A stretch of 64,000 nucleotides of DNA from a virus, in IMG/VR virus record IMGVR_UViG_3300036770_004723, positions 62,001 through 126,000 of that record; one strand, given 5' to 3'. The position numbers and the translations under genes are program-made. Shown one piece after another: positions 1-64,000 of this stretch. Each line of letters opens with the position of its first letter. Position 1 is the first letter of the stretch. The notes beneath the pieces are model-generated. The model was not told where the DNA came from and searched no databases. It saw only the letters and a program-made list of their open reading frames with translations.

Positions 1-10
1 GTTTGGCCTT

Positions 11-643
11 TTATTGAGAACAGTCTTTTAAATATCTAGGTATGAGAATATGATTACTTTGTGAAATTTCTTTAAAGAAGCTGTGTTCTTTATTTAAATA
101 CTGTGGAATAAAAACAGTTAGTTCGTGGTCAGCCATGTCCAAACATCTAAGTAAAACACTTTGAATATCAAGCCAAGGCGTAGAATAACTGCTTTCTGCA
201 CCAAAATAAGTTAGACCAAATTTAAAAGAATTTCCATGTATTTTTTCCAAATCTTTTATCAGATCTTTAAATCCACACTCAAATTTATCTAGATCAACAT
301 GTGTTTTCTTATTGTAAGGCAAACGTTTACCAAAAGATGTTTGTACATATAAATGGCTAACGTTCAGTATATGTTCTGAAATACTATTAGATGCCCCAAC
401 AATACTCCGTGTAAAATAATTAGTTTTTAATTCGGTACTTACATAAGTACCGAGTCTATTCGCGTCGGAAACTTTTGGTACTGAAGCCAAGACATTTATA
501 AAGTTTTCTTGTATTACTTTTACTGCACCACGGGCAACTTGTGCAGTATTATGAGGAAGAACTAGTGCGGTATGTTTATTCAGAGTTTGATATACAATTA
601 AATCTAGAACGTTATAGGTACTAGCATAAACTATTTTAGACAT
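11..643 (-). CDS. Hypothetical protein (210 aa)
   Basis: I do not recognise this protein. An in-frame TTG lies directly before the ATG, but the ATG at 643 is preferred because AGG lies upstream at usable spacing. It is a soluble, mixed alpha/beta-looking sequence with no membrane segment, signal peptide or Cys cluster. It lies just downstream of the 5'-3' exonuclease gene with a 13-base gap, so it is probably co-transcribed with it. The stop codon is inside the window, so the gene is complete. Confidence 0.7.
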   Translation of the reverse strand: MSKIVYASTYNVLDLIVYQTLNKHTALVLPHNTAQVARGAVKVIQENFINVLASVPKVSDANRLGTYVSTELKTNYFTRSIVGASNSISEHILNVSHLYVQTSFGKRLPYNKKTHVDLDKFECGFKDLIKDLEKIHGNSFKFGLTYFGAESSYSTPWLDIQSVLLRCLDMADHELTVFIPQYLNKEHSFFKEISQSNHILIPRYLKDCSQ

Positions 644-656
644 CAATGTTAACCTA

Positions 657-1619
657 TTAAATAGTTAATGTTGGCTTGAACTCAAAAGATTTTTCTAGTT
701 TTCTTACTTTCTTTTCTACTTCTTTTAGGTCAGGCACGAGGTAAGAACTTATTTTTTTATCAACTTTTAAATCTGTTTTAATGGTTACAAGTTCTCTACA
801 CATAAGGGCAAGAGACTGATAGAAAGGATCTGATAACTTTTTACCTAAAGCGCCTTTATGTTGAGCAGACAAGATTTCTTCAAGTGTATCGTATTCTTGA
901 ATTAGTTTAATTGCTGTTTTTTCACCTAACCCCGGTATACCTGGAATGTTATCAGACGCATCGCCACAAAGAGCCAGAAAATCAACAAAAGTAGAAGGCA
1001 ATACACCATATTTCATCAAACAGTCTTGATAAGTAACCGTTAATTCTTCACAGTTAGCTTGTTTAGGTAAACGTAGTCTTGTATCAGGTTTTAATAATTG
1101 GGCAAAATCTCCATCACGACTATGTATAAGTTTTCTACATTTCAGTTGAAAGCATAAACTACCTATAACATCATCAGCTTCACCTAAAGGACTTCTAATA
1201 GTTTGAATGCCACGAGCTTTTAAGATTTCAATGGCCATATCAATTTGAGGTCTCAGGATTGAAGATTTTTCGTCGTTCTCTCTATTTCCTTTATAGCCTG
1301 TTAAGAACTTTTCGGCCAATTTATTTGCATTTTCACCAACAGCATAACTTAAAAATGTTTGCATTAAAAGCTTACGGTAGTCGCTTCCTTTTTTATGGTC
1401 AAAGACAACTACAAGATTAATACTATCGTTTGTACGTAATCTTCTTTCCATCAAATGATTTATCATTGCAAGGAAAGTCTTTAAAGCCCCTGTAGGTACT
1501 CCTTTGCTTGTATGCAACTTTTGAGATTCTGCATTAGCATAAAACGCACGATTCATAAAGTTGTGGCCGTCAACTATATCCAAAACTTTTGACGCTTTTC
1601 CTGATTTAGTTTTTTTCAT
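657..1619 (-). CDS. 5'-3' exonuclease / flap endonuclease (T4 RNase H, T5 D15 type)
   Basis: Predicted structure-specific 5' nuclease that removes RNA primers and 5' flaps on the lagging strand. The PIN-like FEN core is visible in order: VLDIVDGHN near residues 12-20 (first metal Asp), VVVFD near 70-74, LGEADDVIGSL near 143-153 (acidic cluster), HSRDGDFAQLL near 166-176, and a helix-hairpin-helix CGDASDNIPGIPGLGEKTA near 218-236. At 320 aa it matches the phage enzymes, which lack a fused polymerase. An ATG with GGAAAAGATGCG upstream sets the start. The late-type motif ACTGTAAATA lies 30-45 bases upstream and probably drives the gene. The family assignment is firm; which phage enzyme it is closest to is inference. 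Confidence 0.93.
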   Translation of the reverse strand: MKKTKSGKASKVLDIVDGHNFMNRAFYANAESQKLHTSKGVPTGALKTFLAMINHLMERRLRTNDSINLVVVFDHKKGSDYRKLLMQTFLSYAVGENANKLAEKFLTGYKGNRENDEKSSILRPQIDMAIEILKARGIQTIRSPLGEADDVIGSLCFQLKCRKLIHSRDGDFAQLLKPDTRLRLPKQANCEELTVTYQDCLMKYGVLPSTFVDFLALCGDASDNIPGIPGLGEKTAIKLIQEYDTLEEILSAQHKGALGKKLSDPFYQSLALMCRELVTIKTDLKVDKKISSYLVPDLKEVEKKVRKLEKSFEFKPTLTI

Positions 1620-1649
1620 CGCATCTTTTCCGCTTATATGTTTATACTA

Positions 1650-1665
1650 AGTATTTACAGTATTA
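1650..1665 (-). promoter_or_regulatory. Phage late-type promoter motif
   Basis: On the minus strand the sequence reads ATACTGTAAATACTTAGTAT, upstream of the exonuclease gene. It matches the recurrent ACTGTAAATA element also seen near 5.75, 28.0, 28.6, 33.2, 48.4, 53.6, 54.6, 58.5 and 60.95 kb. Confidence 0.6.
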
Positions 1666-1974
1666 ATGCTGCCAACTATTATTATTTTTAATTATTTCTT
1701 GATTTGGATGTTTTTCCAGATACTCACGTAGATTGCCATATAGCTTTCGTGTGTTCAATTTTCTGTCGGACATATAACAATAACAGGTTAGCTTATCATC
1801 AGAATCTAACATAGGTAAACACTGTTTTACTTTTTCCATGAAGTTAAACATAAAATTGTGTGCATCATTTACATCAGATGTTTCGCAGAGAATAACTGTT
1901 TTAACCCCACTTAAAGTATTTTTAGCAAAATGCGGTACGGTAAGAACGCTAGAATGTACAAGTTGAATTTCCAT
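1663..1974 (-). CDS. Hypothetical protein (103 aa)
   Basis: Unrecognised small soluble protein. ATG start with AAGGATTATGCT upstream. Its stop overlaps the late promoter motif of the downstream exonuclease gene, and a 14-bp perfect palindrome (1996-2023) separates it from the gene upstream. No motif identified. Confidence 0.65.
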   Translation of the reverse strand: MEIQLVHSSVLTVPHFAKNTLSGVKTVILCETSDVNDAHNFMFNFMEKVKQCLPMLDSDDKLTCYCYMSDRKLNTRKLYGNLREYLEKHPNQEIIKNNNSWQH

Positions 1975-1995
1975 AGCATAATCCTTGAGTTGTGT

Positions 1996-2023
1996 TTGGT
2001 GGGTATGGATCCATACCCACCAA
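1996..2023. terminator. Palindromic stem-loop, likely terminator
   Basis: A 28-base perfect palindrome (TTGGTGGGTATGGA and its complement) just after the stop of the 2035-2427 gene. It has no strong T tract, so termination is inferred from position. Confidence 0.5.
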
Positions 2024-2034
2024 TAGTTTAAAGA

Positions 2035-2427
2035 TTAAACTCCAAAATCATCTTCATCATCTTCAGCTTCAAAATCATCTTCACCATCTTCTGTTTCTTG
2101 TTCAGAAGTTTTAGTAAGCTCTATTAGTAAGGTTGCTTTTGAGCCTATTAAAATTTGAGTTACTGAAGTAATCATAGCAAGTACATTTACTTCATCGTCA
2201 TCATTAGATTCTACCATGCCATTTCTTTCTAAAAAGTCCTCAAAGGCAGGCATTAATTGTTCAGCAGTTTCATAGTTATGGATTTCCATAACATTGACGT
2301 ATTTATGAAAATCCTGCTCGAAGGCACGTAAAGCATTTTCTTCTTGTTCAGTAAATCCTTCCGAGAATACTAAAGAGATTGCAGGAACAGCACTTAGGTC
2401 AATACTATTGAATGTGAAAAGTCTCAT
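2035..2427 (-). CDS. Hypothetical acidic-tailed protein (130 aa)
   Basis: Unrecognised. The start is ATG at 2427, with AAGGTGTATAAT directly upstream; the longer reading starts at an unneeded GTG. The C-terminal ~25 residues are almost entirely Asp/Glu, like several other proteins of this phage. The start overlaps the stop of the upstream 86-aa gene, suggesting translational coupling. Confidence 0.7.
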   Translation of the reverse strand: MRLFTFNSIDLSAVPAISLVFSEGFTEQEENALRAFEQDFHKYVNVMEIHNYETAEQLMPAFEDFLERNGMVESNDDDEVNVLAMITSVTQILIGSKATLLIELTKTSEQETEDGEDDFEAEDDEDDFGV

Positions 2428-2428
2428 A

Positions 2429-2689
2429 TTATACACCTTTTATTTTTAAAACAGCTTGCATTATCATTGAATTTTCTACAGTAAGTAACATAAAGTAGAA
2501 AATATAAGGATCTTGTTCGTTTTGAGGTTTCGCGTAAAAATCTTCTGACACAGAGCCTGCGATCTCAGAAGCTACAGCTGCACGGTCGGCATTACTTAGA
2601 AAATTTAAATCTAATTTAAAAGAATCAGATTCCCAGTCCTTGACGTTTTGATTTGTTAGTTGCGCCCATTTATTATTTAATTCGCTCAT
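2429..2689 (-). CDS. Hypothetical protein (86 aa)
   Basis: Unrecognised small protein. ATG with AGGGATCATAA upstream. It overlaps the upstream gene's stop by four bases and overlaps or abuts the downstream start, so 3060 to 2035 reads as a coupled three-gene string. Confidence 0.65.
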   Translation of the reverse strand: MSELNNKWAQLTNQNVKDWESDSFKLDLNFLSNADRAAVASEIAGSVSEDFYAKPQNEQDPYIFYFMLLTVENSMIMQAVLKIKGV

Positions 2690-3060
2690 TTATGATCCCT
2701 ATACACTAGTATTGTATTGTATTCAGTAGAATTAAGTGGCACAGAGCCTAAGTTTGTTTTGCCTTCTACCCAAGATCTTAATCTGCCGTGAATTAAACCT
2801 GCGGGTAAATAAAGTTCTGCTGGAATGACGTTTACACTGTTAAGTGGTAAAATATTCTCTAATGGTGTATTCTGGTCTAAAGCGGTTCCATCAGAAGTAC
2901 AGAAAAATCCAATACAAGGAATAATACGCTGTACAGTATATTCAAATCTTACTGCAACACAAAAATTCGGCAAATTGGCCAAAGTAACCAGAATTTTTAA
3001 ATTAGATCCAGATTTTTTATGTATGAAATGTTCTTCGAACGTATTCCAATCTAAATCCAT
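2686..3060 (-). CDS. Hypothetical protein (124 aa)
   Basis: Unrecognised, beta-rich looking protein. The ATG is preceded by GGAGAATTAA. It follows the 264-aa gene immediately (stop and start adjacent), so it is in the same transcript as the genes from the portal downstream. Confidence 0.65.
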   Translation of the reverse strand: MDLDWNTFEEHFIHKKSGSNLKILVTLANLPNFCVAVRFEYTVQRIIPCIGFFCTSDGTALDQNTPLENILPLNSVNVIPAELYLPAGLIHGRLRSWVEGKTNLGSVPLNSTEYNTILVYRDHK

Positions 3061-3855
3061 TTAATTCTCCTTTTTAAATAAATAGATGTCGGAGGGTTTT
3101 CTTTTTTGTTGGAAAAAATACCTGCCTTCCGATATCATTTTTTGCTTCATCTTAGTTGAGACCATTCTATTCGAATAATAGATCGGCAAGGAATTAAGAG
3201 TTTTCTCGTACAGATTAAAACTATATATTCCAACACTGTCATTTAAAACTTCAAACAAATACTCTTCTAAGGCAGTATGGGCTTTTATACTATCTTCCGT
3301 ATCAAGGGAAAGATAATTATGCCGTTCATACACTAGATGGGCTGAAATTGCATGAATATAACTATCTACGAAATTTCTGGCATCTGTTCCCGCGAAGAAT
3401 TTTAAAAGCAATATAGAGATAAGATCATCAAATATCTTTACGTATGTGCTTTCATTAAAGTCCGGTGAATAATCATTACTCTCAACATGAAAGTTTTTTC
3501 TTAATTCGATACAAACTTTTATTATTTCAGGTGAACTATTACTTTTTATTGATTGCTTTGATACCTTATTATACAGCTCACTATATTCATAGTCAGTTAT
3601 ATCAAACAGGTCTTTGGTAATCAAATCCCTTAAAAGGAAAGCTCCGTACTGATTAAACATACCATTAGCAAACAAGGCTGGCAATTTATCAGGTAACGAG
3701 TTTAATACTTTATAAATTCGATCTACTTCACACTGTATCTTTTCCTTTAACGTAGATTCAAAGAAAGACAAAGGCTTTGTTCTAAACCTGTGGTAAACTA
3801 AAAAGTCAGATAAACGGGCACAACTTTTATGGTAAAAATTACGCAACTTTATCAC
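3061..3855 (-). CDS. Hypothetical protein, GTG start (264 aa)
   Basis: Unrecognised, helical, basic protein. The start is GTG at 3855, supported by GAGG seven bases upstream (GAGGTAATACC). It lies directly after the portal gene with a four-base gap. In other tailed phages this slot often holds head maturation or neck genes, but nothing in the sequence confirms that. Confidence 0.65.
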   Translation of the reverse strand: MIKLRNFYHKSCARLSDFLVYHRFRTKPLSFFESTLKEKIQCEVDRIYKVLNSLPDKLPALFANGMFNQYGAFLLRDLITKDLFDITDYEYSELYNKVSKQSIKSNSSPEIIKVCIELRKNFHVESNDYSPDFNESTYVKIFDDLISILLLKFFAGTDARNFVDSYIHAISAHLVYERHNYLSLDTEDSIKAHTALEEYLFEVLNDSVGIYSFNLYEKTLNSLPIYYSNRMVSTKMKQKMISEGRYFFQQKRKPSDIYLFKKEN

Positions 3856-3859
3856 GGTA

Positions 3860-5716
3860 TTACCTCAAAAATCTTTTAGCTTTAGCTGCAATACTAGAAA
3901 GATCTGTGGTTGTGTTTGAAGTTAATAATGGAGCATTACCACTACGTTTCATCGCACGTACAGCCTTAAATATTTTATCATTGATTTTTCTGTTTTCAGC
4001 AGCTTGATTAAATACATGGTGCTTTTTACCACCACCACCTACAGTAAACAATTCAGAGTCTCCGCCAAAATTATGCCGTAGTAAACTTTGCTTACTACCT
4101 TGCAGTATAGTGCTAAAGCCGTGATCTTTATCAGAATTTATTTTTCGTAAAGAATTATCACTACTAAAAGAACCCATACCTCCACCTTCACCGCCTTCTG
4201 GATTTCCTGCTATTTCAGTAAGGCGCTTTTTATAATCAGTTAGCTGTCTTTGTATTGCAAGATCTTCATCTCGATCCATAAGCAACTTGTCTAAATTCAT
4301 ACCTCCAGCGGCGGCCATCATTCTGATAGGAACTGGAATACCTGCCGCTGTCATACGATCAAGAATATCCATAAATGCAGCATCCTGCTCAGGCTTTAAA
4401 CTTTTCGCCCAATGTACTGTAGGTATAAGAAGTTTAGATCCATCTTGCATTAAACGCAATCGTTCTTCGGTATTACCATCCATCAAGCCTTCTTTACGTA
4501 AGATTTTTCCTTTTCTCATTGTAAATCCATGCAACAATGAAACTAAAGGAAACACTTTATCGTAAAAAACATTTCTTGTTTGAGTATCACGATATGCGCG
4601 AAGTGTTTCAGTAAACACTGTCATAGCGCCTTCCATCGTTTGATAACTTGCATCACCACTCAAAAAAGCTTCGCTGATGCCCAATGCCCGCATTTTATGT
4701 GGGTTAGTTTGATCCCAAATATCTGTGACTTTCCAGAAATCACCACCTGGTCTCAATTCGCTGACACTAATGCCTAAACGTGTGGCAACCACAGCACCGA
4801 TTGGATCTGCATCTGCATCCAAAAACAAATCTGTTGCCTGATCGTAATCTTCCGGTGTAGGTTCCCAACCTTCTTCACCTAACATAATGTGCATGATTGC
4901 ACGTTGACGCCGACCACTTTCTATTAAAGTACCACGATATAAATTCTTTTCAATCAACCAAAGAGGCAATACACGTTTGTAGTAACTAACACCTTCACCA
5001 AATGAAAAAGTTTTACGTGGAACATAAATAGTTCCTACAGGATCTAATTCAACTTGGCCTGACATTAGTTTGCTTACAAACTCTTCACCTAAACTTTTCT
5101 TTATCTGGTCTATACGTGGAGAAGCCAAACTGAGTGTTTTTCTAAATTCAGGATCTATATCAAGATACATAATAGGATCTTGACTGTACAAAGGTAAAGT
5201 ATGAATGGTTATATTTTCGTATTTATGGCACATTAGGTCAATAAATGATTTCTTTTTACGATCATATAAAATGCTGGCACAAAAAGCGCCTGTAACTTGA
5301 TGGTCAACACTCATGCGAGGCATAGCAGTTCTTAAATTTAAGATTTCAACCGCTTGCCTGTAGTGATCTAGGTACTTATCTTCAGCACCACCTAAACTAA
5401 ATTCTGAAAAAGGTAAAGTACTATAAAGGTCAACACATGATCCACAAACAGGATCATGCCAGTACATATCTCGATAAACTCGAAATAATTTTTGATCTTT
5501 AAGATCACTATCCATACCTTCTAACAGTAGACTAGTATCCAGATTTACATCTAGTCCTCCTACTCTAGCTCCTGCACCGGAACCCGTACTACTTTCACTT
5601 TTAAATGAGTTTTGAGTTTTCTTGTGTTTCTTATCTTCTATATGTTTTTTTGAGCTAATACCTAAAACGCTAGATTTATCTTCTTTAGGTTTAAATGTTT
5701 TTTTAAAGTCAAACAT
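3860..5716 (-). CDS. Portal protein
   Basis: Predicted portal (618 aa), the dodecameric ring at the capsid vertex through which DNA is packaged. The start is ATG at 5716 with GGAG six bases upstream; the longer reading adds a spurious 25-residue leader. Portal-like landmarks include YRDMYWHDPVCGSCVDLY near the N-terminus, a central stretch with RQRAIMHIMLGEEGW, and WDQTNPHKMRALGISEAFL, which resembles the segment before the tunnel helix in portal proteins. A Gly-rich stretch and a basic tail close the protein. It sits two genes downstream of the terminase large subunit, the usual packaging-module order. A late promoter motif lies 30-45 bases upstream, fitting late structural expression. The family call is strong; no closer relative is claimed. 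Confidence 0.85.
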   Translation of the reverse strand: MFDFKKTFKPKEDKSSVLGISSKKHIEDKKHKKTQNSFKSESSTGSGAGARVGGLDVNLDTSLLLEGMDSDLKDQKLFRVYRDMYWHDPVCGSCVDLYSTLPFSEFSLGGAEDKYLDHYRQAVEILNLRTAMPRMSVDHQVTGAFCASILYDRKKKSFIDLMCHKYENITIHTLPLYSQDPIMYLDIDPEFRKTLSLASPRIDQIKKSLGEEFVSKLMSGQVELDPVGTIYVPRKTFSFGEGVSYYKRVLPLWLIEKNLYRGTLIESGRRQRAIMHIMLGEEGWEPTPEDYDQATDLFLDADADPIGAVVATRLGISVSELRPGGDFWKVTDIWDQTNPHKMRALGISEAFLSGDASYQTMEGAMTVFTETLRAYRDTQTRNVFYDKVFPLVSLLHGFTMRKGKILRKEGLMDGNTEERLRLMQDGSKLLIPTVHWAKSLKPEQDAAFMDILDRMTAAGIPVPIRMMAAAGGMNLDKLLMDRDEDLAIQRQLTDYKKRLTEIAGNPEGGEGGGMGSFSSDNSLRKINSDKDHGFSTILQGSKQSLLRHNFGGDSELFTVGGGGKKHHVFNQAAENRKINDKIFKAVRAMKRSGNAPLLTSNTTTDLSSIAAKAKRFLR

Positions 5717-5744
5717 GCCATACTCCAAATATTTAGTATATACT

Positions 5745-5762
5745 ACGTATTTACAGTATATT
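5745..5762 (-). promoter_or_regulatory. Phage late-type promoter motif (portal gene)
   Basis: The minus strand reads TATACTGTAAATACGTAGTA about 30 bases upstream of the portal ATG. It matches the ACTGTAAATAC-n-TAGTATA form seen at 1.65 and 58.5 kb. Confidence 0.6.
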
Positions 5763-5991
5763 ATTCTTTTACTGGAGTAGCTACACAACAAGATTCACAA
5801 TAATAGGTATTTAATACTCCGCGTGTGTGAGTATTAGCTTCGACCATTTTCATACTCGATCCGCATTTAGGGCAGATACCTGCAATTTCATTATTAACTG
5901 AACTTTTACTTGTTAGTTCTGAAGACGTAGATTCAGTTTTTTTAACATTACGTACTCTATCGAACAAAGGTGACGCATGTAAAGGTTTCAT
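5761..5991 (-). CDS. Small zinc-ribbon protein (76 aa)
   Basis: The C-terminal half carries two Cys pairs, CPKCGSS and CESCC, about 22 residues apart: a zinc-ribbon arrangement. The N-terminal half is Ser/Thr-rich and probably disordered. ATG with AAGGATACCAAT upstream. It lies between the 164-aa gene and the portal. The function is unknown; a DNA- or protein-binding accessory role is a guess. Confidence 0.65.
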   Translation of the reverse strand: MKPLHASPLFDRVRNVKKTESTSSELTSKSSVNNEIAGICPKCGSSMKMVEANTHTRGVLNTYYCESCCVATPVKE

Positions 5992-6058
5992 ATTGGTATC
6001 CTTAGGTTTCTTTGCTGAATTTAACTATAAATTATTGACTATAGTGCCTATATTTTTA

Positions 6059-6553
6059 TCATATTGAGAGACTTTTAAACGGACGTACACCACGAAGTTC
6101 TTTATCTTTGGATAATCTTATTAATTCTACCTTAGCAAAATCTATGAATACATGACTATTTTTTAACATAACATACTTATAATGATCCGTATTCTGTTTA
6201 ACAAGTTCAAGTACCTTACGTAAAAATTTGTTAACATACATATCTTCCATTAAAGATCTAAAAATTTGCTCTGAAGACTGCACTGTGAAAATAAATTTTT
6301 GCCTAACACCTAAAGTGGTTATTTGAGTATATAAATCGAATAGAAAAGTAAAACGATTTGTTCTCGAATAATCAATCATTAAACCGTCAGGCATTTTGAC
6401 TAATACACTATAGCCAGCATTGCTATTTTTGTCTATTACTGTGGTATAGGGTGTGTTTTCAAATCCAGCTACAAATTCAGGAAAAGTAACAGGTTGTATA
6501 TTAAACTGCTTTAAAACTTTTTCATGATCTCTTTCAGAATATACATAACTCAT
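6059..6553 (-). CDS. Hypothetical protein in packaging module (164 aa)
   Basis: Unrecognised. ATG with GAGGTAGCTA upstream, three bases after the terminase stop codon, so tightly linked to terminase expression. No membrane segment, Cys cluster or nucleotide-binding motif. The position between terminase and portal suggests a head or packaging role only by context. Confidence 0.65.
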   Translation of the reverse strand: MSYVYSERDHEKVLKQFNIQPVTFPEFVAGFENTPYTTVIDKNSNAGYSVLVKMPDGLMIDYSRTNRFTFLFDLYTQITTLGVRQKFIFTVQSSEQIFRSLMEDMYVNKFLRKVLELVKQNTDHYKYVMLKNSHVFIDFAKVELIRLSKDKELRGVRPFKSLSI

Positions 6554-6556
6554 TAG

Positions 6557-9424
6557 CTACCTCGAAGATTTTTTAACGCCTATATATTTAGTACTACCAC
6601 TAAATACGCGGTTGCCGCTAGAACTAGTCAATTTATCGTAACTGCCAAGTTTACGTACAACAGCTAACGGCGGTTGTTTAATTTTAGATTGCTCTACTTT
6701 CTTAGCCAATATTTCTTGATACTCTGGATGCACTAGTCCCCAATGACATAAAGCGCCTGCCCTCCAAAGATCATCTGTAAAGCCATCACCTTTATCAATA
6801 GTCTTTTTACCTACATCCACAACCGTAGCCATTTGAACAAGTAAATGTTCTACAGGTTTTCCGTCAAAACAATTTGGATATGAATCTATATTTATGTTTT
6901 CCATTATGTCTTTTATAGATGGATTTTCAATGTAAGGTATTTTTATGGCACCCAACTCTACGGCGGTTTTGACATCACACATGTCGTTATATTTTAAACT
7001 GTACTGCGCAGATATTTCTAGCCCAGGATAGCTTGCCTTTGCATCTTGCAGTAGTTTTATACTGTTCCATCTATCAGCTAATAATATTTTTACATTCCTG
7101 TGTTCAATAAGTGGAAGTATAACATCAGAAAATATACGAGTATGGCTAATTGGAATACCAGGTAAAGATATTATTTCTATCAGAATATCTAAATGTGGTG
7201 TTCCGTCATGTATAGATCCACATACAACTGCAAAGCTATTATTTGAATAACCAGCATCAATAGCTAACACACTAACACTATCATTGCGTTTTATATTAAG
7301 TAGCTCTACTGTTCTGTATTTTTCATCTTTAGATACACGATCAATTTTAGATCTGTACTTGACCCAATTCTTTTGCCCTGTCCTAACAGTTTCCTGTATA
7401 AGTCTGTGATTGGACATGAATGGGTTACTGGATAAACTAGGTTGTGCGCCAAAGTCGCGTTCAGCACCTATAGGGTCTTTACGATATTCTTCTTGAATAA
7501 GAGGTCCATCAAATGTAATATGTGGATTCATTTTCCATGTTGGTTTATGTAGACCTAAACTTTTTTTACTGCCTATACTTTGTTTATAAAGTTCCATGAT
7601 TTTATCACGGATGTTATTTGGAGAACTAACGTTTAACATATAACCTGTTAATAAGAATTGATCGTACCCAAGTGCCACCAATCTTTTTTCACTTTGCCTT
7701 GCAGTAGCTAAACTATTAGACATTGCTTTATAAACTTCGTGTGCGTTATCCTTAACTTTTTTAGTATCTCTATTACTATCAAACCAGCCTAATTCATCTA
7801 AAACACCTAAGAACCTGGTACGTCCACGTAAGGTTCTTTTGTCGGGTGTAGCAGGATAAAGCTGAAGATTTCGGTGCCTGTATTCAATAAATGTATCTTT
7901 AAGCTTTAATATTGTTTCACCGTACTTGCGCTCATACTTACGTAACAAAGAATGGTACGATTTAAACCAAGGACTGTTATTAATGTAACCTAAGAATGGT
8001 TGCCATAAGTTTTGTGTTGCTTGACCTAAAGTAAGGGCAAGGAAAGTTCCGTGCAGCACTTCGTTACTACGAATACCGAATAACTCTGTTGGTTTACCGC
8101 ACTTTAAAAACAAGTGCAGAACATAAGCGCTGATCATTGTAGATAACGCAGATTTTCCACTATTATGTGATTGTACTCCGCTTGTTATAAATTCCTGTGT
8201 TTTAGGCATAGTGAAATCATACATACGCTCAATGCGTTCTGTTTTGCCGGAAGAGATAACAGGCAAATAGTATGTTTTTTTACCTATATAAATAAGATTT
8301 GTCAAATAGTCCAGTGCCTTGTTATTAACAAGTTTAAAACTGTCTGAGTCTATTTCTACTATGGAGGGAAGTATACCTATATTCAAACTCAAGGAATACA
8401 ATGCGTAGGCTGCTTGTTTTGATATTATGCGTTGTTCTTTATAGTAACCTAAAAGAAATTCTTTAACGAAAGATAGCTTTAAATCAAAGAATTTTTTTAC
8501 TGTATTTTGATCTGGAGATTTCCCTAATTCTTGTATTTGACTAGCCGAAAGATCAATTGATTTAGTTCCAAAACTATTTAATCCTGTCACAACTTTTACA
8601 TAATCTTTTTCAGTAAGTTGCGTTATTGCTTTATATCCAAAATCTTTGGTCAGTACAGGATGTTCGTGTGTTCCACACAACTCAAATCCGTTTTTAAGTT
8701 TTAAATAGTAAACTTTCTCAGGATCTGTAACATATAGCTCTTTTGATTTTTCTTTGGATTTACCATTATGTACAGATAGTTCAAGCTTGTTATATCCAGT
8801 ATTTAATTCGTTTCCTATGTCACCTATGTATTTTAAGCCTTTATCCGTAAAAACTATTGTATCACCTGTAACACAACGCTGTCCGGCTACTACAGCTAAT
8901 TCATTATAAAAATTTAGTTCTCCATTAGCTATTAACTCAGATTTACGTGCGCCACATTTAGGGCAAATACCGTTACGTAATAAAGAAACTTTTTTTGTTA
9001 GATTGGACATTGGTTCATTTGCTTCATGTCCATCATCGCTAAACCATTTCATGTCTGTACAGGTAGGTCTTGGGCAATATTCGGCCATTAGTTTGATACC
9101 GATTATTGCTTGTTCTAGATAAGGAGGGGAATTAAGAAAGGCTTCGTCCATACAGAAATGGTAAAAATTTTTAGCTGTAGGCATTGAACTATCATCAATA
9201 CGTAGATCTCTAGATACAGGATGAAAAGCATCTAATTCATCCTGTATCATTTTTTGAATATTTAATAATTGCTTGTCATCAAGATCTTGTAGATGTAATT
9301 CTGGAACAACATCATCAAAATCTTTAACTACTTTAACGTCAGTAAGATCAATAAGTTTTGCAAATTCACTTCTAATAGATCTATTGTTGCTTATTTTTAT
9401 TTTCGGTGCCGGTTTCTTTTTCAT
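6557..9424 (-). CDS. Terminase large subunit, intein-containing precursor
   Basis: Predicted packaging ATPase/nuclease, 955 aa before splicing and 717 aa after. The Walker A motif is restored only when the intein (residues 184-421) is removed: AGQR joined to SGKSALST. Walker B is FLGVLDELGW after the intein. The C-terminal RNase H-like nuclease shows VLAIDAGYSNNSFAVV, LADRWNS and DDLWRAGALCHW, giving the expected Asp residues. A zinc-ribbon-like CPKCGARK lies just before the ATPase core. ATG with AGGAAAAAGA upstream; the first 44 bases overlap the upstream gene. A neighbouring portal gene supports the call. Without splicing the ATP-binding loop would be destroyed, so activity must depend on splicing. 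Confidence 0.92.
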   Translation of the reverse strand: MKKKPAPKIKISNNRSIRSEFAKLIDLTDVKVVKDFDDVVPELHLQDLDDKQLLNIQKMIQDELDAFHPVSRDLRIDDSSMPTAKNFYHFCMDEAFLNSPPYLEQAIIGIKLMAEYCPRPTCTDMKWFSDDGHEANEPMSNLTKKVSLLRNGICPKCGARKSELIANGELNFYNELAVVAGQRCVTGDTIVFTDKGLKYIGDIGNELNTGYNKLELSVHNGKSKEKSKELYVTDPEKVYYLKLKNGFELCGTHEHPVLTKDFGYKAITQLTEKDYVKVVTGLNSFGTKSIDLSASQIQELGKSPDQNTVKKFFDLKLSFVKEFLLGYYKEQRIISKQAAYALYSLSLNIGILPSIVEIDSDSFKLVNNKALDYLTNLIYIGKKTYYLPVISSGKTERIERMYDFTMPKTQEFITSGVQSHNSGKSALSTMISAYVLHLFLKCGKPTELFGIRSNEVLHGTFLALTLGQATQNLWQPFLGYINNSPWFKSYHSLLRKYERKYGETILKLKDTFIEYRHRNLQLYPATPDKRTLRGRTRFLGVLDELGWFDSNRDTKKVKDNAHEVYKAMSNSLATARQSEKRLVALGYDQFLLTGYMLNVSSPNNIRDKIMELYKQSIGSKKSLGLHKPTWKMNPHITFDGPLIQEEYRKDPIGAERDFGAQPSLSSNPFMSNHRLIQETVRTGQKNWVKYRSKIDRVSKDEKYRTVELLNIKRNDSVSVLAIDAGYSNNSFAVVCGSIHDGTPHLDILIEIISLPGIPISHTRIFSDVILPLIEHRNVKILLADRWNSIKLLQDAKASYPGLEISAQYSLKYNDMCDVKTAVELGAIKIPYIENPSIKDIMENINIDSYPNCFDGKPVEHLLVQMATVVDVGKKTIDKGDGFTDDLWRAGALCHWGLVHPEYQEILAKKVEQSKIKQPPLAVVRKLGSYDKLTSSSGNRVFSGSTKYIGVKKSSR
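8162..8875 (-). mobile_element. Intein in terminase Walker A loop (238 aa, endonuclease degenerate)
   Basis: In-frame intervening protein starting at Cys184 and ending at Asn421 of the precursor, followed by Ser as the +1 extein residue. Block A reads CVTGDTIVF, block B GTHEHPV, block F RMYDFTMPKTQEFITSG and block G VQSHN. About 140 residues lie between blocks B and F. FLLGYYKEQR there looks like a decayed LAGLIDADG helix, followed by the usual Leu-rich SLSLNIGI pattern. Only one such motif is seen and its acidic residue is lost, so the endonuclease is probably inactive. It splits the P-loop between R and S of GQRSGKS. Confidence 0.92.
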
Positions 9425-10181
9425 TCTTTTTCCTAGATCTTAAGGTCCCTATTGAGGTCTGCTTAATCTGGCCTACAGGATTATCTAGATTTGGGCGGTA
9501 TCTATTCATGTTGTAATCTAGCATAGAGGCTTCTCTTACTTGATTTTTTGAAGTAGCTATCGCATCCTGTACTAATCCGCTTAAATAGGCTTCTTTAACA
9601 CTAACAGGTATGTTAGGTAAATCCATTATTACACTTGCAACGAAATCTACTTTAATGCCGTTTTTAATATAAGGTAATAAGTTGTTATCTATATTAAAGC
9701 CATCTATACCCAAGCCGTCACGGACAAAAGCTTCAGTTCTGGCAGAAGCATGTTCTATACCTAAAAGTTTAGGTATATACTTTGATACAAACATAGAGTC
9801 AAAAGCTTTGGTTTCTTGATCTAAAATTTTGTTAAATTTAGCCAAATCCCTTTTATCTATTTTTATTACGTTCTCAGGTTCTTCTCTTTCATACTTGAAT
9901 CTAGAAGGTTCGAGATAAGGTTTTTCCTCTACATCATCGCGTTTTCTTAGAACGTCAAGATCTACATAACTTGAGTTAAATACAGTATCCTCATTTTTTA
10001 CTTTTTGTTTTTTAATAGGTTTTACTATAAAAAGATTGCCACTGAATATAGGCAAACGTCCTTTGCAGTAAGATATTTCACCGACAACATAATCTGATAT
10101 TAAAGGTTTATCTATTTCATTAAATAAAATACTTACTGAATCTAATAAACCATAAGGGGATTCGTCATGTGACCTGAACAT
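9381..10181 (-). CDS. Hypothetical protein upstream of terminase (266 aa)
   Basis: Unrecognised. The start is ATG at 10181 with GGAAAAAATT upstream; a longer TTG reading runs into a hairpin and is rejected. The C-terminal tail is Lys/Asn/Glu-rich and overlaps the terminase start by 44 bases. The position just upstream of the large terminase is where small terminase subunits often lie, but I see no helix-turn-helix I can defend, so no function is given. Confidence 0.7.
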   Translation of the reverse strand: MFRSHDESPYGLLDSVSILFNEIDKPLISDYVVGEISYCKGRLPIFSGNLFIVKPIKKQKVKNEDTVFNSSYVDLDVLRKRDDVEEKPYLEPSRFKYEREEPENVIKIDKRDLAKFNKILDQETKAFDSMFVSKYIPKLLGIEHASARTEAFVRDGLGIDGFNIDNNLLPYIKNGIKVDFVASVIMDLPNIPVSVKEAYLSGLVQDAIATSKNQVREASMLDYNMNRYRPNLDNPVGQIKQTSIGTLRSRKKNEKETGTENKNKQQ

Positions 10182-10197
10182 AATTTTTTCCAAAGAC

Positions 10198-10222
10198 AAA
10201 AGGCCGCAATTGCGGCCTTTTT
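10198..10222 (-). terminator. Rho-independent-type terminator after helicase gene
   Basis: AAAGGCCGCAATTGCGGCCTTT forms a perfect 11-bp stem directly after the helicase stop codon. A-rich and T-rich flanks mean it could work in both directions. Confidence 0.7.
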
Positions 10223-10230
10223 ATCAAATT

Positions 10231-11601
10231 TTAAGAAAGTGCGTTTGGACTGTCATCTTCGTCATCTTCGTCGTCATGGGCTGGATTATTATTCCTTGTC
10301 CCGAACTGAGAGTTTTCAACTCCTGGGGGATTTTCAACCCGCATGATTTCGAATTTCTCTTGAAGATCCATTCTAAACAATTCACCGTCCCGTGCTTTAG
10401 CTACATCAACTGGTAATGTTTTAGTTTCACGAACTTCAGGTTTGCTGTAGTTCCATGTCCAAACAATATCAGCATGTTCTTTCATACCGCGAGAATAACG
10501 TAAGTTGTTGCTATCACTGTCTAACTGAGCAAGAACAATAAAAAGAACTTTAAACTCTGAAGCATAAACTTTAGCTTTACGACATATAGCACTTAACATA
10601 CGCCATTGATTATCATCATCAACACCTTCTAACAGACTAATGTAATCTAGAATGACCACTTTATAGTTGTAAGGTTTAACCATGTTAATAACATCATCAA
10701 TGGTCATAGATCCTGTTGGGCTACTATAACTAAATTTCGACTTAAGCTTTTTAAGCTTTTTGTCGTGTTTCATAGCTGCTTTTAGGATTTTTTGTTTTTC
10801 AATTCTTGTAAGCTTTTGTTGCTTTATCTTCCAGAAAGGAATTCCAGTTAACATAGAAAGAATACGGTTTGTTTCTTGTTCCGCAGTCATTTCAAGTGTT
10901 ATCTTGATAGCTGTTAATCCTGGATTTAATACAGACAAATTGTGTTCTAAGTTTGTTGCAAGTACAGACTTACCTCCACTTGTCGTACCTGCAAGTATCA
11001 TCACTCCTGTTGTAGGTAATCCACCGTTTTTGCGATCATACTCAGCAAAACCAGTTCTGTACATTTTCTCTTGGGGTTTAAACAATGTACGCTTTAATAC
11101 TGCTTTAATATTACCGCCAGCACCAAACGTATGTATTTCCTGTTCTTTACCGAACTCTTTACGGTTATTCGCCAACTTATCGGCAACGCTATTAGCTAGT
11201 TCCTCTGGATCTAAACTATCTTGCTGATCAAAGTAAGATACAATATCTTTACCTATGTCAAACAAAGATCTTAGTTTTCGATAACGATCTAGATTTTGAA
11301 TAAGACTAAGAGTTTTCTGTTTTGAAGATAGTGATTCAATTTCGTCACTATCTTCCAAAAATTCTCGGACTTTTGCATCAAAAGTAGGATCGTCTACCAA
11401 ATCATCCCACACAGGTACTCGTTGCTTTATCTCGACAATTTTTCTTAATCGAGTGTAAGCTTTTTTCACGGCCGGAGTGTGGAATAAGCTTGCATCTGTT
11501 TTACCTAACAACATGGATCTCTGTCTGTCGTTAAGTTTAGCGTTGGTCAATGTTTTTAATAAGCGAATTTCCGATTTAGGCGAAAATAGCTTTTTAGACA
11601 T
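10231..11601 (-). CDS. Replicative DNA helicase (DnaB / T4 gp41 type)
   Basis: Predicted hexameric replication-fork helicase, 456 aa. The RecA-like core starts near residue 180. Landmarks are TGFAEYDRKNGGLPTTGVMI, Walker A AGTTSGGKS, the H1a-like KITLEMTAEQ, Walker B VVILDYISLL, and FIVLAQLDSDS followed by RYSRGMKEHADIVWTW (H4 region). The N-terminal third is helical as in DnaB. The C-terminus is a short Asp/Glu run. The start is taken as ATG at 11601 (AAGGTAGTGTCA upstream), overlapping the previous gene by eight bases. Unlike the packaging and topoisomerase genes here it carries no intein, although DnaB is a frequent intein host. Confidence 0.92.
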   Translation of the reverse strand: MSKKLFSPKSEIRLLKTLTNAKLNDRQRSMLLGKTDASLFHTPAVKKAYTRLRKIVEIKQRVPVWDDLVDDPTFDAKVREFLEDSDEIESLSSKQKTLSLIQNLDRYRKLRSLFDIGKDIVSYFDQQDSLDPEELANSVADKLANNRKEFGKEQEIHTFGAGGNIKAVLKRTLFKPQEKMYRTGFAEYDRKNGGLPTTGVMILAGTTSGGKSVLATNLEHNLSVLNPGLTAIKITLEMTAEQETNRILSMLTGIPFWKIKQQKLTRIEKQKILKAAMKHDKKLKKLKSKFSYSSPTGSMTIDDVINMVKPYNYKVVILDYISLLEGVDDDNQWRMLSAICRKAKVYASEFKVLFIVLAQLDSDSNNLRYSRGMKEHADIVWTWNYSKPEVRETKTLPVDVAKARDGELFRMDLQEKFEIMRVENPPGVENSQFGTRNNNPAHDDEDDEDDSPNALS

Positions 11602-12040
11602 TGACACTACCTTTTCTAAATTCTAAATCATTTATCACAGTATTTATTAAGAGCAGAGTACAATTTTCATTTTCTAATTTAGTGGTCCATTCATCTAATA
11701 ACTCTTTATTGTTAATATCATAGAACACCTTACTAGGTTTTCTAGCTTGTGGTCTATTCTGTCTTTGTCTTAAGATTGGTGGATTCCCAGTTACATCTGT
11801 TTGTAGTGCCGAAAGCATTTGATTAATAGATTCCAGACTGTAAGGAAATCTCTTCCCTAAATGAAAAGTGATCATGTTATTTGAGATACCTGGATATCTC
11901 TTTACGGTCTTAAGAACAACATAAAGTAAATTATTTTTCTCAGCAAACATGCCCTGAGAAATCATGCCAAACAGAACAGACCTTTTCACCATTAAGTCGT
12001 GGTCTACTTTACCTGCCAGCAGCAACTCTGTGGTACTCAT
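11594..12040 (-). CDS. Hypothetical protein, possibly winged-helix (148 aa)
   Basis: Not recognised with confidence. Residues ~50-115 (VKRYPGISNNMITFHLGKRF, then SLESINQMLSALQT, then a basic beta-hairpin-like PILRQRQNRP and KVFYDI) have the spacing of a winged helix-turn-helix. It overlaps the helicase start by eight bases and is probably co-translated, so a replication or regulatory role is possible. Confidence 0.65.
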   Translation of the reverse strand: MSTTELLLAGKVDHDLMVKRSVLFGMISQGMFAEKNNLLYVVLKTVKRYPGISNNMITFHLGKRFPYSLESINQMLSALQTDVTGNPPILRQRQNRPQARKPSKVFYDINNKELLDEWTTKLENENCTLLLINTVINDLEFRKGSVNV

Positions 12041-12057
12041 TATAGTTTTCCCTTTAG

Positions 12058-13182
12058 CTACACAGATACGCCAAGTTCGATAGCTGCTTCACGTAAACAG
12101 CTCATTATATATTTTTCGTCACGGTCAATGTACTTACCTACTATTTGCATTGCCTCTGACCGCGACTTAGAACAAATGAAATCTTGAGAAGTCTTATCTG
12201 CGGATCTAAGCAATCTTTTTGCCTTTAACCATTCAGTAAACTTTTCTACTTCCCTTCCTATAAAAACAGACAATACAAATCCTTTACGTGTTTCTCCGAA
12301 TTTGTTTAGCCATCTGTCAACGCTGTAGTCGAAATCACTAATAAGTTTAGTTAAGGCAGATTCATCATAATAGTTCTCAACAGGAATTTCTTGCCCTTCA
12401 GAATCATAATTAATGAACATCTGAGATTCAGCTACAACATTTAGTTGATAGGTTCGTTTTTCACCTTCCCCTGAGCCAACTAAATTTTGACGTTTTTCAG
12501 TCGTATAATATTCTATTAAATTCACAACTTTGTTATTTACAGAAGATCTTAAATAGTTGCAAACGTATTCATCACTTTTAGTGCATGGATGTAATAAGTA
12601 GTAAGCACGTAAAGCACAGATTAACAGTTCAGCATGGAAATCTTTTTTATCCATGTTGTTGAACTGGTAGATAAATCTCAATTTTTTCTTTGTTTTAAAT
12701 CGGATAAATCTAGTAATGTTTTCATAATGCTTATCAAAACCCACACGTATCAAATTGAATTGCTTAGGATCAAAACTTTTAAAAGTGTGACCTAGGCTAA
12801 CGTATTTTTTCTTTATGTCTGTTCTAAGTTTTTTAACAGACTGATAAATGCGTACAGCGTCACAGCGACATAAATCGTATTTAGTGTAAGATTCTTCTGC
12901 CACGTTAGCATCAAGGCCACGGTAGCCTGATAAGTAGCAGGCATAAAATCTCATGTTAAAAATAGCTTGTCCCGATTCAGCCAAGCTAATTCTAAATTGG
13001 CTAGGTGAAATATCGAGTTTTTTGAAATCAACTAAGGTTTCCAATTTTTTGTGAAACTTAGATATGGAAGTCTGCATCGTAAAATGTTCAACTACAGCAT
13101 CGAACAGTTCTTTATTGTTTGAGTATTCTACATTTAAAACATTTTGAAAAACATAGGATAATGATCTTGAGTCGAGTATCAT
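12058..13182 (-). CDS. Possible sigma-like (region 2-like) protein (374 aa)
   Basis: Tentative. The middle of the protein, FHAELLICALRAYYLLHP followed by EYVCNYLRSSVNNKVVNLIEYY and a basic stretch, resembles the helical pattern of sigma70 region 2 (an acidic/aromatic helix, then a helix ending in a short polar link to DNA-binding residues). The last ~35 residues could be a helix-turn-helix. Both matches are loose. The 53551-54579 product is a better sigma candidate. ATG with GGGAATATTT upstream. If not sigma-like, it is simply an unknown helical protein. Confidence 0.6.
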   Translation of the reverse strand: MILDSRSLSYVFQNVLNVEYSNNKELFDAVVEHFTMQTSISKFHKKLETLVDFKKLDISPSQFRISLAESGQAIFNMRFYACYLSGYRGLDANVAEESYTKYDLCRCDAVRIYQSVKKLRTDIKKKYVSLGHTFKSFDPKQFNLIRVGFDKHYENITRFIRFKTKKKLRFIYQFNNMDKKDFHAELLICALRAYYLLHPCTKSDEYVCNYLRSSVNNKVVNLIEYYTTEKRQNLVGSGEGEKRTYQLNVVAESQMFINYDSEGQEIPVENYYDESALTKLISDFDYSVDRWLNKFGETRKGFVLSVFIGREVEKFTEWLKAKRLLRSADKTSQDFICSKSRSEAMQIVGKYIDRDEKYIMSCLREAAIELGVSV

Positions 13183-13195
13183 TTTAAATATTCCC

Positions 13196-14296
13196 TTACT
13201 TAATCAAACTACCCAATTCAACACGAGAAGACTTTTTAGTCTTTTTGGCTTTAGCTTTAGTTGTTTCCTCTTGTTCTTCCATACGCGCATCTAAAACTTT
13301 TTCCAAGTGCGCTAAATATGAAGTCGCTAGTATTTCACGTATTTCATCAAGATCTTCATTTTTTATCAAATCCTTAGGGATCCGAATTTTATACTTACGT
13401 GCGAAACGTTGCAGCTGACGCAGACCCATATCAACAAGATCTTCGGCGCAGGTAATTTCTTTACCATAATCAACGCCTTCATCTAAGGATACATGACCCT
13501 CTTCGTCTTCATAAGCAGCTTTAGCTATACCTTTATCAATATCACGGGCTATGTCACTAAGGCTGTAGATCTTAGTGCCTGCATCTTCAGCACGTTTTAG
13601 TTGATCACGGTTTCGTTTTGCAACAGAGCCAATGTCATCAATAAAGCCCATCACCCCGTTAGTGTTTAGTTTAAGATCAAAATCTGATTCAAGAGGTTTA
13701 ACTTTCTTATCAAACTTTTCAGGACTAGGATCTAAATAGAGACCTTTAAATTCTAACTTACGGCGCAACACTTCAAATTGAGGCAAAGTAAAAACATTTT
13801 TTTCATTACCCATATTCTGAAAAGACATAACAATCTTTCCATCATCACTACAGACTCTAATAAGGTTACTGTCCACACTCAAAATACGAGCAGTCATGAA
13901 ATTAGATAAATACGTGCGCGAAAGTGTACCACGATATCTAACATAAACTTTCTGCAAAAAAGTATAATTGTGTTTTCTAGTAATATTTTCATTTAATAAA
14001 ACCGCAGCAAAAGTACGTAATTGCTCTAAACTGAAGCCGCGAATTACGTCAGCTAATTCGAAAAGACTGCTGCCATTTTTTTCCACACTTTCAGCAAGCG
14101 CAACACTGTTAGGTGTAAAACTAGAACAAGATACATGGCTGGCTTTTTTGCCTTGTTTGCTACAAGTAACGTTTTCCCCGTTAATTAAACGTTCTCTGGT
14201 TAACCCTATACATTCACCACAGGTTAGTTTTTCTTCGGTTAATACTCTTACCCGAATTTTTTGTCCTGTCTTCTGAATAGTTGAGTTCTTTGCCAT
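13196..14296 (-). CDS. Hypothetical Cys-motif protein with C-terminal RVELG tag (366 aa)
   Basis: Unrecognised. The N-terminus has Cys at LTCGEC, NVTCSK and HVSC, possibly a zinc site. Around residues 295-335 the sequence MGLRQLQRFARKYKIRIPK resembles the SAP/HeH-like helix-extended-helix unit seen three times in the 27184-27930 product. The last residues are Lys-rich and end in SSRVELGSLIK, a motif shared with GyrA and two other proteins here. ATG start. The upstream HNH gene overlaps it by 83 bases. Confidence 0.7.
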   Translation of the reverse strand: MAKNSTIQKTGQKIRVRVLTEEKLTCGECIGLTRERLINGENVTCSKQGKKASHVSCSSFTPNSVALAESVEKNGSSLFELADVIRGFSLEQLRTFAAVLLNENITRKHNYTFLQKVYVRYRGTLSRTYLSNFMTARILSVDSNLIRVCSDDGKIVMSFQNMGNEKNVFTLPQFEVLRRKLEFKGLYLDPSPEKFDKKVKPLESDFDLKLNTNGVMGFIDDIGSVAKRNRDQLKRAEDAGTKIYSLSDIARDIDKGIAKAAYEDEEGHVSLDEGVDYGKEITCAEDLVDMGLRQLQRFARKYKIRIPKDLIKNEDLDEIREILATSYLAHLEKVLDARMEEQEETTKAKAKKTKKSSRVELGSLIK

Positions 14297-14783
14297 TTTT
14301 CTTATATCCTTTGGAACTTAATGTAAAGTTTATGCAAAACAGAAGAGTTTGTTCCATGTTTGTAATACCAGCCAAATCCTTTTTCAGCAATTCAAGACCT
14401 TGCCTTGTGGCAGGATCTGCATGTACCATAGGAAGCAACGTCATTTTTGCATTCGATGATACTGGAGGTCTTAATAGTGCATCTACTAATATCTTTAACC
14501 AAACTTCGGCACGTCTTTCCGCAGTTTCATCTGACCAGAATTTTTGAAGAGGACCAGACTTCTTTGCTCCTATACGCGCAACCACAGCATCTGCTTTTGC
14601 GTGAAGTGTTGTATGACAAGATCCATCAAGAGGTATTTGCAGACTTTCATGGCCACCGCACGATCTAGGTATAGTATGATGCCAATTAATATTTTTAAAA
14701 AAATTACCGCAAATACAACACTGTTCGAATCCATCTGATCTAGCAACTACAGGTAACTTATTTTCTATTTTTGTTTTTGACAT
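14214..14783 (-). CDS. HNH-type putative endonuclease (189 aa)
   Basis: The N-terminal half holds an HNH-like zinc nuclease pattern: CCICGNFF, then NWHHTIPRSCGGHESLQ, then DGSCHTTLHAKADA. The HH, the central polar stretch and CH...LH fit the ββα-metal fold. The C-terminal half is unrecognised and basic. The start is ATG at 14783 with AGGTGG five bases upstream; a GTG three codons earlier is rejected. It overlaps both neighbours, unusual for a recently inserted homing gene, so it may be a resident phage nuclease. Substrate unknown. Confidence 0.72.
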   Translation of the reverse strand: MSKTKIENKLPVVARSDGFEQCCICGNFFKNINWHHTIPRSCGGHESLQIPLDGSCHTTLHAKADAVVARIGAKKSGPLQKFWSDETAERRAEVWLKILVDALLRPPVSSNAKMTLLPMVHADPATRQGLELLKKDLAGITNMEQTLLFCINFTLSSKGYKKNGKELNYSEDRTKNSGKSINRRKTNLW

Positions 14784-16026
14784 TACGACCACCTAAAGGC
14801 AGTCCCCAAGATAAAACTTTAACGTTGCCTTTAGTTTGGCTATAAAGGTTTCTATATACAGATGAAGGAACTACCCAAGCTAATGCAATGTCATTGTTTT
14901 TGGGGCTAGTTAAAAATTCAGAAGACATTAAACTATATTCATGCCCTCGCTCACGCAACTGTTCTAAAAATTCTGTTACTCTAGTGTAGTAAACATTAGA
15001 AGATTTTTTCTCAAGCGCTCTTACACGAGATTGATGTAAAGACTTTGATTCACTGACTCTTTTAATTGCTTTACCTATATTAGAATCTTGTCGATCTAAC
15101 TCTGATTGTTTTAAAGAAAGTTGTTCAGTAAGTTCCAGCTTTTTTACTTTAGTAAGTGTACCAATACGCTTATATGAAAGCAAAAGATTCTCAATCTTTT
15201 CTATTTCAGATTTAAGTTTACGCAGTTTAGATCGCTCAGACTTTAAATTAATTTTAGCCAATTTTAACTTGTTGGCAATCGGGTCATTGTCTACAATGTT
15301 ATGCGCGATTTCTTCGGCAGAAGTACGGCTAAATTGAAGAATTGTCTGCTTGGTCAATATCAAAGCTATATCACTGCTATCCGCAGCTGCCAGACCTAAA
15401 GGCTCTACAGTTTTAAAAACATTACGTAAAATTTTAGTGTTACGTAATGCAACGTTTTCGAATGAAACAGTAATAGGTAATTCAACTGGTAATACTGCGT
15501 CACGGGATATATCTAATTTCTCATTTTTAATTTTACTGACTAACGAATTTGATATCAACTTGGTGTAAGCAGAAAGCTTATTATTGACATATTCGTATTG
15601 AGCGTTAGAAAAATCACAATCGTTTTCTGTTACCTCAGAAGAAACTTTTTCTAAAGCTGCTTCAGGGTCTTCGTTGTATTTTTCAATTTGATTGTATGCT
15701 GCTGCTTGTAGATCTTGCAACCTATCGAATACATCTGTGCGAACTTCTTTGCAGAAAGTTGGTACATTTATTTCTCGATTGCTTACAGCATACTTTAAGG
15801 ATCTTATAGTATTAATTAGGTAGATTGTCGGCTTTTTCTGTTTTGAAAACTTACGATTTGATTTCGAAGCCGTCAAAAAATCTTCTAATTGATCTATAGT
15901 TGTTTGAAGGGTTTTTAAAGTTATATCTGCATTTTTAAAGTTTAAAGCATTATCTGCTTTTTTTATCAATTTTTGAGTTGAGCTAATGCTCGACATCAAT
16001 GATTGAAGTGCGTTGACTTCTGACAT
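14758..16026 (-). CDS. Hypothetical coiled-coil protein (422 aa)
   Basis: Unrecognised. Residues ~270-350 are a strong heptad-rich coiled coil (KLRKLKSEIEKIENLLLSYKR region); the N-terminal part is also helical. The start is probably ATG at 16026 with AAGGA upstream; two earlier in-frame ATGs lack good sites. A bidirectional terminator stands between it and the GyrA-like gene. A structural, scaffold or chaperone role would fit a long coiled coil, but nothing proves it. Confidence 0.65.
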   Translation of the reverse strand: MSEVNALQSLMSSISSTQKLIKKADNALNFKNADITLKTLQTTIDQLEDFLTASKSNRKFSKQKKPTIYLINTIRSLKYAVSNREINVPTFCKEVRTDVFDRLQDLQAAAYNQIEKYNEDPEAALEKVSSEVTENDCDFSNAQYEYVNNKLSAYTKLISNSLVSKIKNEKLDISRDAVLPVELPITVSFENVALRNTKILRNVFKTVEPLGLAAADSSDIALILTKQTILQFSRTSAEEIAHNIVDNDPIANKLKLAKINLKSERSKLRKLKSEIEKIENLLLSYKRIGTLTKVKKLELTEQLSLKQSELDRQDSNIGKAIKRVSESKSLHQSRVRALEKKSSNVYYTRVTEFLEQLRERGHEYSLMSSEFLTSPKNNDIALAWVVPSSVYRNLYSQTKGNVKVLSWGLPLGGRNVKNKNRK

Positions 16027-16074
16027 TGTTGTTATTCCTTTTTCCATTTTTTTAATAATATGGGTTTTCACCCG

Positions 16075-16114
16075 AAAGAGCTAGAGAATAAAAATTAGTG
16101 TTCTCTAGCTCTTT
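16075..16114 (-). terminator. Terminator after the GyrA-like gene
   Basis: Perfect 14-bp stem (AAAGAGCTAGAGAA / TTCTCTAGCTCTTT) with a 12-base loop just after the topoisomerase A stop. Confidence 0.7.
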
Positions 16115-16132
16115 TCCTAAAGGTCTAAATTG

Positions 16133-19100
16133 TCAGTTTTTAGCCTTTTTCTTTTTGGCCGATTTTTTAGTTTCGGCAATAGAAGCGTTCATTAGCTTTA
16201 TATACTTATTTACAGATTCACTCAATGAAGAGGAAATACGCGGATTAGGATTTTTTAAATCTTTCTTCCAACCTTTAATATCAGCCTGCGCAGTCTTTAG
16301 CTTATCTTTAATAGTATTAAGCTCTAGCTTAGCCAAGCTACGCAACTTTCTTTCAATAATATAGGTTGCGCGTTCTCGATCAATCTTTAATGTTTTTGCT
16401 GCGTAGGTATCTGGATCATCTTTGTCCAAAGCCTTTTTCATTACCTCCAATACTTTATCTTTATTTATAACAGCAAACATTTGTGTTTCATATTCCCAAA
16501 TGTCACGCTCACGTTTGCTAATAACGTTTTCGAGATATTTTTGTTCTAAAACTATGCGGTATTTTACCCATTGGGTAATGTAATTACTAAAGTTTACATA
16601 AGCAAACTTTGTTTTCGTTTCATCGACATGGTTAACTACTAAACCTAAATTGTAGAATTGACTACCAGTTAAAATCTTTTTAACTTTTTCAGCTAAATCA
16701 TACAGGCCGTCGTCGTCAACACCGCGTTTAGGTACAACGTAGTAATATGCTCCGAATGCGCCAGCGTTCGGTCGCTTATCACCACAGTCGCTTACCCAAC
16801 GACTTACTCCAGGTAATTCACGAATTTTATCTCGCTTCTTTTCAACCATTTCTTCAGATTGAAAACCAGGTGCATAAGAAACAATTTCAATGATTTTATT
16901 TTTATAGTCAATATTTATCTTAGGGCGATATTTTATTGCCTTAGCTCGACCTGTTTTAATAAAATCTTCTAGTTCTTCTTTGGTAGAAACACATTCAGAT
17001 CCAAACGGCGCATTTATTCTTAAATGCTTGACACATTCTTCATCCGTAACTTTGCCTTTATTCAAAGCAATTTCAACCAACTTTGCAACACCTTCAATTT
17101 CAAAACTTGGATTACAGGCACGAACGCCATAGGCAATACCACCTTCGTTACCAATCAATAACATTGTTGGAAGCAATGAAGGCAAATATAATGGAATATC
17201 TTCACTGTCATCGAAGTTTTTAATTCTGGGAACAACTTCAAGATAACCACTATCAAGTAAAAACATTTTTGCGTAGTCGGCTAATCGCACTTCGGTATTA
17301 TGTACAATCATACCGTTCGCTGTATAAGAATTACTCACAGGAACAGTGAGATCGTAAGTAGGTTCATCTCCTATATACTCGATACGTTTGATAGGCACTA
17401 AGAAATAGTTCTTATCTAAAATATTAGTCAGTTTATCCACAAAAGTAGGGAAATATTTCCCTACAAATTTACCGACCTGTGTTAGCCAAAGTTTTAAAGA
17501 TTCTAAAGTCAATGGCATACTGCGTCCAGATAGTCCATATAGCATAGAGGCTATGTACTTAGGAATTGGATTGCCTTCTTCATCTTCTTGTTTACTCAGA
17601 ATGTCTTCATAATAAGATCGCACAACTTCAGGTAAGAAACTTAGTTTCTGATTATCATACGCCGAATTGAGTACATTACCGCTTTTACGTTCAGATAAAA
17701 ATCCGATTTCAGATTGAAATCTGTCGTGCATTAGTTTACTGCATAGATAAAGAGTGTCTTTAGTTTGTGCAAAAGGTAATCCAAATTTAGATACTAGAAT
17801 CGTCTGAAGTTGATCTAAAAGTTTGGAACTTTTGGATGTATACGTAACGCCGGACGCATGTGCAGATCCATCTCCTTCAAATAGTGAGGAAAGAAATGAA
17901 ACCATCTCGACTTTACTCGACATAAGTACGCATAGCGGAACTTCTTTCTCACGAGCAACACACGGAAAAATTCCATTAGCAGATAAAAAAGAAATTAAAT
18001 GCGTACTATTTATAGTACATTGGGCATACGGACGTTTAGCCCAATTTATACCATCAGGCTCACGCCATGTGACTGATACATGTACGTTTTCAAATAAAGA
18101 TTCAGTCAATTCTACAAATAAATCAACCATATCTTTATCAGAATTCATAAATTGGACTGTGTGTTTAGTAATGCTACCTTCTGAAATAACCAAACCTAAC
18201 CAAGTGGCGAATTCCGAAGACATTTTCTTGGGGAGACCTAATATCTTCATGGAAGAACTTCTACCTTCAATATCAGGCTGGTTTAAAAGTTTTGATCCTT
18301 TAGTCCATTTAATTTTAGGATCTCTTTTATAGCAAACTATGTCTCCTTCAGAAATATCTTCAATAGTTTTCCAACTAAAGTCTAGATTAGAATCTAAAGT
18401 AAGTAAAGGTTCATTACTTGTACCTTTAATTTTACCTAAGCGAGTTTCAACTTCAAAGATCTCACGAACACCACTGTCTAACCAGTGTGTAGCTAATTCA
18501 ACACCATCACGCGATTCAACTTTCAAAGAAATTTCTAGTTTGCGTTTAGGTGTCTTGCCTAAGACTTCAGGTATACGTCCAATAGGAAGTAAGCCTAATT
18601 CAGAACTAACTAAAGTATCAGCGGTAAAACAATAACGCTGGGCGGCAGCATTATCAATCGGTGAACCCCAGTTTCCACGACCTTGCGCAAGTTTTGGAAA
18701 AGTATTTGCAATAGTAACTAACGCGCCATAGCAGGCGCTATTATGCGCAAGCATTACTCTTAAACTGTTATCTTGTGAATTACGTCCAGTAGCAATCAAC
18801 ATGTTTTCATTACCTTTAACAGTAAAATCATACATTGGAATTGCTTTTTTACTTTTAACCAGTTTAATACTACGTACTGCTAAATATCCAGCAGTAGGTA
18901 ATCCTTCAATATAATCTCCATGATGTGAGGCATGTTCAGATCTATCAAGAACTACGATATTGTCCGGTCTATTATTTTCACGATCACCGTCACTATGATG
19001 ATAAATTTCGTCAGTGTCTTTATCATCATACAAGTAAGCTCCAGACAACTCATGAAGATTACAAGATACATGCGTATTCAGCGAAAGTTTATGGTAAGAT

Positions 19101-19747
19101 TCTCTTAAGATCTGCCCACCTACCAATTGCTGACCTACCTCCAAATTTTCTGTACTAATCCATTTACCTTCAACAGACATAAATGGATGGTTGCCAGTTG
19201 CTTTTACTACATCACCATTAGAAAGTTCAATATGATAAATGTCTTTAGTAACTTGCCCTACTCTAAATGAGTGCGCTAAAGCAGGCTCAATTATTTGTTT
19301 TTCTTCATTGTAAGACCAGACCCATATAGGATCTGATCCTAAAAGGTTTTTAATTTTGCGTACAGATCCATCACAACCTAACACACGAGTATTACCAGAT
19401 AGGCAATCGCCATGAGGGTGGTATTTACCTATGGTATCACCAATAACACGGGCAGATTTTTTAAAATCTGATCCATGTAAATTAAGTTTGTGCATTGCAT
19501 AAATCAAATGCCTGTGTACAGGTTTAAGTCCATCACGAAATTCTGGAACAGCTCTATCTTTTACAACATACTCACCATATTCAAATAAATTTTCTTTTGC
19601 AAAAACAGACATCATTGCAATAGAAATTTTGCTCTGTTTAATCGTGTTAGGTAAAACAAAATCGGTTTTAGTTGCCGGAAGTTTTTTAACTTTTTTTGTT
19701 TTAATTTCACCCAGCTCTACTCTGCCAGTCTTTTTTGTTTTTTTCAT
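16133..19747 (-). CDS. Type II topoisomerase subunit A (GyrA / T4 gp52-like), precursor with two inteins
   Basis: Predicted DNA cleavage-religation subunit, 1204 aa precursor and about 537 aa after splicing. That is close to short phage subunits such as T4 gp52 and lacks the GyrA C-terminal wrapping domain. The breakage core shows GLKPVHRHLIYAM, then SARVIGDTIGKYHPHGD, then AAQRY followed after splicing by TEVRL; this Tyr is the catalytic residue in the family. Downstream GGIAYGV and a coiled-coil tower region follow. The start is ATG at 19747 (GGAAAAGTTT upstream). The Lys-rich N-terminal tail carries TGRVELG, the motif shared with three other phage proteins. A sigma70-type promoter with TATAAT lies 40 bases upstream. 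Both inteins cut residues needed for catalysis. Confidence 0.93.
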   Translation of the reverse strand: MKKTKKTGRVELGEIKTKKVKKLPATKTDFVLPNTIKQSKISIAMMSVFAKENLFEYGEYVVKDRAVPEFRDGLKPVHRHLIYAMHKLNLHGSDFKKSARVIGDTIGKYHPHGDCLSGNTRVLGCDGSVRKIKNLLGSDPIWVWSYNEEKQIIEPALAHSFRVGQVTKDIYHIELSNGDVVKATGNHPFMSVEGKWISTENLEVGQQLVGGQILRESYHKLSLNTHVSCNLHELSGAYLYDDKDTDEIYHHSDGDRENNRPDNIVVLDRSEHASHHGDYIEGLPTAGYLAVRSIKLVKSKKAIPMYDFTVKGNENMLIATGRNSQDNSLRVMLAHNSACYGALVTIANTFPKLAQGRGNWGSPIDNAAAQRYCFTADTLVSSELGLLPIGRIPEVLGKTPKRKLEISLKVESRDGVELATHWLDSGVREIFEVETRLGKIKGTSNEPLLTLDSNLDFSWKTIEDISEGDIVCYKRDPKIKWTKGSKLLNQPDIEGRSSSMKILGLPKKMSSEFATWLGLVISEGSITKHTVQFMNSDKDMVDLFVELTESLFENVHVSVTWREPDGINWAKRPYAQCTINSTHLISFLSANGIFPCVAREKEVPLCVLMSSKVEMVSFLSSLFEGDGSAHASGVTYTSKSSKLLDQLQTILVSKFGLPFAQTKDTLYLCSKLMHDRFQSEIGFLSERKSGNVLNSAYDNQKLSFLPEVVRSYYEDILSKQEDEEGNPIPKYIASMLYGLSGRSMPLTLESLKLWLTQVGKFVGKYFPTFVDKLTNILDKNYFLVPIKRIEYIGDEPTYDLTVPVSNSYTANGMIVHNTEVRLADYAKMFLLDSGYLEVVPRIKNFDDSEDIPLYLPSLLPTMLLIGNEGGIAYGVRACNPSFEIEGVAKLVEIALNKGKVTDEECVKHLRINAPFGSECVSTKEELEDFIKTGRAKAIKYRPKINIDYKNKIIEIVSYAPGFQSEEMVEKKRDKIRELPGVSRWVSDCGDKRPNAGAFGAYYYVVPKRGVDDDGLYDLAEKVKKILTGSQFYNLGLVVNHVDETKTKFAYVNFSNYITQWVKYRIVLEQKYLENVISKRERDIWEYETQMFAVINKDKVLEVMKKALDKDDPDTYAAKTLKIDRERATYIIERKLRSLAKLELNTIKDKLKTAQADIKGWKKDLKNPNPRISSSLSESVNKYIKLMNASIAETKKSAKKKKAKN
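17297..18631 (-). mobile_element. GyrA intein 2 (445 aa, LAGLIDADG endonuclease), after the catalytic Tyr
   Basis: Begins with CFTADTLV directly after AAQRY and ends VSNSYTANGMIVHN before TEVRL. The site between Tyr and Thr is the one used by mycobacterial GyrA inteins. Two LAGLIDADG helices are visible, WLGLVISEGS and FLSSLFEGDGS, spaced about 100 residues apart with acidic residues kept, so the homing endonuclease may be active. Block B is likely GTSNEPLLT (no His, an atypical block B). Block F is PTYDLTVPVSNSYTANG. Confidence 0.93.
18740..19405 (-). mobile_element. GyrA intein 1 (222 aa, HNH endonuclease), in the GKYHPHGD-S motif
   Basis: Begins CLSGNTRVL after GKYHPHGD and ends NSLRVMLAHN before SACYGALV. 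Block B is ATGNHPFMS and block F IPMYDFTVKGNENMLIA. Between them a compact HNH motif replaces the common LAGLIDADG domain: IYHHSDGDRENNRPDNIVV followed by SEHASHH. All the expected His and Asn residues are present, so nuclease activity is plausible. Confidence 0.93.
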
Positions 19748-19782
19748 AAACTTTTCCAGTTCCGTAGATAAATACGTCAAGC

Positions 19783-19841
19783 ATTATACGGGATTAAAAT
19801 TTGAAAATCAATACAAGGCTTTTGACACACCTCGATCAGTT
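19783..19841 (-). promoter_or_regulatory. Sigma70-type promoter with conserved upstream block (GyrA-like gene)
   Basis: On the minus strand: AACTGATCGAGGTGTGTCAA block (19820-19841), TTGATT (19806-19811), 17-bp spacer, TATAAT (19783-19788). One of six copies of this layout in the window. Confidence 0.75.
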
Positions 19842-20260
19842 CACAGTAAACTTGGTAAACCTTTAGGCAATATTACTTTTAAAAAAGCTGTATACAGTGG
19901 ACGATCAAAAGGAGAATTTGAAGAAATATAAGAAATATACGATTTCATATCAGGTAGCTTCAAACAGCTCAAAGTTTTTTCATTTGAAACTTTTATAGCT
20001 TCTTCAGGAATTAAAACAGAATTAGTGTTCAACCAAGCAAGACCTTCTGTGAAGACACGCGGAACCGAACCAATCAATTCATTTGGAGGATATTTTATAA
20101 AAAATCCTTGACTATCTATAATTGTCAAGGCTGCTTGATGTAGTTTTGTATCAGCTAAACATTCAAGCTTTGAATTGTATTCTACTTTAGATTTTACCCA
20201 TGACACATCGTTCTGTAAAACGCCTTGCGAAAAAAACATGTATACGTATTTTTTACTCAT
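19841..20260 (-). CDS. Hypothetical protein (139 aa)
   Basis: Unrecognised. The start is ATG at 20260 with a strong GAGGTG site; the longer TTG reading is rejected. Its stop codon abuts the conserved upstream block of the GyrA promoter. No motif seen. Confidence 0.65.
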   Translation of the reverse strand: MSKKYVYMFFSQGVLQNDVSWVKSKVEYNSKLECLADTKLHQAALTIIDSQGFFIKYPPNELIGSVPRVFTEGLAWLNTNSVLIPEEAIKVSNEKTLSCLKLPDMKSYISYISSNSPFDRPLYTAFLKVILPKGLPSLL

Positions 20261-20268
20261 TAAACACC

Positions 20269-20655
20269 TCAACAAATATTGTATAAACTATTTTGAGTGA
20301 ATGGAAGAAGTGCCATCTTTTTCTTAAAGATTTCTCTTGATCCGTAATTATTTTTTATGTTAGCTCTAATTGATTTAAGATCAAGCAGTGTTTTCGTATC
20401 CCAATCACTAGCTTCAATACTAATGCGATCAAGTACATTTATTATAATGCTGGATACTCTGTTTACTTTTTTAGGCCATACACATTTTATTATATAACCA
20501 CTGTCATCAAGAATAATAAAAGAAAGTTTTTTAACTCTGTGATCTAAATGATTTACCTTCAACCAAAAAACTGAAAGACTACTATTTTGCATGTAGTCTG
20601 GATTCATTTTAAACGGAGTAAAACTCAGATCCACAAGTAAATAGTAGTTTTTCAT
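20269..20655 (-). CDS. Hypothetical protein (128 aa)
   Basis: Unrecognised, basic, mixed alpha/beta protein. ATG with AAAAGAG upstream, seven bases after the GyrB C-terminal fragment. It sits between the two topoisomerase subunit genes and is probably co-transcribed with them. Confidence 0.65.
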   Translation of the reverse strand: MKNYYLLVDLSFTPFKMNPDYMQNSSLSVFWLKVNHLDHRVKKLSFIILDDSGYIIKCVWPKKVNRVSSIIINVLDRISIEASDWDTKTLLDLKSIRANIKNNYGSREIFKKKMALLPFTQNSLYNIC

Positions 20656-20662
20656 AACTCTT

Positions 20663-21403
20663 TTAATCCGATTCAGTTAGACCTAATAGTTTTCTACGTG
20701 CTGAAGCATCTTCACCAACAACAGATTTAAAGAAATCTAGATCTTGTTTTACACTATCATATTCAATCTGAATAAGATTACGGTTAGTTGGATCGAACGC
20801 AATCGCCTCTAAAAGATCTGCGTTAGTTTCTCCCCAACCTTTAGCACGGAATACACTTCCCTTAGGTGCATTCTTAGGCAGCTGCTTTAAACATTCCTCA
20901 AATGAATCACCGCTGTAGTGTTTGCCATCAACCAAAGCATTGTACAAACTTGCTTGAACAACAAACAAACGTCCTTCCCGAATGAAATCTGGAAGCAACT
21001 TATAAAACAGTGCAATCAATAGTGTATTGATGTGTGAACCATCTGCGTCAGCATCTGCAAGTAACAAGCAAACTGCTGCACGTAGATTCTTGGTGCTGAA
21101 TGTTGGATTATCTGCTTTAACATCCAAACTTTTTATATCAACACCGAGACTTGCCAAAATATCTTGAATACGATCATTAGAAAGCAACTTAGGTAAACTA
21201 ACGTTTAAAGCATTCGGAATTTTACCACCGAGTTTCAATACTTCTTGATTGTAACCACGCGCATTCTTAGCGGAATTATGAACTACCGCTCCATTACCTA
21301 AACAGAAATTATGATTCTGCGTTACAGTTAGATCGTATACAGGTACAGGATTATCCAGCTTAATAGTCCGGATCGACCTTACCTTTATTGTTGATGGTGT
21401 CAC
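20663..21403 (-). CDS. Type II topoisomerase subunit B, C-terminal fragment (Int-C plus TOPRIM C-extein)
   Basis: Second half of a fractured GyrB-like subunit. The first 43 residues are a C-terminal split-intein piece ending GNGAVVHN; the rest starts SAKNARGYNQEVLKLGG, which continues the GyrB sequence EGDSAGG-SAK. The TOPRIM metal motif LLADADADGSHINTLL is here. The only start with a good site is GTG at 21403 (AAGGGG six bases upstream); a TTG at 21421 is the alternative. Joined by trans-splicing to the 22636-25809 product, it would give a subunit of roughly 660 aa. It ends soon after TOPRIM, like short phage large subunits. Confidence 0.9.
   Translation of the reverse strand: MTPSTIKVRSIRTIKLDNPVPVYDLTVTQNHNFCLGNGAVVHNSAKNARGYNQEVLKLGGKIPNALNVSLPKLLSNDRIQDILASLGVDIKSLDVKADNPTFSTKNLRAAVCLLLADADADGSHINTLLIALFYKLLPDFIREGRLFVVQASLYNALVDGKHYSGDSFEECLKQLPKNAPKGSVFRAKGWGETNADLLEAIAFDPTNRNLIQIEYDSVKQDLDFFKSVVGEDASARRKLLGLTESD
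21275..21403 (-). mobile_element. Split intein, C-terminal half (GyrB TOPRIM site)
   Basis: 43 residues with block F VPVYDLTVTQNHNF and block G GNGAVVHN, then Ser +1. This is the length usual for natural split-intein C halves (about 35-50 residues). No endonuclease is inside. Confidence 0.88.
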
Positions 21404-21455
21404 ATGAATCCCCTTTAACAATGATAATTTAGACTTTTAATAAATAGGAGTTTAT

Positions 21456-22661
21456 ATGAACCTAATCAAGCTACATGCACAAGTATTAAAATTTCCAAAA
21501 GAGCTTAAAAAGATTCTGACTATGTTTATATCAAACAGAAACAGACGAGGTTGTAATGCTTTGCTTAATAAGCCTAATTCCAATATAGGTAAATTACTAC
21601 GTGATTCGTTTAAGTCCCCTATAAATAAGATTGCTATTTCAGATCTACATACAGCGTTAACAGGTGAAGCTTCTGCCGTATGTTTAAGAAAAGGATGTAC
21701 AAACAAAACAAATTACTGCTATGCCGACCGCAAATTTCGAGCGTGCTGTTCTAAGAAATGTGCAAACATATCAGGTTATACTCAAGCTAAACGTGAAGAA
21801 GTAATGCTTGATCGTCACGGTGTAAAAAACCCATACCAAATGCCTTCTACTAAGAAGAAAATTGAGGAAACTAATCTCAAAAAATATGGCGTAAAAAATC
21901 CTTCTTCGTCTGAAAAAGTAAAGCTTAAACGTAAGAAAACTTTTCAGGATCGTTATGGTATAAATTCACCAATGGAAAGTTCTGAATTTAAAGACAAACA
22001 AAGAGCCGTACTTTTAGAAAATCATGGTGTAGATAATCCAATGAAGTCTTCTAAAATTCGATCTGAAATGTCAGAAAGATTTAGAATGAAGCATGGTGTA
22101 ACTAATCCAATGCAAGTTCAAGAATTCGTAACTAAATCTCAGAAAAACTACGAATTGGCTTGCATTAAAAAGTATGGAGTACGTAATGCAATGCAGTCTC
22201 CAGAAATTCTTAAAATATGGTCCAGTGCGCAATCAAAAAGAACTGAAATTTCACTATGTGGTACAACACTAAATCTACAAGGCTATGAAGAACATGCGTT
22301 AAATTGTCTTTACCGATCAAAACCTTTCAAGTCAATAACTAATGATCCTACAAAGATGCCTCAGGTCAATTACACAATTAACGGTAAGTCGAGGGTGTAT
22401 CTGCCTGATGCTGCAATCAAAATGTTTGATGAATCTATAAGAGTGATCGAAGTAAAAAGCTGGTACACACTATCAAAAAAAGACAACTACTACAAATTTC
22501 GTGCAGCTACTAAATTTTATAACTCAATAGGTGTCGATTTTATTCTTGTAATCGTAGACGACAAAACAGGCGCATTAAAGATCTTATTTAATCCATATAA
22601 AGGGTTAAGATCTTTAATACGCGCAGCGAAAGTTCTTAGCTCAGGCCGTCGAACTTGGTAA
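21456..22661 (+). CDS. Free-standing homing endonuclease, PD-(D/E)XK type, between the gyrB halves
   Basis: 401 aa on the strand opposite to its surroundings. Residues ~120-260 hold six tandem units of the form Y/H-G-V-x-N-P (HGVKNPYQMP, YGVKNPSSSE, YGINSPMESS, HGVDNPMKSS, HGVTNPMQVQ, YGVRNAMQSP), a DNA-binding repeat often seen in phage mobile nucleases. A Cys cluster (CLRKGC, CCSKKC) precedes them. The C-terminal nuclease shows GYEEHALNCL, RVYLPDAAI and VIEVKSWYT, fitting E...PD...ExK. ATG with TAGGAG five bases upstream. The 3' end overlaps the Int-N gene by 26 bases tail to tail. It probably homes to intein-free gyrB. Confidence 0.85.
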   Translation: MNLIKLHAQVLKFPKELKKILTMFISNRNRRGCNALLNKPNSNIGKLLRDSFKSPINKIAISDLHTALTGEASAVCLRKGCTNKTNYCYADRKFRACCSKKCANISGYTQAKREEVMLDRHGVKNPYQMPSTKKKIEETNLKKYGVKNPSSSEKVKLKRKKTFQDRYGINSPMESSEFKDKQRAVLLENHGVDNPMKSSKIRSEMSERFRMKHGVTNPMQVQEFVTKSQKNYELACIKKYGVRNAMQSPEILKIWSSAQSKRTEISLCGTTLNLQGYEEHALNCLYRSKPFKSITNDPTKMPQVNYTINGKSRVYLPDAAIKMFDESIRVIEVKSWYTLSKKDNYYKFRAATKFYNSIGVDFILVIVDDKTGALKILFNPYKGLRSLIRAAKVLSSGRRTW

Positions 22662-25600
22662 TGTGATCTTCTACTGTAAGATCTTTTGCTTTAGTATATT
22701 CACTTCCAGTCAACCACAGATGATCTGGTGTACACAGCCAAACACTGTTATCTTCCAAAGTAACCTCAATAAGTTCATCCACGTATTTAGTTATACGTGG
22801 ATGTTCTAGTAGTGATATCTCAAAAGCGTCTTTTTCAATCGAATAGCTAACTCCTTCACAAACAAAACCTCTTTCATACATATATACAAGTTCTTCGAAA
22901 GTAATTGTATTCCCGTTCGACAATTTTACAGGTGTACTTGCAATAAAACAACCTCCCGCAGAATCGCCCTCCACCAAGTATAATTCGCGTTCATGAGGTT
23001 TGCAGTTTGGTGCTTCATAGAGTTTGACAGGTAAACTGCCTTGACTCTTTTTGACCTCGCTCATTCCTTTCATGACTTTTGCAAGATCTTCACGCGAAGC
23101 AGCAACTTCAGATGCACGTTTAATAATTGCTTTTGCCAGACTTTTGTTTTTCTTAAAGAATTCCGTTAAAGGCTCTGTTAAAAGATCCGTAACTTCATTG
23201 TCAATTTTACTTACAAGTTTATCCTTTACCTGTCCGCTAAACTGAGCGCTGTTCATTTTCCAGTTTATTAAGGCAACGGCACCAACATACAAATCATCTG
23301 GTTTAAATGCGCCAGATTTTTTAGGCATATAATCTTTTAAGGCTTTCGACATAGCTGCACGGAAACCTGTTACGTGTGTACCATGATCAACTGTTGGGCT
23401 ACTGTTTACGTAGCTACGAAATAAATCTGTGTCGTGGTAATTGGACCACTGAATAGCTACCTTTAATCTGCCTGAATCGAATTCGAAAGGCTTACCTATA
23501 CCTTCAAGCTCACGATCTTGTAGAATGTTTCCAATTATACCTGATAAACCTTTATCATTGTAAAATTCTTTGATTTTATTTGTTTCAAGATCGTGTAAAG
23601 TCAAAAGAAGTTTAGGGTTCATGGTACTCATGAACTTTAAATAATCTTCAACTATAGTCGGCTGTAAAATAGCCTGAGTGTATGTTTTTAATTTTTTTGT
23701 TCGGTTAGCGTCAACGCTGATCACACTTTGGTCAGGAACAAAGCGAACAATAGATCCTAAACGTTTATACTTTTTCTTGATAGTAGCTAGATAACCAAAT
23801 TGTTTTTTCAGAAAAGAATCAGAAACTTTTTTAACTTCAGTTATTGCTTTACCACAACTAAAGCCTTGGTAATACCATTGATTTTCACGGCAAGTCCAAA
23901 CTTCAAATTCTTTACTTATAGCATTCAGCGCAGAAATCCCGACACCATGAGTATTACCAACAAACACACCACTAGCTAATAAGTAGGTATGATCATTTTC
24001 AACACTCAGCCCGTATACAGGAACCTTGTCAACTTTTTTGATTTCAACAGAAACAACTTTATGGTTACGTTCTTGAGCTAATGATGCAAGTTCTGAATTC
24101 GAAGAACACGAATCAAAATATTTAGCCAATTCAACACCAGTTTCCCAGTTCGGACTGCCAGCTGTACGATTGTTTTCATACCAATCTTTATCTATATGTC
24201 CTACTTCTGACAAGCAAGCATTCAATGTAATCAAAAAACGAGAATACGCAGTTTGTTTACGTCTGTCTGTGTAATCAGAAACTTTTTGTTTGGCTTCTAA
24301 TCTACGTTGTTTGGCTTCAAGCTTAATTCTTCTGTTTTCAGCCTCTACACCAGTATATAGAAACACATCTGGATTAAGTCCGTGAGCAACACAGTCAACA
24401 AAACGTCCAATCGTAATATATTTTAAAACGGAAGCAGCATTTAAAGTTTTAGCTGATTTTAAAATGGCATAAATTTTGTTGAAGTCTAAGTCCAATAATT
24501 CTTCCTGAGTTAATTTTTGATCAAAAACAAAATTCAAAGCTTTACCTACAATTCGTTTTGCAGTCATGAACTCTGAGTTATCAAAAATCATTGAATTGGC
24601 AGATAGACCAACTTCGTAATCTAACGAATCAAAAAATCTCTGGCCAATTTCTTGTTTCTTATCAAGTCGATCTTGGAAATAAGCAACAGTATCTTCTACG
24701 TACTTTCTGAAAGTAGCAGGCTTATCAAAATAATATTTTAAAGTTGACCAGCTAGGAGCGCCATGAAACCTGTTAGCTTCGTAAAGCTCTTTATTAATTC
24801 GTCCAAATTTTACGAGACAACGGCTACCAATTTTAATTGCTTTGCCTGTAACTTGCTTGAATATAAAATCTGGATCTGTATTTAGCTCTGTAAGCATTTC
24901 AGATTTTAAATGAGCAGTTTCTTTTACGAAATCCATCCAAGCAAACCATTTATCAGGATGTTCTTCATAATGTTCTTTCTGTGTAATCGCTTTTAAATTT
25001 TCATAACGATTATCAGTCTTATCTTCGTTTTCGTGGTGAACGTGAAGATTATCAATATCTTCACCGTTATACTCCATGACGAATCTGTGAACACGACCTA
25101 ATTCACGGCTAACTAAATAGCCATCTTTATCTTGTTTAAAATCCAATGATCTCAAGCTCATACCAGCTTTTAGTTTTTGAGCCTGAACTTTCTTTAAACC
25201 TGTTGTGTAGAATGGATGGTCAACTGTACATTCAATTGTTTCACCGTTATCAAGTTCAATAACTGCAAGTTGATCGACATACTTAGTTATTTGGACATTG
25301 TAACAGGCGTTGATTCCGACTTCACCTGTTTTAGGATCTAAACTAAACACATCGAAAGGTTTAGCGTCATCTTCAAAACGTGAATACAATTCTTCAAAAG
25401 TTGGAGTAGTTCCATCAAGCAACCTGACACGAGTTGATCCTACAAAACAGCCACCAGATGTTTCATAAGCACTACTGTCAAATTTGCCTCCAGCATGTAG
25501 CTCAGTCAGGATTAATGTCAATGCACTAATCTTTTTACCGTCGATCAACTTATCGCCTACAGGGATACCTTGCGCACAATCTGCAATAACGTATTCACCT

Positions 25601-25809
25601 ACTTTATTATTATAAGCAACGTAAATAGCATTGTTACGGCCAGCTTCGTATTCGTCACGGCTGTTTTCAACAGGCTCTTTGATAGCCCGAAACATCATGG
25701 CGTCACCTAATTCACCTAAATACATCGCGACATTGCCACGAACTTTATCTAGACCTAAAAGGGCTTTGATGTCATCTTCATTATATGTTTTAGTTTTTAA
25801 CTTTGCCAT
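22636..25809 (-). CDS. Type II topoisomerase subunit B, N-terminal fragment with one intein and Int-N
   Basis: ATPase half of a GyrB/T4 gp39-like subunit. GHKL motifs: EPVENSRDEYEAGRN (catalytic Glu/Asn helix), ADCAQGIPVG, and LHAGGKFDSSAYETSGG joined after splicing to THGVGISALN. The transducer region follows, with the QTK-loop equivalent probably near GQVKDKLVSK, then LYLVEGDSAGG, the start of TOPRIM. An internal intein occupies residues 122-620 (counted from the TTG-extended reading). The last 104 residues form a split-intein N half ending at a stop codon, not GyrB sequence. The start is ATG at 25809. Activity needs both cis- and trans-splicing. Confidence 0.93.
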   Translation of the reverse strand: MAKLKTKTYNEDDIKALLGLDKVRGNVAMYLGELGDAMMFRAIKEPVENSRDEYEAGRNNAIYVAYNNKVGEYVIADCAQGIPVGDKLIDGKKISALTLILTELHAGGKFDSSAYETSGGCFVGSTRVRLLDGTTPTFEELYSRFEDDAKPFDVFSLDPKTGEVGINACYNVQITKYVDQLAVIELDNGETIECTVDHPFYTTGLKKVQAQKLKAGMSLRSLDFKQDKDGYLVSRELGRVHRFVMEYNGEDIDNLHVHHENEDKTDNRYENLKAITQKEHYEEHPDKWFAWMDFVKETAHLKSEMLTELNTDPDFIFKQVTGKAIKIGSRCLVKFGRINKELYEANRFHGAPSWSTLKYYFDKPATFRKYVEDTVAYFQDRLDKKQEIGQRFFDSLDYEVGLSANSMIFDNSEFMTAKRIVGKALNFVFDQKLTQEELLDLDFNKIYAILKSAKTLNAASVLKYITIGRFVDCVAHGLNPDVFLYTGVEAENRRIKLEAKQRRLEAKQKVSDYTDRRKQTAYSRFLITLNACLSEVGHIDKDWYENNRTAGSPNWETGVELAKYFDSCSSNSELASLAQERNHKVVSVEIKKVDKVPVYGLSVENDHTYLLASGVFVGNTHGVGISALNAISKEFEVWTCRENQWYYQGFSCGKAITEVKKVSDSFLKKQFGYLATIKKKYKRLGSIVRFVPDQSVISVDANRTKKLKTYTQAILQPTIVEDYLKFMSTMNPKLLLTLHDLETNKIKEFYNDKGLSGIIGNILQDRELEGIGKPFEFDSGRLKVAIQWSNYHDTDLFRSYVNSSPTVDHGTHVTGFRAAMSKALKDYMPKKSGAFKPDDLYVGAVALINWKMNSAQFSGQVKDKLVSKIDNEVTDLLTEPLTEFFKKNKSLAKAIIKRASEVAASREDLAKVMKGMSEVKKSQGSLPVKLYEAPNCKPHERELYLVEGDSAGGCFIASTPVKLSNGNTITFEELVYMYERGFVCEGVSYSIEKDAFEISLLEHPRITKYVDELIEVTLEDNSVWLCTPDHLWLTGSEYTKAKDLTVEDHITKFDGLS
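22639..22950 (-). mobile_element. Split intein, N-terminal half (GyrB TOPRIM site)
   Basis: 104 residues beginning CFIASTPVKLSNGN (block A) after EGDSAGG, with block B LCTPDHLWL and ending KFDGLS at the stop codon. Length and blocks match natural split-intein N halves (about 100 residues). Its partner is at 21275-21403. Confidence 0.9.
23953..25449 (-). mobile_element. GyrB intein in the GHKL G-motif (499 aa, HNH plus helix repeats)
   Basis: Begins CFVGSTRVRL after ETSGG and ends HTYLLASGVFVGN before THGVG. Block B is CTVDHPFYT. An HNH nuclease is embedded: VHRFVMEYNGEDIDNLHVHH, then NRYENLKAI and EHYEEH. Further on two units resemble homing-endonuclease-associated repeats: YEANRFHGAPSWSTLKYYF and YENNRTAGSPNWETGVELAK. 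The penultimate residue is Gly rather than the usual His. Some inteins tolerate this change, but cleavage may be slower. Confidence 0.9.
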
Positions 25810-25814
25810 CAAGG

Positions 25815-26174
25815 TTAACCTTCTATAAATCTTTCACTGAGAATTCTAATGCAAGTCTGTGTGACTATTTCATTTTTTTCTGGAAGAATATTTGAATTCA
25901 AATTCAAAACAAGTTCAGCATATTCTTTTAATATATCAGGATCAGTAATATCATTTATGGCTATTTCTGAAAAATTACTATCCATTGCTGTTACTTTAAA
26001 CAGCATTTTAGAATTAAGGCCATCACCATTTAAAGTAATAAGGAAAAAACAAGAATTTCTTTTTACTACACGAAAAATTTCCTTTTTTAATTCTTCGATA
26101 AGTTCTATGTGTTTACTTATAAAACTATGTGCTTCCAGTTCGGCAGCTTTGACCTTTCCTATTAACCAAGACAT
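25815..26174 (-). CDS. Hypothetical protein (119 aa)
   Basis: Unrecognised helical protein, five bases upstream of the GyrB-like start. Its own start overlaps the end of the 140-aa gene by 13 bases. No Cys, membrane or nucleotide-binding motif seen. Confidence 0.62.
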   Translation of the reverse strand: MSWLIGKVKAAELEAHSFISKHIELIEELKKEIFRVVKRNSCFFLITLNGDGLNSKMLFKVTAMDSNFSEIAINDITDPDILKEYAELVLNLNSNILPEKNEIVTQTCIRILSERFIEG

Positions 26175-26584
26175 ATATTTTTGCCTATACGAGAAATAAG
26201 GTTTTTAGTTTTTTGTGTTACGTCGTTAATTATTTTTTCAGCGTTGTATCCACCGTCCTCAAGTCTTTTTACTAAAGGATTAAGAATATCTATAGCCGCT
26301 AAGAATCCGTTTTGTTTTTGTTCTAAAAGGGATAACTCAAGAGCGTAGGTAGATACAACAAATTCATGGTAGCATTTATCTTCTGGATCTAAATTAGATC
26401 CATTTATTAATCTAATAGATTTTAGATTATCTTGATTTAGACGAAAGATTGCTTTCTCTGTTTCTAGCAGATTAAGTTTATTTAAAAGTAAATGGTTTGA
26501 TAGAGTGGAGTAAATAGAGGAAATTTCCATAGAAGAGTTCAATATACAGTCTATATCATTAGAAAGCCCTAACAAATTTTCCAT
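26162..26584 (-). CDS. Hypothetical protein (140 aa)
   Basis: Unrecognised, helical and Leu-rich; residues 40-100 could form a short coiled coil. ATG preceded by GGGAGAAAAATT. First gene after a strong bidirectional hairpin, so a new transcript probably starts upstream. Confidence 0.65.
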   Translation of the reverse strand: MENLLGLSNDIDCILNSSMEISSIYSTLSNHLLLNKLNLLETEKAIFRLNQDNLKSIRLINGSNLDPEDKCYHEFVVSTYALELSLLEQKQNGFLAAIDILNPLVKRLEDGGYNAEKIINDVTQKTKNLISRIGKNICLG

Positions 26585-26618
26585 AATTTTTCTCCCGAAA
26601 AAAGATTAGTACAAGCAC

Positions 26619-26652
26619 AAATAGCCAGTAAATTCGAATTTACTGGCTATTT
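26619..26652. terminator. Bidirectional terminator hairpin
   Basis: A 34-base perfect palindrome with AAATAGCCAGTAAATTC as its left arm, followed by GTTTTAT on the plus strand and TTGTGC on the minus strand. It lies after the H1-like gene. Confidence 0.65.
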
Positions 26653-26662
26653 GTTTTATAGA

Positions 26663-27097
26663 TTAATTATCAAAAGCGAATTCGTTTGATTTCTTTTTTG
26701 ATTTTTTATCGGCCTTTGGATCGGCTTTTTTGTCGGCTTTTTTGTCGGCTTTTTTGTCAGCTTTAGCTGGAGCTTTCTTGTCAGCTACTTTTTTATCAGC
26801 AGCTTTCTTGTCAGCTTTAGCTGGAGCTTTTTTGTCAGCTTTAGCTGGAGCTTTTTTGTCAGCTTTAGCTGGAGCTTTTTTGTCGGCTACTTTTTTATCA
26901 GCAGCTTTTTTATCGCCTTTTGCTGGAGCAGCAACAACGCCAGCTAAAGAATCGGCTTGCAGTTTTGTAGCAGCAGCCAAAGCGTCAGCTTGATCAGCTT
27001 GTTTAGCCAATGCTTCGGCTTGTTTACGTAAAGCAGCTGCTTGTTTAGAAGAAGCGTTCGCAGATTTATTTAAGGCAGAAATGGCTTGTTTACTCAT
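26663..27097 (-). CDS. Histone H1-like Lys/Ala-rich protein (144 aa)
   Basis: Low-complexity basic protein. Residues ~1-55 form an Ala/Gln/Lys helix with heptads (SKQAAALRKQAEALAKQA). Residues ~60-135 are repeats of ADKKAPAKADKK and ADKKVADKK, like the tails of eukaryotic H1 and bacterial H1-like/AlgP proteins. Non-specific DNA binding or condensation is the obvious guess. The DNA repeats (26700-26920) are near-identical, so the tail length may vary between relatives by slippage. Hairpins stand on both sides, so it is likely a single-gene transcript. Confidence 0.75.
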   Translation of the reverse strand: MSKQAISALNKSANASSKQAAALRKQAEALAKQADQADALAAATKLQADSLAGVVAAPAKGDKKAADKKVADKKAPAKADKKAPAKADKKAPAKADKKAADKKVADKKAPAKADKKADKKADKKADPKADKKSKKKSNEFAFDN

Positions 27098-27129
27098 GAT
27101 GTTTTTCTCAATTTTAATTTTAAATAAAA

Positions 27130-27151
27130 GGTAGGCTAACTTTAGCCTACC
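27130..27151 (-). terminator. Terminator hairpin
   Basis: GGTAGGCTAA-CT-TTAGCCTACC, a 10-bp stem just after the acidic SAP-repeat gene. Confidence 0.65.
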
Positions 27152-27183
27152 ACAAAAAGATTAATTACGGATTGAATGGTAGA

Positions 27184-27930
27184 TTATTCTTCTTCTGACC
27201 ATTCTTCCTCTTCTTCATCTTCATCTTCATCTTCGTCAGATGAATAATTTTCTTCTAACCACCCACGAAGTTTATCTTCTGTCTTCAAGTATTTCGCCGG
27301 TACTTCAAGATCATTGTCTTTTACAAACTTTTTCAGTTCTTTTAAATCCATTTCGTCGAAGTCAGGAGCGTCATCTTCCTCTTCCTCTTCTTCGTCTTCA
27401 TCTTCGTCAGATGAATAATTTTCTTGCAAGAATTCACGAAGATCATCTTCGCTTTTTACTTTCTTAGGAACTTCAATATCATTATCTTTCGCAAACTTTT
27501 TCAGTTCCTTGAGGTTCATTTCGTCGAAGTCAGGAGCGTCATCTTCCTCTTCCTCTTCTTCGTCTTCGTCTTCATCCGAAGCAAATTCTTCTTGTAAGAA
27601 TTCACGTAAGGCGTCTTCGGTTTTTGCTTTCTTTGGAATTTCGATTTCGTTATCTTTACAGAATTTCTTCATTTCCTTGAGGTTCATTTCGTCGAAGTCA
27701 GGAACTTCCTCTTCCTCTTCTTCGTCTTCATCTGAATCTTCCTCTTCTTCCTCTTCCTCTTCTTCCTCTTCGTCTTTCTTTTTCTTTGACTTAGAAGGTG
27801 TACCTGAAGATCCAATTACAGCAGAAACTTCAGCAGAAGTAACAGCACCTTCTTCAATTGCTACGCCTAAAAGTTCCAATAAAGCCGATGCAACTGTTTT
27901 GCCTGAAGATGCTTTTGATTTTTTAGCCAT
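27184..27930 (-). CDS. Acidic protein with three SAP/HeH-like repeats (248 aa)
   Basis: Three copies of a ~35-residue helix-extended-helix unit, of the form DFDEMNLKELKKFAKDNDIE followed by VPKK, a short spacer and DLREFLQE, are joined by runs of 15-20 Asp/Glu. The unit resembles SAP, LEM-like HeH or Rho N-terminal domains, which bind nucleic acid. The N-terminal ~60 residues are unrelated. Copies at about residues 80-115, 137-172 and 194-230 differ by substitutions, so this is an old duplication. The acidic linkers could offset the basic H1-like protein encoded next door. A late promoter motif lies upstream at 28012. Confidence 0.75.
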   Translation of the reverse strand: MAKKSKASSGKTVASALLELLGVAIEEGAVTSAEVSAVIGSSGTPSKSKKKKDEEEEEEEEEEEDSDEDEEEEEEVPDFDEMNLKEMKKFCKDNEIEIPKKAKTEDALREFLQEEFASDEDEDEEEEEEDDAPDFDEMNLKELKKFAKDNDIEVPKKVKSEDDLREFLQENYSSDEDEDEEEEEEDDAPDFDEMDLKELKKFVKDNDLEVPAKYLKTEDKLRGWLEENYSSDEDEDEDEEEEEWSEEE

Positions 27931-27983
27931 TTTTAGTTTTCCCTTATTACTTTGAATTTGAGAGATTAATCGAGAGTTTTTAA

Positions 27984-28007
27984 AGAGTAGGTTTTGTTCC
28001 CTACTCT
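27984..28007 (-). terminator. Hairpin between late promoter motif and the SAP-repeat gene
   Basis: AGAGTAGG with complement CCTACTCT around an 8-base loop. It lies downstream of the ACTGTAAAT motif, so it is either the terminator of the 28038 gene or a hairpin in the 5' leader. Confidence 0.5.
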
Positions 28008-28011
28008 ATTA

Positions 28012-28024
28012 GATTTACAGTTTT
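28012..28024 (-). promoter_or_regulatory. Phage late-type promoter motif
   Basis: The minus strand reads AAAACTGTAAATCTAATAG, about 85 bases upstream of the 27930 start. Confidence 0.5.
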
Positions 28025-28037
28025 GAAATTGTAGAAC

Positions 28038-28535
28038 TTAATCTGCTAAAGACGTTTCTAAAACGAAACCTTGCTTGTTATTGTTGTTGAATACTGTGGT
28101 ATCGCCAGTAGCTGAATTTGTAATTACAACTGAATCGCCTTTGATTGTAATACGTGCGCGTTTACATTCAAACATAACATCACGTTGAATTACAGTCATT
28201 TTCACATTTTCACCTACAGCGCCAGTAAAGAACATAACATCATCTGCTTTAATTAAGCTGACGGTGTTTTTTGATGATCTAGGCTTTAAGTGGGCAACTT
28301 GGAAAATATTCCCATCAGCAGACAATAAACGACCTAATAATTCAACAGGTGCGTGTGCTACAATACGAACAGCAAATTCCGTTTTAGGATCTGCTTTTTT
28401 GGTTGTGATCTTAGAAAGCTTACCTTCGTACTTTTCAAGCATACCGCCTGAAACGTTTTTCTTTGCAACTACTTTTTTACCGGCCGCTTTAACAGCTACA
28501 TTAGGTTTAACACTTGGGCGTTTATTATTAGACAT
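28038..28535 (-). CDS. Hypothetical protein with basic N-terminal tail (165 aa)
   Basis: Unrecognised. Residues 1-30 are Lys/Ala/Val-rich and probably disordered; the rest is beta-rich (FAVRIVAHAPVELLGRLL onward). ATG with GAAGGTAAGTGT upstream. It has its own hairpin and late promoter motif, as for an abundant late product. A capsid decoration or structural role is possible but unproven. Confidence 0.68.
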   Translation of the reverse strand: MSNNKRPSVKPNVAVKAAGKKVVAKKNVSGGMLEKYEGKLSKITTKKADPKTEFAVRIVAHAPVELLGRLLSADGNIFQVAHLKPRSSKNTVSLIKADDVMFFTGAVGENVKMTVIQRDVMFECKRARITIKGDSVVITNSATGDTTVFNNNNKQGFVLETSLAD

Positions 28536-28581
28536 ACACTTACCTTCTTTGTTTGTTTATTAACAGTGTTATTAGATTATC

Positions 28582-28618
28582 AAGTTCAGGCCGGAAAATA
28601 AAAAATCGACCTGAACTT
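28582..28618 (-). terminator. Hairpin upstream of the 165-aa gene
   Basis: AAGTTCAGG ... CCTGAACTT, a 9-bp stem with a ~19-base A-rich loop. It lies between the late promoter motif at 28631 and the gene, so it may be a leader hairpin rather than a terminator. Confidence 0.5.
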
Positions 28619-28630
28619 TAATCTTAACCA

Positions 28631-28644
28631 TTATTTACAGTTTT
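28631..28644 (-). promoter_or_regulatory. Phage late-type promoter motif
   Basis: The minus strand reads AAAACTGTAAATAATGG in the gap before the 28535 start. Confidence 0.55.
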
Positions 28645-28657
28645 GTACCACGCACGA

Positions 28658-30439
28658 TTAAGCTGAGATAAGATCAACTACAACGGCGTTGTCCCATAAA
28701 GTCAGACTATCGACGCCTTGGTGTGACTGGGCGAAGTCTACTAACAGAGGCTGATATGGTTGCTCTTCAGTCTCAGCTTCAGAATTTTCCAGATAACTTT
28801 CGTCAGTTTCGTCAGTTTCTTCAAAGTCTTCTTCAGATTCTTCTTCAGATTCTTGCTCTGCGATTGAAATCAATTCGGTTAGTTTATAGTTCGGCTGTGA
28901 CGAAACATAGTCACGAATAGCGTCATTATTCAAAATGCTCGACACGGAAGCCGCAAAAACAAATCCATGTTCAACATTTGAGTCTGTATCTTCTAAAACA
29001 GAATCAGTAATCTTTGACAAGATTTTAGTCAAAGACACTAACATCTGTTCAAACTTTTGTTCAGACCGGACAGAATTCAAAAAAGGCACATTTAAATGTA
29101 CTACTACGTCAAAGAACGATGTAGTATCAATTTTGTCTGAGTTTAAGCAAACTTTAATACCTAAGAAATTGTTGATACTGAAATCTTCAGGTAGATTAAG
29201 TCCGCAATTTTCAGACAACATTGTTACACTGTCCAGTGCTTCTGTTAAGTTATTTAACAGCGTGTGCATGGTGATCTGAATATAATTCAGAGGACCTACA
29301 TAAGTACGGTTTGCTGCATTAAATTCTGCAAGTAAACGCACTACGCCTTCAATGGCGGTAGTGGCAAACCCGACATTATGGTCGTTATTTCTGGCAGCGG
29401 AAAGAGATCTTAATGGATGCTGTAAATCGTAAACTTCACCATCAATACCAGAAACGTTCTCTAATTCTGAAATTTCTACAGAAGTCAGATCTTGATTACT
29501 TTCAGCATAAAGCTGAATGATTAAACGTGCTTGAGTTTGGATCTCAATATGAGGCACGTTAGTATCACGCAAGTAGTTTACTGATTCTACACGATTCATT
29601 ACATAATCTTGAGTCGTTTCGTTTTCTTCGTTTTCTTCGAATTCGGTTTCTTCGAATTCGGTTTCTTCGAATTCGTTTTCTTCGTTTTCTTCGAATTCGT
29701 TTTCTTCGTTTTCTTCGAATTCGTTTTCTTCGAATTCGTTTTCTTCTTCGGTTTCTTGATCAGGATCAAAATCAGAATTTAGACTATCAATATCCAGATC
29801 CAGTTCTTCATCTGTAGAGTCTGAAGATTCTGCTTGAATACCTTCAAATTCTGATTCGTCATCAACGGCGTTTAAGCCGGTTTGAATCTCATAGTAGTAT
29901 TCTAACAGCATACCGCGTAAATCTGTTGTTGAAAAATCACGCCAACCTTCATACGTATTTTGAGCCGGTAAATATTTTTCAACATGATCCACACAAGCTT
30001 GACGATCCATTTTGTCAACTGTAGAAGTTACAAGATCCATAGGATCTTCCACACCAGCGGATTCCAAATCATCTAAAAGAATACCGTTTAGCGGATCTTC
30101 TTCTGTAGTCCCATCTACAGAACCAATGTCATCAAGTGAATCTTCCTCAGATTCACTTGCATTAGATTCAGACGCAGATTCAGACGCAGATTCACTTACA
30201 TTGGTTTCAGATTCATCAAATGAAAAATCACGATCAGCTTTTAAAATCAGCTGCAATTCATCCAGAAGAATCTGACGAAGACCGCGCGTATTATTAGCGT
30301 ATTCTCTTTGAATTTCGTTATACTTATTCGAGCCTAAGCTAGAGAGTAAGTCACCTAAACCACGTACAGATAAGTTGTCCAGATTTTCTTGCACAGAATA
30401 ATCTGTTTTAGAATCATACGGAAGTTTGATTGTTTGCAT
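28658..30439 (-). CDS. Large acidic hypothetical protein (593 aa)
   Basis: Unrecognised. The N-terminal ~270 residues are rich in Glu/Asp/Ser and include a run built from EENEFEE/EETEFEE units (about residues 235-275). The C-terminal half is a normal globular-looking sequence, then another Glu-rich stretch before the end. ATG with AAGGATTTAAA upstream. No enzyme motif. It belongs to a cluster of acidic proteins at 27-33 kb. Confidence 0.7.
   Translation of the reverse strand: MQTIKLPYDSKTDYSVQENLDNLSVRGLGDLLSSLGSNKYNEIQREYANNTRGLRQILLDELQLILKADRDFSFDESETNVSESASESASESNASESEEDSLDDIGSVDGTTEEDPLNGILLDDLESAGVEDPMDLVTSTVDKMDRQACVDHVEKYLPAQNTYEGWRDFSTTDLRGMLLEYYYEIQTGLNAVDDESEFEGIQAESSDSTDEELDLDIDSLNSDFDPDQETEEENEFEENEFEENEENEFEENEENEFEETEFEETEFEENEENETTQDYVMNRVESVNYLRDTNVPHIEIQTQARLIIQLYAESNQDLTSVEISELENVSGIDGEVYDLQHPLRSLSAARNNDHNVGFATTAIEGVVRLLAEFNAANRTYVGPLNYIQITMHTLLNNLTEALDSVTMLSENCGLNLPEDFSINNFLGIKVCLNSDKIDTTSFFDVVVHLNVPFLNSVRSEQKFEQMLVSLTKILSKITDSVLEDTDSNVEHGFVFAASVSSILNNDAIRDYVSSQPNYKLTELISIAEQESEEESEEDFEETDETDESYLENSEAETEEQPYQPLLVDFAQSHQGVDSLTLWDNAVVVDLISA
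29605..29760. repeat. Minisatellite coding for Glu-Asn-Phe repeats
   Basis: Tandem, interleaved copies of TTCGAATTCG(T/G)TTTCTTCG inside the 593-aa gene, with perfect and near-perfect units. Frame is kept throughout. Confidence 0.8.
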
Positions 30440-30476
30440 TTTAAATCCTTAGCGCTTTAGCGCAATTTGCCATTTA

Positions 30477-31574
30477 TTAAAAACCTAAACTTTTGAGTTT
30501 CTTCATTACTCGCGTTTTGTCTACATTAGGGTAAATTATTTCAGTACCATCTTTTGCAGCACAAAACATTTGATCAATTTTCACAAAAAACTTAGTTGAA
30601 GGATCGTTTGCTTTAGCTTCAGCTCTAGCATTACGACGCAACTCTCTATGAGCTAAACGCTTACGCTCAAAGGCTTCAACTAATTGACGCGCAGATTCTG
30701 CTTTTTCCAAAGCTTTTGCATTAGGTTTAGCTAGCTTACTAAATTCTGCCAAATAAAGCTGAGCAAGACCATTCTTTTCACGATATTTTTTCATCCAATG
30801 TAAATAAGGTGAATTTATATCAGTCTTTTCTCTAGCAATTTCATCCAATCGATCAAGGTCTAGATTAATCCATTGATCAATTAGATTTTTTTGATCACCT
30901 ACAGCATCCTTTAGTTTCAACTTACCTTTTAAAACATAAAGTTTATCGCTAGAACCAAAACAGTGCTGAGGTAAAACTTTAGGGAATAGACTATTTCCTT
31001 GAAACGTAAAATCCACGCACTTGGAAAATGTACGCTCTTTTCCCTTTTTTAAATAAGCCAAAAAAACTGAAACTAATTGAGTATCGTGCTGGCAGTTTTT
31101 ATAGACAGCATAAATATCATAAGATTTTTCGTTAATGTCTTTGGCTATGTTGACCATAAATCTAAGATAGTCAGTGCTAGGTATATACATACCGCTGACC
31201 TCACAAGATTTGTTTATATGTTCTTTCAAAGCACTAAGTAAAGTTTTTTTAGTTATTCGTTGATCTCTAAACTCTAAAGCGTCATAGCCTGCAATGTTAA
31301 ACCACAACATTGCATTAAGAGAATCTTTCGGCAAGCCAAGACCTACATAATAAAGTTTAGAAATATTTTCACAGGCAACAGAACTCCCACGCTTAGCCTG
31401 ATCGTAAAGACTACGCAAAAGATTTTTGGAAATTCTGTGCATAAAGTTGTTGCCTGTTTTTTGGTACTTATCTCCAGCAACAGGAACAGATTTAACTATC
31501 AAGGATTGTGTAGAAATAGTCGAAGGAGCTGTTTCAAACAAAATTCCTGAATACACTAAGTTCGAATAGTGCAT
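30477..31574 (-). CDS. Sel1-like repeat protein (365 aa)
   Basis: Residues ~53-95 contain one good Sel1-like unit: LYDQAKRGSSVACENISKLY, then VGLGLPKDSLNAMLWFNIAG, matching A..G...A...L...Y..G.G...D...A..W...A. Sel1 repeats are helical hairpins that mediate protein contacts. The C-terminal third is a basic helical segment. ATG with GAGGTACTT upstream; a terminator follows the upstream gene. Function unknown. No signal peptide, so probably cytoplasmic. Confidence 0.65.
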   Translation of the reverse strand: MHYSNLVYSGILFETAPSTISTQSLIVKSVPVAGDKYQKTGNNFMHRISKNLLRSLYDQAKRGSSVACENISKLYYVGLGLPKDSLNAMLWFNIAGYDALEFRDQRITKKTLLSALKEHINKSCEVSGMYIPSTDYLRFMVNIAKDINEKSYDIYAVYKNCQHDTQLVSVFLAYLKKGKERTFSKCVDFTFQGNSLFPKVLPQHCFGSSDKLYVLKGKLKLKDAVGDQKNLIDQWINLDLDRLDEIAREKTDINSPYLHWMKKYREKNGLAQLYLAEFSKLAKPNAKALEKAESARQLVEAFERKRLAHRELRRNARAEAKANDPSTKFFVKIDQMFCAAKDGTEIIYPNVDKTRVMKKLKSLGF

Positions 31575-31585
31575 AAGTACCTCTA

Positions 31586-31614
31586 AAGCTAGGGCAGAAT
31601 TTCTGCCCTAGCTT
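31586..31614. terminator. Terminator hairpin
   Basis: AAGCTAGGGCAGAA / TTCTGCCCTAGCTT, a 14-bp near-continuous stem just after the 31621 stop. A T-rich run follows on the plus strand, so it may be bidirectional. Confidence 0.7.
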
Positions 31615-31620
31615 GATTTT

Positions 31621-33135
31621 TTAAGCGATAATACCGGCGTCTTTTAAACGATTGACTGCCCAAGCTTTCAATTTTTTGAAAGTAACTGGTTCACGGGTTA
31701 AAGTCTTAACTGTGTAGTTTGACTTGATTTTGATATCATTATCAGAACACAGTTGCAGAATCTGTGAAGGATCCATAGAAAGAACTGCGTCTTCAGTTAA
31801 AAGATCAGACTCTTCTTCCTCTTCTTCCTCTTCAGTGTAAGAAAATTCATCAGAGTCTACAGCAGACTCTTCTTCCTCTTCTTCCTCTTCCTCTTCTTCC
31901 TCTAAGGAATCTGATTCGTCAGGAAAGAAAGCATCCAGAATAAATTCAATTAACTGGTCGGAATCTGCTTCATCGACAAAACTTTCGTTCTGTTCCAGGT
32001 CTTCAGATTCTTCTTCACCTAAATTAATATAGGTGTAAATAAAGTTGCGTAGCTGTTTCTCTGTCTGTTCCTCTAAAACAGCCTGAGCTTCGTCACGATC
32101 TTCACAACCTGACAGAATGTGATCTTCATCTTCATCCATATCAGCTTCTTCGCGGTTATCATCCGCTTCTTCTTCAATGAAGTCTTCATCTTCTTCAATG
32201 AAGTCTTCATCTTCTTCGATGATATCTTCAGATTCAGTTAATGCCTGAAGATCCAACTTTTCAAAGTCTTTAGATCCAAGATCTAAAGTTTCACCGTCTT
32301 CAGTTTCAACAATTAAACGTGCAACAGGCTCACGTTGCAGGCCAGCAAAATACATTGCATTACCGTCTTCGTCAACCAAACGGGATCCGACAACAAAACT
32401 GTTCTGTTCTTCTTCTGTTTCCAAAGCTAAAGCCGCGAAAACTTTTTGGGCAATTCCTGCATTTTTTGCCACTTGTGTTTCCCACAAACCTGCAACAACT
32501 CGACTTAAGGTTGTTTCTGAGAAATTGAATTCGATATCATCTTCTTCAATTTCTTCAGGTAAATCAAAGCCGATGTCACAGATAATAACAACTCGATCCG
32601 TTAAAGCACCATCCAATTCAGGATCTTCAACTTGACCAGAACAAACAACACCAGAAACATTGGTAAAGCGTGATTCTAAATATTCACGCACTAAAGATTC
32701 AATACCTGGACGCACAACAGCAGCAACTTGCCGAACGTCAGTTACCAGTTCTTTTTCAATTTCAGGCTCTGATTTTTTCTCGGCTACTTTTGTCTTTGCC
32801 TTTGCCTTAGGTTGATCATCTTCAAAACTTTCAGCTACTTTAGCTTTTTGTTTTGTTTTTGTTTTTGTCTCAGGTTTCTTTTCGACCTCAGGAATGATCA
32901 GATAACCTTCACGCACTTTAATTTTGTCGGTGATATCAGCATAAGCTTCAGGATCTACTTCAAAAAAGTTTTGTCCTTTACGTGCCAAACAAGTTGCAGG
33001 CAACGCTTTGCGCCGATCTCGCATTTTGTACGATCTTGCACTAGCTTCAACAATCTTATCACGAGAACCGTCAAGCATCGTTACCATTTTACCCACTAAA
33101 GATTCGTTCGGTACTACATTAATTTTCTTAGCCAT
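31621..33135 (-). CDS. Acidic hypothetical protein (504 aa)
   Basis: Unrecognised. The start is ATG at 33135 with AAGGTGAATAAG upstream. The order is an N-terminal globular part, a Lys/Ala-rich linker (~90-130), a middle globular part, then long Glu/Asp runs including 12 consecutive Glu. The C-terminus, with MDPSQILQLCSDNDIKIK and a basic helix, loosely resembles the SAP-like unit of the 27184 product. A late promoter motif precedes it (33177). Confidence 0.68.
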   Translation of the reverse strand: MAKKINVVPNESLVGKMVTMLDGSRDKIVEASARSYKMRDRRKALPATCLARKGQNFFEVDPEAYADITDKIKVREGYLIIPEVEKKPETKTKTKQKAKVAESFEDDQPKAKAKTKVAEKKSEPEIEKELVTDVRQVAAVVRPGIESLVREYLESRFTNVSGVVCSGQVEDPELDGALTDRVVIICDIGFDLPEEIEEDDIEFNFSETTLSRVVAGLWETQVAKNAGIAQKVFAALALETEEEQNSFVVGSRLVDEDGNAMYFAGLQREPVARLIVETEDGETLDLGSKDFEKLDLQALTESEDIIEEDEDFIEEDEDFIEEEADDNREEADMDEDEDHILSGCEDRDEAQAVLEEQTEKQLRNFIYTYINLGEEESEDLEQNESFVDEADSDQLIEFILDAFFPDESDSLEEEEEEEEEEEESAVDSDEFSYTEEEEEEEESDLLTEDAVLSMDPSQILQLCSDNDIKIKSNYTVKTLTREPVTFKKLKAWAVNRLKDAGIIA

Positions 33136-33176
33136 CTTATTCACCTTTTGCAAAAGATATTTTTGAATTTGATAAT

Positions 33177-33190
33177 GAATTTACAGTATT
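33177..33190 (-). promoter_or_regulatory. Phage late-type promoter motif
   Basis: The minus strand reads AATACTGTAAATTCATTATC, 40-55 bases upstream of the 504-aa gene. Confidence 0.55.
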
Positions 33191-33214
33191 GGCGCTGTTA
33201 AGTGCCAGCGCCAA
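33189..33214 (-). terminator. Terminator hairpin after the 196-aa gene
   Basis: TTGGCGCTG ... CAGCGCCAA, a 9-bp stem with 8-base loop directly after the 33225 stop and before the late promoter motif. Confidence 0.6.
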
Positions 33215-33224
33215 GCACAAACTT

Positions 33225-33815
33225 TTAAAAGGAAATGAATTCGCTGGCGTCAACTGACACTTCACGGCCTTTTGAAGTAACACACTTAAACTTGCATACA
33301 CCAGCACGAATACTTACACCATAAATGGCCATATCGCCAAACTTTTCATTGGTAATTGTTTTGCCGAACATGGCTAAGGCTACACCATGTTCTTTAGCCT
33401 TAGCCAAAGAAACTTTAAAGTCGTCTTTGTATTCAGCGGCGTAATCGCCTTCACGCCAAACTTTTCCTAACGCACCAACAGTACGAACAAACTGTTCGGT
33501 TGTTTGTTCGTTTGGTGGTGTTTTAGTATTTACAGTTTTCGGTTTTGCAGATCCTGAATTTTGTTGAATCTGCGCTTTAGTAACCAGTAACAAACTTTCA
33601 ATTGATTTTAAAATGCGCTCAATTGATTTTGCATCAAGAGCATCCACTTTTAAACCGGCACCTGCTAAAACTTTTTTATCTTTAGCCGGTAATTCTTCAA
33701 AAGAAAAATTCTCTTCTTTTTGTTTGACAATACGTGGCTTGACCTGACCTTTTTGGTCACGATTTACAACTTTTTGATCACGTACTGGGAAACGATTGCT
33801 TTTGTTGATAGCCAT
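33225..33815 (-). CDS. Hypothetical protein (196 aa)
   Basis: Unrecognised. A basic, disordered N-terminus (~1-35) and central Gln/Thr/Pro linker separate a helical segment from a beta-rich C-terminus (EKFGDMAIYGVSIRAGVCKF). Driven by a sigma70-type promoter at 33881-33909, so probably early expressed, unlike the neighbouring late genes. Confidence 0.68.
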   Translation of the reverse strand: MAINKSNRFPVRDQKVVNRDQKGQVKPRIVKQKEENFSFEELPAKDKKVLAGAGLKVDALDAKSIERILKSIESLLLVTKAQIQQNSGSAKPKTVNTKTPPNEQTTEQFVRTVGALGKVWREGDYAAEYKDDFKVSLAKAKEHGVALAMFGKTITNEKFGDMAIYGVSIRAGVCKFKCVTSKGREVSVDASEFISF

Positions 33816-33880
33816 TTTAAGATCCTCACAATTAAAGTTTGATTTTGGAAAGTAGCACTATTGCCCTAACCAATGCCGCT

Positions 33881-33938
33881 ATTATACCAAGATCGATTAG
33901 TTTATGCAAAGTATTTTTTTGACACACTTCGATCAGTT
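33881..33938 (-). promoter_or_regulatory. Sigma70-type promoter with conserved upstream block
   Basis: Minus strand: AACTGATCGAAGTGTGTCAA block (33914-33938), TTGCAT (33904-33909), 17-bp spacer, TATAAT (33881-33886), upstream of the 196-aa gene. Confidence 0.75.
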
Positions 33939-34005
33939 AACTTACTGTTGATTGCGCAAGTTCTAAAGTTTGTACTTAAGTAGACTTGCTTCAGATTATC
34001 CACTT

Positions 34006-34027
34006 AGATACAAACTTTTTTGTATCT
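34006..34027 (-). terminator. Hairpin in the leader between two tandem promoters
   Basis: AGATACAAA-AAAG-TTTGTATCT on the minus strand, 25-45 bases after the 34051 TATAAT. There is no gene between the two promoters, so a short untranslated RNA may end here. Confidence 0.45.
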
Positions 34028-34050
34028 AGTTCTCTGCAACCAATGACGAT

Positions 34051-34108
34051 ATTATAACAAAATACATAGTAAGGTACAACATGTATTTTTGACACACCAA
34101 GATCAGTT
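34051..34108 (-). promoter_or_regulatory. Sigma70-type promoter with conserved upstream block (no adjacent gene)
   Basis: Minus strand: AACTGATCTTGGTGTGTCAA block (34086-34108), TTGTAC (34074-34079), 17-bp spacer, TATAAT (34051-34056). Both this promoter and the 33.9-kb copy continue TATAATAnCGnCATTGGTT past the -10, which suggests a local duplication. Confidence 0.72.
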
Positions 34109-34471
34109 GGCGTTATACCTATCCAACATCAGACGTAGTTGACTTTCTTTTGTAGGAAAACCAATAACAGTAAAATCCGTAAACAATTTCAGGGCATTAT
34201 GCAATGACAGTTTAAATAGATCTTCAGACTTATTTGTACGTACCGTAACATTGAAAATATCTTGCGTTGATTTTGATAAGGTAACTACACGGTAAGTCAT
34301 GCCAGACTGAGTGAATACCAACTTCGTATCCACATATTTAAATTGAGATAAAAAGATTGGACGTTCTTTACCGTATCCAATCAATAATTCCAGTTTCCTC
34401 CAGTGACTATAATTAATGTCAGTCACATGTTCAGCAATAAATTGCTGTATTGCTTGTTTACCTTCAAACAT
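34103..34471 (-). CDS. Hypothetical protein (122 aa)
   Basis: Unrecognised. ATG with AAGGAAACCAGTT upstream. The stop codon TGA is part of the AACTGATC block of the next promoter. It forms a small early operon with the 83-aa gene upstream. Confidence 0.65.
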   Translation of the reverse strand: MFEGKQAIQQFIAEHVTDINYSHWRKLELLIGYGKERPIFLSQFKYVDTKLVFTQSGMTYRVVTLSKSTQDIFNVTVRTNKSEDLFKLSLHNALKLFTDFTVIGFPTKESQLRLMLDRYNAN

Positions 34472-34482
34472 AACTGGTTTCC

Positions 34483-34734
34483 TTAAGTAAGTTCAAGATT
34501 GGGTTTAACCAGTTTAATTATATTTAGCTGGTCACTACGGAAACAATTTCCGTCCTGTGTTATACCTGTAAAGTATCTCTGGCCTTTATGAGATTGAGCA
34601 ACTTTTTCAACAATCAAAACTAAGGCGTTTTGTTGTTTACCGTCTAAAAATACGGAAATGACGGTTAAAGGTTTTAAGTCTTCAGGCTTCATATTAGCCG
34701 GAAAACCTTTATTAACATTTAGTACGTTAATCAT
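34483..34734 (-). CDS. Hypothetical protein (83 aa)
   Basis: Unrecognised small beta-rich protein. ATG with AAAGGAAACAGC upstream, 30 bases after a sigma70-type TATAAT. First gene of a two-gene unit. Confidence 0.65.
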   Translation of the reverse strand: MINVLNVNKGFPANMKPEDLKPLTVISVFLDGKQQNALVLIVEKVAQSHKGQRYFTGITQDGNCFRSDQLNIIKLVKPNLELT

Positions 34735-34763
34735 GCTGTTTCCTTTTGCTTTAACTTGAGTAC

Positions 34764-34821
34764 ATTATAACAAAAGGCGGCATTTATGTATACCGCCTTT
34801 TTTGACACACCAAGATTAGTT
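34764..34821 (-). promoter_or_regulatory. Terminator hairpin plus sigma70-type promoter with conserved upstream block
   Basis: Minus strand: AACTAATCTTGGTGTGTCAA block (to 34821, including the TAA stop of the upstream gene), then hairpin AAAGGCGG...CCGCCTTT (34774-34801), which overlaps the promoter, then TATACA (34787-34792), 17-bp spacer and TATAAT (34764-34769). Confidence 0.68.
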
Positions 34822-36822
34822 GGCGGTTGAGTTCAATTTTAAAATAGTTGTCAACTGCGAAAGTAATGAACCTACTTTATTTGGTGCCATATTAATGCGC
34901 TGTTTAGATAGTGTTTCGGTATATGAATCAAAGATTTGAAATACAGCATCAAACACTTTAATGGTAGAATCTCCAATTTCATTTTCTTGATCAGCGAACA
35001 GATTCAACGATACACCAAACTGTTTGATTATACTCATTAAAGGCTTTTCAGGCATTGTGGTCGATCCTAATGCCTGAACATTAAGGAGTTCCGAAGATAT
35101 TACACTAACACCTCGAATAATAGCTGCCATATCGACAAGCGAACTTAATTCATCAAGATTATTAATCAAGCGAATTAAGTTTTTTGCCCGCATTCCGGTA
35201 GTAATAGTAGTAGGTAATCCATAAGGAACATCCTGATAGATGTTTTTGATGTCACTGCTTTCTTTAACTCCCACAGTGTATTGGAAAATATCTTCTAAGC
35301 CTAAAGCAACGAATAAGGCTCTTAGAGTATTTCCGCCGTAAGTAAGTAATTCACCTGCAAGATTTTCGTCAAACTGTCCATCTCGGCTATACAAGCTTTT
35401 CATAGTAACTAAGGCCGTATATGCACTGTTACTATCATAATCTACTTTTTTATCCAAGAAACCTTGGAAGAAGTTCATAAGGAAAAAAGAAATAGGGGCT
35501 TTACTTCTCTTCAACCAGTTTCTGTAATTGGTTAATTCAGGATTATGTAAAGCACTTAAAATATTTATTACAGGCTCCAGAACCACATTACCTAAGTGGT
35601 GTGTCAGAGTTAAAAACTTTTCTATTGTAGTGTAATCAATAATCGGTTCTTTTTGAGTCAGACAACGCAAAAGACTCATTAAATCAATCAGAACACCTAG
35701 ATTAGTTGTACGACTATTTCTTGCAACTCGTACATGTGCCTGTGTATTTAAAAACATGGCGGTTACTTGAGTCAAAAGTAATCTTAAAGATGTATCAAGT
35801 ACCGCAATATTCTTTTCATTCGACCTAATAAGAGTATTTACATCGTAAGGTTCAAATAAAAGGCTAATGTAGATCTTGGCTAAGTTTACCGCTTGTTTTT
35901 CACTTACTTCAGTGAATTTACCTACGCAAGTTAAACTCAAAGGATTAGGTTGAAGATTAACATAATCAGGTAATACCGAAATTAATTTATCAGGATCCAT
36001 TAAAAGTTGTTCAGCTGGTTCCTTATTACCTAAAGCTTTCAATGTCTGTTTAAATTCAGAAAGCAATTGTTTTGAATGCTTTTCCGTAAACCAACTTAAA
36101 TCAGGCAAAGCTTCGATAGCATTTTCTGACAGATCCACTTCAGGTCCTAGAACATCAACTGATTTGTTACCTGCCTGACTTTCTTCTGTTTCTACTGGCT
36201 CGGGTTTAGTTTGAACTTTTACAAAACTACTTAATTCAACACGTCCCGATTTTGTAGATGATTGTGTTGATAAGTCCGTGTCTGTTTTTACGGGTGTAAT
36301 TTCATCAAGCATTTTATTTCGGATTTCCTTTGAATCCAAAAGTGCATATAATTGATGGAACATAAACGATGATACGAGGATCATCCAATTGTTTTCATTA
36401 CACTTTCTTAACCATTGTACGATCTCAGGGTACACGGAACCTAAACTTGTAGATTTTTCATTTAAGATAGCGTGTTTGTAATTAAGTGCAGCCCCAAGCG
36501 GAAGTAAATTGCACTTAGAGATATCCTCAAGTTTTATACCTTTAACTTTAGGTCGCTGAACATTTTCAATTTTCTCCATAATAGGTTCGGAGAATTCGAT
36601 TTGAAAAAACACAAAAGACTCTGGAACATTACATACATTACGCAAAGAAGAAAGCCTTTCTTCTGAAAGTAACTGGAAATGCTCACTAACGTTCAACATG
36701 TTGACACCATTCACAAGAATGAGTCCATTTCCACGAATAGATTTCATAACGAATAATTCGGAAATACCTACTATTACTGAATTAACGCTAACGAAACTTA
36801 ATGGTGTATTTGCAGCTATCAT
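34816..36822 (-). CDS. Hypothetical protein with internal RVELS motif (668 aa)
   Basis: Unrecognised large protein. An N-terminal globular domain (~1-170) is followed by a Ser/Thr/Glu/Pro-rich linker that carries SGRVELSSFVK at residues 192-202. A helical C-terminal domain of about 430 aa follows. The motif is shared with the GyrA-like subunit, the 13196 product and the 61596 product. ATG with GAGAGGATTTT upstream. No catalytic motif seen. Its expression is separated from the early unit downstream by a terminator. Confidence 0.7.
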   Translation of the reverse strand: MIAANTPLSFVSVNSVIVGISELFVMKSIRGNGLILVNGVNMLNVSEHFQLLSEERLSSLRNVCNVPESFVFFQIEFSEPIMEKIENVQRPKVKGIKLEDISKCNLLPLGAALNYKHAILNEKSTSLGSVYPEIVQWLRKCNENNWMILVSSFMFHQLYALLDSKEIRNKMLDEITPVKTDTDLSTQSSTKSGRVELSSFVKVQTKPEPVETEESQAGNKSVDVLGPEVDLSENAIEALPDLSWFTEKHSKQLLSEFKQTLKALGNKEPAEQLLMDPDKLISVLPDYVNLQPNPLSLTCVGKFTEVSEKQAVNLAKIYISLLFEPYDVNTLIRSNEKNIAVLDTSLRLLLTQVTAMFLNTQAHVRVARNSRTTNLGVLIDLMSLLRCLTQKEPIIDYTTIEKFLTLTHHLGNVVLEPVINILSALHNPELTNYRNWLKRSKAPISFFLMNFFQGFLDKKVDYDSNSAYTALVTMKSLYSRDGQFDENLAGELLTYGGNTLRALFVALGLEDIFQYTVGVKESSDIKNIYQDVPYGLPTTITTGMRAKNLIRLINNLDELSSLVDMAAIIRGVSVISSELLNVQALGSTTMPEKPLMSIIKQFGVSLNLFADQENEIGDSTIKVFDAVFQIFDSYTETLSKQRINMAPNKVGSLLSQLTTILKLNSTAN

Positions 36823-36831
36823 AAAATCCTC

Positions 36832-37095
36832 TCAATGATTTAAACTTAGTTCAATGGTAAATAAATAATCTTCGATCATGAATTCGTAGGATGTTTCCGA
36901 AATTTTCGTTACTTCGACTTCATTACAAAAATCTTTTAATTCGGCTTCATCAAGTTCTTCACAAAAGCCTTCTAGGCTAAGGTGAACGTAGGCATTTTGA
37001 ATGGCCTCTAAAATAAGATGTTCAATATTATTGTCAGTTGAGATAAATGAGCCTACTATCTCAACCTCGTCACTTTCAGTATTTAAATATTCCAT
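36832..37095 (-). CDS. Hypothetical acidic protein (87 aa)
   Basis: Unrecognised small, strongly acidic protein. ATG start; nine bases upstream of the 668-aa gene and probably co-transcribed. Small acidic early phage proteins are often inhibitors of host enzymes, but there is no specific sign of that here. Confidence 0.6.
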   Translation of the reverse strand: MEYLNTESDEVEIVGSFISTDNNIEHLILEAIQNAYVHLSLEGFCEELDEAELKDFCNEVEVTKISETSYEFMIEDYLFTIELSLNH

Positions 37096-37138
37096 TTTAA
37101 GATTCTCACAAAAATTTGTTGTTATATTGGTTAGGGTT

Positions 37139-37906
37139 TTACTGTTTATCCTTTATGCTTTTCTTTTTCATTACTGATTTAAAGATTCTACTTTTTTGGT
37201 CATCATCAAGAATAACTTCTTCAGCTTTTTCTATAAGCTGAAAACAATTAGATACATCGACGACCTTATCAAACTTTTTATACTTTGATAAGTGATTTAG
37301 TTTTTTAGGTGAAACGAAAACTAAATCACGCCAATCAAGCCTGTCAATAGGTCGGAAACTTTGGCTTATACCTACCTTGCCCGACTGGTCAAGTACCACC
37401 GTAAATTCTGTTGCTTTCAACGATTGCTGACAGCGAATACATTTACCGTGCTTACTTGTAGATAATCGACTATGACCTATTGATTTACATACCATCGGAG
37501 CAATATCTTCCAATGGAAGATTTAATCTTTCCAAATTTTTGATATCTACGAAAGTGGTAGATCTATCTTTCAATTGAAAGATAAACTCTTCATCATTGTA
37601 GCCAATCGCGTCTTCAAAAGCTGAATGATTGTCACGAAACAGATAATAATGCTTTTTGGGTTTTTGTTCATCACTTGCTTTTTGTATAGTAGGCAAGCTA
37701 ATAAGGCTAATACCTACCAGCATCAGATTTTCCTGCAAACGAACAATTGCAGTAGTATCTTCTTTAAGTTCTTGACCAGAAATATCAAGAACAGATGCAA
37801 GCTGCTCAAAAGTAAGCTTTATGATGGTGTCCCCATTTAAAATTCTTGATACGAATTGCTGCACTGATAATACCATCTGATCCATTTTTGCATCAGTCAA
37901 TTTCAT
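37139..37906 (-). CDS. Hypothetical protein linked to the NADAR gene (255 aa)
   Basis: Unrecognised. A single Cys pair (KCIRCQQSL) and nearby His (SIGHSRLSTSKHGK) could bind zinc. The remainder is mixed. It overlaps the NADAR gene by four bases (ATGA-type junction), so the two are translationally coupled and may act together. ATG with GGAGCGTTCTT upstream. Confidence 0.68.
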   Translation of the reverse strand: MKLTDAKMDQMVLSVQQFVSRILNGDTIIKLTFEQLASVLDISGQELKEDTTAIVRLQENLMLVGISLISLPTIQKASDEQKPKKHYYLFRDNHSAFEDAIGYNDEEFIFQLKDRSTTFVDIKNLERLNLPLEDIAPMVCKSIGHSRLSTSKHGKCIRCQQSLKATEFTVVLDQSGKVGISQSFRPIDRLDWRDLVFVSPKKLNHLSKYKKFDKVVDVSNCFQLIEKAEEVILDDDQKSRIFKSVMKKKSIKDKQ

Positions 37907-38523
37907 AAGAACGCTCCAACGTAAATTTTAACAACTCTATTTTCTTCCATTTCACGCAACCACTCACGAACTTGCATGGTTAGTTTTCCAGACTTGTTTT
38001 CACCGTTACCACTATCATCGGTTCCCCAAAACAATTCTTTGTCCCAAGGCGACAGTTCGATCAATTCTGCTTTATCTGTAGCAATTAACCACTTGCGGAG
38101 ATAGTAGTTCTGCATGTACTTTGCTTTTAGTACAGCCAACATTACAGGCTCTCGAATATCAAACCAATCTTTACGCATTACACATCCGGCTTTTTCGCTG
38201 CCTTGATAACGGGCATCACTGGCTTTCACGCAGTTGTAGATTTTTTGTCTTTGTTCTGGACTGCGCGTTTTGAAATACTGAAAAGCGGCTTCAGCATTAG
38301 CAAACGTTAGTGTTTCGTCGCTGCCTTTTTCAAGGTAAAGGACGATCATACAATTTTGAAAATTACTTAACCAACTATGTTGGGTGATACTGGCATTATA
38401 CCGAATGTAGTTTGCTTCTGATTTTTTTGAAGAAACAGATTTTAACGGCTTTACTTTAACTACATTTTTCACTTTGTCACTTTTTTTCACAATCTTTTCA
38501 TTGCCTACTTTTAATTTTTTCAT
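37903..38523 (-). CDS. NADAR / YbiA-like protein (206 aa)
   Basis: The NADAR fold is readable from residue ~50: HSWLSNF, then FANAEAAFQYFK, KASDARYQGS, KDWFDIREPVMLAVLKAKY, LRKWLIATDKAELIEL and WDKELFWGTDD with the closing KLTMQVREW. Family members cleave N-glycosidic bonds, as in YbiA (riboflavin intermediates), or remove ADP-ribose from guanine in DNA. Phage NADAR proteins are known to counter DarT1-type ADP-ribosylating defence, the likeliest role here. The first ~45 residues are a Lys-rich tail not typical of the family. Coupled to the 255-aa gene downstream. Confidence 0.85.
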   Translation of the reverse strand: MKKLKVGNEKIVKKSDKVKNVVKVKPLKSVSSKKSEANYIRYNASITQHSWLSNFQNCMIVLYLEKGSDETLTFANAEAAFQYFKTRSPEQRQKIYNCVKASDARYQGSEKAGCVMRKDWFDIREPVMLAVLKAKYMQNYYLRKWLIATDKAELIELSPWDKELFWGTDDSGNGENKSGKLTMQVREWLREMEENRVVKIYVGAFL

Positions 38524-38659
38524 CAGATTCTCGCTTATTTAATAGTTTAACAACGTCAACACCCAAGGATTTGAGTGCATCAGATAGAATTTTCTTTTGT
38601 TGTCGTAAAAGCACAACTTTCTTCTTAAGTCTCCTATTTAAACTTGCTGTTCCTTCCAT
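38498..38659 (-). CDS. Small charged protein overlapping both neighbours (53 aa)
   Basis: Fills an otherwise empty 114-base gap. It begins MEGTASLNRRLKKKVVLL and ends with a charged helix (LNKRESDEKIKSRQ), with heptad-like spacing. ATG at 38659 with GGAG eleven bases upstream, weaker than usual. It overlaps the 173-aa gene's end by 22 bases and the NADAR start by 26. Plausible but not certain. Confidence 0.45.
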   Translation of the reverse strand: MEGTASLNRRLKKKVVLLRQQKKILSDALKSLGVDVVKLLNKRESDEKIKSRQ

Positions 38660-39159
38660 AAGGATTTACACTCCAGTAAATGCTGGTCGGCCAATACAGG
38701 AAAGTGATTCTGCAAACGACGCACAGCGTTTTTATTGTAAGTCAAAAACACGAAACAATTATCAAACTCGGTTGCCCAAATAGTATTCCGTAAATCGTTA
38801 GTATCACGGTCATGGATAGATTTTAAGTCGTGGCAGCTATCTAAATCCATAAGGGAAATGCTTAGTTTTCTCTGTAGATCAAGAAAACTTAGATTATGAT
38901 CTACAGGCTTTACAATCAAAGCTCGCATATTCCAAGTGGACATAGATTCCTGTTTTATTTCAAAAACCTCTATGAATTGAGGTAAAGAATAGCTAGCTAC
39001 TTCATGAGATTTACTTATTACAGAATAAATATTTTTGTTTAAAAATTCCAAATCCGTAACAGAATTTGCTACAACCACGTCACGGAAACTAACTGGATTT
39101 TCAGGCCAACTTTTTAGGCGTGAAAATCGGTTGATGAATATTAAGGGTACTACTTTCAT
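38638..39159 (-). CDS. Hypothetical protein (173 aa)
   Basis: Unrecognised soluble protein. The ATG overlaps the stop of the 170-aa gene by four bases. A pattern of His, Asp and Cys (SCHDLKSIHDRD) is seen but not assigned to a family. Confidence 0.65.
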   Translation of the reverse strand: MKVVPLIFINRFSRLKSWPENPVSFRDVVVANSVTDLEFLNKNIYSVISKSHEVASYSLPQFIEVFEIKQESMSTWNMRALIVKPVDHNLSFLDLQRKLSISLMDLDSCHDLKSIHDRDTNDLRNTIWATEFDNCFVFLTYNKNAVRRLQNHFPVLADQHLLECKSLWKEQQV

Positions 39160-39668
39160 TTTTTCACCTGTAGAAAAACACTGCTTTTACCTGTGTAATA
39201 ATAAAAAAGAACTAGATCTGTATAAGTGAGATTTTTTACTGCAAGATCATACCATTCATTGCTGTCGAGATACGATCTTTTACGTTCTTCGAAAATATTA
39301 TATGGAATTATGTATTTTGTCTTTCCGTAACCTTGCACAAAATTGTAATGAAGTAAACTATTAACAAAATCGTTAGATAATGTTCTAACTTCAGGCTTTT
39401 CAATTTCAAAAACTGTAGCAGGATCCGCAAGAGAAAAGGCGCTGTCCACGACATGATAGAAATTTACTTCAGCGTTTCTTATTCTTGTCAACATTGATCT
39501 AGATAAAAAGTCTTCACTTACATCAATCAAGTTTAAGTTGTTAGCATTAAGTGCCAAACTTTTTAGTAATCGCTTTTTATCTCGGCTTTTAAAATAAGCA
39601 AGCAGTGGAATAGATCGGCTAATTAACTCAAGTACAAAAAACAAAGGTATACCAAAAATTTTATACAT
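39156..39668 (-). CDS. Hypothetical protein with N-terminal hydrophobic segment (170 aa)
   Basis: Unrecognised. Residues 4-28 (IFGIPLFFVLELISRSIPLL) are hydrophobic and could anchor the protein in the membrane. The rest is soluble and basic. ATG with TAGGAGATTATAACG upstream. It follows a small two-helix membrane protein, so a membrane-linked unit is possible. Confidence 0.63.
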   Translation of the reverse strand: MYKIFGIPLFFVLELISRSIPLLAYFKSRDKKRLLKSLALNANNLNLIDVSEDFLSRSMLTRIRNAEVNFYHVVDSAFSLADPATVFEIEKPEVRTLSNDFVNSLLHYNFVQGYGKTKYIIPYNIFEERKRSYLDSNEWYDLAVKNLTYTDLVLFYYYTGKSSVFLQVKK

Positions 39669-39680
39669 CGTTATAATCTC

Positions 39681-39854
39681 CTAAAAATAGGGCGGACGCG
39701 GCCGCCAGAAAATAAAATAAATTAAGTAGATAACACAAATCAACATTAAAAGAGGGGACATATAAGAATATTCTATTTTATACGTAAACAAACAGCCGAA
39801 AAATAATAATACTGCTAGTAGTGCTAACACACGTAAAAAATATTCAAATACCAT
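39681..39854 (-). CDS. Small two-helix membrane protein (57 aa)
   Basis: Short gene in the 186-base gap after uvdE. It begins MVFEYFLRVLALLAVLLFFG, with a first membrane helix at ~5-24, a polar turn (TYKIEYS), a second helix at ~33-50 (MSPLLMLICVIYLIYFIF) and a basic Pro-rich tail. ATG at 39854 with AGGA seven bases upstream, overlapping the uvdE stop region. Lysis, superinfection-exclusion or other membrane roles are all possible. Confidence 0.62.
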   Translation of the reverse strand: MVFEYFLRVLALLAVLLFFGCLFTYKIEYSYMSPLLMLICVIYLIYFIFWRPRPPYF

Positions 39855-39855
39855 T

Positions 39856-40863
39856 CTACAATCCTTTTAAATATTGATCCACTAATTGGTCTCGGGCGAG
39901 ATTTTTTAATTTGGCCTCGCACATGATATCAAAATCAGGTAAAAAACTTAAGGCCCAGCGATTAGAGTGTTCATTAGGATAATCATCACTATGCTGCCGC
40001 AACAAACTGTCGTTGACGTCCAAGGTAAAATAGTTTGGTTTTTTATCACCAGAATGTTTTATCAAAGCTTCGGGTTTAGAGTAAGAGTAATGTATAACCG
40101 GCCGCACACCTCTCCAACTGTCAATTACTTTTTTGGCTTTAGAGCTTTTAGGATTTATGTAACCGCCCGTATTTACCCAGTTATGGTGGATGTCTAAAAC
40201 TATAGGTACAATATCAGAAACCTGTAGTACGTAATCCAAACCTGCTTGAAATTCATCGTTTTCAATTGTAAGTATGTTTTTAGCTACATCACTTAATTTT
40301 GAAAAGGATTTTCTAAATACATTAATGCCGCCTTTGCCACTTAAATGCACATTACATTTAAAATCTTGAAACTCCTTACCTAAGCCCATACAACTTACAA
40401 GATACGCATGGTACTCTATTTCACGTATAGAGTTTTCTACTATTTGCGGATTCTCGCTGGATAGAACACAAAATTGATCTGGATGAAAACTCAAACGAAC
40501 GCCGTGTGTTTTTACCAAACGCCCTATGTTAGGCAAAGAGGTTTCGACTAGATTCTTTACATCTGTACGTTCATAAAATTTGCCGTATTTTGGGTGAGTA
40601 TACATAGGTAAAAAGTCTGAAGATAACCTGACCATTCTTTTTATAGGTTCTTTGTCGGTTGCAACTTTTAATACCAATTTATGGATAGCCAACAAATTAT
40701 GTTTTACAATCTGCCACAATTTGTCTTCGTAGTCTTTGTTTTGATCACAAAACTTGACAGTGGTGGTTGTACATCTAAAAGGTGCTTCTAGTTCTTTTAT
40801 TTCTTTATCTGTTTTACCTGAACGTTCAGATGTTAACCACTGACAAGCAAAGCCAATTTTCAT
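39856..40863 (-). CDS. UV DNA damage endonuclease (UvdE family)
   Basis: 335 aa, matching the usual length. Family signatures in order: MKIGFACQWL, MVRLSSDFLPMY, VRLSFHPDQFCVLSS, KCNVHLSGKGG, ILTIENDE, PIVLDIHHNWVN and RPVIHYSYSK. The His, Glu and Asp residues that bind the three metal ions in this TIM-barrel enzyme are all kept. It nicks DNA 5' to UV photoproducts and other lesions, so it probably repairs phage DNA. ATG with AGGAGTAAAT upstream. UvdE is uncommon in phages but known. Confidence 0.9.
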   Translation of the reverse strand: MKIGFACQWLTSERSGKTDKEIKELEAPFRCTTTTVKFCDQNKDYEDKLWQIVKHNLLAIHKLVLKVATDKEPIKRMVRLSSDFLPMYTHPKYGKFYERTDVKNLVETSLPNIGRLVKTHGVRLSFHPDQFCVLSSENPQIVENSIREIEYHAYLVSCMGLGKEFQDFKCNVHLSGKGGINVFRKSFSKLSDVAKNILTIENDEFQAGLDYVLQVSDIVPIVLDIHHNWVNTGGYINPKSSKAKKVIDSWRGVRPVIHYSYSKPEALIKHSGDKKPNYFTLDVNDSLLRQHSDDYPNEHSNRWALSFLPDFDIMCEAKLKNLARDQLVDQYLKGL

Positions 40864-40871
40864 ATTTACTC

Positions 40872-41270
40872 CTAAGTAACCATAATCTTATTATGTTTGA
40901 GGCTGATAACTAAAATAATCCAGCCTTTTTTCCAGCAAAACAAATCAATTGGATATAGTGACTTATTTACAGTATAGCGATCTTTAATAGGTTGACTTAG
41001 GTTAAGACACAGTTTAAAAGACTTTAGTAGATAAGTATAATAAAATAAAACAGATTCTTCATCTTTTACGAAAAATGCAGTTGGATTGTAACCGCATTCA
41101 AGCCTAATTACATAACTGGCCTTGTTTGTATAGTAGGTTGTAAGTGTCGGACAGAATTTTTCCGGTATATTTGGAAATATTACTTTGTCCTTATATCCGT
41201 TAGATAATTGAGTGCTTTTAATCAAACAACCAAAATCCTTCAACTTTTTAAGAAGGGTAAGTCTATCCAT
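40872..41270 (-). CDS. Hypothetical protein (132 aa)
   Basis: Unrecognised. Aromatic-rich with several Cys but no paired zinc motif. The ATG start is eight bases upstream of the uvdE unit. It contains a chance ACTGTAAATA in the coding region. Confidence 0.63.
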   Translation of the reverse strand: MDRLTLLKKLKDFGCLIKSTQLSNGYKDKVIFPNIPEKFCPTLTTYYTNKASYVIRLECGYNPTAFFVKDEESVLFYYTYLLKSFKLCLNLSQPIKDRYTVNKSLYPIDLFCWKKGWIILVISLKHNKIMVT

Positions 41271-41311
41271 ATCAGCCTCAAAATAAATTGGGGAGCCATG
41301 CTCCCCAAAAG

Positions 41312-42664
41312 TTAAATGTACATAGCTACTTCAACAATTTGTTTTCTAAGTAAATTGTTGTCGCACAGAACACTCATTAAATTCCACATGTCTCCGCTGT
41401 CATGTGTTTTAATTTTTAAATGCAATAACTGGTCACGTACAACCCTAAGGAAAGCATGAAATAAATCTCTGCCTTCTAAATTTTTGATTGCACAAATTTT
41501 ATATCCTTCAATTTCAGGACGTTTTACCACAAGCCCCGCAGCTGAAATTTCAGTACTTAAGGACATGAAGTGTTCAACTTTACCTTCATGGATTCCAGCA
41601 AAAAGATTTAAATACACAGATTCACCATTTAAATTTAATGTGAATCTTAGTAGATGCAGTCCGTCACGAGTTTTAACAGGAATAAGAGAAATTAAACTGT
41701 TGCTTCCTAGTAAATTCGTCTTAAACAGTTTGCTAACTAATTCGGCGGTTTGTTCTGTCAGGCTTGACGTCAATTCAAAATCTGAAAGTTCATGACTGGT
41801 GCAATAATTGTCATATAAAATACCATGAACTTCTCTAGACAATTCTGACGCCGATTTAGATTTTTCCTTATCATTTAAATGATCATCATGTAGATCGATA
41901 GAAAGAGAAAGAAGTTGTTCCATCTTAGGATGATCTTCACCTAAAAGATCTACAGCTAAGGCGATAAGACCGTCGGCGCTAAGATCTTTGAAATTTTCAT
42001 CATCAAGATAATTGAGTGAACGATCAAACTTCAGACTGCCTTGAATATGCTTCAGTTTAGGGTTAGCAGGATTAGATTTTCTGCTATACTTTCTTTTTAC
42101 CGAAAGCTTTTTAGCTGCAATTTTAGGCTTAGCTACTTTAGGTTCGATTGTCGCCAGCGCCTTAGTGTCTTCAGAAGTTTGATCAGTGCTTGAAACGTTT
42201 TCCTCCAAAACTACTTCAAATTTCGCCAAAACTATTTCAAACATAAATTCAATCTTTGTATACGGATGATCAGGATTATAATCCTTGTGATCTTTTCCTA
42301 CAGGTAAAATGCCTTTTAGTTTTTGGTTAAGATTATACACACGCTGTCTTAGTAGTTTTCGTTCATACTTGATGTGCATATAAAATTGATTCAAGAACTT
42401 TAAAGTTTCAGTTTTGGACTGAATAATCAGCAATCCGGCGGCGTCGGCATTTTTGTCTGTGATAAAATAAATAATCTCGTTACAAACACTGATTATACTA
42501 CTGACTAATGTGTCAGACTTTTGTTCAGGCAAAGCTTTCTTGTCAACAAATGTTTTTAATTCGTCCCGAAATAATTGGCTTGCCCTAAAGTTTGTGTAAT
42601 AATCGTTTGACAAGAAAGCACATAAAGCGTAAAAGTTCAGATCGAATTTCTTAGTATTTTTCAT
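41312..42664 (-). CDS. Hypothetical protein (450 aa)
   Basis: Unrecognised, largely helical. A basic linker around residues 190-215 (KLSVKRKYSRKSNPANPK) divides two globular halves; the C-terminal half is mixed alpha/beta. ATG with AAGGAAAAACATC upstream. No catalytic motif or membrane segment. Confidence 0.68.
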   Translation of the reverse strand: MKNTKKFDLNFYALCAFLSNDYYTNFRASQLFRDELKTFVDKKALPEQKSDTLVSSIISVCNEIIYFITDKNADAAGLLIIQSKTETLKFLNQFYMHIKYERKLLRQRVYNLNQKLKGILPVGKDHKDYNPDHPYTKIEFMFEIVLAKFEVVLEENVSSTDQTSEDTKALATIEPKVAKPKIAAKKLSVKRKYSRKSNPANPKLKHIQGSLKFDRSLNYLDDENFKDLSADGLIALAVDLLGEDHPKMEQLLSLSIDLHDDHLNDKEKSKSASELSREVHGILYDNYCTSHELSDFELTSSLTEQTAELVSKLFKTNLLGSNSLISLIPVKTRDGLHLLRFTLNLNGESVYLNLFAGIHEGKVEHFMSLSTEISAAGLVVKRPEIEGYKICAIKNLEGRDLFHAFLRVVRDQLLHLKIKTHDSGDMWNLMSVLCDNNLLRKQIVEVAMYI

Positions 42665-42701
42665 GATGTTTTTCCTTAGATTCTCATTGATGGTAAATGT
42701 T

Positions 42702-43100
42702 TTAGATCATTGTGCGTAAAGCATGTTTTATAATAAGTGCATCTACGCTGTTTTCACAAATATTGTAATAAAGGCAAAGGCGCAAACATAAATAAGAAAT
42801 ATCTGCTTCTTTAGTTTCGTGCCGAATTTTTAAAGTTTTTGATTTAGTGCCTAGCTTTAGTTTAAAGCTGTTGTTTACGATTACCACGTTACGTAATCGG
42901 CCGTTAGGTTTGAATACTTTATTCAAAGAATAAGAATCCAAACTTTTTTGTTCCAACAGCTTTTCTTCTGCTCCTCGGATTCTATTTTTTAAGATTGAGG
43001 TGAATCCTTTAGCTAAATCACCTAAATAAACACAATAGGACTCAGACTTAGCGTATAGACGCACAGGAAAGTCTGAAGTTTCAATCAAGGTTATTTCCAT
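42702..43100 (-). CDS. Hypothetical protein (132 aa)
   Basis: Unrecognised basic protein. ATG start, four bases after the 77-aa membrane protein gene. No motif seen. Confidence 0.62.
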   Translation of the reverse strand: MEITLIETSDFPVRLYAKSESYCVYLGDLAKGFTSILKNRIRGAEEKLLEQKSLDSYSLNKVFKPNGRLRNVVIVNNSFKLKLGTKSKTLKIRHETKEADISYLCLRLCLYYNICENSVDALIIKHALRTMI

Positions 43101-43104
43101 GAGA

Positions 43105-43338
43105 TTAATCTCTTTTTAATAAACTTTTTCGTCCTAGCTTAAAATTTTTGGCAGCATACCAAAAGCCGGAAATAAAAAGACAAATTGAAGACAAGGCGAA
43201 AACAAAAACCAACGCACCATAAATAAAATACGAGGCCATTTTAGTATTATAGGTATCAAATAACATAATACTAAGTACTGTCAATGCCGTGGAAATAAAA
43301 GCGCCTAATAGACGTCTTTGCCAGCGATAAGTGTACAA
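43105..43338 (-). CDS. Small membrane protein, TTG start (77 aa)
   Basis: Two membrane helices (about residues 11-28 and 36-60) with basic flanks. The start is TTG with AGGAG seven bases upstream; no ATG is available. It lies 35 bases after a sigma70-type TATAAT, so it is probably an early membrane protein. Function unknown. Confidence 0.65.
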   Translation of the reverse strand: MYTYRWQRRLLGAFISTALTVLSIMLFDTYNTKMASYFIYGALVFVFALSSICLFISGFWYAAKNFKLGRKSLLKRD

Positions 43339-43373
43339 ACTTTTTCTCCTATATTTGTTTAACTTATGGACTT

Positions 43374-43431
43374 ATTATACCAAAAATCAATAACTAGGTA
43401 AATCACTATTTTTGACACAGCTCGATCAGTT
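43374..43431 (-). promoter_or_regulatory. Sigma70-type promoter with conserved upstream block
   Basis: Minus strand: AACTGATCGAGCTGTGTCAA block (43408-43431), TTTACC (43397-43402), 17-bp spacer, TATAAT (43374-43379). Nearly identical to the 45.4-kb copy through CAGTGATTTAC-like and GATTTTTG segments. Confidence 0.75.
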
Positions 43432-43824
43432 AGAAGAATCTATTTCTTTAATGTCTTCTAACTCTTCTCTTACGATCTCAGCAATGCGTTTATCAAGACG
43501 AGAACGTTTTTTCTTTTTCTCTGCCTTAAGTTTGTTGCGCATTAAACGATTATGAATGATCATACCGCTAACGTAACCAAGACCTATACCTAATCCACTA
43601 AAGCACCCCATAATTAGTGCTTTATCCAGTCCAGAATCTGAAACGGATTTAGCGATCAACGCAAATACAATAGCGTCACATAGTCCCATAAACAAGCCAG
43701 TTAACCCTGCTGCAAATTTCAGGTCAGCATTTACGTTTTTGTTTTGAGTACTACGTAAAAAAGCACTTAACCAACCAACTAGAAGAATGGACACATAAGG
43801 CAAATAGATAGCAAACTTTTCCAT
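43426..43824 (-). CDS. Membrane protein with charged tail, holin-like in layout (132 aa)
   Basis: Three hydrophobic segments (about 4-22, 35-58, 68-90, the last Gly-rich) are followed by a strongly basic then acidic C-terminal tail of ~40 residues. Size, number of membrane helices and charged tail suit a holin, but many small phage membrane proteins look alike. No endolysin is next to it. ATG with AGAGGTTAGT upstream; the stop codon lies in the upstream block of the next promoter. Confidence 0.62.
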   Translation of the reverse strand: MEKFAIYLPYVSILLVGWLSAFLRSTQNKNVNADLKFAAGLTGLFMGLCDAIVFALIAKSVSDSGLDKALIMGCFSGLGIGLGYVSGMIIHNRLMRNKLKAEKKKKRSRLDKRIAEIVREELEDIKEIDSSN

Positions 43825-43825
43825 A

Positions 43826-44116
43826 CTAACCTCTTTTTAACTCATAGACTATTAATATAGGGAGTGGATCTTCTGGATCGTAAGAACCGTAAACTCTAAT
43901 GTACTTACGTCCTTGTTTTTCCACGTATTCGTAATCGTGAATTAAATCAAGTAAAAAGATTGTATCGTGATGAAACATCAATCCTTTATACTTAAAAAAC
44001 TTTTCACGATCTAATAGAAGACAAACTTTTTCAGGTTTCTGTTTTACCTCAATAAGTGTTTTGTGTGGATCCGTCTTTAGATCGTAGCAATAGACTTTAC
44101 CGGACTTAGCTTCCAT
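43826..44116 (-). CDS. Hypothetical protein (96 aa)
   Basis: Unrecognised. Charged, beta-rich. It overlaps the preceding small gene by 11 bases and ends just before the membrane protein gene; one transcript from the 45.4-kb promoter probably covers all. Confidence 0.62.
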   Translation of the reverse strand: MEAKSGKVYCYDLKTDPHKTLIEVKQKPEKVCLLLDREKFFKYKGLMFHHDTIFLLDLIHDYEYVEKQGRKYIRVYGSYDPEDPLPILIVYELKRG

Positions 44117-44288
44117 GTGAAATTCTCTTTTTCACAGGATCTAATTTCTTCAGTTCTTCGATTATATCCTGTAACATTGCCAACTTTTTAGCCCTAGTAG
44201 GTGAAGGCTTAACGCTTATCCGTCGCATTTCAGACTCTAAATAATTAATTTGGTCTGTGCGGGTGAAACACTCAACTTTATCTAACAT
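44106..44288 (-). CDS. Hypothetical small protein (60 aa)
   Basis: Unrecognised basic, helical protein. ATG start; overlaps its neighbours by 7 and 11 bases. Such packing supports it as real despite its length. Confidence 0.55.
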   Translation of the reverse strand: MLDKVECFTRTDQINYLESEMRRISVKPSPTRAKKLAMLQDIIEELKKLDPVKKRISHGS

Positions 44289-44746
44289 TGGTAATATACC
44301 CCTGAATAATCATCAACCATATTATATTCGACACCGTTACCATCTTCAGCTTTCTGCTCTGCCCATAGTTGATCCCAAGAAATAGATGCAACAGCTTTAT
44401 AATTAAAGATAGAAATCAAATAGTGTAAATCCACTAAAAATTCCTTTGAATCACTTATTCTGTTTTTACCTAAAACATAAAGTGTATGAGTAAACAAAGA
44501 ACTACGTGCTGGATTAGTGACCCCCAATCCCAATAAAGCATAAAGTAAGGCTTCAGTAGTTAGACGTATATTCAAACTTTTTGTTCTGGCTTGAATTATC
44601 TTTATCATAAAGTTTACAGTAGAATCTTCTTTCAGTGAGTTAAAAAATTCTTCTACTTTTGAAGCATCAGCCGTAGAAATACTAAGAACAAAATTTAATG
44701 TTTGAGTATCTAGATCAACCAAAAGACACTGATCTAATGTTTTCAT
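44282..44746 (-). CDS. Hypothetical protein (154 aa)
   Basis: Unrecognised helical protein. ATG with AAGGAAAAACA upstream. It ends in an acidic, Tyr-rich tail. No motif. Confidence 0.63.
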   Translation of the reverse strand: MKTLDQCLLVDLDTQTLNFVLSISTADASKVEEFFNSLKEDSTVNFMIKIIQARTKSLNIRLTTEALLYALLGLGVTNPARSSLFTHTLYVLGKNRISDSKEFLVDLHYLISIFNYKAVASISWDQLWAEQKAEDGNGVEYNMVDDYSGVYYQC

Positions 44747-44755
44747 TGTTTTTCC

Positions 44756-44953
44756 TTAAATTTTAAGAACATTTTTAAGTTTGAGATCTCTGACCTCTAG
44801 AATTTTGTCGTATCTTAATTTTTTGGTTTCACCTGTAGTAACGCACATACAGTTAAAAGTATATTTATCTACTGCGCCAACTACTGCAACACGATTCTGA
44901 TCTTTGATCCACCAGACATCTACTATATCAAAAGGTTTAACTTCCGTTTTCAT
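44756..44953 (-). CDS. Hypothetical small protein (65 aa)
   Basis: Unrecognised beta-rich protein (VVDVWWIKDQNRVAVVGAVD-like start), similar in size and layout to the 83-aa early protein at 34.5 kb, which also begins with a short beta barrel-like pattern. ATG start. Confidence 0.58.
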   Translation of the reverse strand: MKTEVKPFDIVDVWWIKDQNRVAVVGAVDKYTFNCMCVTTGETKKLRYDKILEVRDLKLKNVLKI

Positions 44954-44991
44954 AAAGATCCTTACATGAGTTAAGTTAAAAAAGTTCTAAC

Positions 44992-45330
44992 TTAACTCAG
45001 CTGAATTAGTTTAGTTTCTGCGCAAGTTGTTCGACTGTTGGTAATACGTGCTTCACATACTAAAGCGTAAAGATCGTTATCTGCGTCAGCATCAATATCA
45101 GATAAATGTTCGACAAGAATATCAATAGGAATTTTAGGTTCTCGTATATCCATATCAACAATCTTTTCGATCAAAGCAATTTCAATTGCTTCAGATTTAT
45201 GTGAATCTTCATTTAGCACATACGCATGTAAAGGACTTGCAGTGTAATAAAGGAAAACAAAAGTTTCTTTACGTCCAGCGACAGTAACGCGCATCATAGC
45301 TTTAAGCTCTGTATTCAATTTAATTCTCAC
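44992..45330 (-). CDS. Hypothetical protein, GTG start (112 aa)
   Basis: Unrecognised. The GTG at 45330 is the only early start, with a weak ribosome site; ATG at codon 12 is the alternative. First gene after the sigma70-type promoter at 45.4 kb and probably expressed early. Confidence 0.58.
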   Translation of the reverse strand: MRIKLNTELKAMMRVTVAGRKETFVFLYYTASPLHAYVLNEDSHKSEAIEIALIEKIVDMDIREPKIPIDILVEHLSDIDADADNDLYALVCEARITNSRTTCAETKLIQLS

Positions 45331-45376
45331 TTATATTAGCAGATTTGAATAGGTTCTGCCTTTAACCTATTAACAC

Positions 45377-45434
45377 ATTATATCAAAAATCTGTAGGTCA
45401 GTAAATCACTGTTTTTGACACAGCTCGATCAGTT
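45377..45434 (-). promoter_or_regulatory. Sigma70-type promoter with conserved upstream block
   Basis: Minus strand: AACTGATCGAGCTGTGTCAA block (45412-45434), TTTACT (45400-45405), 17-bp spacer, TATAAT (45377-45382). On the plus strand the block contains TTGACA and is 40 bases upstream of the divergent small gene, though no good plus-strand -10 follows. Confidence 0.72.
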
Positions 45435-45474
45435 GACTAATTTAAGTAAGGTCAAACAGAAAGAGGTATGTTAC

Positions 45475-45705
45475 ATGAGTGAAGTAGGTAATAAAATTTT
45501 ATCCGTCATTGAAGGAAGCTCTAACTTAGCGGAACTGGAAAATGTTTTAAGTAATAACAGTAAAGACCAGTATAGCGATGATCGTGCTGTCCGAGGAATT
45601 TATCGTTTAGGTACTTTGCTTATGCAATCACCAGATAAAGTAAAAGACTATCAATTTACTAATAGATTAAATGAATTAATCAAAGAAGTAGATACGGAAC
45701 AATAA
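45475..45705 (+). CDS. Small hypothetical protein on the plus strand (76 aa)
   Basis: Unrecognised acidic helical protein starting MSEVGNKILSVI. ATG at 45475 with AGAGG upstream; the longer reading through the promoter block is rejected. Divergent from the early minus-strand operon and convergent with thymidylate kinase, with a terminator between. Confidence 0.62.
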   Translation: MSEVGNKILSVIEGSSNLAELENVLSNNSKDQYSDDRAVRGIYRLGTLLMQSPDKVKDYQFTNRLNELIKEVDTEQ

Positions 45706-45708
45706 ACT

Positions 45709-45738
45709 AGAAAAGGCCGCAAAATTGCGGCCTTTTCT
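45709..45738. terminator. Bidirectional terminator
   Basis: AGAAAAGGCCGCAA / TTGCGGCCTTTTCT, a long perfect stem between convergent genes with A- and T-rich ends on both strands. Confidence 0.8.
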
Positions 45739-45739
45739 A

Positions 45740-46369
45740 TTAAATGACGTAACCTAAGGTCATAATACTATTAAAAATACTTTCAGAAGTTTCGGAGATC
45801 GTTTGCCCAGCAATATCAACAGTAACATGGTTTTTAGGCATAAGAGTGTGATCAAAACTACCGTTAATTATTCTTTCGTATGCCAAAGAGACTTGTTTTT
45901 TCTTAGTAGAATATTCTTCTTCTATCCTATCATCGAAGACTTCTAGATCTTTTCCACGACTGTTTGACATATAAAATAAAATGTCAGGACGCATACTACG
46001 CAAATCACACATATCAATACAGTTAGCAAAGTGTTTTTCTTCTACGCCTTTACCACCACATTGGTAAGCATAAGTTGAATAAAACCATCTATCACAAACA
46101 ACTATAGCTTCAGTTTTCAATAATTCACGTATTTGCGTTGAAAGTTGCTTACGAGAAGCAAACATCAAAAGCAATTCAGTAACAGGACTTACTGATTCTT
46201 CATAATTGTCTTTAACAGTATCTCGAATTTTTTCCGCCATAGGTGTACCACCGGGTTCACGAAAAATAAAGATTCTCTTATTTGGATACTTGGCCGAAAG
46301 ATTCTTAATTAATTGAAAAGATTGCACAGATTTACCGCAATTATCAAGACCTTCGAAAACAATGAACAT
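45740..46369 (-). CDS. tmk: Thymidylate kinase
   Basis: Phosphorylates dTMP to dTDP for phage DNA synthesis. 209 aa, the standard length. MFIVFEGLDNCGKSVQS holds the P-loop, RIFIFREPGGTP the dTMP-binding DR/EPGG motif, and VVCDRWFYSTYAYQ the DR(Y/W) motif. A basic/acidic lid segment follows (DDRIEEEYSTKKK). The start is ATG at 46369 with GAGGTAATT upstream; the longer reading starts within a terminator and is rejected. It lies alone between two terminators, so its promoter must be local or by read-through from the RNA region. Confidence 0.93.
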   Translation of the reverse strand: MFIVFEGLDNCGKSVQSFQLIKNLSAKYPNKRIFIFREPGGTPMAEKIRDTVKDNYEESVSPVTELLLMFASRKQLSTQIRELLKTEAIVVCDRWFYSTYAYQCGGKGVEEKHFANCIDMCDLRSMRPDILFYMSNSRGKDLEVFDDRIEEEYSTKKKQVSLAYERIINGSFDHTLMPKNHVTVDIAGQTISETSESIFNSIMTLGYVI

Positions 46370-46380
46370 AATTACCTCGC

Positions 46381-46408
46381 AAAAAAGGCGGCTCAAGTGG
46401 CCGCCTTT
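46381..46408 (-). terminator. Terminator closing the tRNA / structured RNA transcript
   Basis: On the minus strand AAAGGCGGCCACTTGAGCCG is the first part of a hairpin whose right arm GCCGCC is followed by TTTTTT, a good Rho-independent signal. The T tract is on the minus strand only, giving a direction to the RNA upstream. Confidence 0.75.
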
Positions 46409-46424
46409 ACGTTTAACTAACTTG

Positions 46425-47536
46425 GATCTGAGTATCTGGCAGTTTTGTAATATGCACCAGAAACTTTTCTAACGTGGCCGAACCTTTTCTGATAGCCAGA
46501 TACTCAGATCAAAATTAGCTAGAGGCTGTTGTCTTATTTTCCATGCAACACAAACTTCGTTACTTTATAAGGCAACAGCTTTTTCTATTGGTTTATTTTA
46601 TAGACTAATGTTTAGCACATTAAAATAATCGCGATCATCAATTCAGTTAATGCTATTCGAGGCTAAACATTCAATAGATCTTTACCTCAGTGAGTTTTTA
46701 TAATGCGCAGGCTTGTGCGCAATTTGTACGGCCTTTTCCAGTTTACTATCATATAGTGATTGATAGTAAAAAAGTGGCCGGAGTTTTAATTGCCTACTAC
46801 ACATCAAAGACGTATATGATCGATAGTATTTAATGTGTACCAAAATTTTTAAAAGAAAAACAAATATCAAGTGCATAATAAACTTACTCTGTTGAGGTGA
46901 CTGTATAATGTGATAGGTACACGATCTTGGTAGTTACATAAAAATACCGAACGCAATAATTGAAAATGGCGTAACAATTAAAGGTTTAAGATTAGTATCA
47001 GCAATTTGCAGGTCGTACAAATTGAGAATTCGTGTCACATTTTCTTTGACTAGAGCTTTAATGGAGAAAAACCCTATTCAAGGTTTTAACAATGAACGGT
47101 CGAGAGGACGCAATCTGACACCCCAGTTTAATCAGATAAAACAATTCATTGTTTAATAAACTAATACAGTCGAAATCTTTAAGGGATGGCTTACCTTGCA
47201 AGCTGGAACCCCTTCCATTTTAAGGTAAGCCATTTAAAAAAATGTTTTGATCACACTGCTAGACAATCGCAGGCTGGCGACCCACGCAAGAGATCCTACT
47301 GCCTTTAGTCTTCGGCGATCATTGGAATCCTTATCTGTCAAAGCGAACAAATTTAAAATTCTACGCAAAATGTTTTCTTGCCATACAGCAGAGAATACAA
47401 AATGGTGAACCCGAAATTTTTCGTAGATAATACACGCTAGATAAGATGACTAGTCTTACCAACACAAGCACAGTAAGTAATATAAGATGCCATGTTGCTG
47501 CCGTGTTAGAGTCTAGCAGTGTGATCAAAACATTTT
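46425..47536 (-). ncRNA. Candidate large structured noncoding RNA (GOLLD/ROOL-like context)
   Basis: About 1.1 kb with no credible gene but many inverted repeats. A perfect 26-bp stem pairs 47239-47264 with 47511-47536 around 246 bases. Inside it an 11 of 12 bp stem pairs 47360-47371 with 47416-47427. Other stems are 46425-46440 with 46495-46510 (16 bp perfect), 46524-46537 with 46567-46580, 46607-46616 with 46662-46671, 46742-46751 with 46761-46770, a two-part stem 46909-46924 with 47030-47039, and 47186-47197 with 47222-47233. Two tRNAs lie just upstream on the minus strand and a T-tract terminator just downstream, so the minus strand is inferred. Large ornate phage RNAs (GOLLD, ROOL) occur beside tRNAs like this. 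It could be one RNA or several. I cannot assign the class. Confidence 0.6.
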
Positions 47537-47682
47537 CATTAAATTGATTTTAAAGTAAACACTAATGGCTTAGTACGTGTCAGCAATGCGTTTGAACTGC
47601 CCGATGTCACCTAAAAGACTTCAACGCACCTACATCTTTTATTTTAGAAGTGCTTACATTAAAATTAACTTTTATAATAAAT

Positions 47683-47759
47683 TGGAGCGTGATATGGGAA
47701 TCGAACCCATGATGACGGAGTGGAAGTCCGACGGTTTACCTAGCTAACTCTAATCACGC
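47683..47759 (-). tRNA. tRNA-Gly (anticodon TCC)
   Basis: Acceptor stem GCGTGAT / ATCACGC, T arm GGGTTCGATTCCC, anticodon loop CTTCCAC giving TCC, and an encoded CCA end. Reads GGA (and by wobble GGG), codons favoured in AT-rich genomes. Confidence 0.93.
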
Positions 47760-47914
47760 GCGTTATTAGATTAGGTAACTGCAAAGTAAATTAAAGCTTA
47801 GTTTCGCACTTACAAATGTTGGCGATTTACCTCTAATCTATTCTTTACACAAAGCGTAAAGCCCGAAATTTAATTCTGCTACGATACACAATTACCTAAA
47901 AAACTTTTATAAAA

Positions 47915-47991
47915 TGGTGGCCCCAACTGGACTTGAACCAGTGACCCATCGCTTATGAGGCAATCGCTCTAACCAACTGAGCTATGGGGCC
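47915..47991 (-). tRNA. tRNA with CAT anticodon, probably tRNA-Ile2 (lysidine type)
   Basis: Acceptor stem GGCCCCA / TGGGGCC, D arm AGCTCAGTTGGTTAGAGC, anticodon loop CTCATAA, T arm CTGGTTCAAGTCCAG, encoded CCA. The anticodon CAT can mean Met or Ile2. The GGCCCC acceptor (C4-G69, C5-G68 pairs) and the GGTTCAAGTCCAG T arm match E. coli tRNA-Ile2, a TilS substrate, rather than elongator Met. An ATA-reading tRNA would suit an AT-rich phage. Confidence 0.92.
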
Positions 47992-48001
47992 ATACGAAAA
48001 C

Positions 48002-48310
48002 TTAAATCATTGTGATACAGCTTAAATGACTAACAATATTGTCATCTACATCAAGCTCTAAAAGAGGAATTTTCTTACCATTTAGTCTATTTACAGCTGA
48101 GGCATTTATTATTGTTTTACGTGCAGTTTCTGAAAGTTCTTTAAAAGACATACCTTTTAAAATAACCGATCCTATGTTTCTACCACGTACAGGATATAAA
48201 ACAGAATTTTTATTACAATCAACTACAATTAATTCAGCTGAATTGAATTTAGAGTCAACTGAATCTTCTGAAGATTCAGAATGAATCAACATCAAAGTTG
48301 TAGTTTTCAT
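48002..48310 (-). CDS. Hypothetical protein (102 aa)
   Basis: Unrecognised. The start is ATG at 48310 with AAGGATTTGT upstream; the longer TTG reading is rejected. It ends 11 bases before tRNA-Ile2, so the tRNAs and structured RNA are probably on the same transcript. Acidic Ser/Glu-rich N-terminal third. Confidence 0.65.
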   Translation of the reverse strand: MKTTTLMLIHSESSEDSVDSKFNSAELIVVDCNKNSVLYPVRGRNIGSVILKGMSFKELSETARKTIINASAVNRLNGKKIPLLELDVDDNIVSHLSCITMI

Positions 48311-48345
48311 ACAAATCCTTATAATGCTCAACCTATAGCACTATA

Positions 48346-48394
48346 ATCTTATTTAAGACTTAGGTGCCAGCTAGGTGCCATGATTAAATAAGAT
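48346..48394 (-). promoter_or_regulatory. Hairpin with internal direct repeat, possible regulatory site
   Basis: An 11-bp perfect stem (ATCTTATTTAA / TTAAATAAGAT) encloses two copies of TAGGTGCC three bases apart. It lies in the leader between the late promoter motif at 48421 and the 102-aa gene. It could be a terminator or an RNA/DNA binding site. Confidence 0.45.
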
Positions 48395-48420
48395 CTTAAT
48401 ACGTTTCAGTTTCATATCTT

Positions 48421-48436
48421 TATATTTACAGTTTTC
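48421..48436 (-). promoter_or_regulatory. Phage late-type promoter motif (upstream of tRNA region)
   Basis: The minus strand reads GAAAACTGTAAATATAAAG in a gap between genes; the best candidate start for the 102-aa gene, tRNAs and structured RNA. Confidence 0.55.
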
Positions 48437-48468
48437 GAAAAACAGCATTTTCAGAATTTAAGGCAATT

Positions 48469-48834
48469 TTAACCTTGACCGTCTTTAATAAGCGCTGTGA
48501 ATTTAGCCCTACCTGTAGAGTAAATTACAACTGCTGTTAAGGCGTGTTCTATAAACTCAATTTTATTGTCGTCGATTTCACCGTGATCCCATTTAACTGT
48601 ATTAAATTTAATATCGACTTTATTATCTTTGACTTCCAATTTTTCAATTTTTTCAGCAGTATATTCAAGATGTGCCTTGCCTTCATAAGTAGAAAGCTGA
48701 AAGGTTATAAATGAAAAGTTTTTTGGTAGAATGAAAACAACAGGTGTTGTTTCTACAATACATTCTACACTAGTATTCTGAACATTAGAGTCAATTACAC
48801 CGTTAGTTAAGTTGCCTAATAATAAAGCTTGCAT
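48469..48834 (-). CDS. Hypothetical protein (121 aa)
   Basis: Unrecognised beta-rich protein. ATG with AGGAAAACTTT upstream. Flanked by a terminator upstream and a late motif downstream. No Cys or membrane segment. Confidence 0.64.
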   Translation of the reverse strand: MQALLLGNLTNGVIDSNVQNTSVECIVETTPVVFILPKNFSFITFQLSTYEGKAHLEYTAEKIEKLEVKDNKVDIKFNTVKWDHGEIDDNKIEFIEHALTAVVIYSTGRAKFTALIKDGQG

Positions 48835-48852
48835 AAAGTTTTCCTACAGTAG

Positions 48853-48882
48853 GCTGTGTGTTATTAAATTACAACACACAGC
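48853..48882. terminator. Terminator hairpin
   Basis: GCTGTGTGTT / AACACACAGC, a 10-bp perfect stem after the stop of the 144-aa gene. Confidence 0.65.
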
Positions 48883-48899
48883 TTATTTACCGAAAGTTT

Positions 48900-49334
48900 T
48901 TAACTAGATTTTTTACGTTGCTTTGATACAGCAGTTTCTTCTTTAGTAGCAGTTGTTTCTTCTTTCTCAGTATTTACAGTTTCGCCTTTTGTAGAATCTA
49001 CCTCACGGCTACGGCTTACATGAATATAAGCGTTAACGCTCTTATTAATTTTTGCGAGTCTAGCATTAAGCTGTACCATGTAACTTTGGATACTTTGAGA
49101 AAGAGCATCACGCATATTAATCAAAGTATCCAAATGATCGATTAAACTATCAACGAACAAATCTGATAGTTCTGTACGTAGTAACGTTTCGGCTTCTACA
49201 TACAGACAGTCAGTTGGTGCCACAGAGAACTTAGACTTAGCGTATAAAATTAAGTCTTCAATTTGAACTTTAACACATTTAATTGAATCTAAAATTTCGT
49301 CGTCGGTAAAAGGTTGTTCTATTTTTTGTAACAT
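48900..49334 (-). CDS. Hypothetical helical protein (144 aa)
   Basis: Unrecognised. The start is ATG at 49334 with GGAGAATCTCAC upstream; the longer reading overlaps the Nudix gene in a frame with poor composition and is rejected. Mostly helical, with a Thr/Lys/Glu-rich tail (EKEETTATKEETA). Confidence 0.66.
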   Translation of the reverse strand: MLQKIEQPFTDDEILDSIKCVKVQIEDLILYAKSKFSVAPTDCLYVEAETLLRTELSDLFVDSLIDHLDTLINMRDALSQSIQSYMVQLNARLAKINKSVNAYIHVSRSREVDSTKGETVNTEKEETTATKEETAVSKQRKKSS

Positions 49335-49359
49335 GTGAGATTCTCCATTGTAAAGAAAA

Positions 49360-50172
49360 CTAGAATAAAGAAGGAATTTTCTGAATATCAGGCAATGCGA
49401 TAATTGCTTTAGACCACATTTCAAGATCTTCAAAATACTTGTCTTTGATCTCTTGCTGGGTAAACCAACCAATCAAATTTAACTGATCTTCAATAACAAG
49501 TTCTTCTACGTTTTTTACTTCTACACGGTAGACTAATGCCAGATGTCGCTTATCAACTTCATTGGCATTACTTACAATAATTGCGTGGTCACGCAAACCA
49601 TATTGTCTGACTACTTCTTGATCATAGTCGAGATCTTCAAATGAAGTTTCAGTAACAATATTGCTGTCTCTTAATTTAAATTCTTCAGCTAATTCACGAA
49701 GCGCACTTGAAATTAAAGTAGAAACTAAATCAATAGAGTCTTTTTCATAAAGACTTCCTTGAACACTTAGTTCCTCACCAAAATAAGCACATTCACTTAA
49801 TTCAATATGACCACCAAAACCAATACTTAGTTTTCCATGCAGCTCAGCCTCAGTTCCTTTCGGTGTTCTTGAATATAAAGCAATTTTACCCTTTGACGTA
49901 ACTGGCATGTATGGAATGAAATGCCGATGTTGAATCTTTTGAAAACGATTTTTAGAGTCATCCAACAACTCTCTACTTGCACCAAACATATAAATTGGAT
50001 TAAATAGGTCTCTAAAGCTTTCATTAGAAAAAAAGATATTTGTAGGAATAAAGGCACCGTCTTTATCACTAAGTAAAGGTGAAACTTTACATTTGGTAAC
50101 AGATTCAATATAATAATTAAGTCCACGATCAAAAGATTGATCCAAAGTACCTAAGATTAATTCGGTTCTCAT
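49360..50172 (-). CDS. Nudix-family hydrolase (270 aa)
   Basis: Residues ~100-165 show KGTEAELHGKLSIGFGGHIE followed, after ~30 extra residues, by SALRELAEEFKL. This is a Nudix box (Gly, Glu, RELxEE) with an insertion between the leading GGHIE and the RE helix. Nudix enzymes hydrolyse nucleoside diphosphates linked to another group, such as mutagenic dNTPs, NADH, ADP-ribose or 5' RNA caps; the substrate cannot be told. The last residues GWFTQQEI match the usual end of Nudix domains. With the NADAR protein it could act on ADP-ribose, but they are 12 kb apart. ATG start. Confidence 0.8.
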   Translation of the reverse strand: MRTELILGTLDQSFDRGLNYYIESVTKCKVSPLLSDKDGAFIPTNIFFSNESFRDLFNPIYMFGASRELLDDSKNRFQKIQHRHFIPYMPVTSKGKIALYSRTPKGTEAELHGKLSIGFGGHIELSECAYFGEELSVQGSLYEKDSIDLVSTLISSALRELAEEFKLRDSNIVTETSFEDLDYDQEVVRQYGLRDHAIIVSNANEVDKRHLALVYRVEVKNVEELVIEDQLNLIGWFTQQEIKDKYFEDLEMWSKAIIALPDIQKIPSLF

Positions 50173-50174
50173 GG

Positions 50175-50516
50175 CTATGCCTTAATTGCGTATGTTTCAT
50201 CTGAAGCAGATTCTTCATCTACATCTGAATTTACAGTTTGATCAGCAGCAGAAAGATCTGTTGTAGGAATATCTGCATTGTTATTTACAGCACCGTAAGC
50301 ATAAACAGGATCTTGTGGTGACATAGAATCTAACGAAGCTTTAATAGCATGAACAGTTGAAATAACTGCGAGTGCAGAGTTTTCCCAAGCTTGAATAACT
50401 TCAGGTCTTTGTTGATCATACTGAGGTAAGGCAGCACCCGTATAAACTGATTTCCACTCTGTAGATTCACAATATGCGTTATATGCAATGTTACCTAAAG
50501 ATAAAGTTGTGTTCAT
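50175..50516 (-). CDS. Hypothetical protein (113 aa)
   Basis: Unrecognised. Helical N-terminal half, acidic Ser/Asp-rich C-terminal half. The ATG overlaps the previous gene's stop by one base; the Nudix start is two bases downstream, so the genes are coupled. Confidence 0.63.
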   Translation of the reverse strand: MNTTLSLGNIAYNAYCESTEWKSVYTGAALPQYDQQRPEVIQAWENSALAVISTVHAIKASLDSMSPQDPVYAYGAVNNNADIPTTDLSAADQTVNSDVDEESASDETYAIKA

Positions 50517-50800
50517 TATTTTTCCTTAACAGATTTAAGTTGCTGACTGTAAAGTTCGTCGGATTTAATATCAAAAGCTTTTATGATTGATTTTACGACC
50601 AAAATCCATAACGAACGTCTATTAAGAAATTGCTCGTTAGGATATTCTAGTTGTGCCTGCATTACAATTTTATTTGATTGCTGGGATTCACAATTACTAA
50701 ATGTGACTGTGTTTATAAATTTAGGTGAATTTTTTATTGTTGGGTCTACATGTACAGAAAATTTAATCTCAAACTTAGATCCACAAAAAGAATCAGACAT
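50516..50800 (-). CDS. Hypothetical protein (94 aa)
   Basis: Unrecognised. The start is ATG at 50800 with TTGGAGAAATTT upstream; the longer TTG reading is rejected. Mixed alpha/beta, no motif. Directly downstream of the recombinase gene. Confidence 0.62.
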   Translation of the reverse strand: MSDSFCGSKFEIKFSVHVDPTIKNSPKFINTVTFSNCESQQSNKIVMQAQLEYPNEQFLNRRSLWILVVKSIIKAFDIKSDELYSQQLKSVKEK

Positions 50801-50841
50801 AAATTTCTCCAAACTAAAACATCCATGTTCAGTATAATTAT

Positions 50842-52335
50842 TTAATCATCGTCGCCTACGATCTTGTCTTTACTGCGTTTAACAATTTGATCTTTGAATC
50901 GTTGGGTGCCTTTACCACTTTCACAATGTTTAGCGCACCATGCACGAATATTACCAGCCTTCTTAAGACCTGCACGTTCACAAACTTCAGTGATCTGTTT
51001 TTTGTTACCTAAAACCAAGACCTTAAAGTCATCGTAGCTTAGTTTTTTAGCTCCATGTAAAGGTACATCAGGATGAAACTTAAGATTGTTTCTAGTGCCG
51101 TCAATGTAACCTAGCTGTTTAAGATATTCGAACGTATCAAAAACAGGATCAAAACCACGGGCTTGGCCATTACCATCACTTACCCAAACACGCGCCCATA
51201 CTTCTCTGTTAGGAATACCACCTAGTTTATTTTTGGTAGTACGTAAACAAATAAAACGATAAATATCTTTGCCGTCAGGCACTGTAACAGAACTTTCTTC
51301 CATTATGCCTTTATCAAGAACGAATCCGTAAGGCGCAGATCCACGAGAAGTAGATTTTATCCTCACGTCGCTGAAAAATTTTAAACTTTCTCCGCAACTT
51401 TCATACTCAGGATTTCCGTGCATAACAGCAGGACGTAAACGTAATTGGTTTACACCAAAAACAGTCATACGTTTTTTACGCATACCCGATCTGATTTTCT
51501 TAATACCTGTACTAAACATACGTGCTTGTTCGGCCATAGCATCATTGCGATCATCGTCATCTAGACCTTCAGGAAGCATTGCAGGATAACTATCAACGAT
51601 TGATACTGCTTGCATAAAACCGTCAGGGGCAGGAATGCGAATTTTATTTGTTTTAGTCAAATATTTAGTATCGTATAAGCCTGCAAGTTTTTTCTTATTT
51701 TCTTGTGTATGTTCGTAGATATACCAATACTGATCGCCAATTTTTTGTACATCAGGAAGGGCACGACGAAGTTTTGCTTGATATCTAAAAAAGTCTTCTC
51801 CGACATCAGGCATGTAATACCTGATTTTAGGTTTTACCAGCCAAGATCCTGTATCATCGTCTTTGATACCAAAGATTGTACTAGCATCAGATTTTAATCC
51901 AAGTGCTTCCATCATATTACTGATATACTCAATATCAGTAGATCCTTCGTAGTCGAAAATACTTGCTGCCATTTTTCTGTTTAATTCATCAATTGCGTTC
52001 TGAATCATACAAAGCAACGTCATAGTCAAAGTCGATTTACAACTTTGTTCACCACCATAAATGGTATACCAACCACCACCAACAATGCCGCCGTTAAGAA
52101 GTAAATCAAGAGCCAAAAGCCCTGTGGATAATCTTTTTTCATCTCGATCTACCAAACTACTGGATAAGCCATATTTCTTTTCAATTGAATCCAAAAGATC
52201 ATCAATATCTTCCGAAGGTGAATAAGTTTTGGCTCTTACAATAGCTTCATCTACGATTTCTTTAGATGATTTTTTTGTTTTCTTTTCAACTACAACAATT
52301 TCATCATCAACATTAAGTTTTTTCTTTTTGGCCAT
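50842..52335 (-). CDS. RecA/UvsX-type recombinase (497 aa)
   Basis: Predicted strand-exchange protein for recombination-dependent replication and repair. The ATPase core begins LSTGLLALDLLLNGGIVGGG, with Walker A GGEQSCKST, FDYEGSTDIEYISNMM (the ATP-hydrolysis Glu region) and the Walker B strand AVSIVDSYPAML. Then comes VFGVNQLRLRPAVMHG with ESCGESLKFFSDVRI, the equivalent of the RecA signature NQLR...GG.ALKF. Walker A has Cys where RecA has Gly (GxxxxGK); T4 UvsX also departs from Gly at this place. At 497 aa it is longer than RecA (about 350), with extra sequence in the middle and C-terminal parts. ATG start. Confidence 0.88.
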   Translation of the reverse strand: MAKKKKLNVDDEIVVVEKKTKKSSKEIVDEAIVRAKTYSPSEDIDDLLDSIEKKYGLSSSLVDRDEKRLSTGLLALDLLLNGGIVGGGWYTIYGGEQSCKSTLTMTLLCMIQNAIDELNRKMAASIFDYEGSTDIEYISNMMEALGLKSDASTIFGIKDDDTGSWLVKPKIRYYMPDVGEDFFRYQAKLRRALPDVQKIGDQYWYIYEHTQENKKKLAGLYDTKYLTKTNKIRIPAPDGFMQAVSIVDSYPAMLPEGLDDDDRNDAMAEQARMFSTGIKKIRSGMRKKRMTVFGVNQLRLRPAVMHGNPEYESCGESLKFFSDVRIKSTSRGSAPYGFVLDKGIMEESSVTVPDGKDIYRFICLRTTKNKLGGIPNREVWARVWVSDGNGQARGFDPVFDTFEYLKQLGYIDGTRNNLKFHPDVPLHGAKKLSYDDFKVLVLGNKKQITEVCERAGLKKAGNIRAWCAKHCESGKGTQRFKDQIVKRSKDKIVGDDD

Positions 52336-52356
52336 GAATCAAATGCTCAAAGTTAT

Positions 52357-52379
52357 TGTGGCCTATCGAATAGGCCACA
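52357..52379. terminator. Terminator hairpin after the SSB-like gene
   Basis: TGTGGCCTAT-CGA-ATAGGCCACA, a 10-bp perfect stem, followed by T-rich sequence on the plus strand and placed 75-100 bases after the SSB-like stop. Confidence 0.65.
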
Positions 52380-52454
52380 TTTAAAACAAACTATCATTAC
52401 CTAAATAGGTATCATAGTCGTAATCTTGATACGTAGTTATTACACCACTACATT

Positions 52455-53519
52455 TTACTTCTTTGCTTTTTTCTTTAATGGCTTTTTCAGATCAGATTTC
52501 TTCTTAAGAGGTTTTTTAGGTTTTTTCTTACCTAAAGAGTCGTCGTCATCGTTGTCGATTTTAGATTTCTTCTTAAGAGGTTTTTTAGATTTTTTCTTAC
52601 CTAAAGAGTCGTCATCGTCGTCATCGTCATCGTCGTCATCGTCGTCGTCATCGTCGTTGTCGATTTTAGATTTCTTCTTAAGAGGTTTTTTAGATTTTTT
52701 CTTACCTAAAGAATCATCATCGTCTTCATCGTCTTCAATATCGGTCCCACCAATAATGTCCATCTTTTTAAAATCTTCATCGGCTTCTTTTTGAGATTTA
52801 ACTCCCAATTTCTCTATTAAGCTAGAGCTTAGATCCCATACCAGATATTGTTTTTCTTCTTCTGTCAGTGGACTATGTTCTCCACGATCTATACTATACT
52901 TGTCGCCGCCACTTTTGGAATTATCAAAAGAGATAGCAATATCAATACCGAACTTATCGTGAGTGACAGGGAAAGGTTTCTTTTCACCTGATTTTTTATC
53001 TTTATGTACGTTACGTTTTTCTAATTTCTGGATTTTCTCAGCTAAACTTCCAGGAAGTGAAACTACTTTAACAGGCGACCATGTTTTGCTTCCCATCTGA
53101 ATAAAGCCAGTTTTCTTTTCTTCAGAACTGAGTTTTTGCTTTAAAGCAGCTCGTGGCATGTCAGCTTGTAGATCACGTACAATGGCATTTGCATAATATT
53201 TTACACTGGTCTGGCAGGCACCATCTTCACCTTGAGATAATTCACAGTAAGGGCATTTTACACCTTTTAAAGGAACTTTTTCATTAGTTGGATCAAAGGC
53301 CACACACCAACGACTTACCTTGATCTCACGCTTGTCTTTTCCTCCACGGATTTTAATCCAATGTTGCTTTAGAGGTAAGATAGGTAGATTTAAAAAACGA
53401 AAATCACTGAAATCCCCGTTATCAGGAAACTTATGGATACCTAAAATTTCATCTAGGCGTCCTTCATCTTTGTATTTATTGTTACCTGATTTTGGATCGA
53501 TAGAGCCGAATCCCGACAT
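52455..53519 (-). CDS. Probable single-stranded DNA-binding protein (gp32-like), repeat-rich tail
   Basis: The N-terminal ~250 residues fit a T4 gp32-type core: FRFLNLPILPLKQHWIKIRGG, then VKCPYCELSQGEDGACQTSVKY (zinc-binding Cys cluster), FIQMGSKTWSPVKVVSLPGS and FGIDIAISFDNS. The C-terminal ~105 residues alternate acidic runs (up to 16 Asp) with LGKKKSKKPLKKKSKI repeats. This is unlike the simple acidic tail of gp32, so the tail could bind DNA and partner proteins at once. ATG with CGGAGAATAACA upstream, and a TCTGTAAATA late motif 35 bases further on. It lies between the recombinase and sigma factor genes. The fold is inferred from pattern only. Confidence 0.72.
   Translation of the reverse strand: MSGFGSIDPKSGNNKYKDEGRLDEILGIHKFPDNGDFSDFRFLNLPILPLKQHWIKIRGGKDKREIKVSRWCVAFDPTNEKVPLKGVKCPYCELSQGEDGACQTSVKYYANAIVRDLQADMPRAALKQKLSSEEKKTGFIQMGSKTWSPVKVVSLPGSLAEKIQKLEKRNVHKDKKSGEKKPFPVTHDKFGIDIAISFDNSKSGGDKYSIDRGEHSPLTEEEKQYLVWDLSSSLIEKLGVKSQKEADEDFKKMDIIGGTDIEDDEDDDDSLGKKKSKKPLKKKSKIDNDDDDDDDDDDDDDDDDSLGKKKSKKPLKKKSKIDNDDDDSLGKKKPKKPLKKKSDLKKPLKKKAKK
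52500..52710. repeat. Imperfect tandem repeats coding for basic/acidic tail
   Basis: Three copies of a unit TTCTTCTTAAGAGGTTTTTT plus CTTACCTAAAGA, separated by runs of CGTCAT/CATCGT coding for Asp. Copies are nearly identical at DNA level, so recent expansion by slippage or unequal recombination is likely. Confidence 0.8.
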
Positions 53520-53550
53520 TGTTATTCTCCGAAAGGTTTATGAAGCTTCA

Positions 53551-54579
53551 TTATTTATTTACAGATTTCGTAGATTTAAGATTTTCCATTATCTTAAGTT
53601 CTTCGTTTGTAAATACTTCTGGTAAGTCTAAATACAATCGTGCCAATCCATGAGGATCTGCACGTTTTGCAAATAGATACAACATTCTTAGTTCGCTGTT
53701 CACAGCATATTCTTCATCTAGATCTTCAGTTTCAGCACTTAAAATTTCATGTAGTGTGCTATCACCATCTTCTTCACCTGAAGCTAAAAGATAATCCATT
53801 GATGTAGAAAAATTAACAGACGTTTTATTGTCTGACATTATCTTTTTCTGATTTTGTGGAATAGTATAAGCTATTCCGTACTCATGTTCGCTGCTGTTAC
53901 AAGTTAAACTATTTAACATCCAATATTTTATATAACTTGTTAGTGCGCCTTTACTGCTATCATATTTATTCAAGGCCACTACAACATTACGCATAAAATT
54001 TTGAACTACATCCCGATAATCGTATGTATTACCTGTGTTAGTATCACGTAAATGTTTTGCTTGCGTATGGGAAAGTTTTATGTATTGGTCTACAATACTT
54101 GAGAAGTAGTCATAAAATTGCTTTAATGGAACACTAGGTAAAGTAACTGAAACAAACATGTCTTGTATGGAATTAGATCCTACTTCTTTAACATAGGGAT
54201 CCATCCTTTCTTTGTAGGAAATTCTTTTGCTTGAATCCGACAAATAACAATAATAAAGATCTAAAAAAGGTTTTCTATACTCTTCTAAAAATTTTTTAAC
54301 AAAAACATGTATAAAGCTTCTTTCGATCTTTAATTTTTTTATTAACTCAAGTTTTTTAACTCTATCTGTTGTTATGATGGCTTGACTTAAGTGATCGATG
54401 GTTTCATTTCTATCTAGTGCGCAGAATCTTCGTTTTTTATTCTTTATTACAGCGGTTAAAAGGTAACAAAGCTGACTATCAAATACATCTGTGTGTAGCA
54501 CTATAGGTTCCAATGCTTTGTATAAGAAACTATCCATGATTTCTTGTATTTGACCGCCGGTAAGATTTTCTTTGGTCAT
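53551..54579 (-). CDS. Sigma factor, T4 gp55-like (342 aa)
   Basis: Predicted phage sigma factor that would direct host RNA polymerase to late promoters. The core reads TYDYRDVVQNFMRNVVVALN, then KYDSSKGALTSYIKYWMLNS and AYTIPQNQKKIM. This matches sigma70 region 2 (DL.Q.....L..A...FD...G..F..YA..WI...I) leading into region 2.4/3-like sequence, followed by GDSTLHEILSAETED and a C-terminal helical part. The N-terminal ~150 residues are unrecognised. ATG with AAGGAATTTCTT upstream. A late-type motif precedes it, suggesting autoregulation. It is the natural candidate for reading ACTGTAAATA. Confidence 0.85.
   Translation of the reverse strand: MTKENLTGGQIQEIMDSFLYKALEPIVLHTDVFDSQLCYLLTAVIKNKKRRFCALDRNETIDHLSQAIITTDRVKKLELIKKLKIERSFIHVFVKKFLEEYRKPFLDLYYCYLSDSSKRISYKERMDPYVKEVGSNSIQDMFVSVTLPSVPLKQFYDYFSSIVDQYIKLSHTQAKHLRDTNTGNTYDYRDVVQNFMRNVVVALNKYDSSKGALTSYIKYWMLNSLTCNSSEHEYGIAYTIPQNQKKIMSDNKTSVNFSTSMDYLLASGEEDGDSTLHEILSAETEDLDEEYAVNSELRMLYLFAKRADPHGLARLYLDLPEVFTNEELKIMENLKSTKSVNK
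53555..53569 (-). promoter_or_regulatory. Phage late-type promoter motif (SSB-like gene)
   Basis: The minus strand reads GAAATCTGTAAATAAATAAT, overlapping the sigma gene's end, 35-50 bases upstream of the SSB-like start. First base differs from the consensus. Confidence 0.5.
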
Positions 54580-54608
54580 AAGAAATTCCTTATAGCAAGT
54601 ATTAACCT

Positions 54609-54623
54609 ATATTTACAGTTTTG
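54609..54623 (-). promoter_or_regulatory. Phage late-type promoter motif (sigma gene)
   Basis: The minus strand reads CAAAACTGTAAATATAGG between a T-tract terminator and the sigma factor start. Confidence 0.58.
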
Positions 54624-54633
54624 TCATTTATAC

Positions 54634-54661
54634 GAAAAAAGGCAGCCATAATAGGCCGCCT
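54634..54661 (-). terminator. Rho-independent terminator
   Basis: Minus strand AGGCGGCC-TATTAT-GGCTGCCT followed by TTTTTT, 12 bases after the stop of the 225-aa gene. Confidence 0.82.
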
Positions 54662-54673
54662 ATTTAAACAATA

Positions 54674-55351
54674 CTAAATTTGTTTAAGGTGCGATATAAC
54701 TTTAGAAAGTAGCCATAAGGACTGATACATATTTGTCACACGGTCTGCATCTACTGAATTTGAGTCCAGTTTATCAAACTTTTCTACATGATTACGTAAA
54801 GCTTGGCATTCAGCATCCTCGTACTTTAAGTCTAAACCTGTATTCAAAATGAATAATTCAACAAGATCCTTTAAGGTAAAGGTCCCGCCAACAAATTCTT
54901 TAATCTTCTTAGATGTCTTGTTTTCACTCAACATAGAGAACATAACGTTAAATATGTTACGTGCTAAAGTTTCAGTATATGCAATAGTCTGCGTCTTTTT
55001 AAGAATTTGACCTACGTTTATAACTGCCTGTTCTTTAAGCTTATTTATTTCTTTAGATTGTACAGAAATTTGGTCGTTCAAACAATTACGTTCAGATTCC
55101 GAAGATTTATTTAAGATACTAATAACGTCTTCTAAATTAAAAACTCGTACTTGCTCTTGCAAGTACTGTTCTTTAAGCTGTTCCATTAGATTCCGTAAAG
55201 ACCTAGATATATTTTCTAGATTTTTATTTTCACCTAATAAGGTTCCTTTTTCGGCTTCTAATTTTTGTATAGTTTGTTTGGCTAATTGAAGTTCTTGAAC
55301 TAATCGATCGTTTTCAAGAGAAAGTTTTGTTATCAGATCATCTTCAGTCAT
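54674..55351 (-). CDS. Hypothetical coiled-coil protein (225 aa)
   Basis: Unrecognised. The start is ATG at 55351 (GAGAAAAAT upstream); the longer reading overlaps the zinc-finger gene and is rejected. Residues ~10-110 form a long coiled coil (ENDRLVQELQLAKQTIQKLE). The C-terminal half is helical. Confidence 0.68.
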   Translation of the reverse strand: MTEDDLITKLSLENDRLVQELQLAKQTIQKLEAEKGTLLGENKNLENISRSLRNLMEQLKEQYLQEQVRVFNLEDVISILNKSSESERNCLNDQISVQSKEINKLKEQAVINVGQILKKTQTIAYTETLARNIFNVMFSMLSENKTSKKIKEFVGGTFTLKDLVELFILNTGLDLKYEDAECQALRNHVEKFDKLDSNSVDADRVTNMYQSLWLLSKVISHLKQI

Positions 55352-55358
55352 ATTTTTC

Positions 55359-55607
55359 TCAACAATTACATTTAGGTTTTTCTTTGTGAGGTACAGGTTT
55401 AGCAACGCTTTCAGCTTGACATATACTGCAAACATTTACCCAACCATTTACCGTAACTTTAGTGGTACAATTTCTACAGGCGGTTTGAACATTATTAGTT
55501 TCTTGTACTTTACTATTCACATGTGATGCAGGTACAATAGATTTTAATATATTTACCGCAAATCGCTTAGCGCTTTCTCTTCGTTTTTCACAAGCAGAAC
55601 AAGACAT
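55359..55607 (-). CDS. Small zinc-finger protein (82 aa)
   Basis: Three Cys groups: CSACEKR at the N-terminus, CRNC in the middle and CSIC near 70, plus a terminal CNC. The CRNC...CSIC pair is spaced like a zinc ribbon. ATG with AAAGGATGGTAAT upstream, one base after the SWIM-type gene. Function unknown. Confidence 0.68.
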   Translation of the reverse strand: MSCSACEKRRESAKRFAVNILKSIVPASHVNSKVQETNNVQTACRNCTTKVTVNGWVNVCSICQAESVAKPVPHKEKPKCNC

Positions 55608-55608
55608 A

Positions 55609-56277
55609 TTACCATCCTTTGTCTGTTATTTCTTTGGTTATGGCGACCAAATGTTTGCACATGCCAGGTAAGTTATCAGGGTTAGTAAATGTTGCAGGAT
55701 CTCCATTACCATAAACTAGTTTACTTGCTCCATGAAGTGCGTTAGCATACTCCCAAGTAAATATGTAATTTTCACACGAACATGAAATCATTACTCTACG
55801 CTGTTTTGTTATAGGTTGATCTTGGCTATCAATACCTATAATATAAGCTTTATGGTCTCTTCTAGATTTATTAGGTCTGTAAGGATCTGCTGTGTATGTA
55901 ACTGCTTCTACGGCAGGTAATCCGCTTTTAGTTTTTTTACGGACAAGTTTTGAAACCACTACATCCATTGAATTATTTTTCATGAGTTTAGGTGTGGTTC
56001 TAAGCAATTGCTTTAAACTTAACCCTTTACGCATTAAAGAAGTTTCAGGTAACTGCTTTACCACGCTAGCTTGCCTGATTGGAACAACACGCATAACCCG
56101 TTGAGATGAATCCAGTTTATTCTGACGGGCTTTATCCTGTGAAGTTTTAACTGCACTGACTGAAGTTTTATTTTTACTGTAGGAAGCAAAAACTCTAATC
56201 TTTTTTTGGCGTTCCTCAAACATTTTTTTCGCCATAGATTTTAAATGACGCACACTAGATTTAATAGGTTTGTACAT
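55609..56277 (-). CDS. SWIM-type zinc-finger-like protein (222 aa)
   Basis: The C-terminal 50 residues show SCSCENYIFTWEY, ASKLVYGNGDPATFTNPDN and LPGMCKHLVAI: a CxC...CxH pattern as in SWIM zinc fingers, with the insertion typical of phage versions. The N-terminal ~90 residues are basic and Lys/Arg/Ser-rich. The start is ATG at 56277 with GAGG nine bases upstream. SWIM fingers bind DNA or proteins; the role here is unknown. Confidence 0.74.
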   Translation of the reverse strand: MYKPIKSSVRHLKSMAKKMFEERQKKIRVFASYSKNKTSVSAVKTSQDKARQNKLDSSQRVMRVVPIRQASVVKQLPETSLMRKGLSLKQLLRTTPKLMKNNSMDVVVSKLVRKKTKSGLPAVEAVTYTADPYRPNKSRRDHKAYIIGIDSQDQPITKQRRVMISCSCENYIFTWEYANALHGASKLVYGNGDPATFTNPDNLPGMCKHLVAITKEITDKGW

Positions 56278-56278
56278 A

Positions 56279-56746
56279 CTATACATCCTCAAATTCAGTA
56301 GAGTCAGATTTCTCTTCAGAAGATTCTTCAGTAGATAATAAAGAATCTAAATCGTCACTTTCAGATTCTTCACCTGATTCTTCTGGTTTTTCAGAAATTT
56401 CTTCAGAAACTGCTTCATCTACTTCATTCTTATTTTTCTTTTTAACTAGGGGCTTGTCAATATCATCAAACGCCCACTCAGCAATAGTTGCTTTTTCTTT
56501 ATCTAGTTTCTTCTTTGTTTTAGTGTTTTCTTTTATATCTGAAATCAGCTTAAGTTCTAAATCTAGATTTTGTTTTTGGAGCCTTTGCTTTGTTCTCTTA
56601 CGTTCTAAACTAATTAGATCCTTTCTACCTTCAGGTACTTGCTGTGCAAAAGATTCATCACTTAATCTATGTGAATATTGAGAACTTTTGTTTGCTGATT
56701 CTGATACTATACTTTTTCTGCTCAAACATAAAAGCTTCTTTATCAT
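56279..56746 (-). CDS. Hypothetical protein, basic then acidic (155 aa)
   Basis: Unrecognised. The N-terminal half is Lys/Arg/Gln-rich and helical (KRTKQRLQKQNLDLELKL); the C-terminal third is almost all Glu/Ser/Asp. ATG with GGAGCTACTAAC upstream; overlaps the previous gene by four bases. Charge-split proteins like this recur in the phage. Confidence 0.64.
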   Translation of the reverse strand: MIKKLLCLSRKSIVSESANKSSQYSHRLSDESFAQQVPEGRKDLISLERKRTKQRLQKQNLDLELKLISDIKENTKTKKKLDKEKATIAEWAFDDIDKPLVKKKNKNEVDEAVSEEISEKPEESGEESESDDLDSLLSTEESSEEKSDSTEFEDV

Positions 56747-57087
56747 GTTAGTAGCTCCGTTAAAATTTTAAGCAATCGAGATACAACAATTTGTTTATTG
56801 TTTATATCTATACGTAGTTGATTTATCTGTTCACGACAGTTTGCCAACACTGGATGATCTATGTCATGCACTTTTTTTAATTTAGTGTAATGCTTTCTTA
56901 AAGAAGTTAGGTTAATTTTAAATTCGGACAAATACTCAAGGTTTACACGTAACAGATACGTATGTACGGCTAAACCTTGAGTATCGTATCTAGCTGTACG
57001 CAGTTTAATTAAAAATTCTGTAGGTATGTCATGCTTAGCCAATAATCTAAGATTGTCTTCATGTTTCTCTATTTTACTTTTATTCAT
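56743..57087 (-). CDS. Hypothetical protein (114 aa)
   Basis: Unrecognised, helical, basic; a coiled coil is likely. ATG start nine bases downstream of the RecB-like nuclease gene. Confidence 0.62.
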   Translation of the reverse strand: MNKSKIEKHEDNLRLLAKHDIPTEFLIKLRTARYDTQGLAVHTYLLRVNLEYLSEFKINLTSLRKHYTKLKKVHDIDHPVLANCREQINQLRIDINNKQIVVSRLLKILTELLT

Positions 57088-57096
57088 TTTTAAGTC

Positions 57097-58221
57097 TCAA
57101 AGCTTAATCTTTGTTTCTGTTTCCATTTTAAGTTTTTGAAAATCAGAATTACTAACGATGGATATTGCTTGATTAAAAGTTATCAATCGTTTAGGTGAGT
57201 CATCGTGGTAATCAGTCCATGATTGTAAAAAATTTCTGAGCTTCTTACGGGCAAAGCAAATATTTAATAAAGGACATTCTTCAAAAACGTGCATTAAAGA
57301 TCTATAATCAGATTCGCACTTACATGGCTTTGTCCTAACAACTTCATCAAAGGTTTCGTTTTCAACGTCGTGATTGATTGCTTCCCATTTTTCGTATTCC
57401 TCTTCAAAACGATTTCTACATTTGATACGCCAAGCTTGTGTCCATTTTTCTTTATATTCAACAAAAGCTCTAGGGTTATCTCTTGGTATGTAGATAAGAG
57501 AGAAACCTGTTATTTTCATGCCATATTTTTTAGCGTATTTTTTCTCTAGTGCATATACATAAAAGGGTAATTGATGTAAGTGTTTCTTTTCTGGAAAAAC
57601 AGCATTATTAACTTTTTTCATGCTAGTGGTTTTATAGTCCATTACAATCCACGAACCGTTATCAAGTTTTATAATCGCATCTATGTGGCCATCAATACCA
57701 CGATACTTAATAGCGAACTCAATGTAATCCATCGGTTCACCGCAGCAAGGACATTTGTTATTTGTACTATGTTTGCGCGTAGGTTTACCTTCACGTACCA
57801 TATTACCTAAATGATCGTAAAGATTACGTGCTTTTTTACTTTCCTTGCATACTGGATTAATACATTTCCAGTTTCCCCAAAATTTACCAGTGAAACCTGC
57901 GAAGTATTGTATTTTAGCATGTACCGTAGTTCCTACACTAGTATAGTACTCCATACCGAAATATTTATGTTCTTCATTGTTTCCAAGTTTTTTAAAACGA
58001 TACAATTTCATCCAATTTAAAATAGAGCAGCAAGGAAAACTACTAGGGCGAAATTGAGGTGAGCGGCCACGAGGTAATACTACTTCGGCCTCCATAGCTT
58101 CAGCCACTAACTTACTAACAGGACTCAAACGATTCGGATTCATTTTTTGAAAGTCAAATGAAAAAGGTTCGCTGTTAGAAAATTTTCTGTGTGAAGAAGG
58201 AGCGAGATTAGAAAAACTCAT
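57097..58221 (-). CDS. RecB/Cas4-like PD-(D/E)XK nuclease (374 aa)
   Basis: The nuclease core shows TTVHAKIQYFAGF (motif with the N-terminal acidic/His helix), GHIDAIIKLDNGSWIVMDYK (D...DxK) and QLPFYVYALEKKY, the Gln-Tyr motif of RecB-type nucleases. Cys residues at FPCCSIL, NPVC, CPCCGEP, PCKCESDY and FEECPLLNIC include sets that could bind an iron-sulfur cluster, as in Cas4/AddB, plus a zinc knuckle (CPCCGEP with NPVC). Probably processes DNA ends in recombination or host DNA degradation. Four-base overlap with the upstream gene. ATG start. Confidence 0.85.
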   Translation of the reverse strand: MSFSNLAPSSHRKFSNSEPFSFDFQKMNPNRLSPVSKLVAEAMEAEVVLPRGRSPQFRPSSFPCCSILNWMKLYRFKKLGNNEEHKYFGMEYYTSVGTTVHAKIQYFAGFTGKFWGNWKCINPVCKESKKARNLYDHLGNMVREGKPTRKHSTNNKCPCCGEPMDYIEFAIKYRGIDGHIDAIIKLDNGSWIVMDYKTTSMKKVNNAVFPEKKHLHQLPFYVYALEKKYAKKYGMKITGFSLIYIPRDNPRAFVEYKEKWTQAWRIKCRNRFEEEYEKWEAINHDVENETFDEVVRTKPCKCESDYRSLMHVFEECPLLNICFARKKLRNFLQSWTDYHDDSPKRLITFNQAISIVSNSDFQKLKMETETKIKL

Positions 58222-58520
58222 AAATTCCCTATCAAAATAAACTTATCTGACAATGTTATTAAATAACTATCGCCAGATTTTAAATAAAGATGTGATATGC
58301 CATCCAAATCTGTTTTTACTACTCTGTGCCCTTGTAAACTGATTTTCTTGGCAAACAATTCAAATTTAGATGGATCAATATTAATATAATAGGAATTTAC
58401 ACTATTGCCATTCATAACAGGTTTAACTCGATCCTGATCAAAAAAAGCGTAAAGCATTTGACGCAATTCATACATTTTAGGTGAATGACAAATGGCTTGA
58501 TGGTTAGTTACTTGAATCAT
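58218..58520 (-). CDS. Hypothetical protein (100 aa)
   Basis: Unrecognised small protein. ATG with AAGGAAAATAGCC upstream. First minus-strand gene next to the divergent primase gene; the nuclease start overlaps its stop. Confidence 0.62.
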   Translation of the reverse strand: MIQVTNHQAICHSPKMYELRQMLYAFFDQDRVKPVMNGNSVNSYYINIDPSKFELFAKKISLQGHRVVKTDLDGISHLYLKSGDSYLITLSDKFILIGNL

Positions 58521-58544
58521 GGCTATTTTCCTTCTAACAGGTTA

Positions 58545-58568
58545 AACTGTAAATACTGTAGTATAAAT
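58545..58568 (+). promoter_or_regulatory. Phage late-type promoter motif (primase, plus strand)
   Basis: AACTGTAAATACTGTAGTAT on the plus strand in the divergent gap, the same ACTGTAAATAC-n-TAGTATA form as at 1.65 and 5.75 kb. Confidence 0.62.
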
Positions 58569-58569
58569 T

Positions 58570-58596
58570 ATGATTAAACCTGAGTATGTAACGTGA
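58570..58596 (+). CDS. Possible 8-codon leader peptide coupled to primase
   Basis: ATG ATT AAA CCT GAG TAT GTA ACG TGA encodes MIKPEYVT. Its stop overlaps the primase GTG start in a GTGA junction. No ribosome site precedes it, so it could be leaderless or not used. Tentative. Confidence 0.3.
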   Translation: MIKPEYVT

Positions 58597-59663
58597 CAAA
58601 CCAAAAGAAGAAAAGTTTGAACATATCGGATATGCAATCTATAATAGTGTCAGAACTTGAACATGTAGATGGAGATAAAAAAAGTACACAAGATCGTATA
58701 ATGGTATGTTGCCCATTTCACAGTGATAATACGCCTAGCTGCGGTGTTGTTGTAAGTGAAGGCAGTAGATATCCATTAGGTACATTTAATTGCTTAGGTT
58801 GTGGTGCAAGTGGTGATTGGAATAAATTTGCAAAGCAATTGGGCTTACGTCAGATAAGTGATCTTATCCCAAAAGTAGGTTCGGTTGATACCCACGGTCT
58901 TAATAAGAAATTACGTGAAATGTCAGGTTCTCTGCTAACTGACAAAAATGATGATATGGAAGCTATGTTGGAATCTTTAGGTAATCCGAGTTATATCTCA
59001 TGGCCTAAATATAGTGAATGGCGTGGGTATCCAGGTTGGTTGATCAAAAATTTGAATGGCTTGGCATCTGTTAATAGACGTAATGAATTTAAGTGTATAT
59101 TACCTGTAAAAGTAGGTAAAGAAATTAAAGGTGTTATTGAAGCACTTGAAGAAAAGCAAGAAGGTAAATTAAGTTACTTAAGTAGTCCAGGAGATTGGGT
59201 AAAAGAGAGCGGTTTGTTTCCTTTTAATTTTGTCAAGAAAATGCTTTCGAAATTAAAATTCAAATATGTGATTTTAGTTGAAGGTCCTCGTGATGCACTA
59301 CGTTTAATAATGGAAGGTATACCGGCTTTGGCTGTTTTAGGCTCACAGAATATAAGTGGTAAAAAATTAAAGTTGCTTGAAAGATTAGATATTGATTTAG
59401 TTTGCTGGCTTCCAGATAATGACAACGCAGGAAGAGAGATGGGTAAGAAACTAACTTGGTTTTTTACTGAAAGCAATATGAAGTTCGAAATAGAGCAACA
59501 TAGAGGATTTAAATTACCTAGAGATAAAGATAAGAAAGGGGATTTAATAAAGTTGGATCCAGATTCAATGAGTAAAAAATTAATGAAGGCATTGAAGTCT
59601 GAATTAAAGGAATATGGGGCAAGGTTTATAAAAGAAGAAAACTTAAAAGAAATAGTACAATGA
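58593..59663 (+). CDS. DNA primase (CHC2 zinc finger plus TOPRIM; T4 gp61 type)
   Basis: Makes RNA primers for lagging-strand synthesis with the helicase. CCPFHSDNTPSCGV with GTFNCLGCGASGDW is the N-terminal zinc finger (residues ~38-82). The TOPRIM domain shows VILVEGPRDALRLI, LAVLGSQNIS and CWLPDNDNAGREMGKK with the metal-binding acidic residues. At 356 aa it is close to T4 gp61. It lacks a helicase domain, consistent with the separate DnaB-like gene. The start codon is GTG at 58593 with a poor ribosome site, perhaps coupled to a short leader. Plus-strand gene with its own late-type motif. Convergent with the next gene through a shared terminator. Confidence 0.92.
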   Translation: MTNQKKKSLNISDMQSIIVSELEHVDGDKKSTQDRIMVCCPFHSDNTPSCGVVVSEGSRYPLGTFNCLGCGASGDWNKFAKQLGLRQISDLIPKVGSVDTHGLNKKLREMSGSLLTDKNDDMEAMLESLGNPSYISWPKYSEWRGYPGWLIKNLNGLASVNRRNEFKCILPVKVGKEIKGVIEALEEKQEGKLSYLSSPGDWVKESGLFPFNFVKKMLSKLKFKYVILVEGPRDALRLIMEGIPALAVLGSQNISGKKLKLLERLDIDLVCWLPDNDNAGREMGKKLTWFFTESNMKFEIEQHRGFKLPRDKDKKGDLIKLDPDSMSKKLMKALKSELKEYGARFIKEENLKEIVQ

Positions 59664-59666
59664 ATA

Positions 59667-59697
59667 AAGGGGAGGCCATTGGCCTCCCCTTTTCTTT
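59667..59697. terminator. Bidirectional terminator between convergent genes
   Basis: AAGGGGAGGCC-ATT-GGCCTCCCCTT followed by TTCTTTT, an 11-bp stem at the ends of primase (plus) and the 206-aa gene (minus). Confidence 0.85.
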
Positions 59698-60317
59698 TAC
59701 ATGATCTCAGCTAATAAATTTAATAAGATGTCATTTTTAGTTTTACTTAAAAGTTCATCCTTATCTTCTTCTGTAAGTTCATCCCTTACAGATAAAAATA
59801 AACTTTCTAGTTTATCTGCACTCACTGAATCATCTTTAGCTAACTCCAAAAGTTTTTCTACGTTAGTAGGTTCACCATCTTCATCTTCAACCGATTCACC
59901 TACTTCTTTTTTTGTAAGATCAACAGCTGTTTTAATATCAACTGATGTACCTACGCTGTTGGTAGCAATTTCAGATCCATTAGATGACACAGCTGCCATC
60001 TGACGGGCTAAAATAGGGTCTTTAGCTTTAAGCTGCTCGACTTCTTCATTATCAACAATTAAAAGGATTTGATTGTTGATCAAACGTCTGAAATCAGGAG
60101 TATCCATCAAATTGTTGATTGTAGCGTAAACAGTCAGATCAACTGGAACAGCAGAGTAAGGAACCATAACAGCACTAGCAGCACCGTTAACGTCTTTAAT
60201 ATTAAAAACAATATCCATAGGGTTTTTTGAGTTGTTTACAACGTAAAGACCATTAGCGCGGTCTTTACCATAAGTTGTGTTCCATGCTGATAGTGTAAGT
60301 GTGGTTAGTTTGGCCAT
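59697..60317 (-). CDS. Hypothetical protein, possible structural (206 aa)
   Basis: Unrecognised. The N-terminal half is beta-rich (LTLSAWNTTYGKDRANGLYV onward), followed by an acidic helical C-terminal half. ATG with GGAGAAAATAGA upstream. The last of two genes behind a late motif, so it is probably a late product. Confidence 0.66.
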   Translation of the reverse strand: MAKLTTLTLSAWNTTYGKDRANGLYVVNNSKNPMDIVFNIKDVNGAASAVMVPYSAVPVDLTVYATINNLMDTPDFRRLINNQILLIVDNEEVEQLKAKDPILARQMAAVSSNGSEIATNSVGTSVDIKTAVDLTKKEVGESVEDEDGEPTNVEKLLELAKDDSVSADKLESLFLSVRDELTEEDKDELLSKTKNDILLNLLAEIM

Positions 60318-60318
60318 T

Positions 60319-60924
60319 CTATTTTCTCCGTTTTGCCTTGCGGCGGTTTTTGTTTTTTGTCATGTTAATAATAGATTCTATAACTTGTTTATGTTTACCA
60401 GGCGTTAAGCCAAGAACATTCACAAGTGGTGTAGAGTCATCTTTTCTATTCTGCTGTTCAATAAAAGCTTTATAAGCTTTTGGGTTAGCGGCGTAATAAA
60501 TCATCCAAGGTTCGAATTTTAATTCTTCTTGGTTAAGTGGAAAACTATTTAACATGTTATCTATTAGACTGTTGGATTGATAAACAAAGTCTAAACTAGG
60601 TTCAAGAGTTTGTTTTATCCAAGAACAGTATAGATAAAGCGTCATGTTTGCTTTTGCAGCTGTAACAGCTTTTTTTCTAGCGTACTCTGCAAACTTTTCG
60701 TTGTATTTCTTGGCTTCAAAATTTTGTTGATTCGGTAATATTTTAAAATTCAATAAAAACAAATCTGTTACAGCACCATCTGCTTTGGACCCTGTGTTGG
60801 GTAATAAGTCAAGGGCTAAGCAAGCCCTTTTAGTTTTGTTGTTATTGAATTGACAAGTTTTTATACAACACTTACCACTAAATTCAAATGTTTTTAGGTT
60901 TGGGCAAACTGAAATCTCTGACAT
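60319..60924 (-). CDS. Hypothetical protein with N-terminal Cys motif (201 aa)
   Basis: Unrecognised. Cys at positions ~7, 19, 20, 24 and 35 (SGKCCIKTCQF) may bind a metal. The middle is helical and the last ~15 residues are Lys/Arg-rich. ATG start. Expressed from the late motif at 60951. Confidence 0.66.
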   Translation of the reverse strand: MSEISVCPNLKTFEFSGKCCIKTCQFNNNKTKRACLALDLLPNTGSKADGAVTDLFLLNFKILPNQQNFEAKKYNEKFAEYARKKAVTAAKANMTLYLYCSWIKQTLEPSLDFVYQSNSLIDNMLNSFPLNQEELKFEPWMIYYAANPKAYKAFIEQQNRKDDSTPLVNVLGLTPGKHKQVIESIINMTKNKNRRKAKRRK

Positions 60925-60950
60925 AGGTATATCCGTTAGTGATATTAACT

Positions 60951-60964
60951 AGTATTTACAGTTT
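60951..60964 (-). promoter_or_regulatory. Phage late-type promoter motif
   Basis: The minus strand reads CAAACTGTAAATACTAGTTA, overlapping the end of the resolvase gene and 25-40 bases upstream of the 201-aa gene. Confidence 0.58.
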
Positions 60965-61513
60965 GGCCGTACTCAAAAAGTATTTTATAAATTTTTCCCA
61001 ATTTGTTTCACTAAAGTTTGCGAAGTCTGACATACCAAAATATCTGGTAGCAACATAAAATCCTATAAGTGTTGCATCAAGTTCGTGAGGTGTTTTTGGA
61101 CTAGCTTTTAATTGCAGTCCGTATTTAGTATAAGAAGACTTCAAATCTATTTTTTTATTGATTCTGTTTTTCCATGTAGAAGCCAAGAAAATATAAGGCT
61201 TTTGTTTTCTAAAAATATCTAACATGAATCCTATCATAATACAGATACATTCAATTGTAGTGCCTCTAAGGCCACGACTTTGAAAACGCTCTATGCTTAC
61301 TAAATCTGGCTTATATGTATCTCGCAGTTTTATCATAGCACTTTTAAATCTTTTAATCTGATGGTGCATGTGCCTGCCGTGCAACTGAGTAATGCACCTA
61401 TTAAACATGCCGGTGCCTACTATATTGGTTCTAAGTTTAGTGTTTTCATAAAAATGATCTTGCACACTAAATGCAAAATTTGAAGTACCTGGGTCAAAAG
61501 ACAGTACGCGCAT
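60956..61513 (-). CDS. RuvC-like Holliday junction resolvase (185 aa)
   Basis: RNase H-fold nuclease: MRVLSFDPGTSNFAFSV (first Asp), DLVSIERFQSRG (Glu), and TPHELDATLIGFYVA (Asp pair) form the RuvC catalytic set. The length matches RuvC (about 170 aa). Likely resolves recombination and replication intermediates before packaging. The start is ATG at 61513 with AAGGA eight bases upstream; the longer reading crosses the divergent gene and is rejected. Divergently transcribed from the 384-aa gene. Confidence 0.85.
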   Translation of the reverse strand: MRVLSFDPGTSNFAFSVQDHFYENTKLRTNIVGTGMFNRCITQLHGRHMHHQIKRFKSAMIKLRDTYKPDLVSIERFQSRGLRGTTIECICIMIGFMLDIFRKQKPYIFLASTWKNRINKKIDLKSSYTKYGLQLKASPKTPHELDATLIGFYVATRYFGMSDFANFSETNWEKFIKYFLSTAKL

Positions 61514-61595
61514 AAACTTATTCCTTAAGTCAAGTGTATCTAAATTAATATCCGATAATTTATATCCGAATATCCTGAAAAGAAGGTACAATGTA

Positions 61596-62750
61596 ATGAG
61601 TTGGTTAGATACCGCTAAAAAACGTGGTAGACGTAATGCCAAGAATTTCACGTATGAACGTGCGCAAAAACGTCTTAACGAAGCACTGCCTATATTCCAA
61701 CAGCAAATTGAAAATGCGTTACAGGTAGATAAAGTACATGCAGTTATTGCAAAACGTTTAAGAACAGGACGTTATTGTACATGCTGTAAAAGACTAGAAT
61801 CAATTAATAACATAGATACAACTTTGATCGACCTAGATCCAGAAAACGAACAAACAGTTTCAACGTCTGTTAGTGTCACACCTGACGCACCAAGAAAAAC
61901 AATCAACGTTGATCTAGGGCCAAGTTCTTTGTTTGGTTCAGATCTAACTCAAAGAGATAATACTGAACCTCTTAAATCTAATAGAGTTGAATTAGGGGAT
62001 TTCGAAACAGAAGAAAGAAATAAGGTAAAGGAAACAGCAACCACAATACCTCTAGATTTTGAGGACTTGGTAACAGAAGGTACTGGAGTAGATTGTGGAA
62101 TTTGTTTTCGTGAAGGACGTGAACCACCTTTTGAATTCACTAACTACCGCCAAAGTTTAATGACAAGTTTGGATATAGGTGAATGTTATGGATATTATTT
62201 AGATGATGGCGCACCTTGCAATATAGTACAGCAAGACAAAGAAGGCTACGTGTGTTTTGATATTCTTGTACCAAAGTATTTTATCAGCGTAGAATACAGT
62301 ATAAGAAATAACACTTCGGTACTACCTTCTTCTGCACGTTTTTATCTTGATAACACTAACGAGTTGCTTACAAAACAACATTTGGAAAATAGTAGAGGTA
62401 AAGCTATTCGTATATGTGTCCGTAACGTAGCTACGTTCACTCATTGTATAGTCATGTTTAAGCTAAGTAACGATAGTATTCAGGCCAATATCAGTCAAGA
62501 AAACGAAATGATCAACTACGAAAACGAAGTTACTATAGGTGACATTACTGTAGTTCTTCCGGCTAGAGTAGGTCTATTTCGGTCAGAAGATTTTATCATT
62601 ATACCAGAACGTAATTTGGTACTAAAGGTAAATGACAACCCACGTAAAAGCACCGCTGATAGGCAAGTATGGGAATGGATGGCAACAACACGCGCTGTTC
62701 AAAGATCAGAAGCAACCAACAGCATTTTTAAACACTATAAACTATATTGA
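61596..62750 (+). CDS. Hypothetical protein with RVELG motif, possible structural (384 aa)
   Basis: Unrecognised. The N-terminus is basic (AKKRGRRNAKNF), with a CTCC group at ~61-64. A Ser/Thr/Glu-rich linker carries KSNRVELGDF at residues 128-137, a motif shared with three other proteins here. The C-terminal ~230 residues are beta-rich. ATG with AAGAAGG upstream. Context (late region, last long gene before repeats) suggests a virion protein, but no family was recognised. Confidence 0.7.
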   Translation: MSWLDTAKKRGRRNAKNFTYERAQKRLNEALPIFQQQIENALQVDKVHAVIAKRLRTGRYCTCCKRLESINNIDTTLIDLDPENEQTVSTSVSVTPDAPRKTINVDLGPSSLFGSDLTQRDNTEPLKSNRVELGDFETEERNKVKETATTIPLDFEDLVTEGTGVDCGICFREGREPPFEFTNYRQSLMTSLDIGECYGYYLDDGAPCNIVQQDKEGYVCFDILVPKYFISVEYSIRNNTSVLPSSARFYLDNTNELLTKQHLENSRGKAIRICVRNVATFTHCIVMFKLSNDSIQANISQENEMINYENEVTIGDITVVLPARVGLFRSEDFIIIPERNLVLKVNDNPRKSTADRQVWEWMATTRAVQRSEATNSIFKHYKLY

Positions 62751-62757
62751 GGTAATT

Positions 62758-62979
62758 ATGAAAGTACTAGTATCTTTAAGTAAAGGTAAGAAAGGCGGCG
62801 GTAAAAAGAAAACAGGTCGAAGTCTGATGTTAAGTACGGTAATGCCACACTTAAGCGGCGAGAATGGAGATCAGCTTGTTGCTGCCGTTGAAAAACTAGA
62901 AGGTGATAAAGTTGAGGCCATAATGGTACGAATTGGCAAGAAGTTACGTGAAGAACTTGAGTTAAAGCGTAAGAAGTAA
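62758..62979 (+). CDS. Small basic protein (73 aa)
   Basis: Unrecognised. The start is ATG at 62758 with GAGG five bases upstream; a longer reading overlaps the upstream gene and is rejected. Gly/Lys-rich N-terminal third (LSKGKKGGGKKKTG), then a helical segment. Followed by a T-tract terminator. Confidence 0.68.
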   Translation: MKVLVSLSKGKKGGGKKKTGRSLMLSTVMPHLSGENGDQLVAAVEKLEGDKVEAIMVRIGKKLREELELKRKK

Positions 62980-62996
62980 TTTTAAATTCAAGTGTA

Positions 62997-63024
62997 AAAG
63001 GTGGCAAATTTGCCACCTTTTTTA
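62997..63024 (+). terminator. Rho-independent terminator
   Basis: AAAAGGTGGCAAATTTGCCACC followed by TTTTTT on the plus strand, ending the 61.6-63.0 kb unit. Confidence 0.85.
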
Positions 63025-63248
63025 CGTCTAAATTTTGCCAATTTCAGCCTAAAATAAAAAACTTTTTAGCTTAAAAGCTCTTGACTGTGTTCCTATTATA
63101 GGTCAAAAAAGTCATTTTGAGCATTGAAGCGTGCAAAATGACTGGTTAAAAAATGAACAGCAATCGGCACATTAGTTTGACATAGCACAGAGCTGTCTCG
63201 TTGTATCAAAACGAAGTCCCGTTTTGTACCTTAAAAAGGGTCATAAAT

Positions 63249-63262
63249 AATGGGTACTGTAA
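63249..63262 (+). promoter_or_regulatory. Late-type motif on the plus strand, no gene downstream
   Basis: GGTACTGTAAATCACTCACT on the plus strand. It faces into the noncoding repeat region, so it may start an untranslated transcript or be chance. Confidence 0.35.
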
Positions 63263-63329
63263 ATCACTCACTATAGGACCTAATGTATCAATGGCTAAAT
63301 GTCTCCGACTATAAAAACCGTAGGTTTTA

Positions 63330-63905
63330 GGATGGACGTAACGAAGTGAAGTCCAGCCTGAATCAATGATTCTTACTTTTAAAAATTTCTCCAGACCCCG
63401 GCAGACAACAGACAAATAGTAAAAATTAAGGATCATTTATAATAAATTTAAACGGATACGGGTCTTAGTAAATTTATTTAATGCCATAGATCTGCCTGCG
63501 TTTTCTCTTGCAGGATCTTTTGATAGAAGTCTTTTCTCTGCGCTAGATAGCTCTAAAGAGCAAACAAGCAAAACCGATGATCTGTATAAAGATCTTTAGT
63601 AAAATAGATTTTACTAGTTGTTTGCCGGGTGTTGGGGTTCCGGGGAAATATTCTATAATGTATTAAAGCTATTCGCTTCGCTCATAGCTACTAATGTGTT
63701 GCAAGCTAACGCTTGCACTTTTTCTTTTCTTTTCTTTTCTTTTCTTTTCTTTTCTTTTCTTTTCTTTTCTTTTCTTTTCTTTTGATCTTTAGTTGTTTGC
63801 CGGGTGTTGGGTCCTGGAGTAATTGTTTATTAATGTGTTTTAGGTTGTTTCGCTTCGCTACACAACCAAAACGGATTGCAAGCGTTAGCTTGCATCCTTT
63901 ATTAT
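63330..63905. repeat. Family of three diverged hairpin units
   Basis: AGTTGTTTGCCGGGTGTTGG occurs at 63616-63635 and 63791-63810. A diverged inverted copy (GTTGTCTGCCGGGGTCTGG on the minus strand) lies near 63390-63412. Each unit is followed by a hairpin with loop TTCGCTTCG or TTCACTTCG. The two direct units then carry TGCAAGC-TAAC-GCTTGCA (63699-63716) and its reverse complement (63879-63896). Confidence 0.75.
63719..63783. repeat. CTTTT microsatellite (about 12 units)
   Basis: Uninterrupted tandem run of TTTTC units between two copies of the hairpin family; a likely slippage hot spot. Confidence 0.95.
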
Positions 63906-64000
63906 CTAATAGATCCCTTTACAAATATTTGGGTTAATAGATCTTGATCAGATCCGGGGGCTGTGGCTCGACCCGCGCCCACAAAACCCGCGCCCGCGAC

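What the first reader, a model, noticed from the sequence alone, without database searches (positions are those of the whole stretch)
20663..25809. gyrB broken in two at TOPRIM, rejoined by a split intein, with a homing endonuclease gene in the break
Seen directly: one open frame ends LYLVEGDSAGG followed by a 104-aa Int-N with blocks A and B. A second frame starts with a 43-aa Int-C ending GAVVHN, then SAKNARGYN, the next part of GyrB. Between them, on the opposite strand, is a 401-aa nuclease with six YGVxNP repeats and a PD...ExK core. Known: fractured genes with split inteins and nearby endonucleases have been described from environmental phage DNA, and T4 splits its topoisomerase large subunit near the same region by a mobile nuclease gene. 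I know of no described GyrB case of this exact kind.
Basis: partly seen in the sequence, partly recalled or inferred. Interest (0 to 1): 0.92.

Follow-up and report, generated by a model that had tools for sequence, protein, structure and literature searches.

The report
Phage topoisomerase gene split, rejoined by intein
A giant phage carries its topoisomerase (gyrB-like) gene in two pieces that a split intein should weld back together as protein, with a DNA-cutting "homing" gene sitting in the break; the same arrangement occurs in a second, distant giant phage, so it is a real mobile cassette and a new example of a known kind of broken gene.

Summary
In a 286,584-bp virus record, the GyrB/ParE-like topoisomerase gene is two ORFs. 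One ends VEGDSAGG plus a 104-aa Int-N. The other begins with a 43-aa Int-C (GTG start, good Shine-Dalgarno) ending GAVVHN, then SAKNARG and the rest of GyrB. Between them, antisense, is a 401-aa nuclease gene.

The same cassette (gene order, orientation and 26-bp tail overlap included) lies in a second jumbo-phage contig at about 45-50% identity. Int-N, Int-C, nuclease and exteins are all equally constrained there. A third phage has the split intein without the nuclease. A syntenic relative (76-81% identical GyrB) has intact gyrB, the empty site. The joined halves align along their whole length with a contiguous 148-aa intein at the same site.

Best explanation: a "fractured gene". A contiguous intein was invaded at its endonuclease position by a PD-(D/E)XK homing endonuclease gene, and trans-splicing restores GyrB. 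Splicing and homing are inferred, not shown.

It is a new member of a known class (fractured genes; MIJ3 PolB; T4 mobA as analogue). GyrB as host and the antisense nuclease appear new. A likely copy of the target-site flank upstream of Int-C supplies its ribosome-binding site.

The parts
22636..25809 (-). GyrB-N ORF: ATPase and transducer domains and the start of TOPRIM (...LYLVEGDSAGG), ending in Int-N; 1,057 aa from ATG 25809
   Evidence: DNA_gyraseB Pfam 5.4e-27, phrog_543 3.3e-75
23953..25449 (-). 499-aa contiguous (cis) intein with an HNH match, in the GyrB ATPase region, site TSGG/THGVG; absent from the L002 relative
22639..22950 (-). Int-N, 104 aa; block A C1, block B CTPDH (T74, H77); stop codon 22636-22638
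   Evidence: aligns with Int-N of G002 (51%) and G001 (41%)
21456..22661 (+). Antisense homing-endonuclease gene, 401 aa: Cys-rich segment (C76-C102), six (Y/H)GVxNP repeats (DUF7487), C-terminal PD-(D/E)XK nuclease
   Evidence: SD GGAG before ATG
21816..22232 (+). The six (Y/H)G(V/I)x(N/S) repeats, presumed DNA-binding
22239..22658 (+). PD-(D/E)XK nuclease domain, TnsA-like: D318, E332, K334
   Evidence: Foldseek: Cas4-type, ExoV, Hjc, TnsA
22636..22661 (.). 26-bp tail-to-tail overlap of the nuclease gene 3' end and the Int-N 3' end; 18 bp of it (GGCCGTCGAACTTGGTAA) identical in G002
21275..21403 (-). Int-C, 43 aa (GTG start); block F VYDLTVTQNHNF, block G GAVVHN, then Ser+1
20663..21274 (-). 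GyrB-C: rest of TOPRIM (SAKNARGYN...DADADGSH) and C-terminal part
21406..21429 (-). Likely copy (relic) of the GyrB-N exon end (...ELxLVEGDS), directly upstream of Int-C; contains the Int-C Shine-Dalgarno AAAGGGG
21417..21431 (-). 15-bp TAAATTATCATTGTT, identical in G002 at the same position; no other exact copy in either record

Best explanation
This is a fractured topoisomerase gene. An intein inserted at the TOPRIM motif of a phage GyrB/ParE-like gene (VEGDSAGG/SAK) was broken in two, at the place where inteins normally carry an endonuclease domain, by a free-standing homing-endonuclease gene lying in the opposite orientation. GyrB-N-IntN and IntC-GyrB-C are made as separate proteins. The intein halves associate and splice in trans (Cys1, block-B Thr/His, block-F Asp/His, His-Asn, Ser+1), giving a 657-aa GyrB once the cis intein is removed too. 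The nuclease binds DNA through its (Y/H)GVxNP repeats and cuts intein-free gyrB at or near GDSAGG/SAK with its PD-(D/E)XK domain, and repair copies the whole cassette into the rival phage. Shown: anatomy, conserved catalytic residues, the same cassette in a second phage, the empty site, purifying selection on all pieces. Inferred: trans-splicing, cleavage site, homing, and the order of events (contiguous intein first, nuclease second).
For: Anatomy and intein motifs. Same cassette in G002 (IMGVR_UViG_3300011226_000001), with the same antisense nuclease and 26-bp overlap. Split intein without nuclease in G001. Contiguous inteins at the same site in L020 and L030, colinear with the joined halves. 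Intein-free syntenic gyrB and gyrA in L002/L003. Codon positions 1/2/3 identical between window and G002: Int-N .63/.69/.38, Int-C .63/.77/.30, nuclease .58/.67/.33, GyrB-C .57/.71/.33, so all are equally constrained. Best solved relative of the joined intein: NrdJ-1 split intein. An Int-C-based search of bacterial genomes returned only DnaE-type split-intein C-fragments, nearly all cyanobacterial. Int-N about 100 aa and Int-C about 40 aa is the usual natural split, at the endonuclease position (PMC11923092). Nuclease: PHROG 'homing endonuclease' 7e-16; TnsA-like Pfam over cut-off in G002 and L035; PD-(D/E)XK fold matches.
Against: No splicing or cleavage was measured. Intein, nuclease and extein identities between window and G002 are alike (44-56% against 45-50%), so recent horizontal homing is not visible; old vertical inheritance with loss in the L002 lineage fits as well. 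G001 is split without a nuclease, so the nuclease may not be what broke the gene there. The cut site is not mapped.
Confidence: 0.85

Rival explanations
1. The halves are not ligated. They assemble non-covalently into a working topoisomerase, as T4 gp39 and gp60 do, and the intein pieces are decayed remnants.
For: A mobile nuclease gene splits the T4 topoisomerase large subunit, and such split enzymes can work without ligation (PMC2988022).
Against: All splicing residues are intact in three independent split pairs, and Int-N/Int-C are as constrained as GyrB. Unspliced tails would sit inside TOPRIM, next to the metal-binding EGDSA motif.
Confidence: 0.07
2. The split intein works, but the nuclease no longer homes to this site. 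It is inactive, targets another site, or hitch-hikes as an ordinary free-standing endonuclease.
For: G001 is split without a nuclease. Close intact relatives of the nuclease are rare: only G002 matches over its whole length among viral contigs.
Against: D318/E332/K334, the Cys pattern and the repeats are conserved, with protein-level constraint equal to GyrB over about 45% identity. The tail overlap with Int-N is kept in both phages.
Confidence: 0.2
3. Assembly chimera or a dead, frameshifted gene.
For: The record is a metagenome-derived virus contig with no reads to inspect.
Against: The identical arrangement lies in a contig from another sample at about 45-50% protein identity. Both ORFs are open with no internal stops, and the Int-C ORF has a start codon with a Shine-Dalgarno sequence.
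Confidence: 0.02

Closest known systems
Fractured genes with split inteins and a nuclease gene in the break (Dassa et al. 2009, Nucleic Acids Res. 37:2560; paper not held, known here through citing papers and memory)
   Same: A conserved replication-enzyme gene in two ORFs, a split intein at the break, and a free-standing homing endonuclease gene between Int-N and Int-C, in phage DNA.
   Different: Host gene is GyrB; the nuclease is antisense (convergent with Int-N) and TnsA-like rather than Vsr-like. Four other fractured viral loci seen here (L063, L064, L067, L069) have the gene in the gap on the same strand.
Pseudomonas jumbo phage vB_PaeM_MIJ3 PolB split intein with an HNH endonuclease (PMC6892783)
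   Same: Jumbo phage; split intein with an endonuclease ORF between the halves.
   Different: DNA polymerase B; HNH enzyme.
Phage T4 mobA and the split topoisomerase large subunit (PMC2988022)
   Same: A mobile endonuclease gene splits the type IIA topoisomerase large-subunit gene.
   Different: HNH enzyme, no intein, subunits not ligated.
Contiguous GyrB inteins at GDSAGG/SAK (L020, L030 here; bacterial GyrB mini-inteins, e.g. PMC6390638, whose insertion site was not checked)
   Same: Same host gene family; for L020 and L030 the same insertion site and alignable splicing domains.
   Different: One polypeptide, cis splicing.
Fractured class II RNR locus L069
   Same: Split intein with a TnsA-like PD-(D/E)XK endonuclease gene in the gap.
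   Different: Host gene RNR, nuclease on the same strand, different N-terminal part; no target-site relic detected.

Membership tests
Fractured gene (split intein + nuclease gene in the break) | Conserved enzyme gene in two ORFs that together cover the intact protein | tested here: met
   Joined exteins colinear with the 660-aa L002 GyrB at 76-81% identity
Fractured gene (split intein + nuclease gene in the break) | Int-N at the end of one ORF and Int-C at the start of the other, from one intein | tested here: met
Fractured gene (split intein + nuclease gene in the break) | Free-standing endonuclease gene between them | tested here: met
Fractured gene (split intein + nuclease gene in the break) | Protein trans-splicing occurs | not testable with these tools
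   Catalytic residues intact only
Homing endonuclease of the PD-(D/E)XK superfamily | Catalytic D...ExK in the PD-(D/E)XK core fold | tested here: met
   D318, E332, K334 invariant. Model pLDDT 74, pTM 0.67; Foldseek best E 7e-5 to a Cas4-type nuclease, TnsA TM 0.54 at rmsd 3.5
Homing endonuclease of the PD-(D/E)XK superfamily | Cleaves the cassette-free allele and drives its own copying | not testable with these tools
   Empty allele exists; cleavage not shown
Vsr-like homing endonuclease family of Dassa 2009 | Vsr-related nuclease core | tested here: not met
   No Vsr-type Pfam match; TnsA-like match instead, sub-threshold in the window and over cut-off in G002. Shares only the DUF7487 repeats with enzymes such as L036 and L038, whose C-terminal cores differ
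GyrB intein allele at GDSAGG/SAK | Same insertion site as contiguous GyrB inteins | tested here: met
   L020 and L030. Identity with the Synechocystis GyrB intein site rests on memory and was not tested
T4 mobA-type split | HNH enzyme, no intein | tested here: not met

The most novel reading that the evidence does not exclude
The cassette carries a copy of the end of its own target exon (about 24 nt, ...ELxLVEGDS) directly upstream of Int-C. That copy became the ribosome-binding site of the orphaned C-terminal half, and may also be an operator for the divergently transcribed nuclease, which would bind it as a mimic of its homing site. This would be a self-contained way in which a homing nuclease gene breaks an essential gene and at once re-equips its downstream half for translation.
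Probability: 0.35. Interest if true: 0.68.

Novelty: new member of a known kind. Interest (0 to 1): 0.5.

Why it matters
It extends fractured genes to the type IIA topoisomerase large subunit, at a catalytic TOPRIM motif where T4 shows an intein-free version of the same accident. Four states of one site can now be compared: empty (L002), contiguous intein (L030), split without nuclease (G001), split with nuclease (window, G002). That makes the origin of natural split inteins testable. It also yields three new natural GyrB split-intein pairs, possible tools for protein ligation.

Tried and rejected
RNA intron or known RNA element in the break: Rfam search of 19500-26700 gave only sub-threshold chance matches. 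Defence system: no PADLOC hit. Nuclease sequence search of PDB: nothing. Close relatives of the nuclease by single-sequence scan: none; by alignment: 13, only G002 full-length. Full-length nuclease model: low confidence (pLDDT 63, pTM 0.29), its matches not used alone. 15-bp element as a general phage promoter: rejected, no other exact copy in either record. Target-site relic in G001 and in four other fractured loci: not found. Cyanobacterial genomes for contiguous GyrB inteins by pattern: none in the three searched. Dassa 2009 is not in the library.

Full report
Source. The window is bases 62001-126000 of a 286,584-bp IMG/VR virus record. It encodes terminase, portal, DnaB-like helicase, UvsX/RecA-like recombinase and both topoisomerase IIA subunits, so it is a jumbo tailed phage. 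'GyrB' is used loosely. The protein matches GyrB and ParE models and PHROG 'DNA topoisomerase II large subunit', and the partner subunit is only about 548 aa without its inteins, so the enzyme may be a phage topoisomerase II rather than a gyrase.

Observation. ORF 22636-25809(-) holds GyrB up to VEGDSAGG followed by a 104-aa Int-N. ORF 20663-21403(-) begins at a GTG with the Shine-Dalgarno AAAGGGG, encodes a 43-aa Int-C ending GAVVHN, then SAKNARGYN and the rest of GyrB. Intein models hit above cut-off. Between the two ORFs lies a 401-aa ORF on the other strand, 21456-22661(+), with its own Shine-Dalgarno and six (Y/H)GVxNP-type repeats.

Do the two halves belong to one intein? Yes. Joined, they align end to end with a contiguous 148-aa intein at the same GDSAGG/SAK site in L030 (51/149 identities, shuffle z 32.7), and with two other split pairs at that site, G002 (51%) and G001 (44%). 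The best solved relative is the NrdJ-1 split intein, which from memory is one of the fractured-gene inteins. An Int-C-based search of 84,980 bacterial and archaeal genomes returned only DnaE-type split-intein C-fragments, nearly all cyanobacterial. Catalytic residues (Cys1, block B T-x-x-H, block F D and H, H-N, Ser/Thr+1) are kept in all three pairs. Int-N about 100 aa and Int-C about 40 aa is the usual natural split (PMC11923092).

The cassette recurs. Contig IMGVR_UViG_3300011226_000001 (268,224 bp, G002, locus L032) has the same order: GyrB-N+IntN, antisense nuclease (402 aa, 44% identical, both ending SSGRRTW), IntC+GyrB-C. The nuclease and Int-N tails overlap by 26 bp in both, with 18 bp identical. 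Its gyrA is intact. G001 (IMGVR_UViG_3300018414_000006) has the split intein with a 176-nt gap and no nuclease. In viral contigs, pattern scans of both junctions and an Int-C search found no further split gyrB. L002/L003, syntenic relatives 76-81% identical in GyrB, have uninterrupted gyrB (660 aa) and gyrA, so the empty site is documented.

Constraint. Between window and G002, codon positions 1/2/3 are identical at .63/.69/.38 (Int-N).63/.77/.30 (Int-C).58/.67/.33 (nuclease) and .57/.71/.33 (GyrB-C). Third positions are near saturation, while amino acids are held equally in all pieces. Neither the intein nor the nuclease is decaying. The equal identities also mean that recent horizontal transfer is not demonstrated.

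The nuclease. The middle is DUF7487 (3e-35), the repeat module shared with many phage homing endonucleases (PHROG 3339, 7e-16). The C-terminal part is a TnsA-like PD-(D/E)XK domain: sub-threshold in the window, over cut-off in G002 (3.9e-9) and in a free-standing relative, L035 (1.3e-7). D318, E332 and K334 are invariant. A model of this domain (pLDDT 74, pTM 0.67) finds almost only PD-(D/E)XK nucleases among its best matches: Cas4-type, ExoV, Hjc, TnsA. Other repeat-bearing relatives (L036, L038 and others) have different C-terminal cores, so repeats and cores are mixed modularly.

Upstream of Int-C. A 15-bp stretch, TAAATTATCATTGTT, is identical in window and G002 just before the Int-C Shine-Dalgarno, with no other exact copy in either record. 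It belongs to a stretch that resembles the end of the GyrB-N exon. Window relic against G002 exon: 18/22 ungapped, 0 of 2000 shuffles. Window relic against its own exon: 26 of 2000. G002 relic against its own exon: 39 of 2000. In G002 it reads IIIVVEGDS. In the window it is the best non-self match of the exon end on either strand of the 64 kb. It was not seen in G001 or in four other fractured loci. I read it as a probable target-flank copy that supplied the ribosome-binding site; the operator idea is speculation.

Precedents. The class is known: fractured genes (Dassa 2009, not readable here), MIJ3 PolB (PMC6892783) and, without an intein, T4 mobA (PMC2988022). In the same scans I saw fractured RNR (L063, L064, L069) and a topoisomerase A-subunit gene (L061, L067); four of these five have a gene in the gap on the same strand, and in L069 it too has a TnsA-like core. 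The literature searches available gave no phage GyrB split intein, but the library is partial.

Verdict. New member of a known kind, with three unusual traits: GyrB host, antisense nuclease overlapping Int-N, and a probable target-site relic. Trans-splicing and homing remain inferences with clear, ordinary tests.

Noticed in passing
window 16133-19780 (-): The partner subunit gene (GyrA/ParC-like) carries two cis inteins: 222 aa with an HNH match at YHPHGD/SACYG (18740-19405) and 445 aa with a LAGLIDADG match at AAQRY/TEVRL (17297-18631). With the two in GyrB, all four are absent from L002.
   Followed up: partly
window 8162-8875 (-): Terminase large subunit has a 238-aa cis intein immediately before its SGKSAL (Walker A) motif.
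   Followed up: partly
G000:C1 about 34,385 (locus L015, 1-1596): A long extracellular-type phage protein ends in a Hint-like domain (CFIYGTLIDM...FVHN) with almost nothing after it, so it may self-cleave rather than splice.
   Followed up: no
L061 5142-7296 and L067 162-2799: Topoisomerase A-subunit gene fractured by a split intein at GYHHGD/SS in two viral contigs, one (L061) with ankyrin-repeat-like genes beside it; L067 has a candidate endonuclease gene in the gap, L061 none.
   Followed up: partly
L069 3563-7302; L063 3925-7593; L064 110-3525: Fractured ribonucleotide reductase genes with a gene on the same strand in the gap: TnsA-like PD-(D/E)XK in L069, a PD...ExK-looking one in L063, a GIY-YIG-looking one in L064.
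   Followed up: partly
L018 6857-8146: G001 GyrB-C, besides the Int-C at its start, carries a second contiguous mini-intein after DPDGP, next to the TOPRIM metal-binding aspartates.
   Followed up: no
L032 3231-3472 (-): In G002 a short acidic ORF (MKIYVSLSVDTD...NQNPD) lies between the nuclease and Int-C; absent from the window.
   Followed up: no
window 27184-27930 and 26663-27097 (-): Two low-complexity genes next to gyrB, one of repeated acidic/PDFDEMNLKELKKF units and one of KADKKA repeats, conserved in position in L002 (similar genes near gyrB in G002).
   Followed up: no
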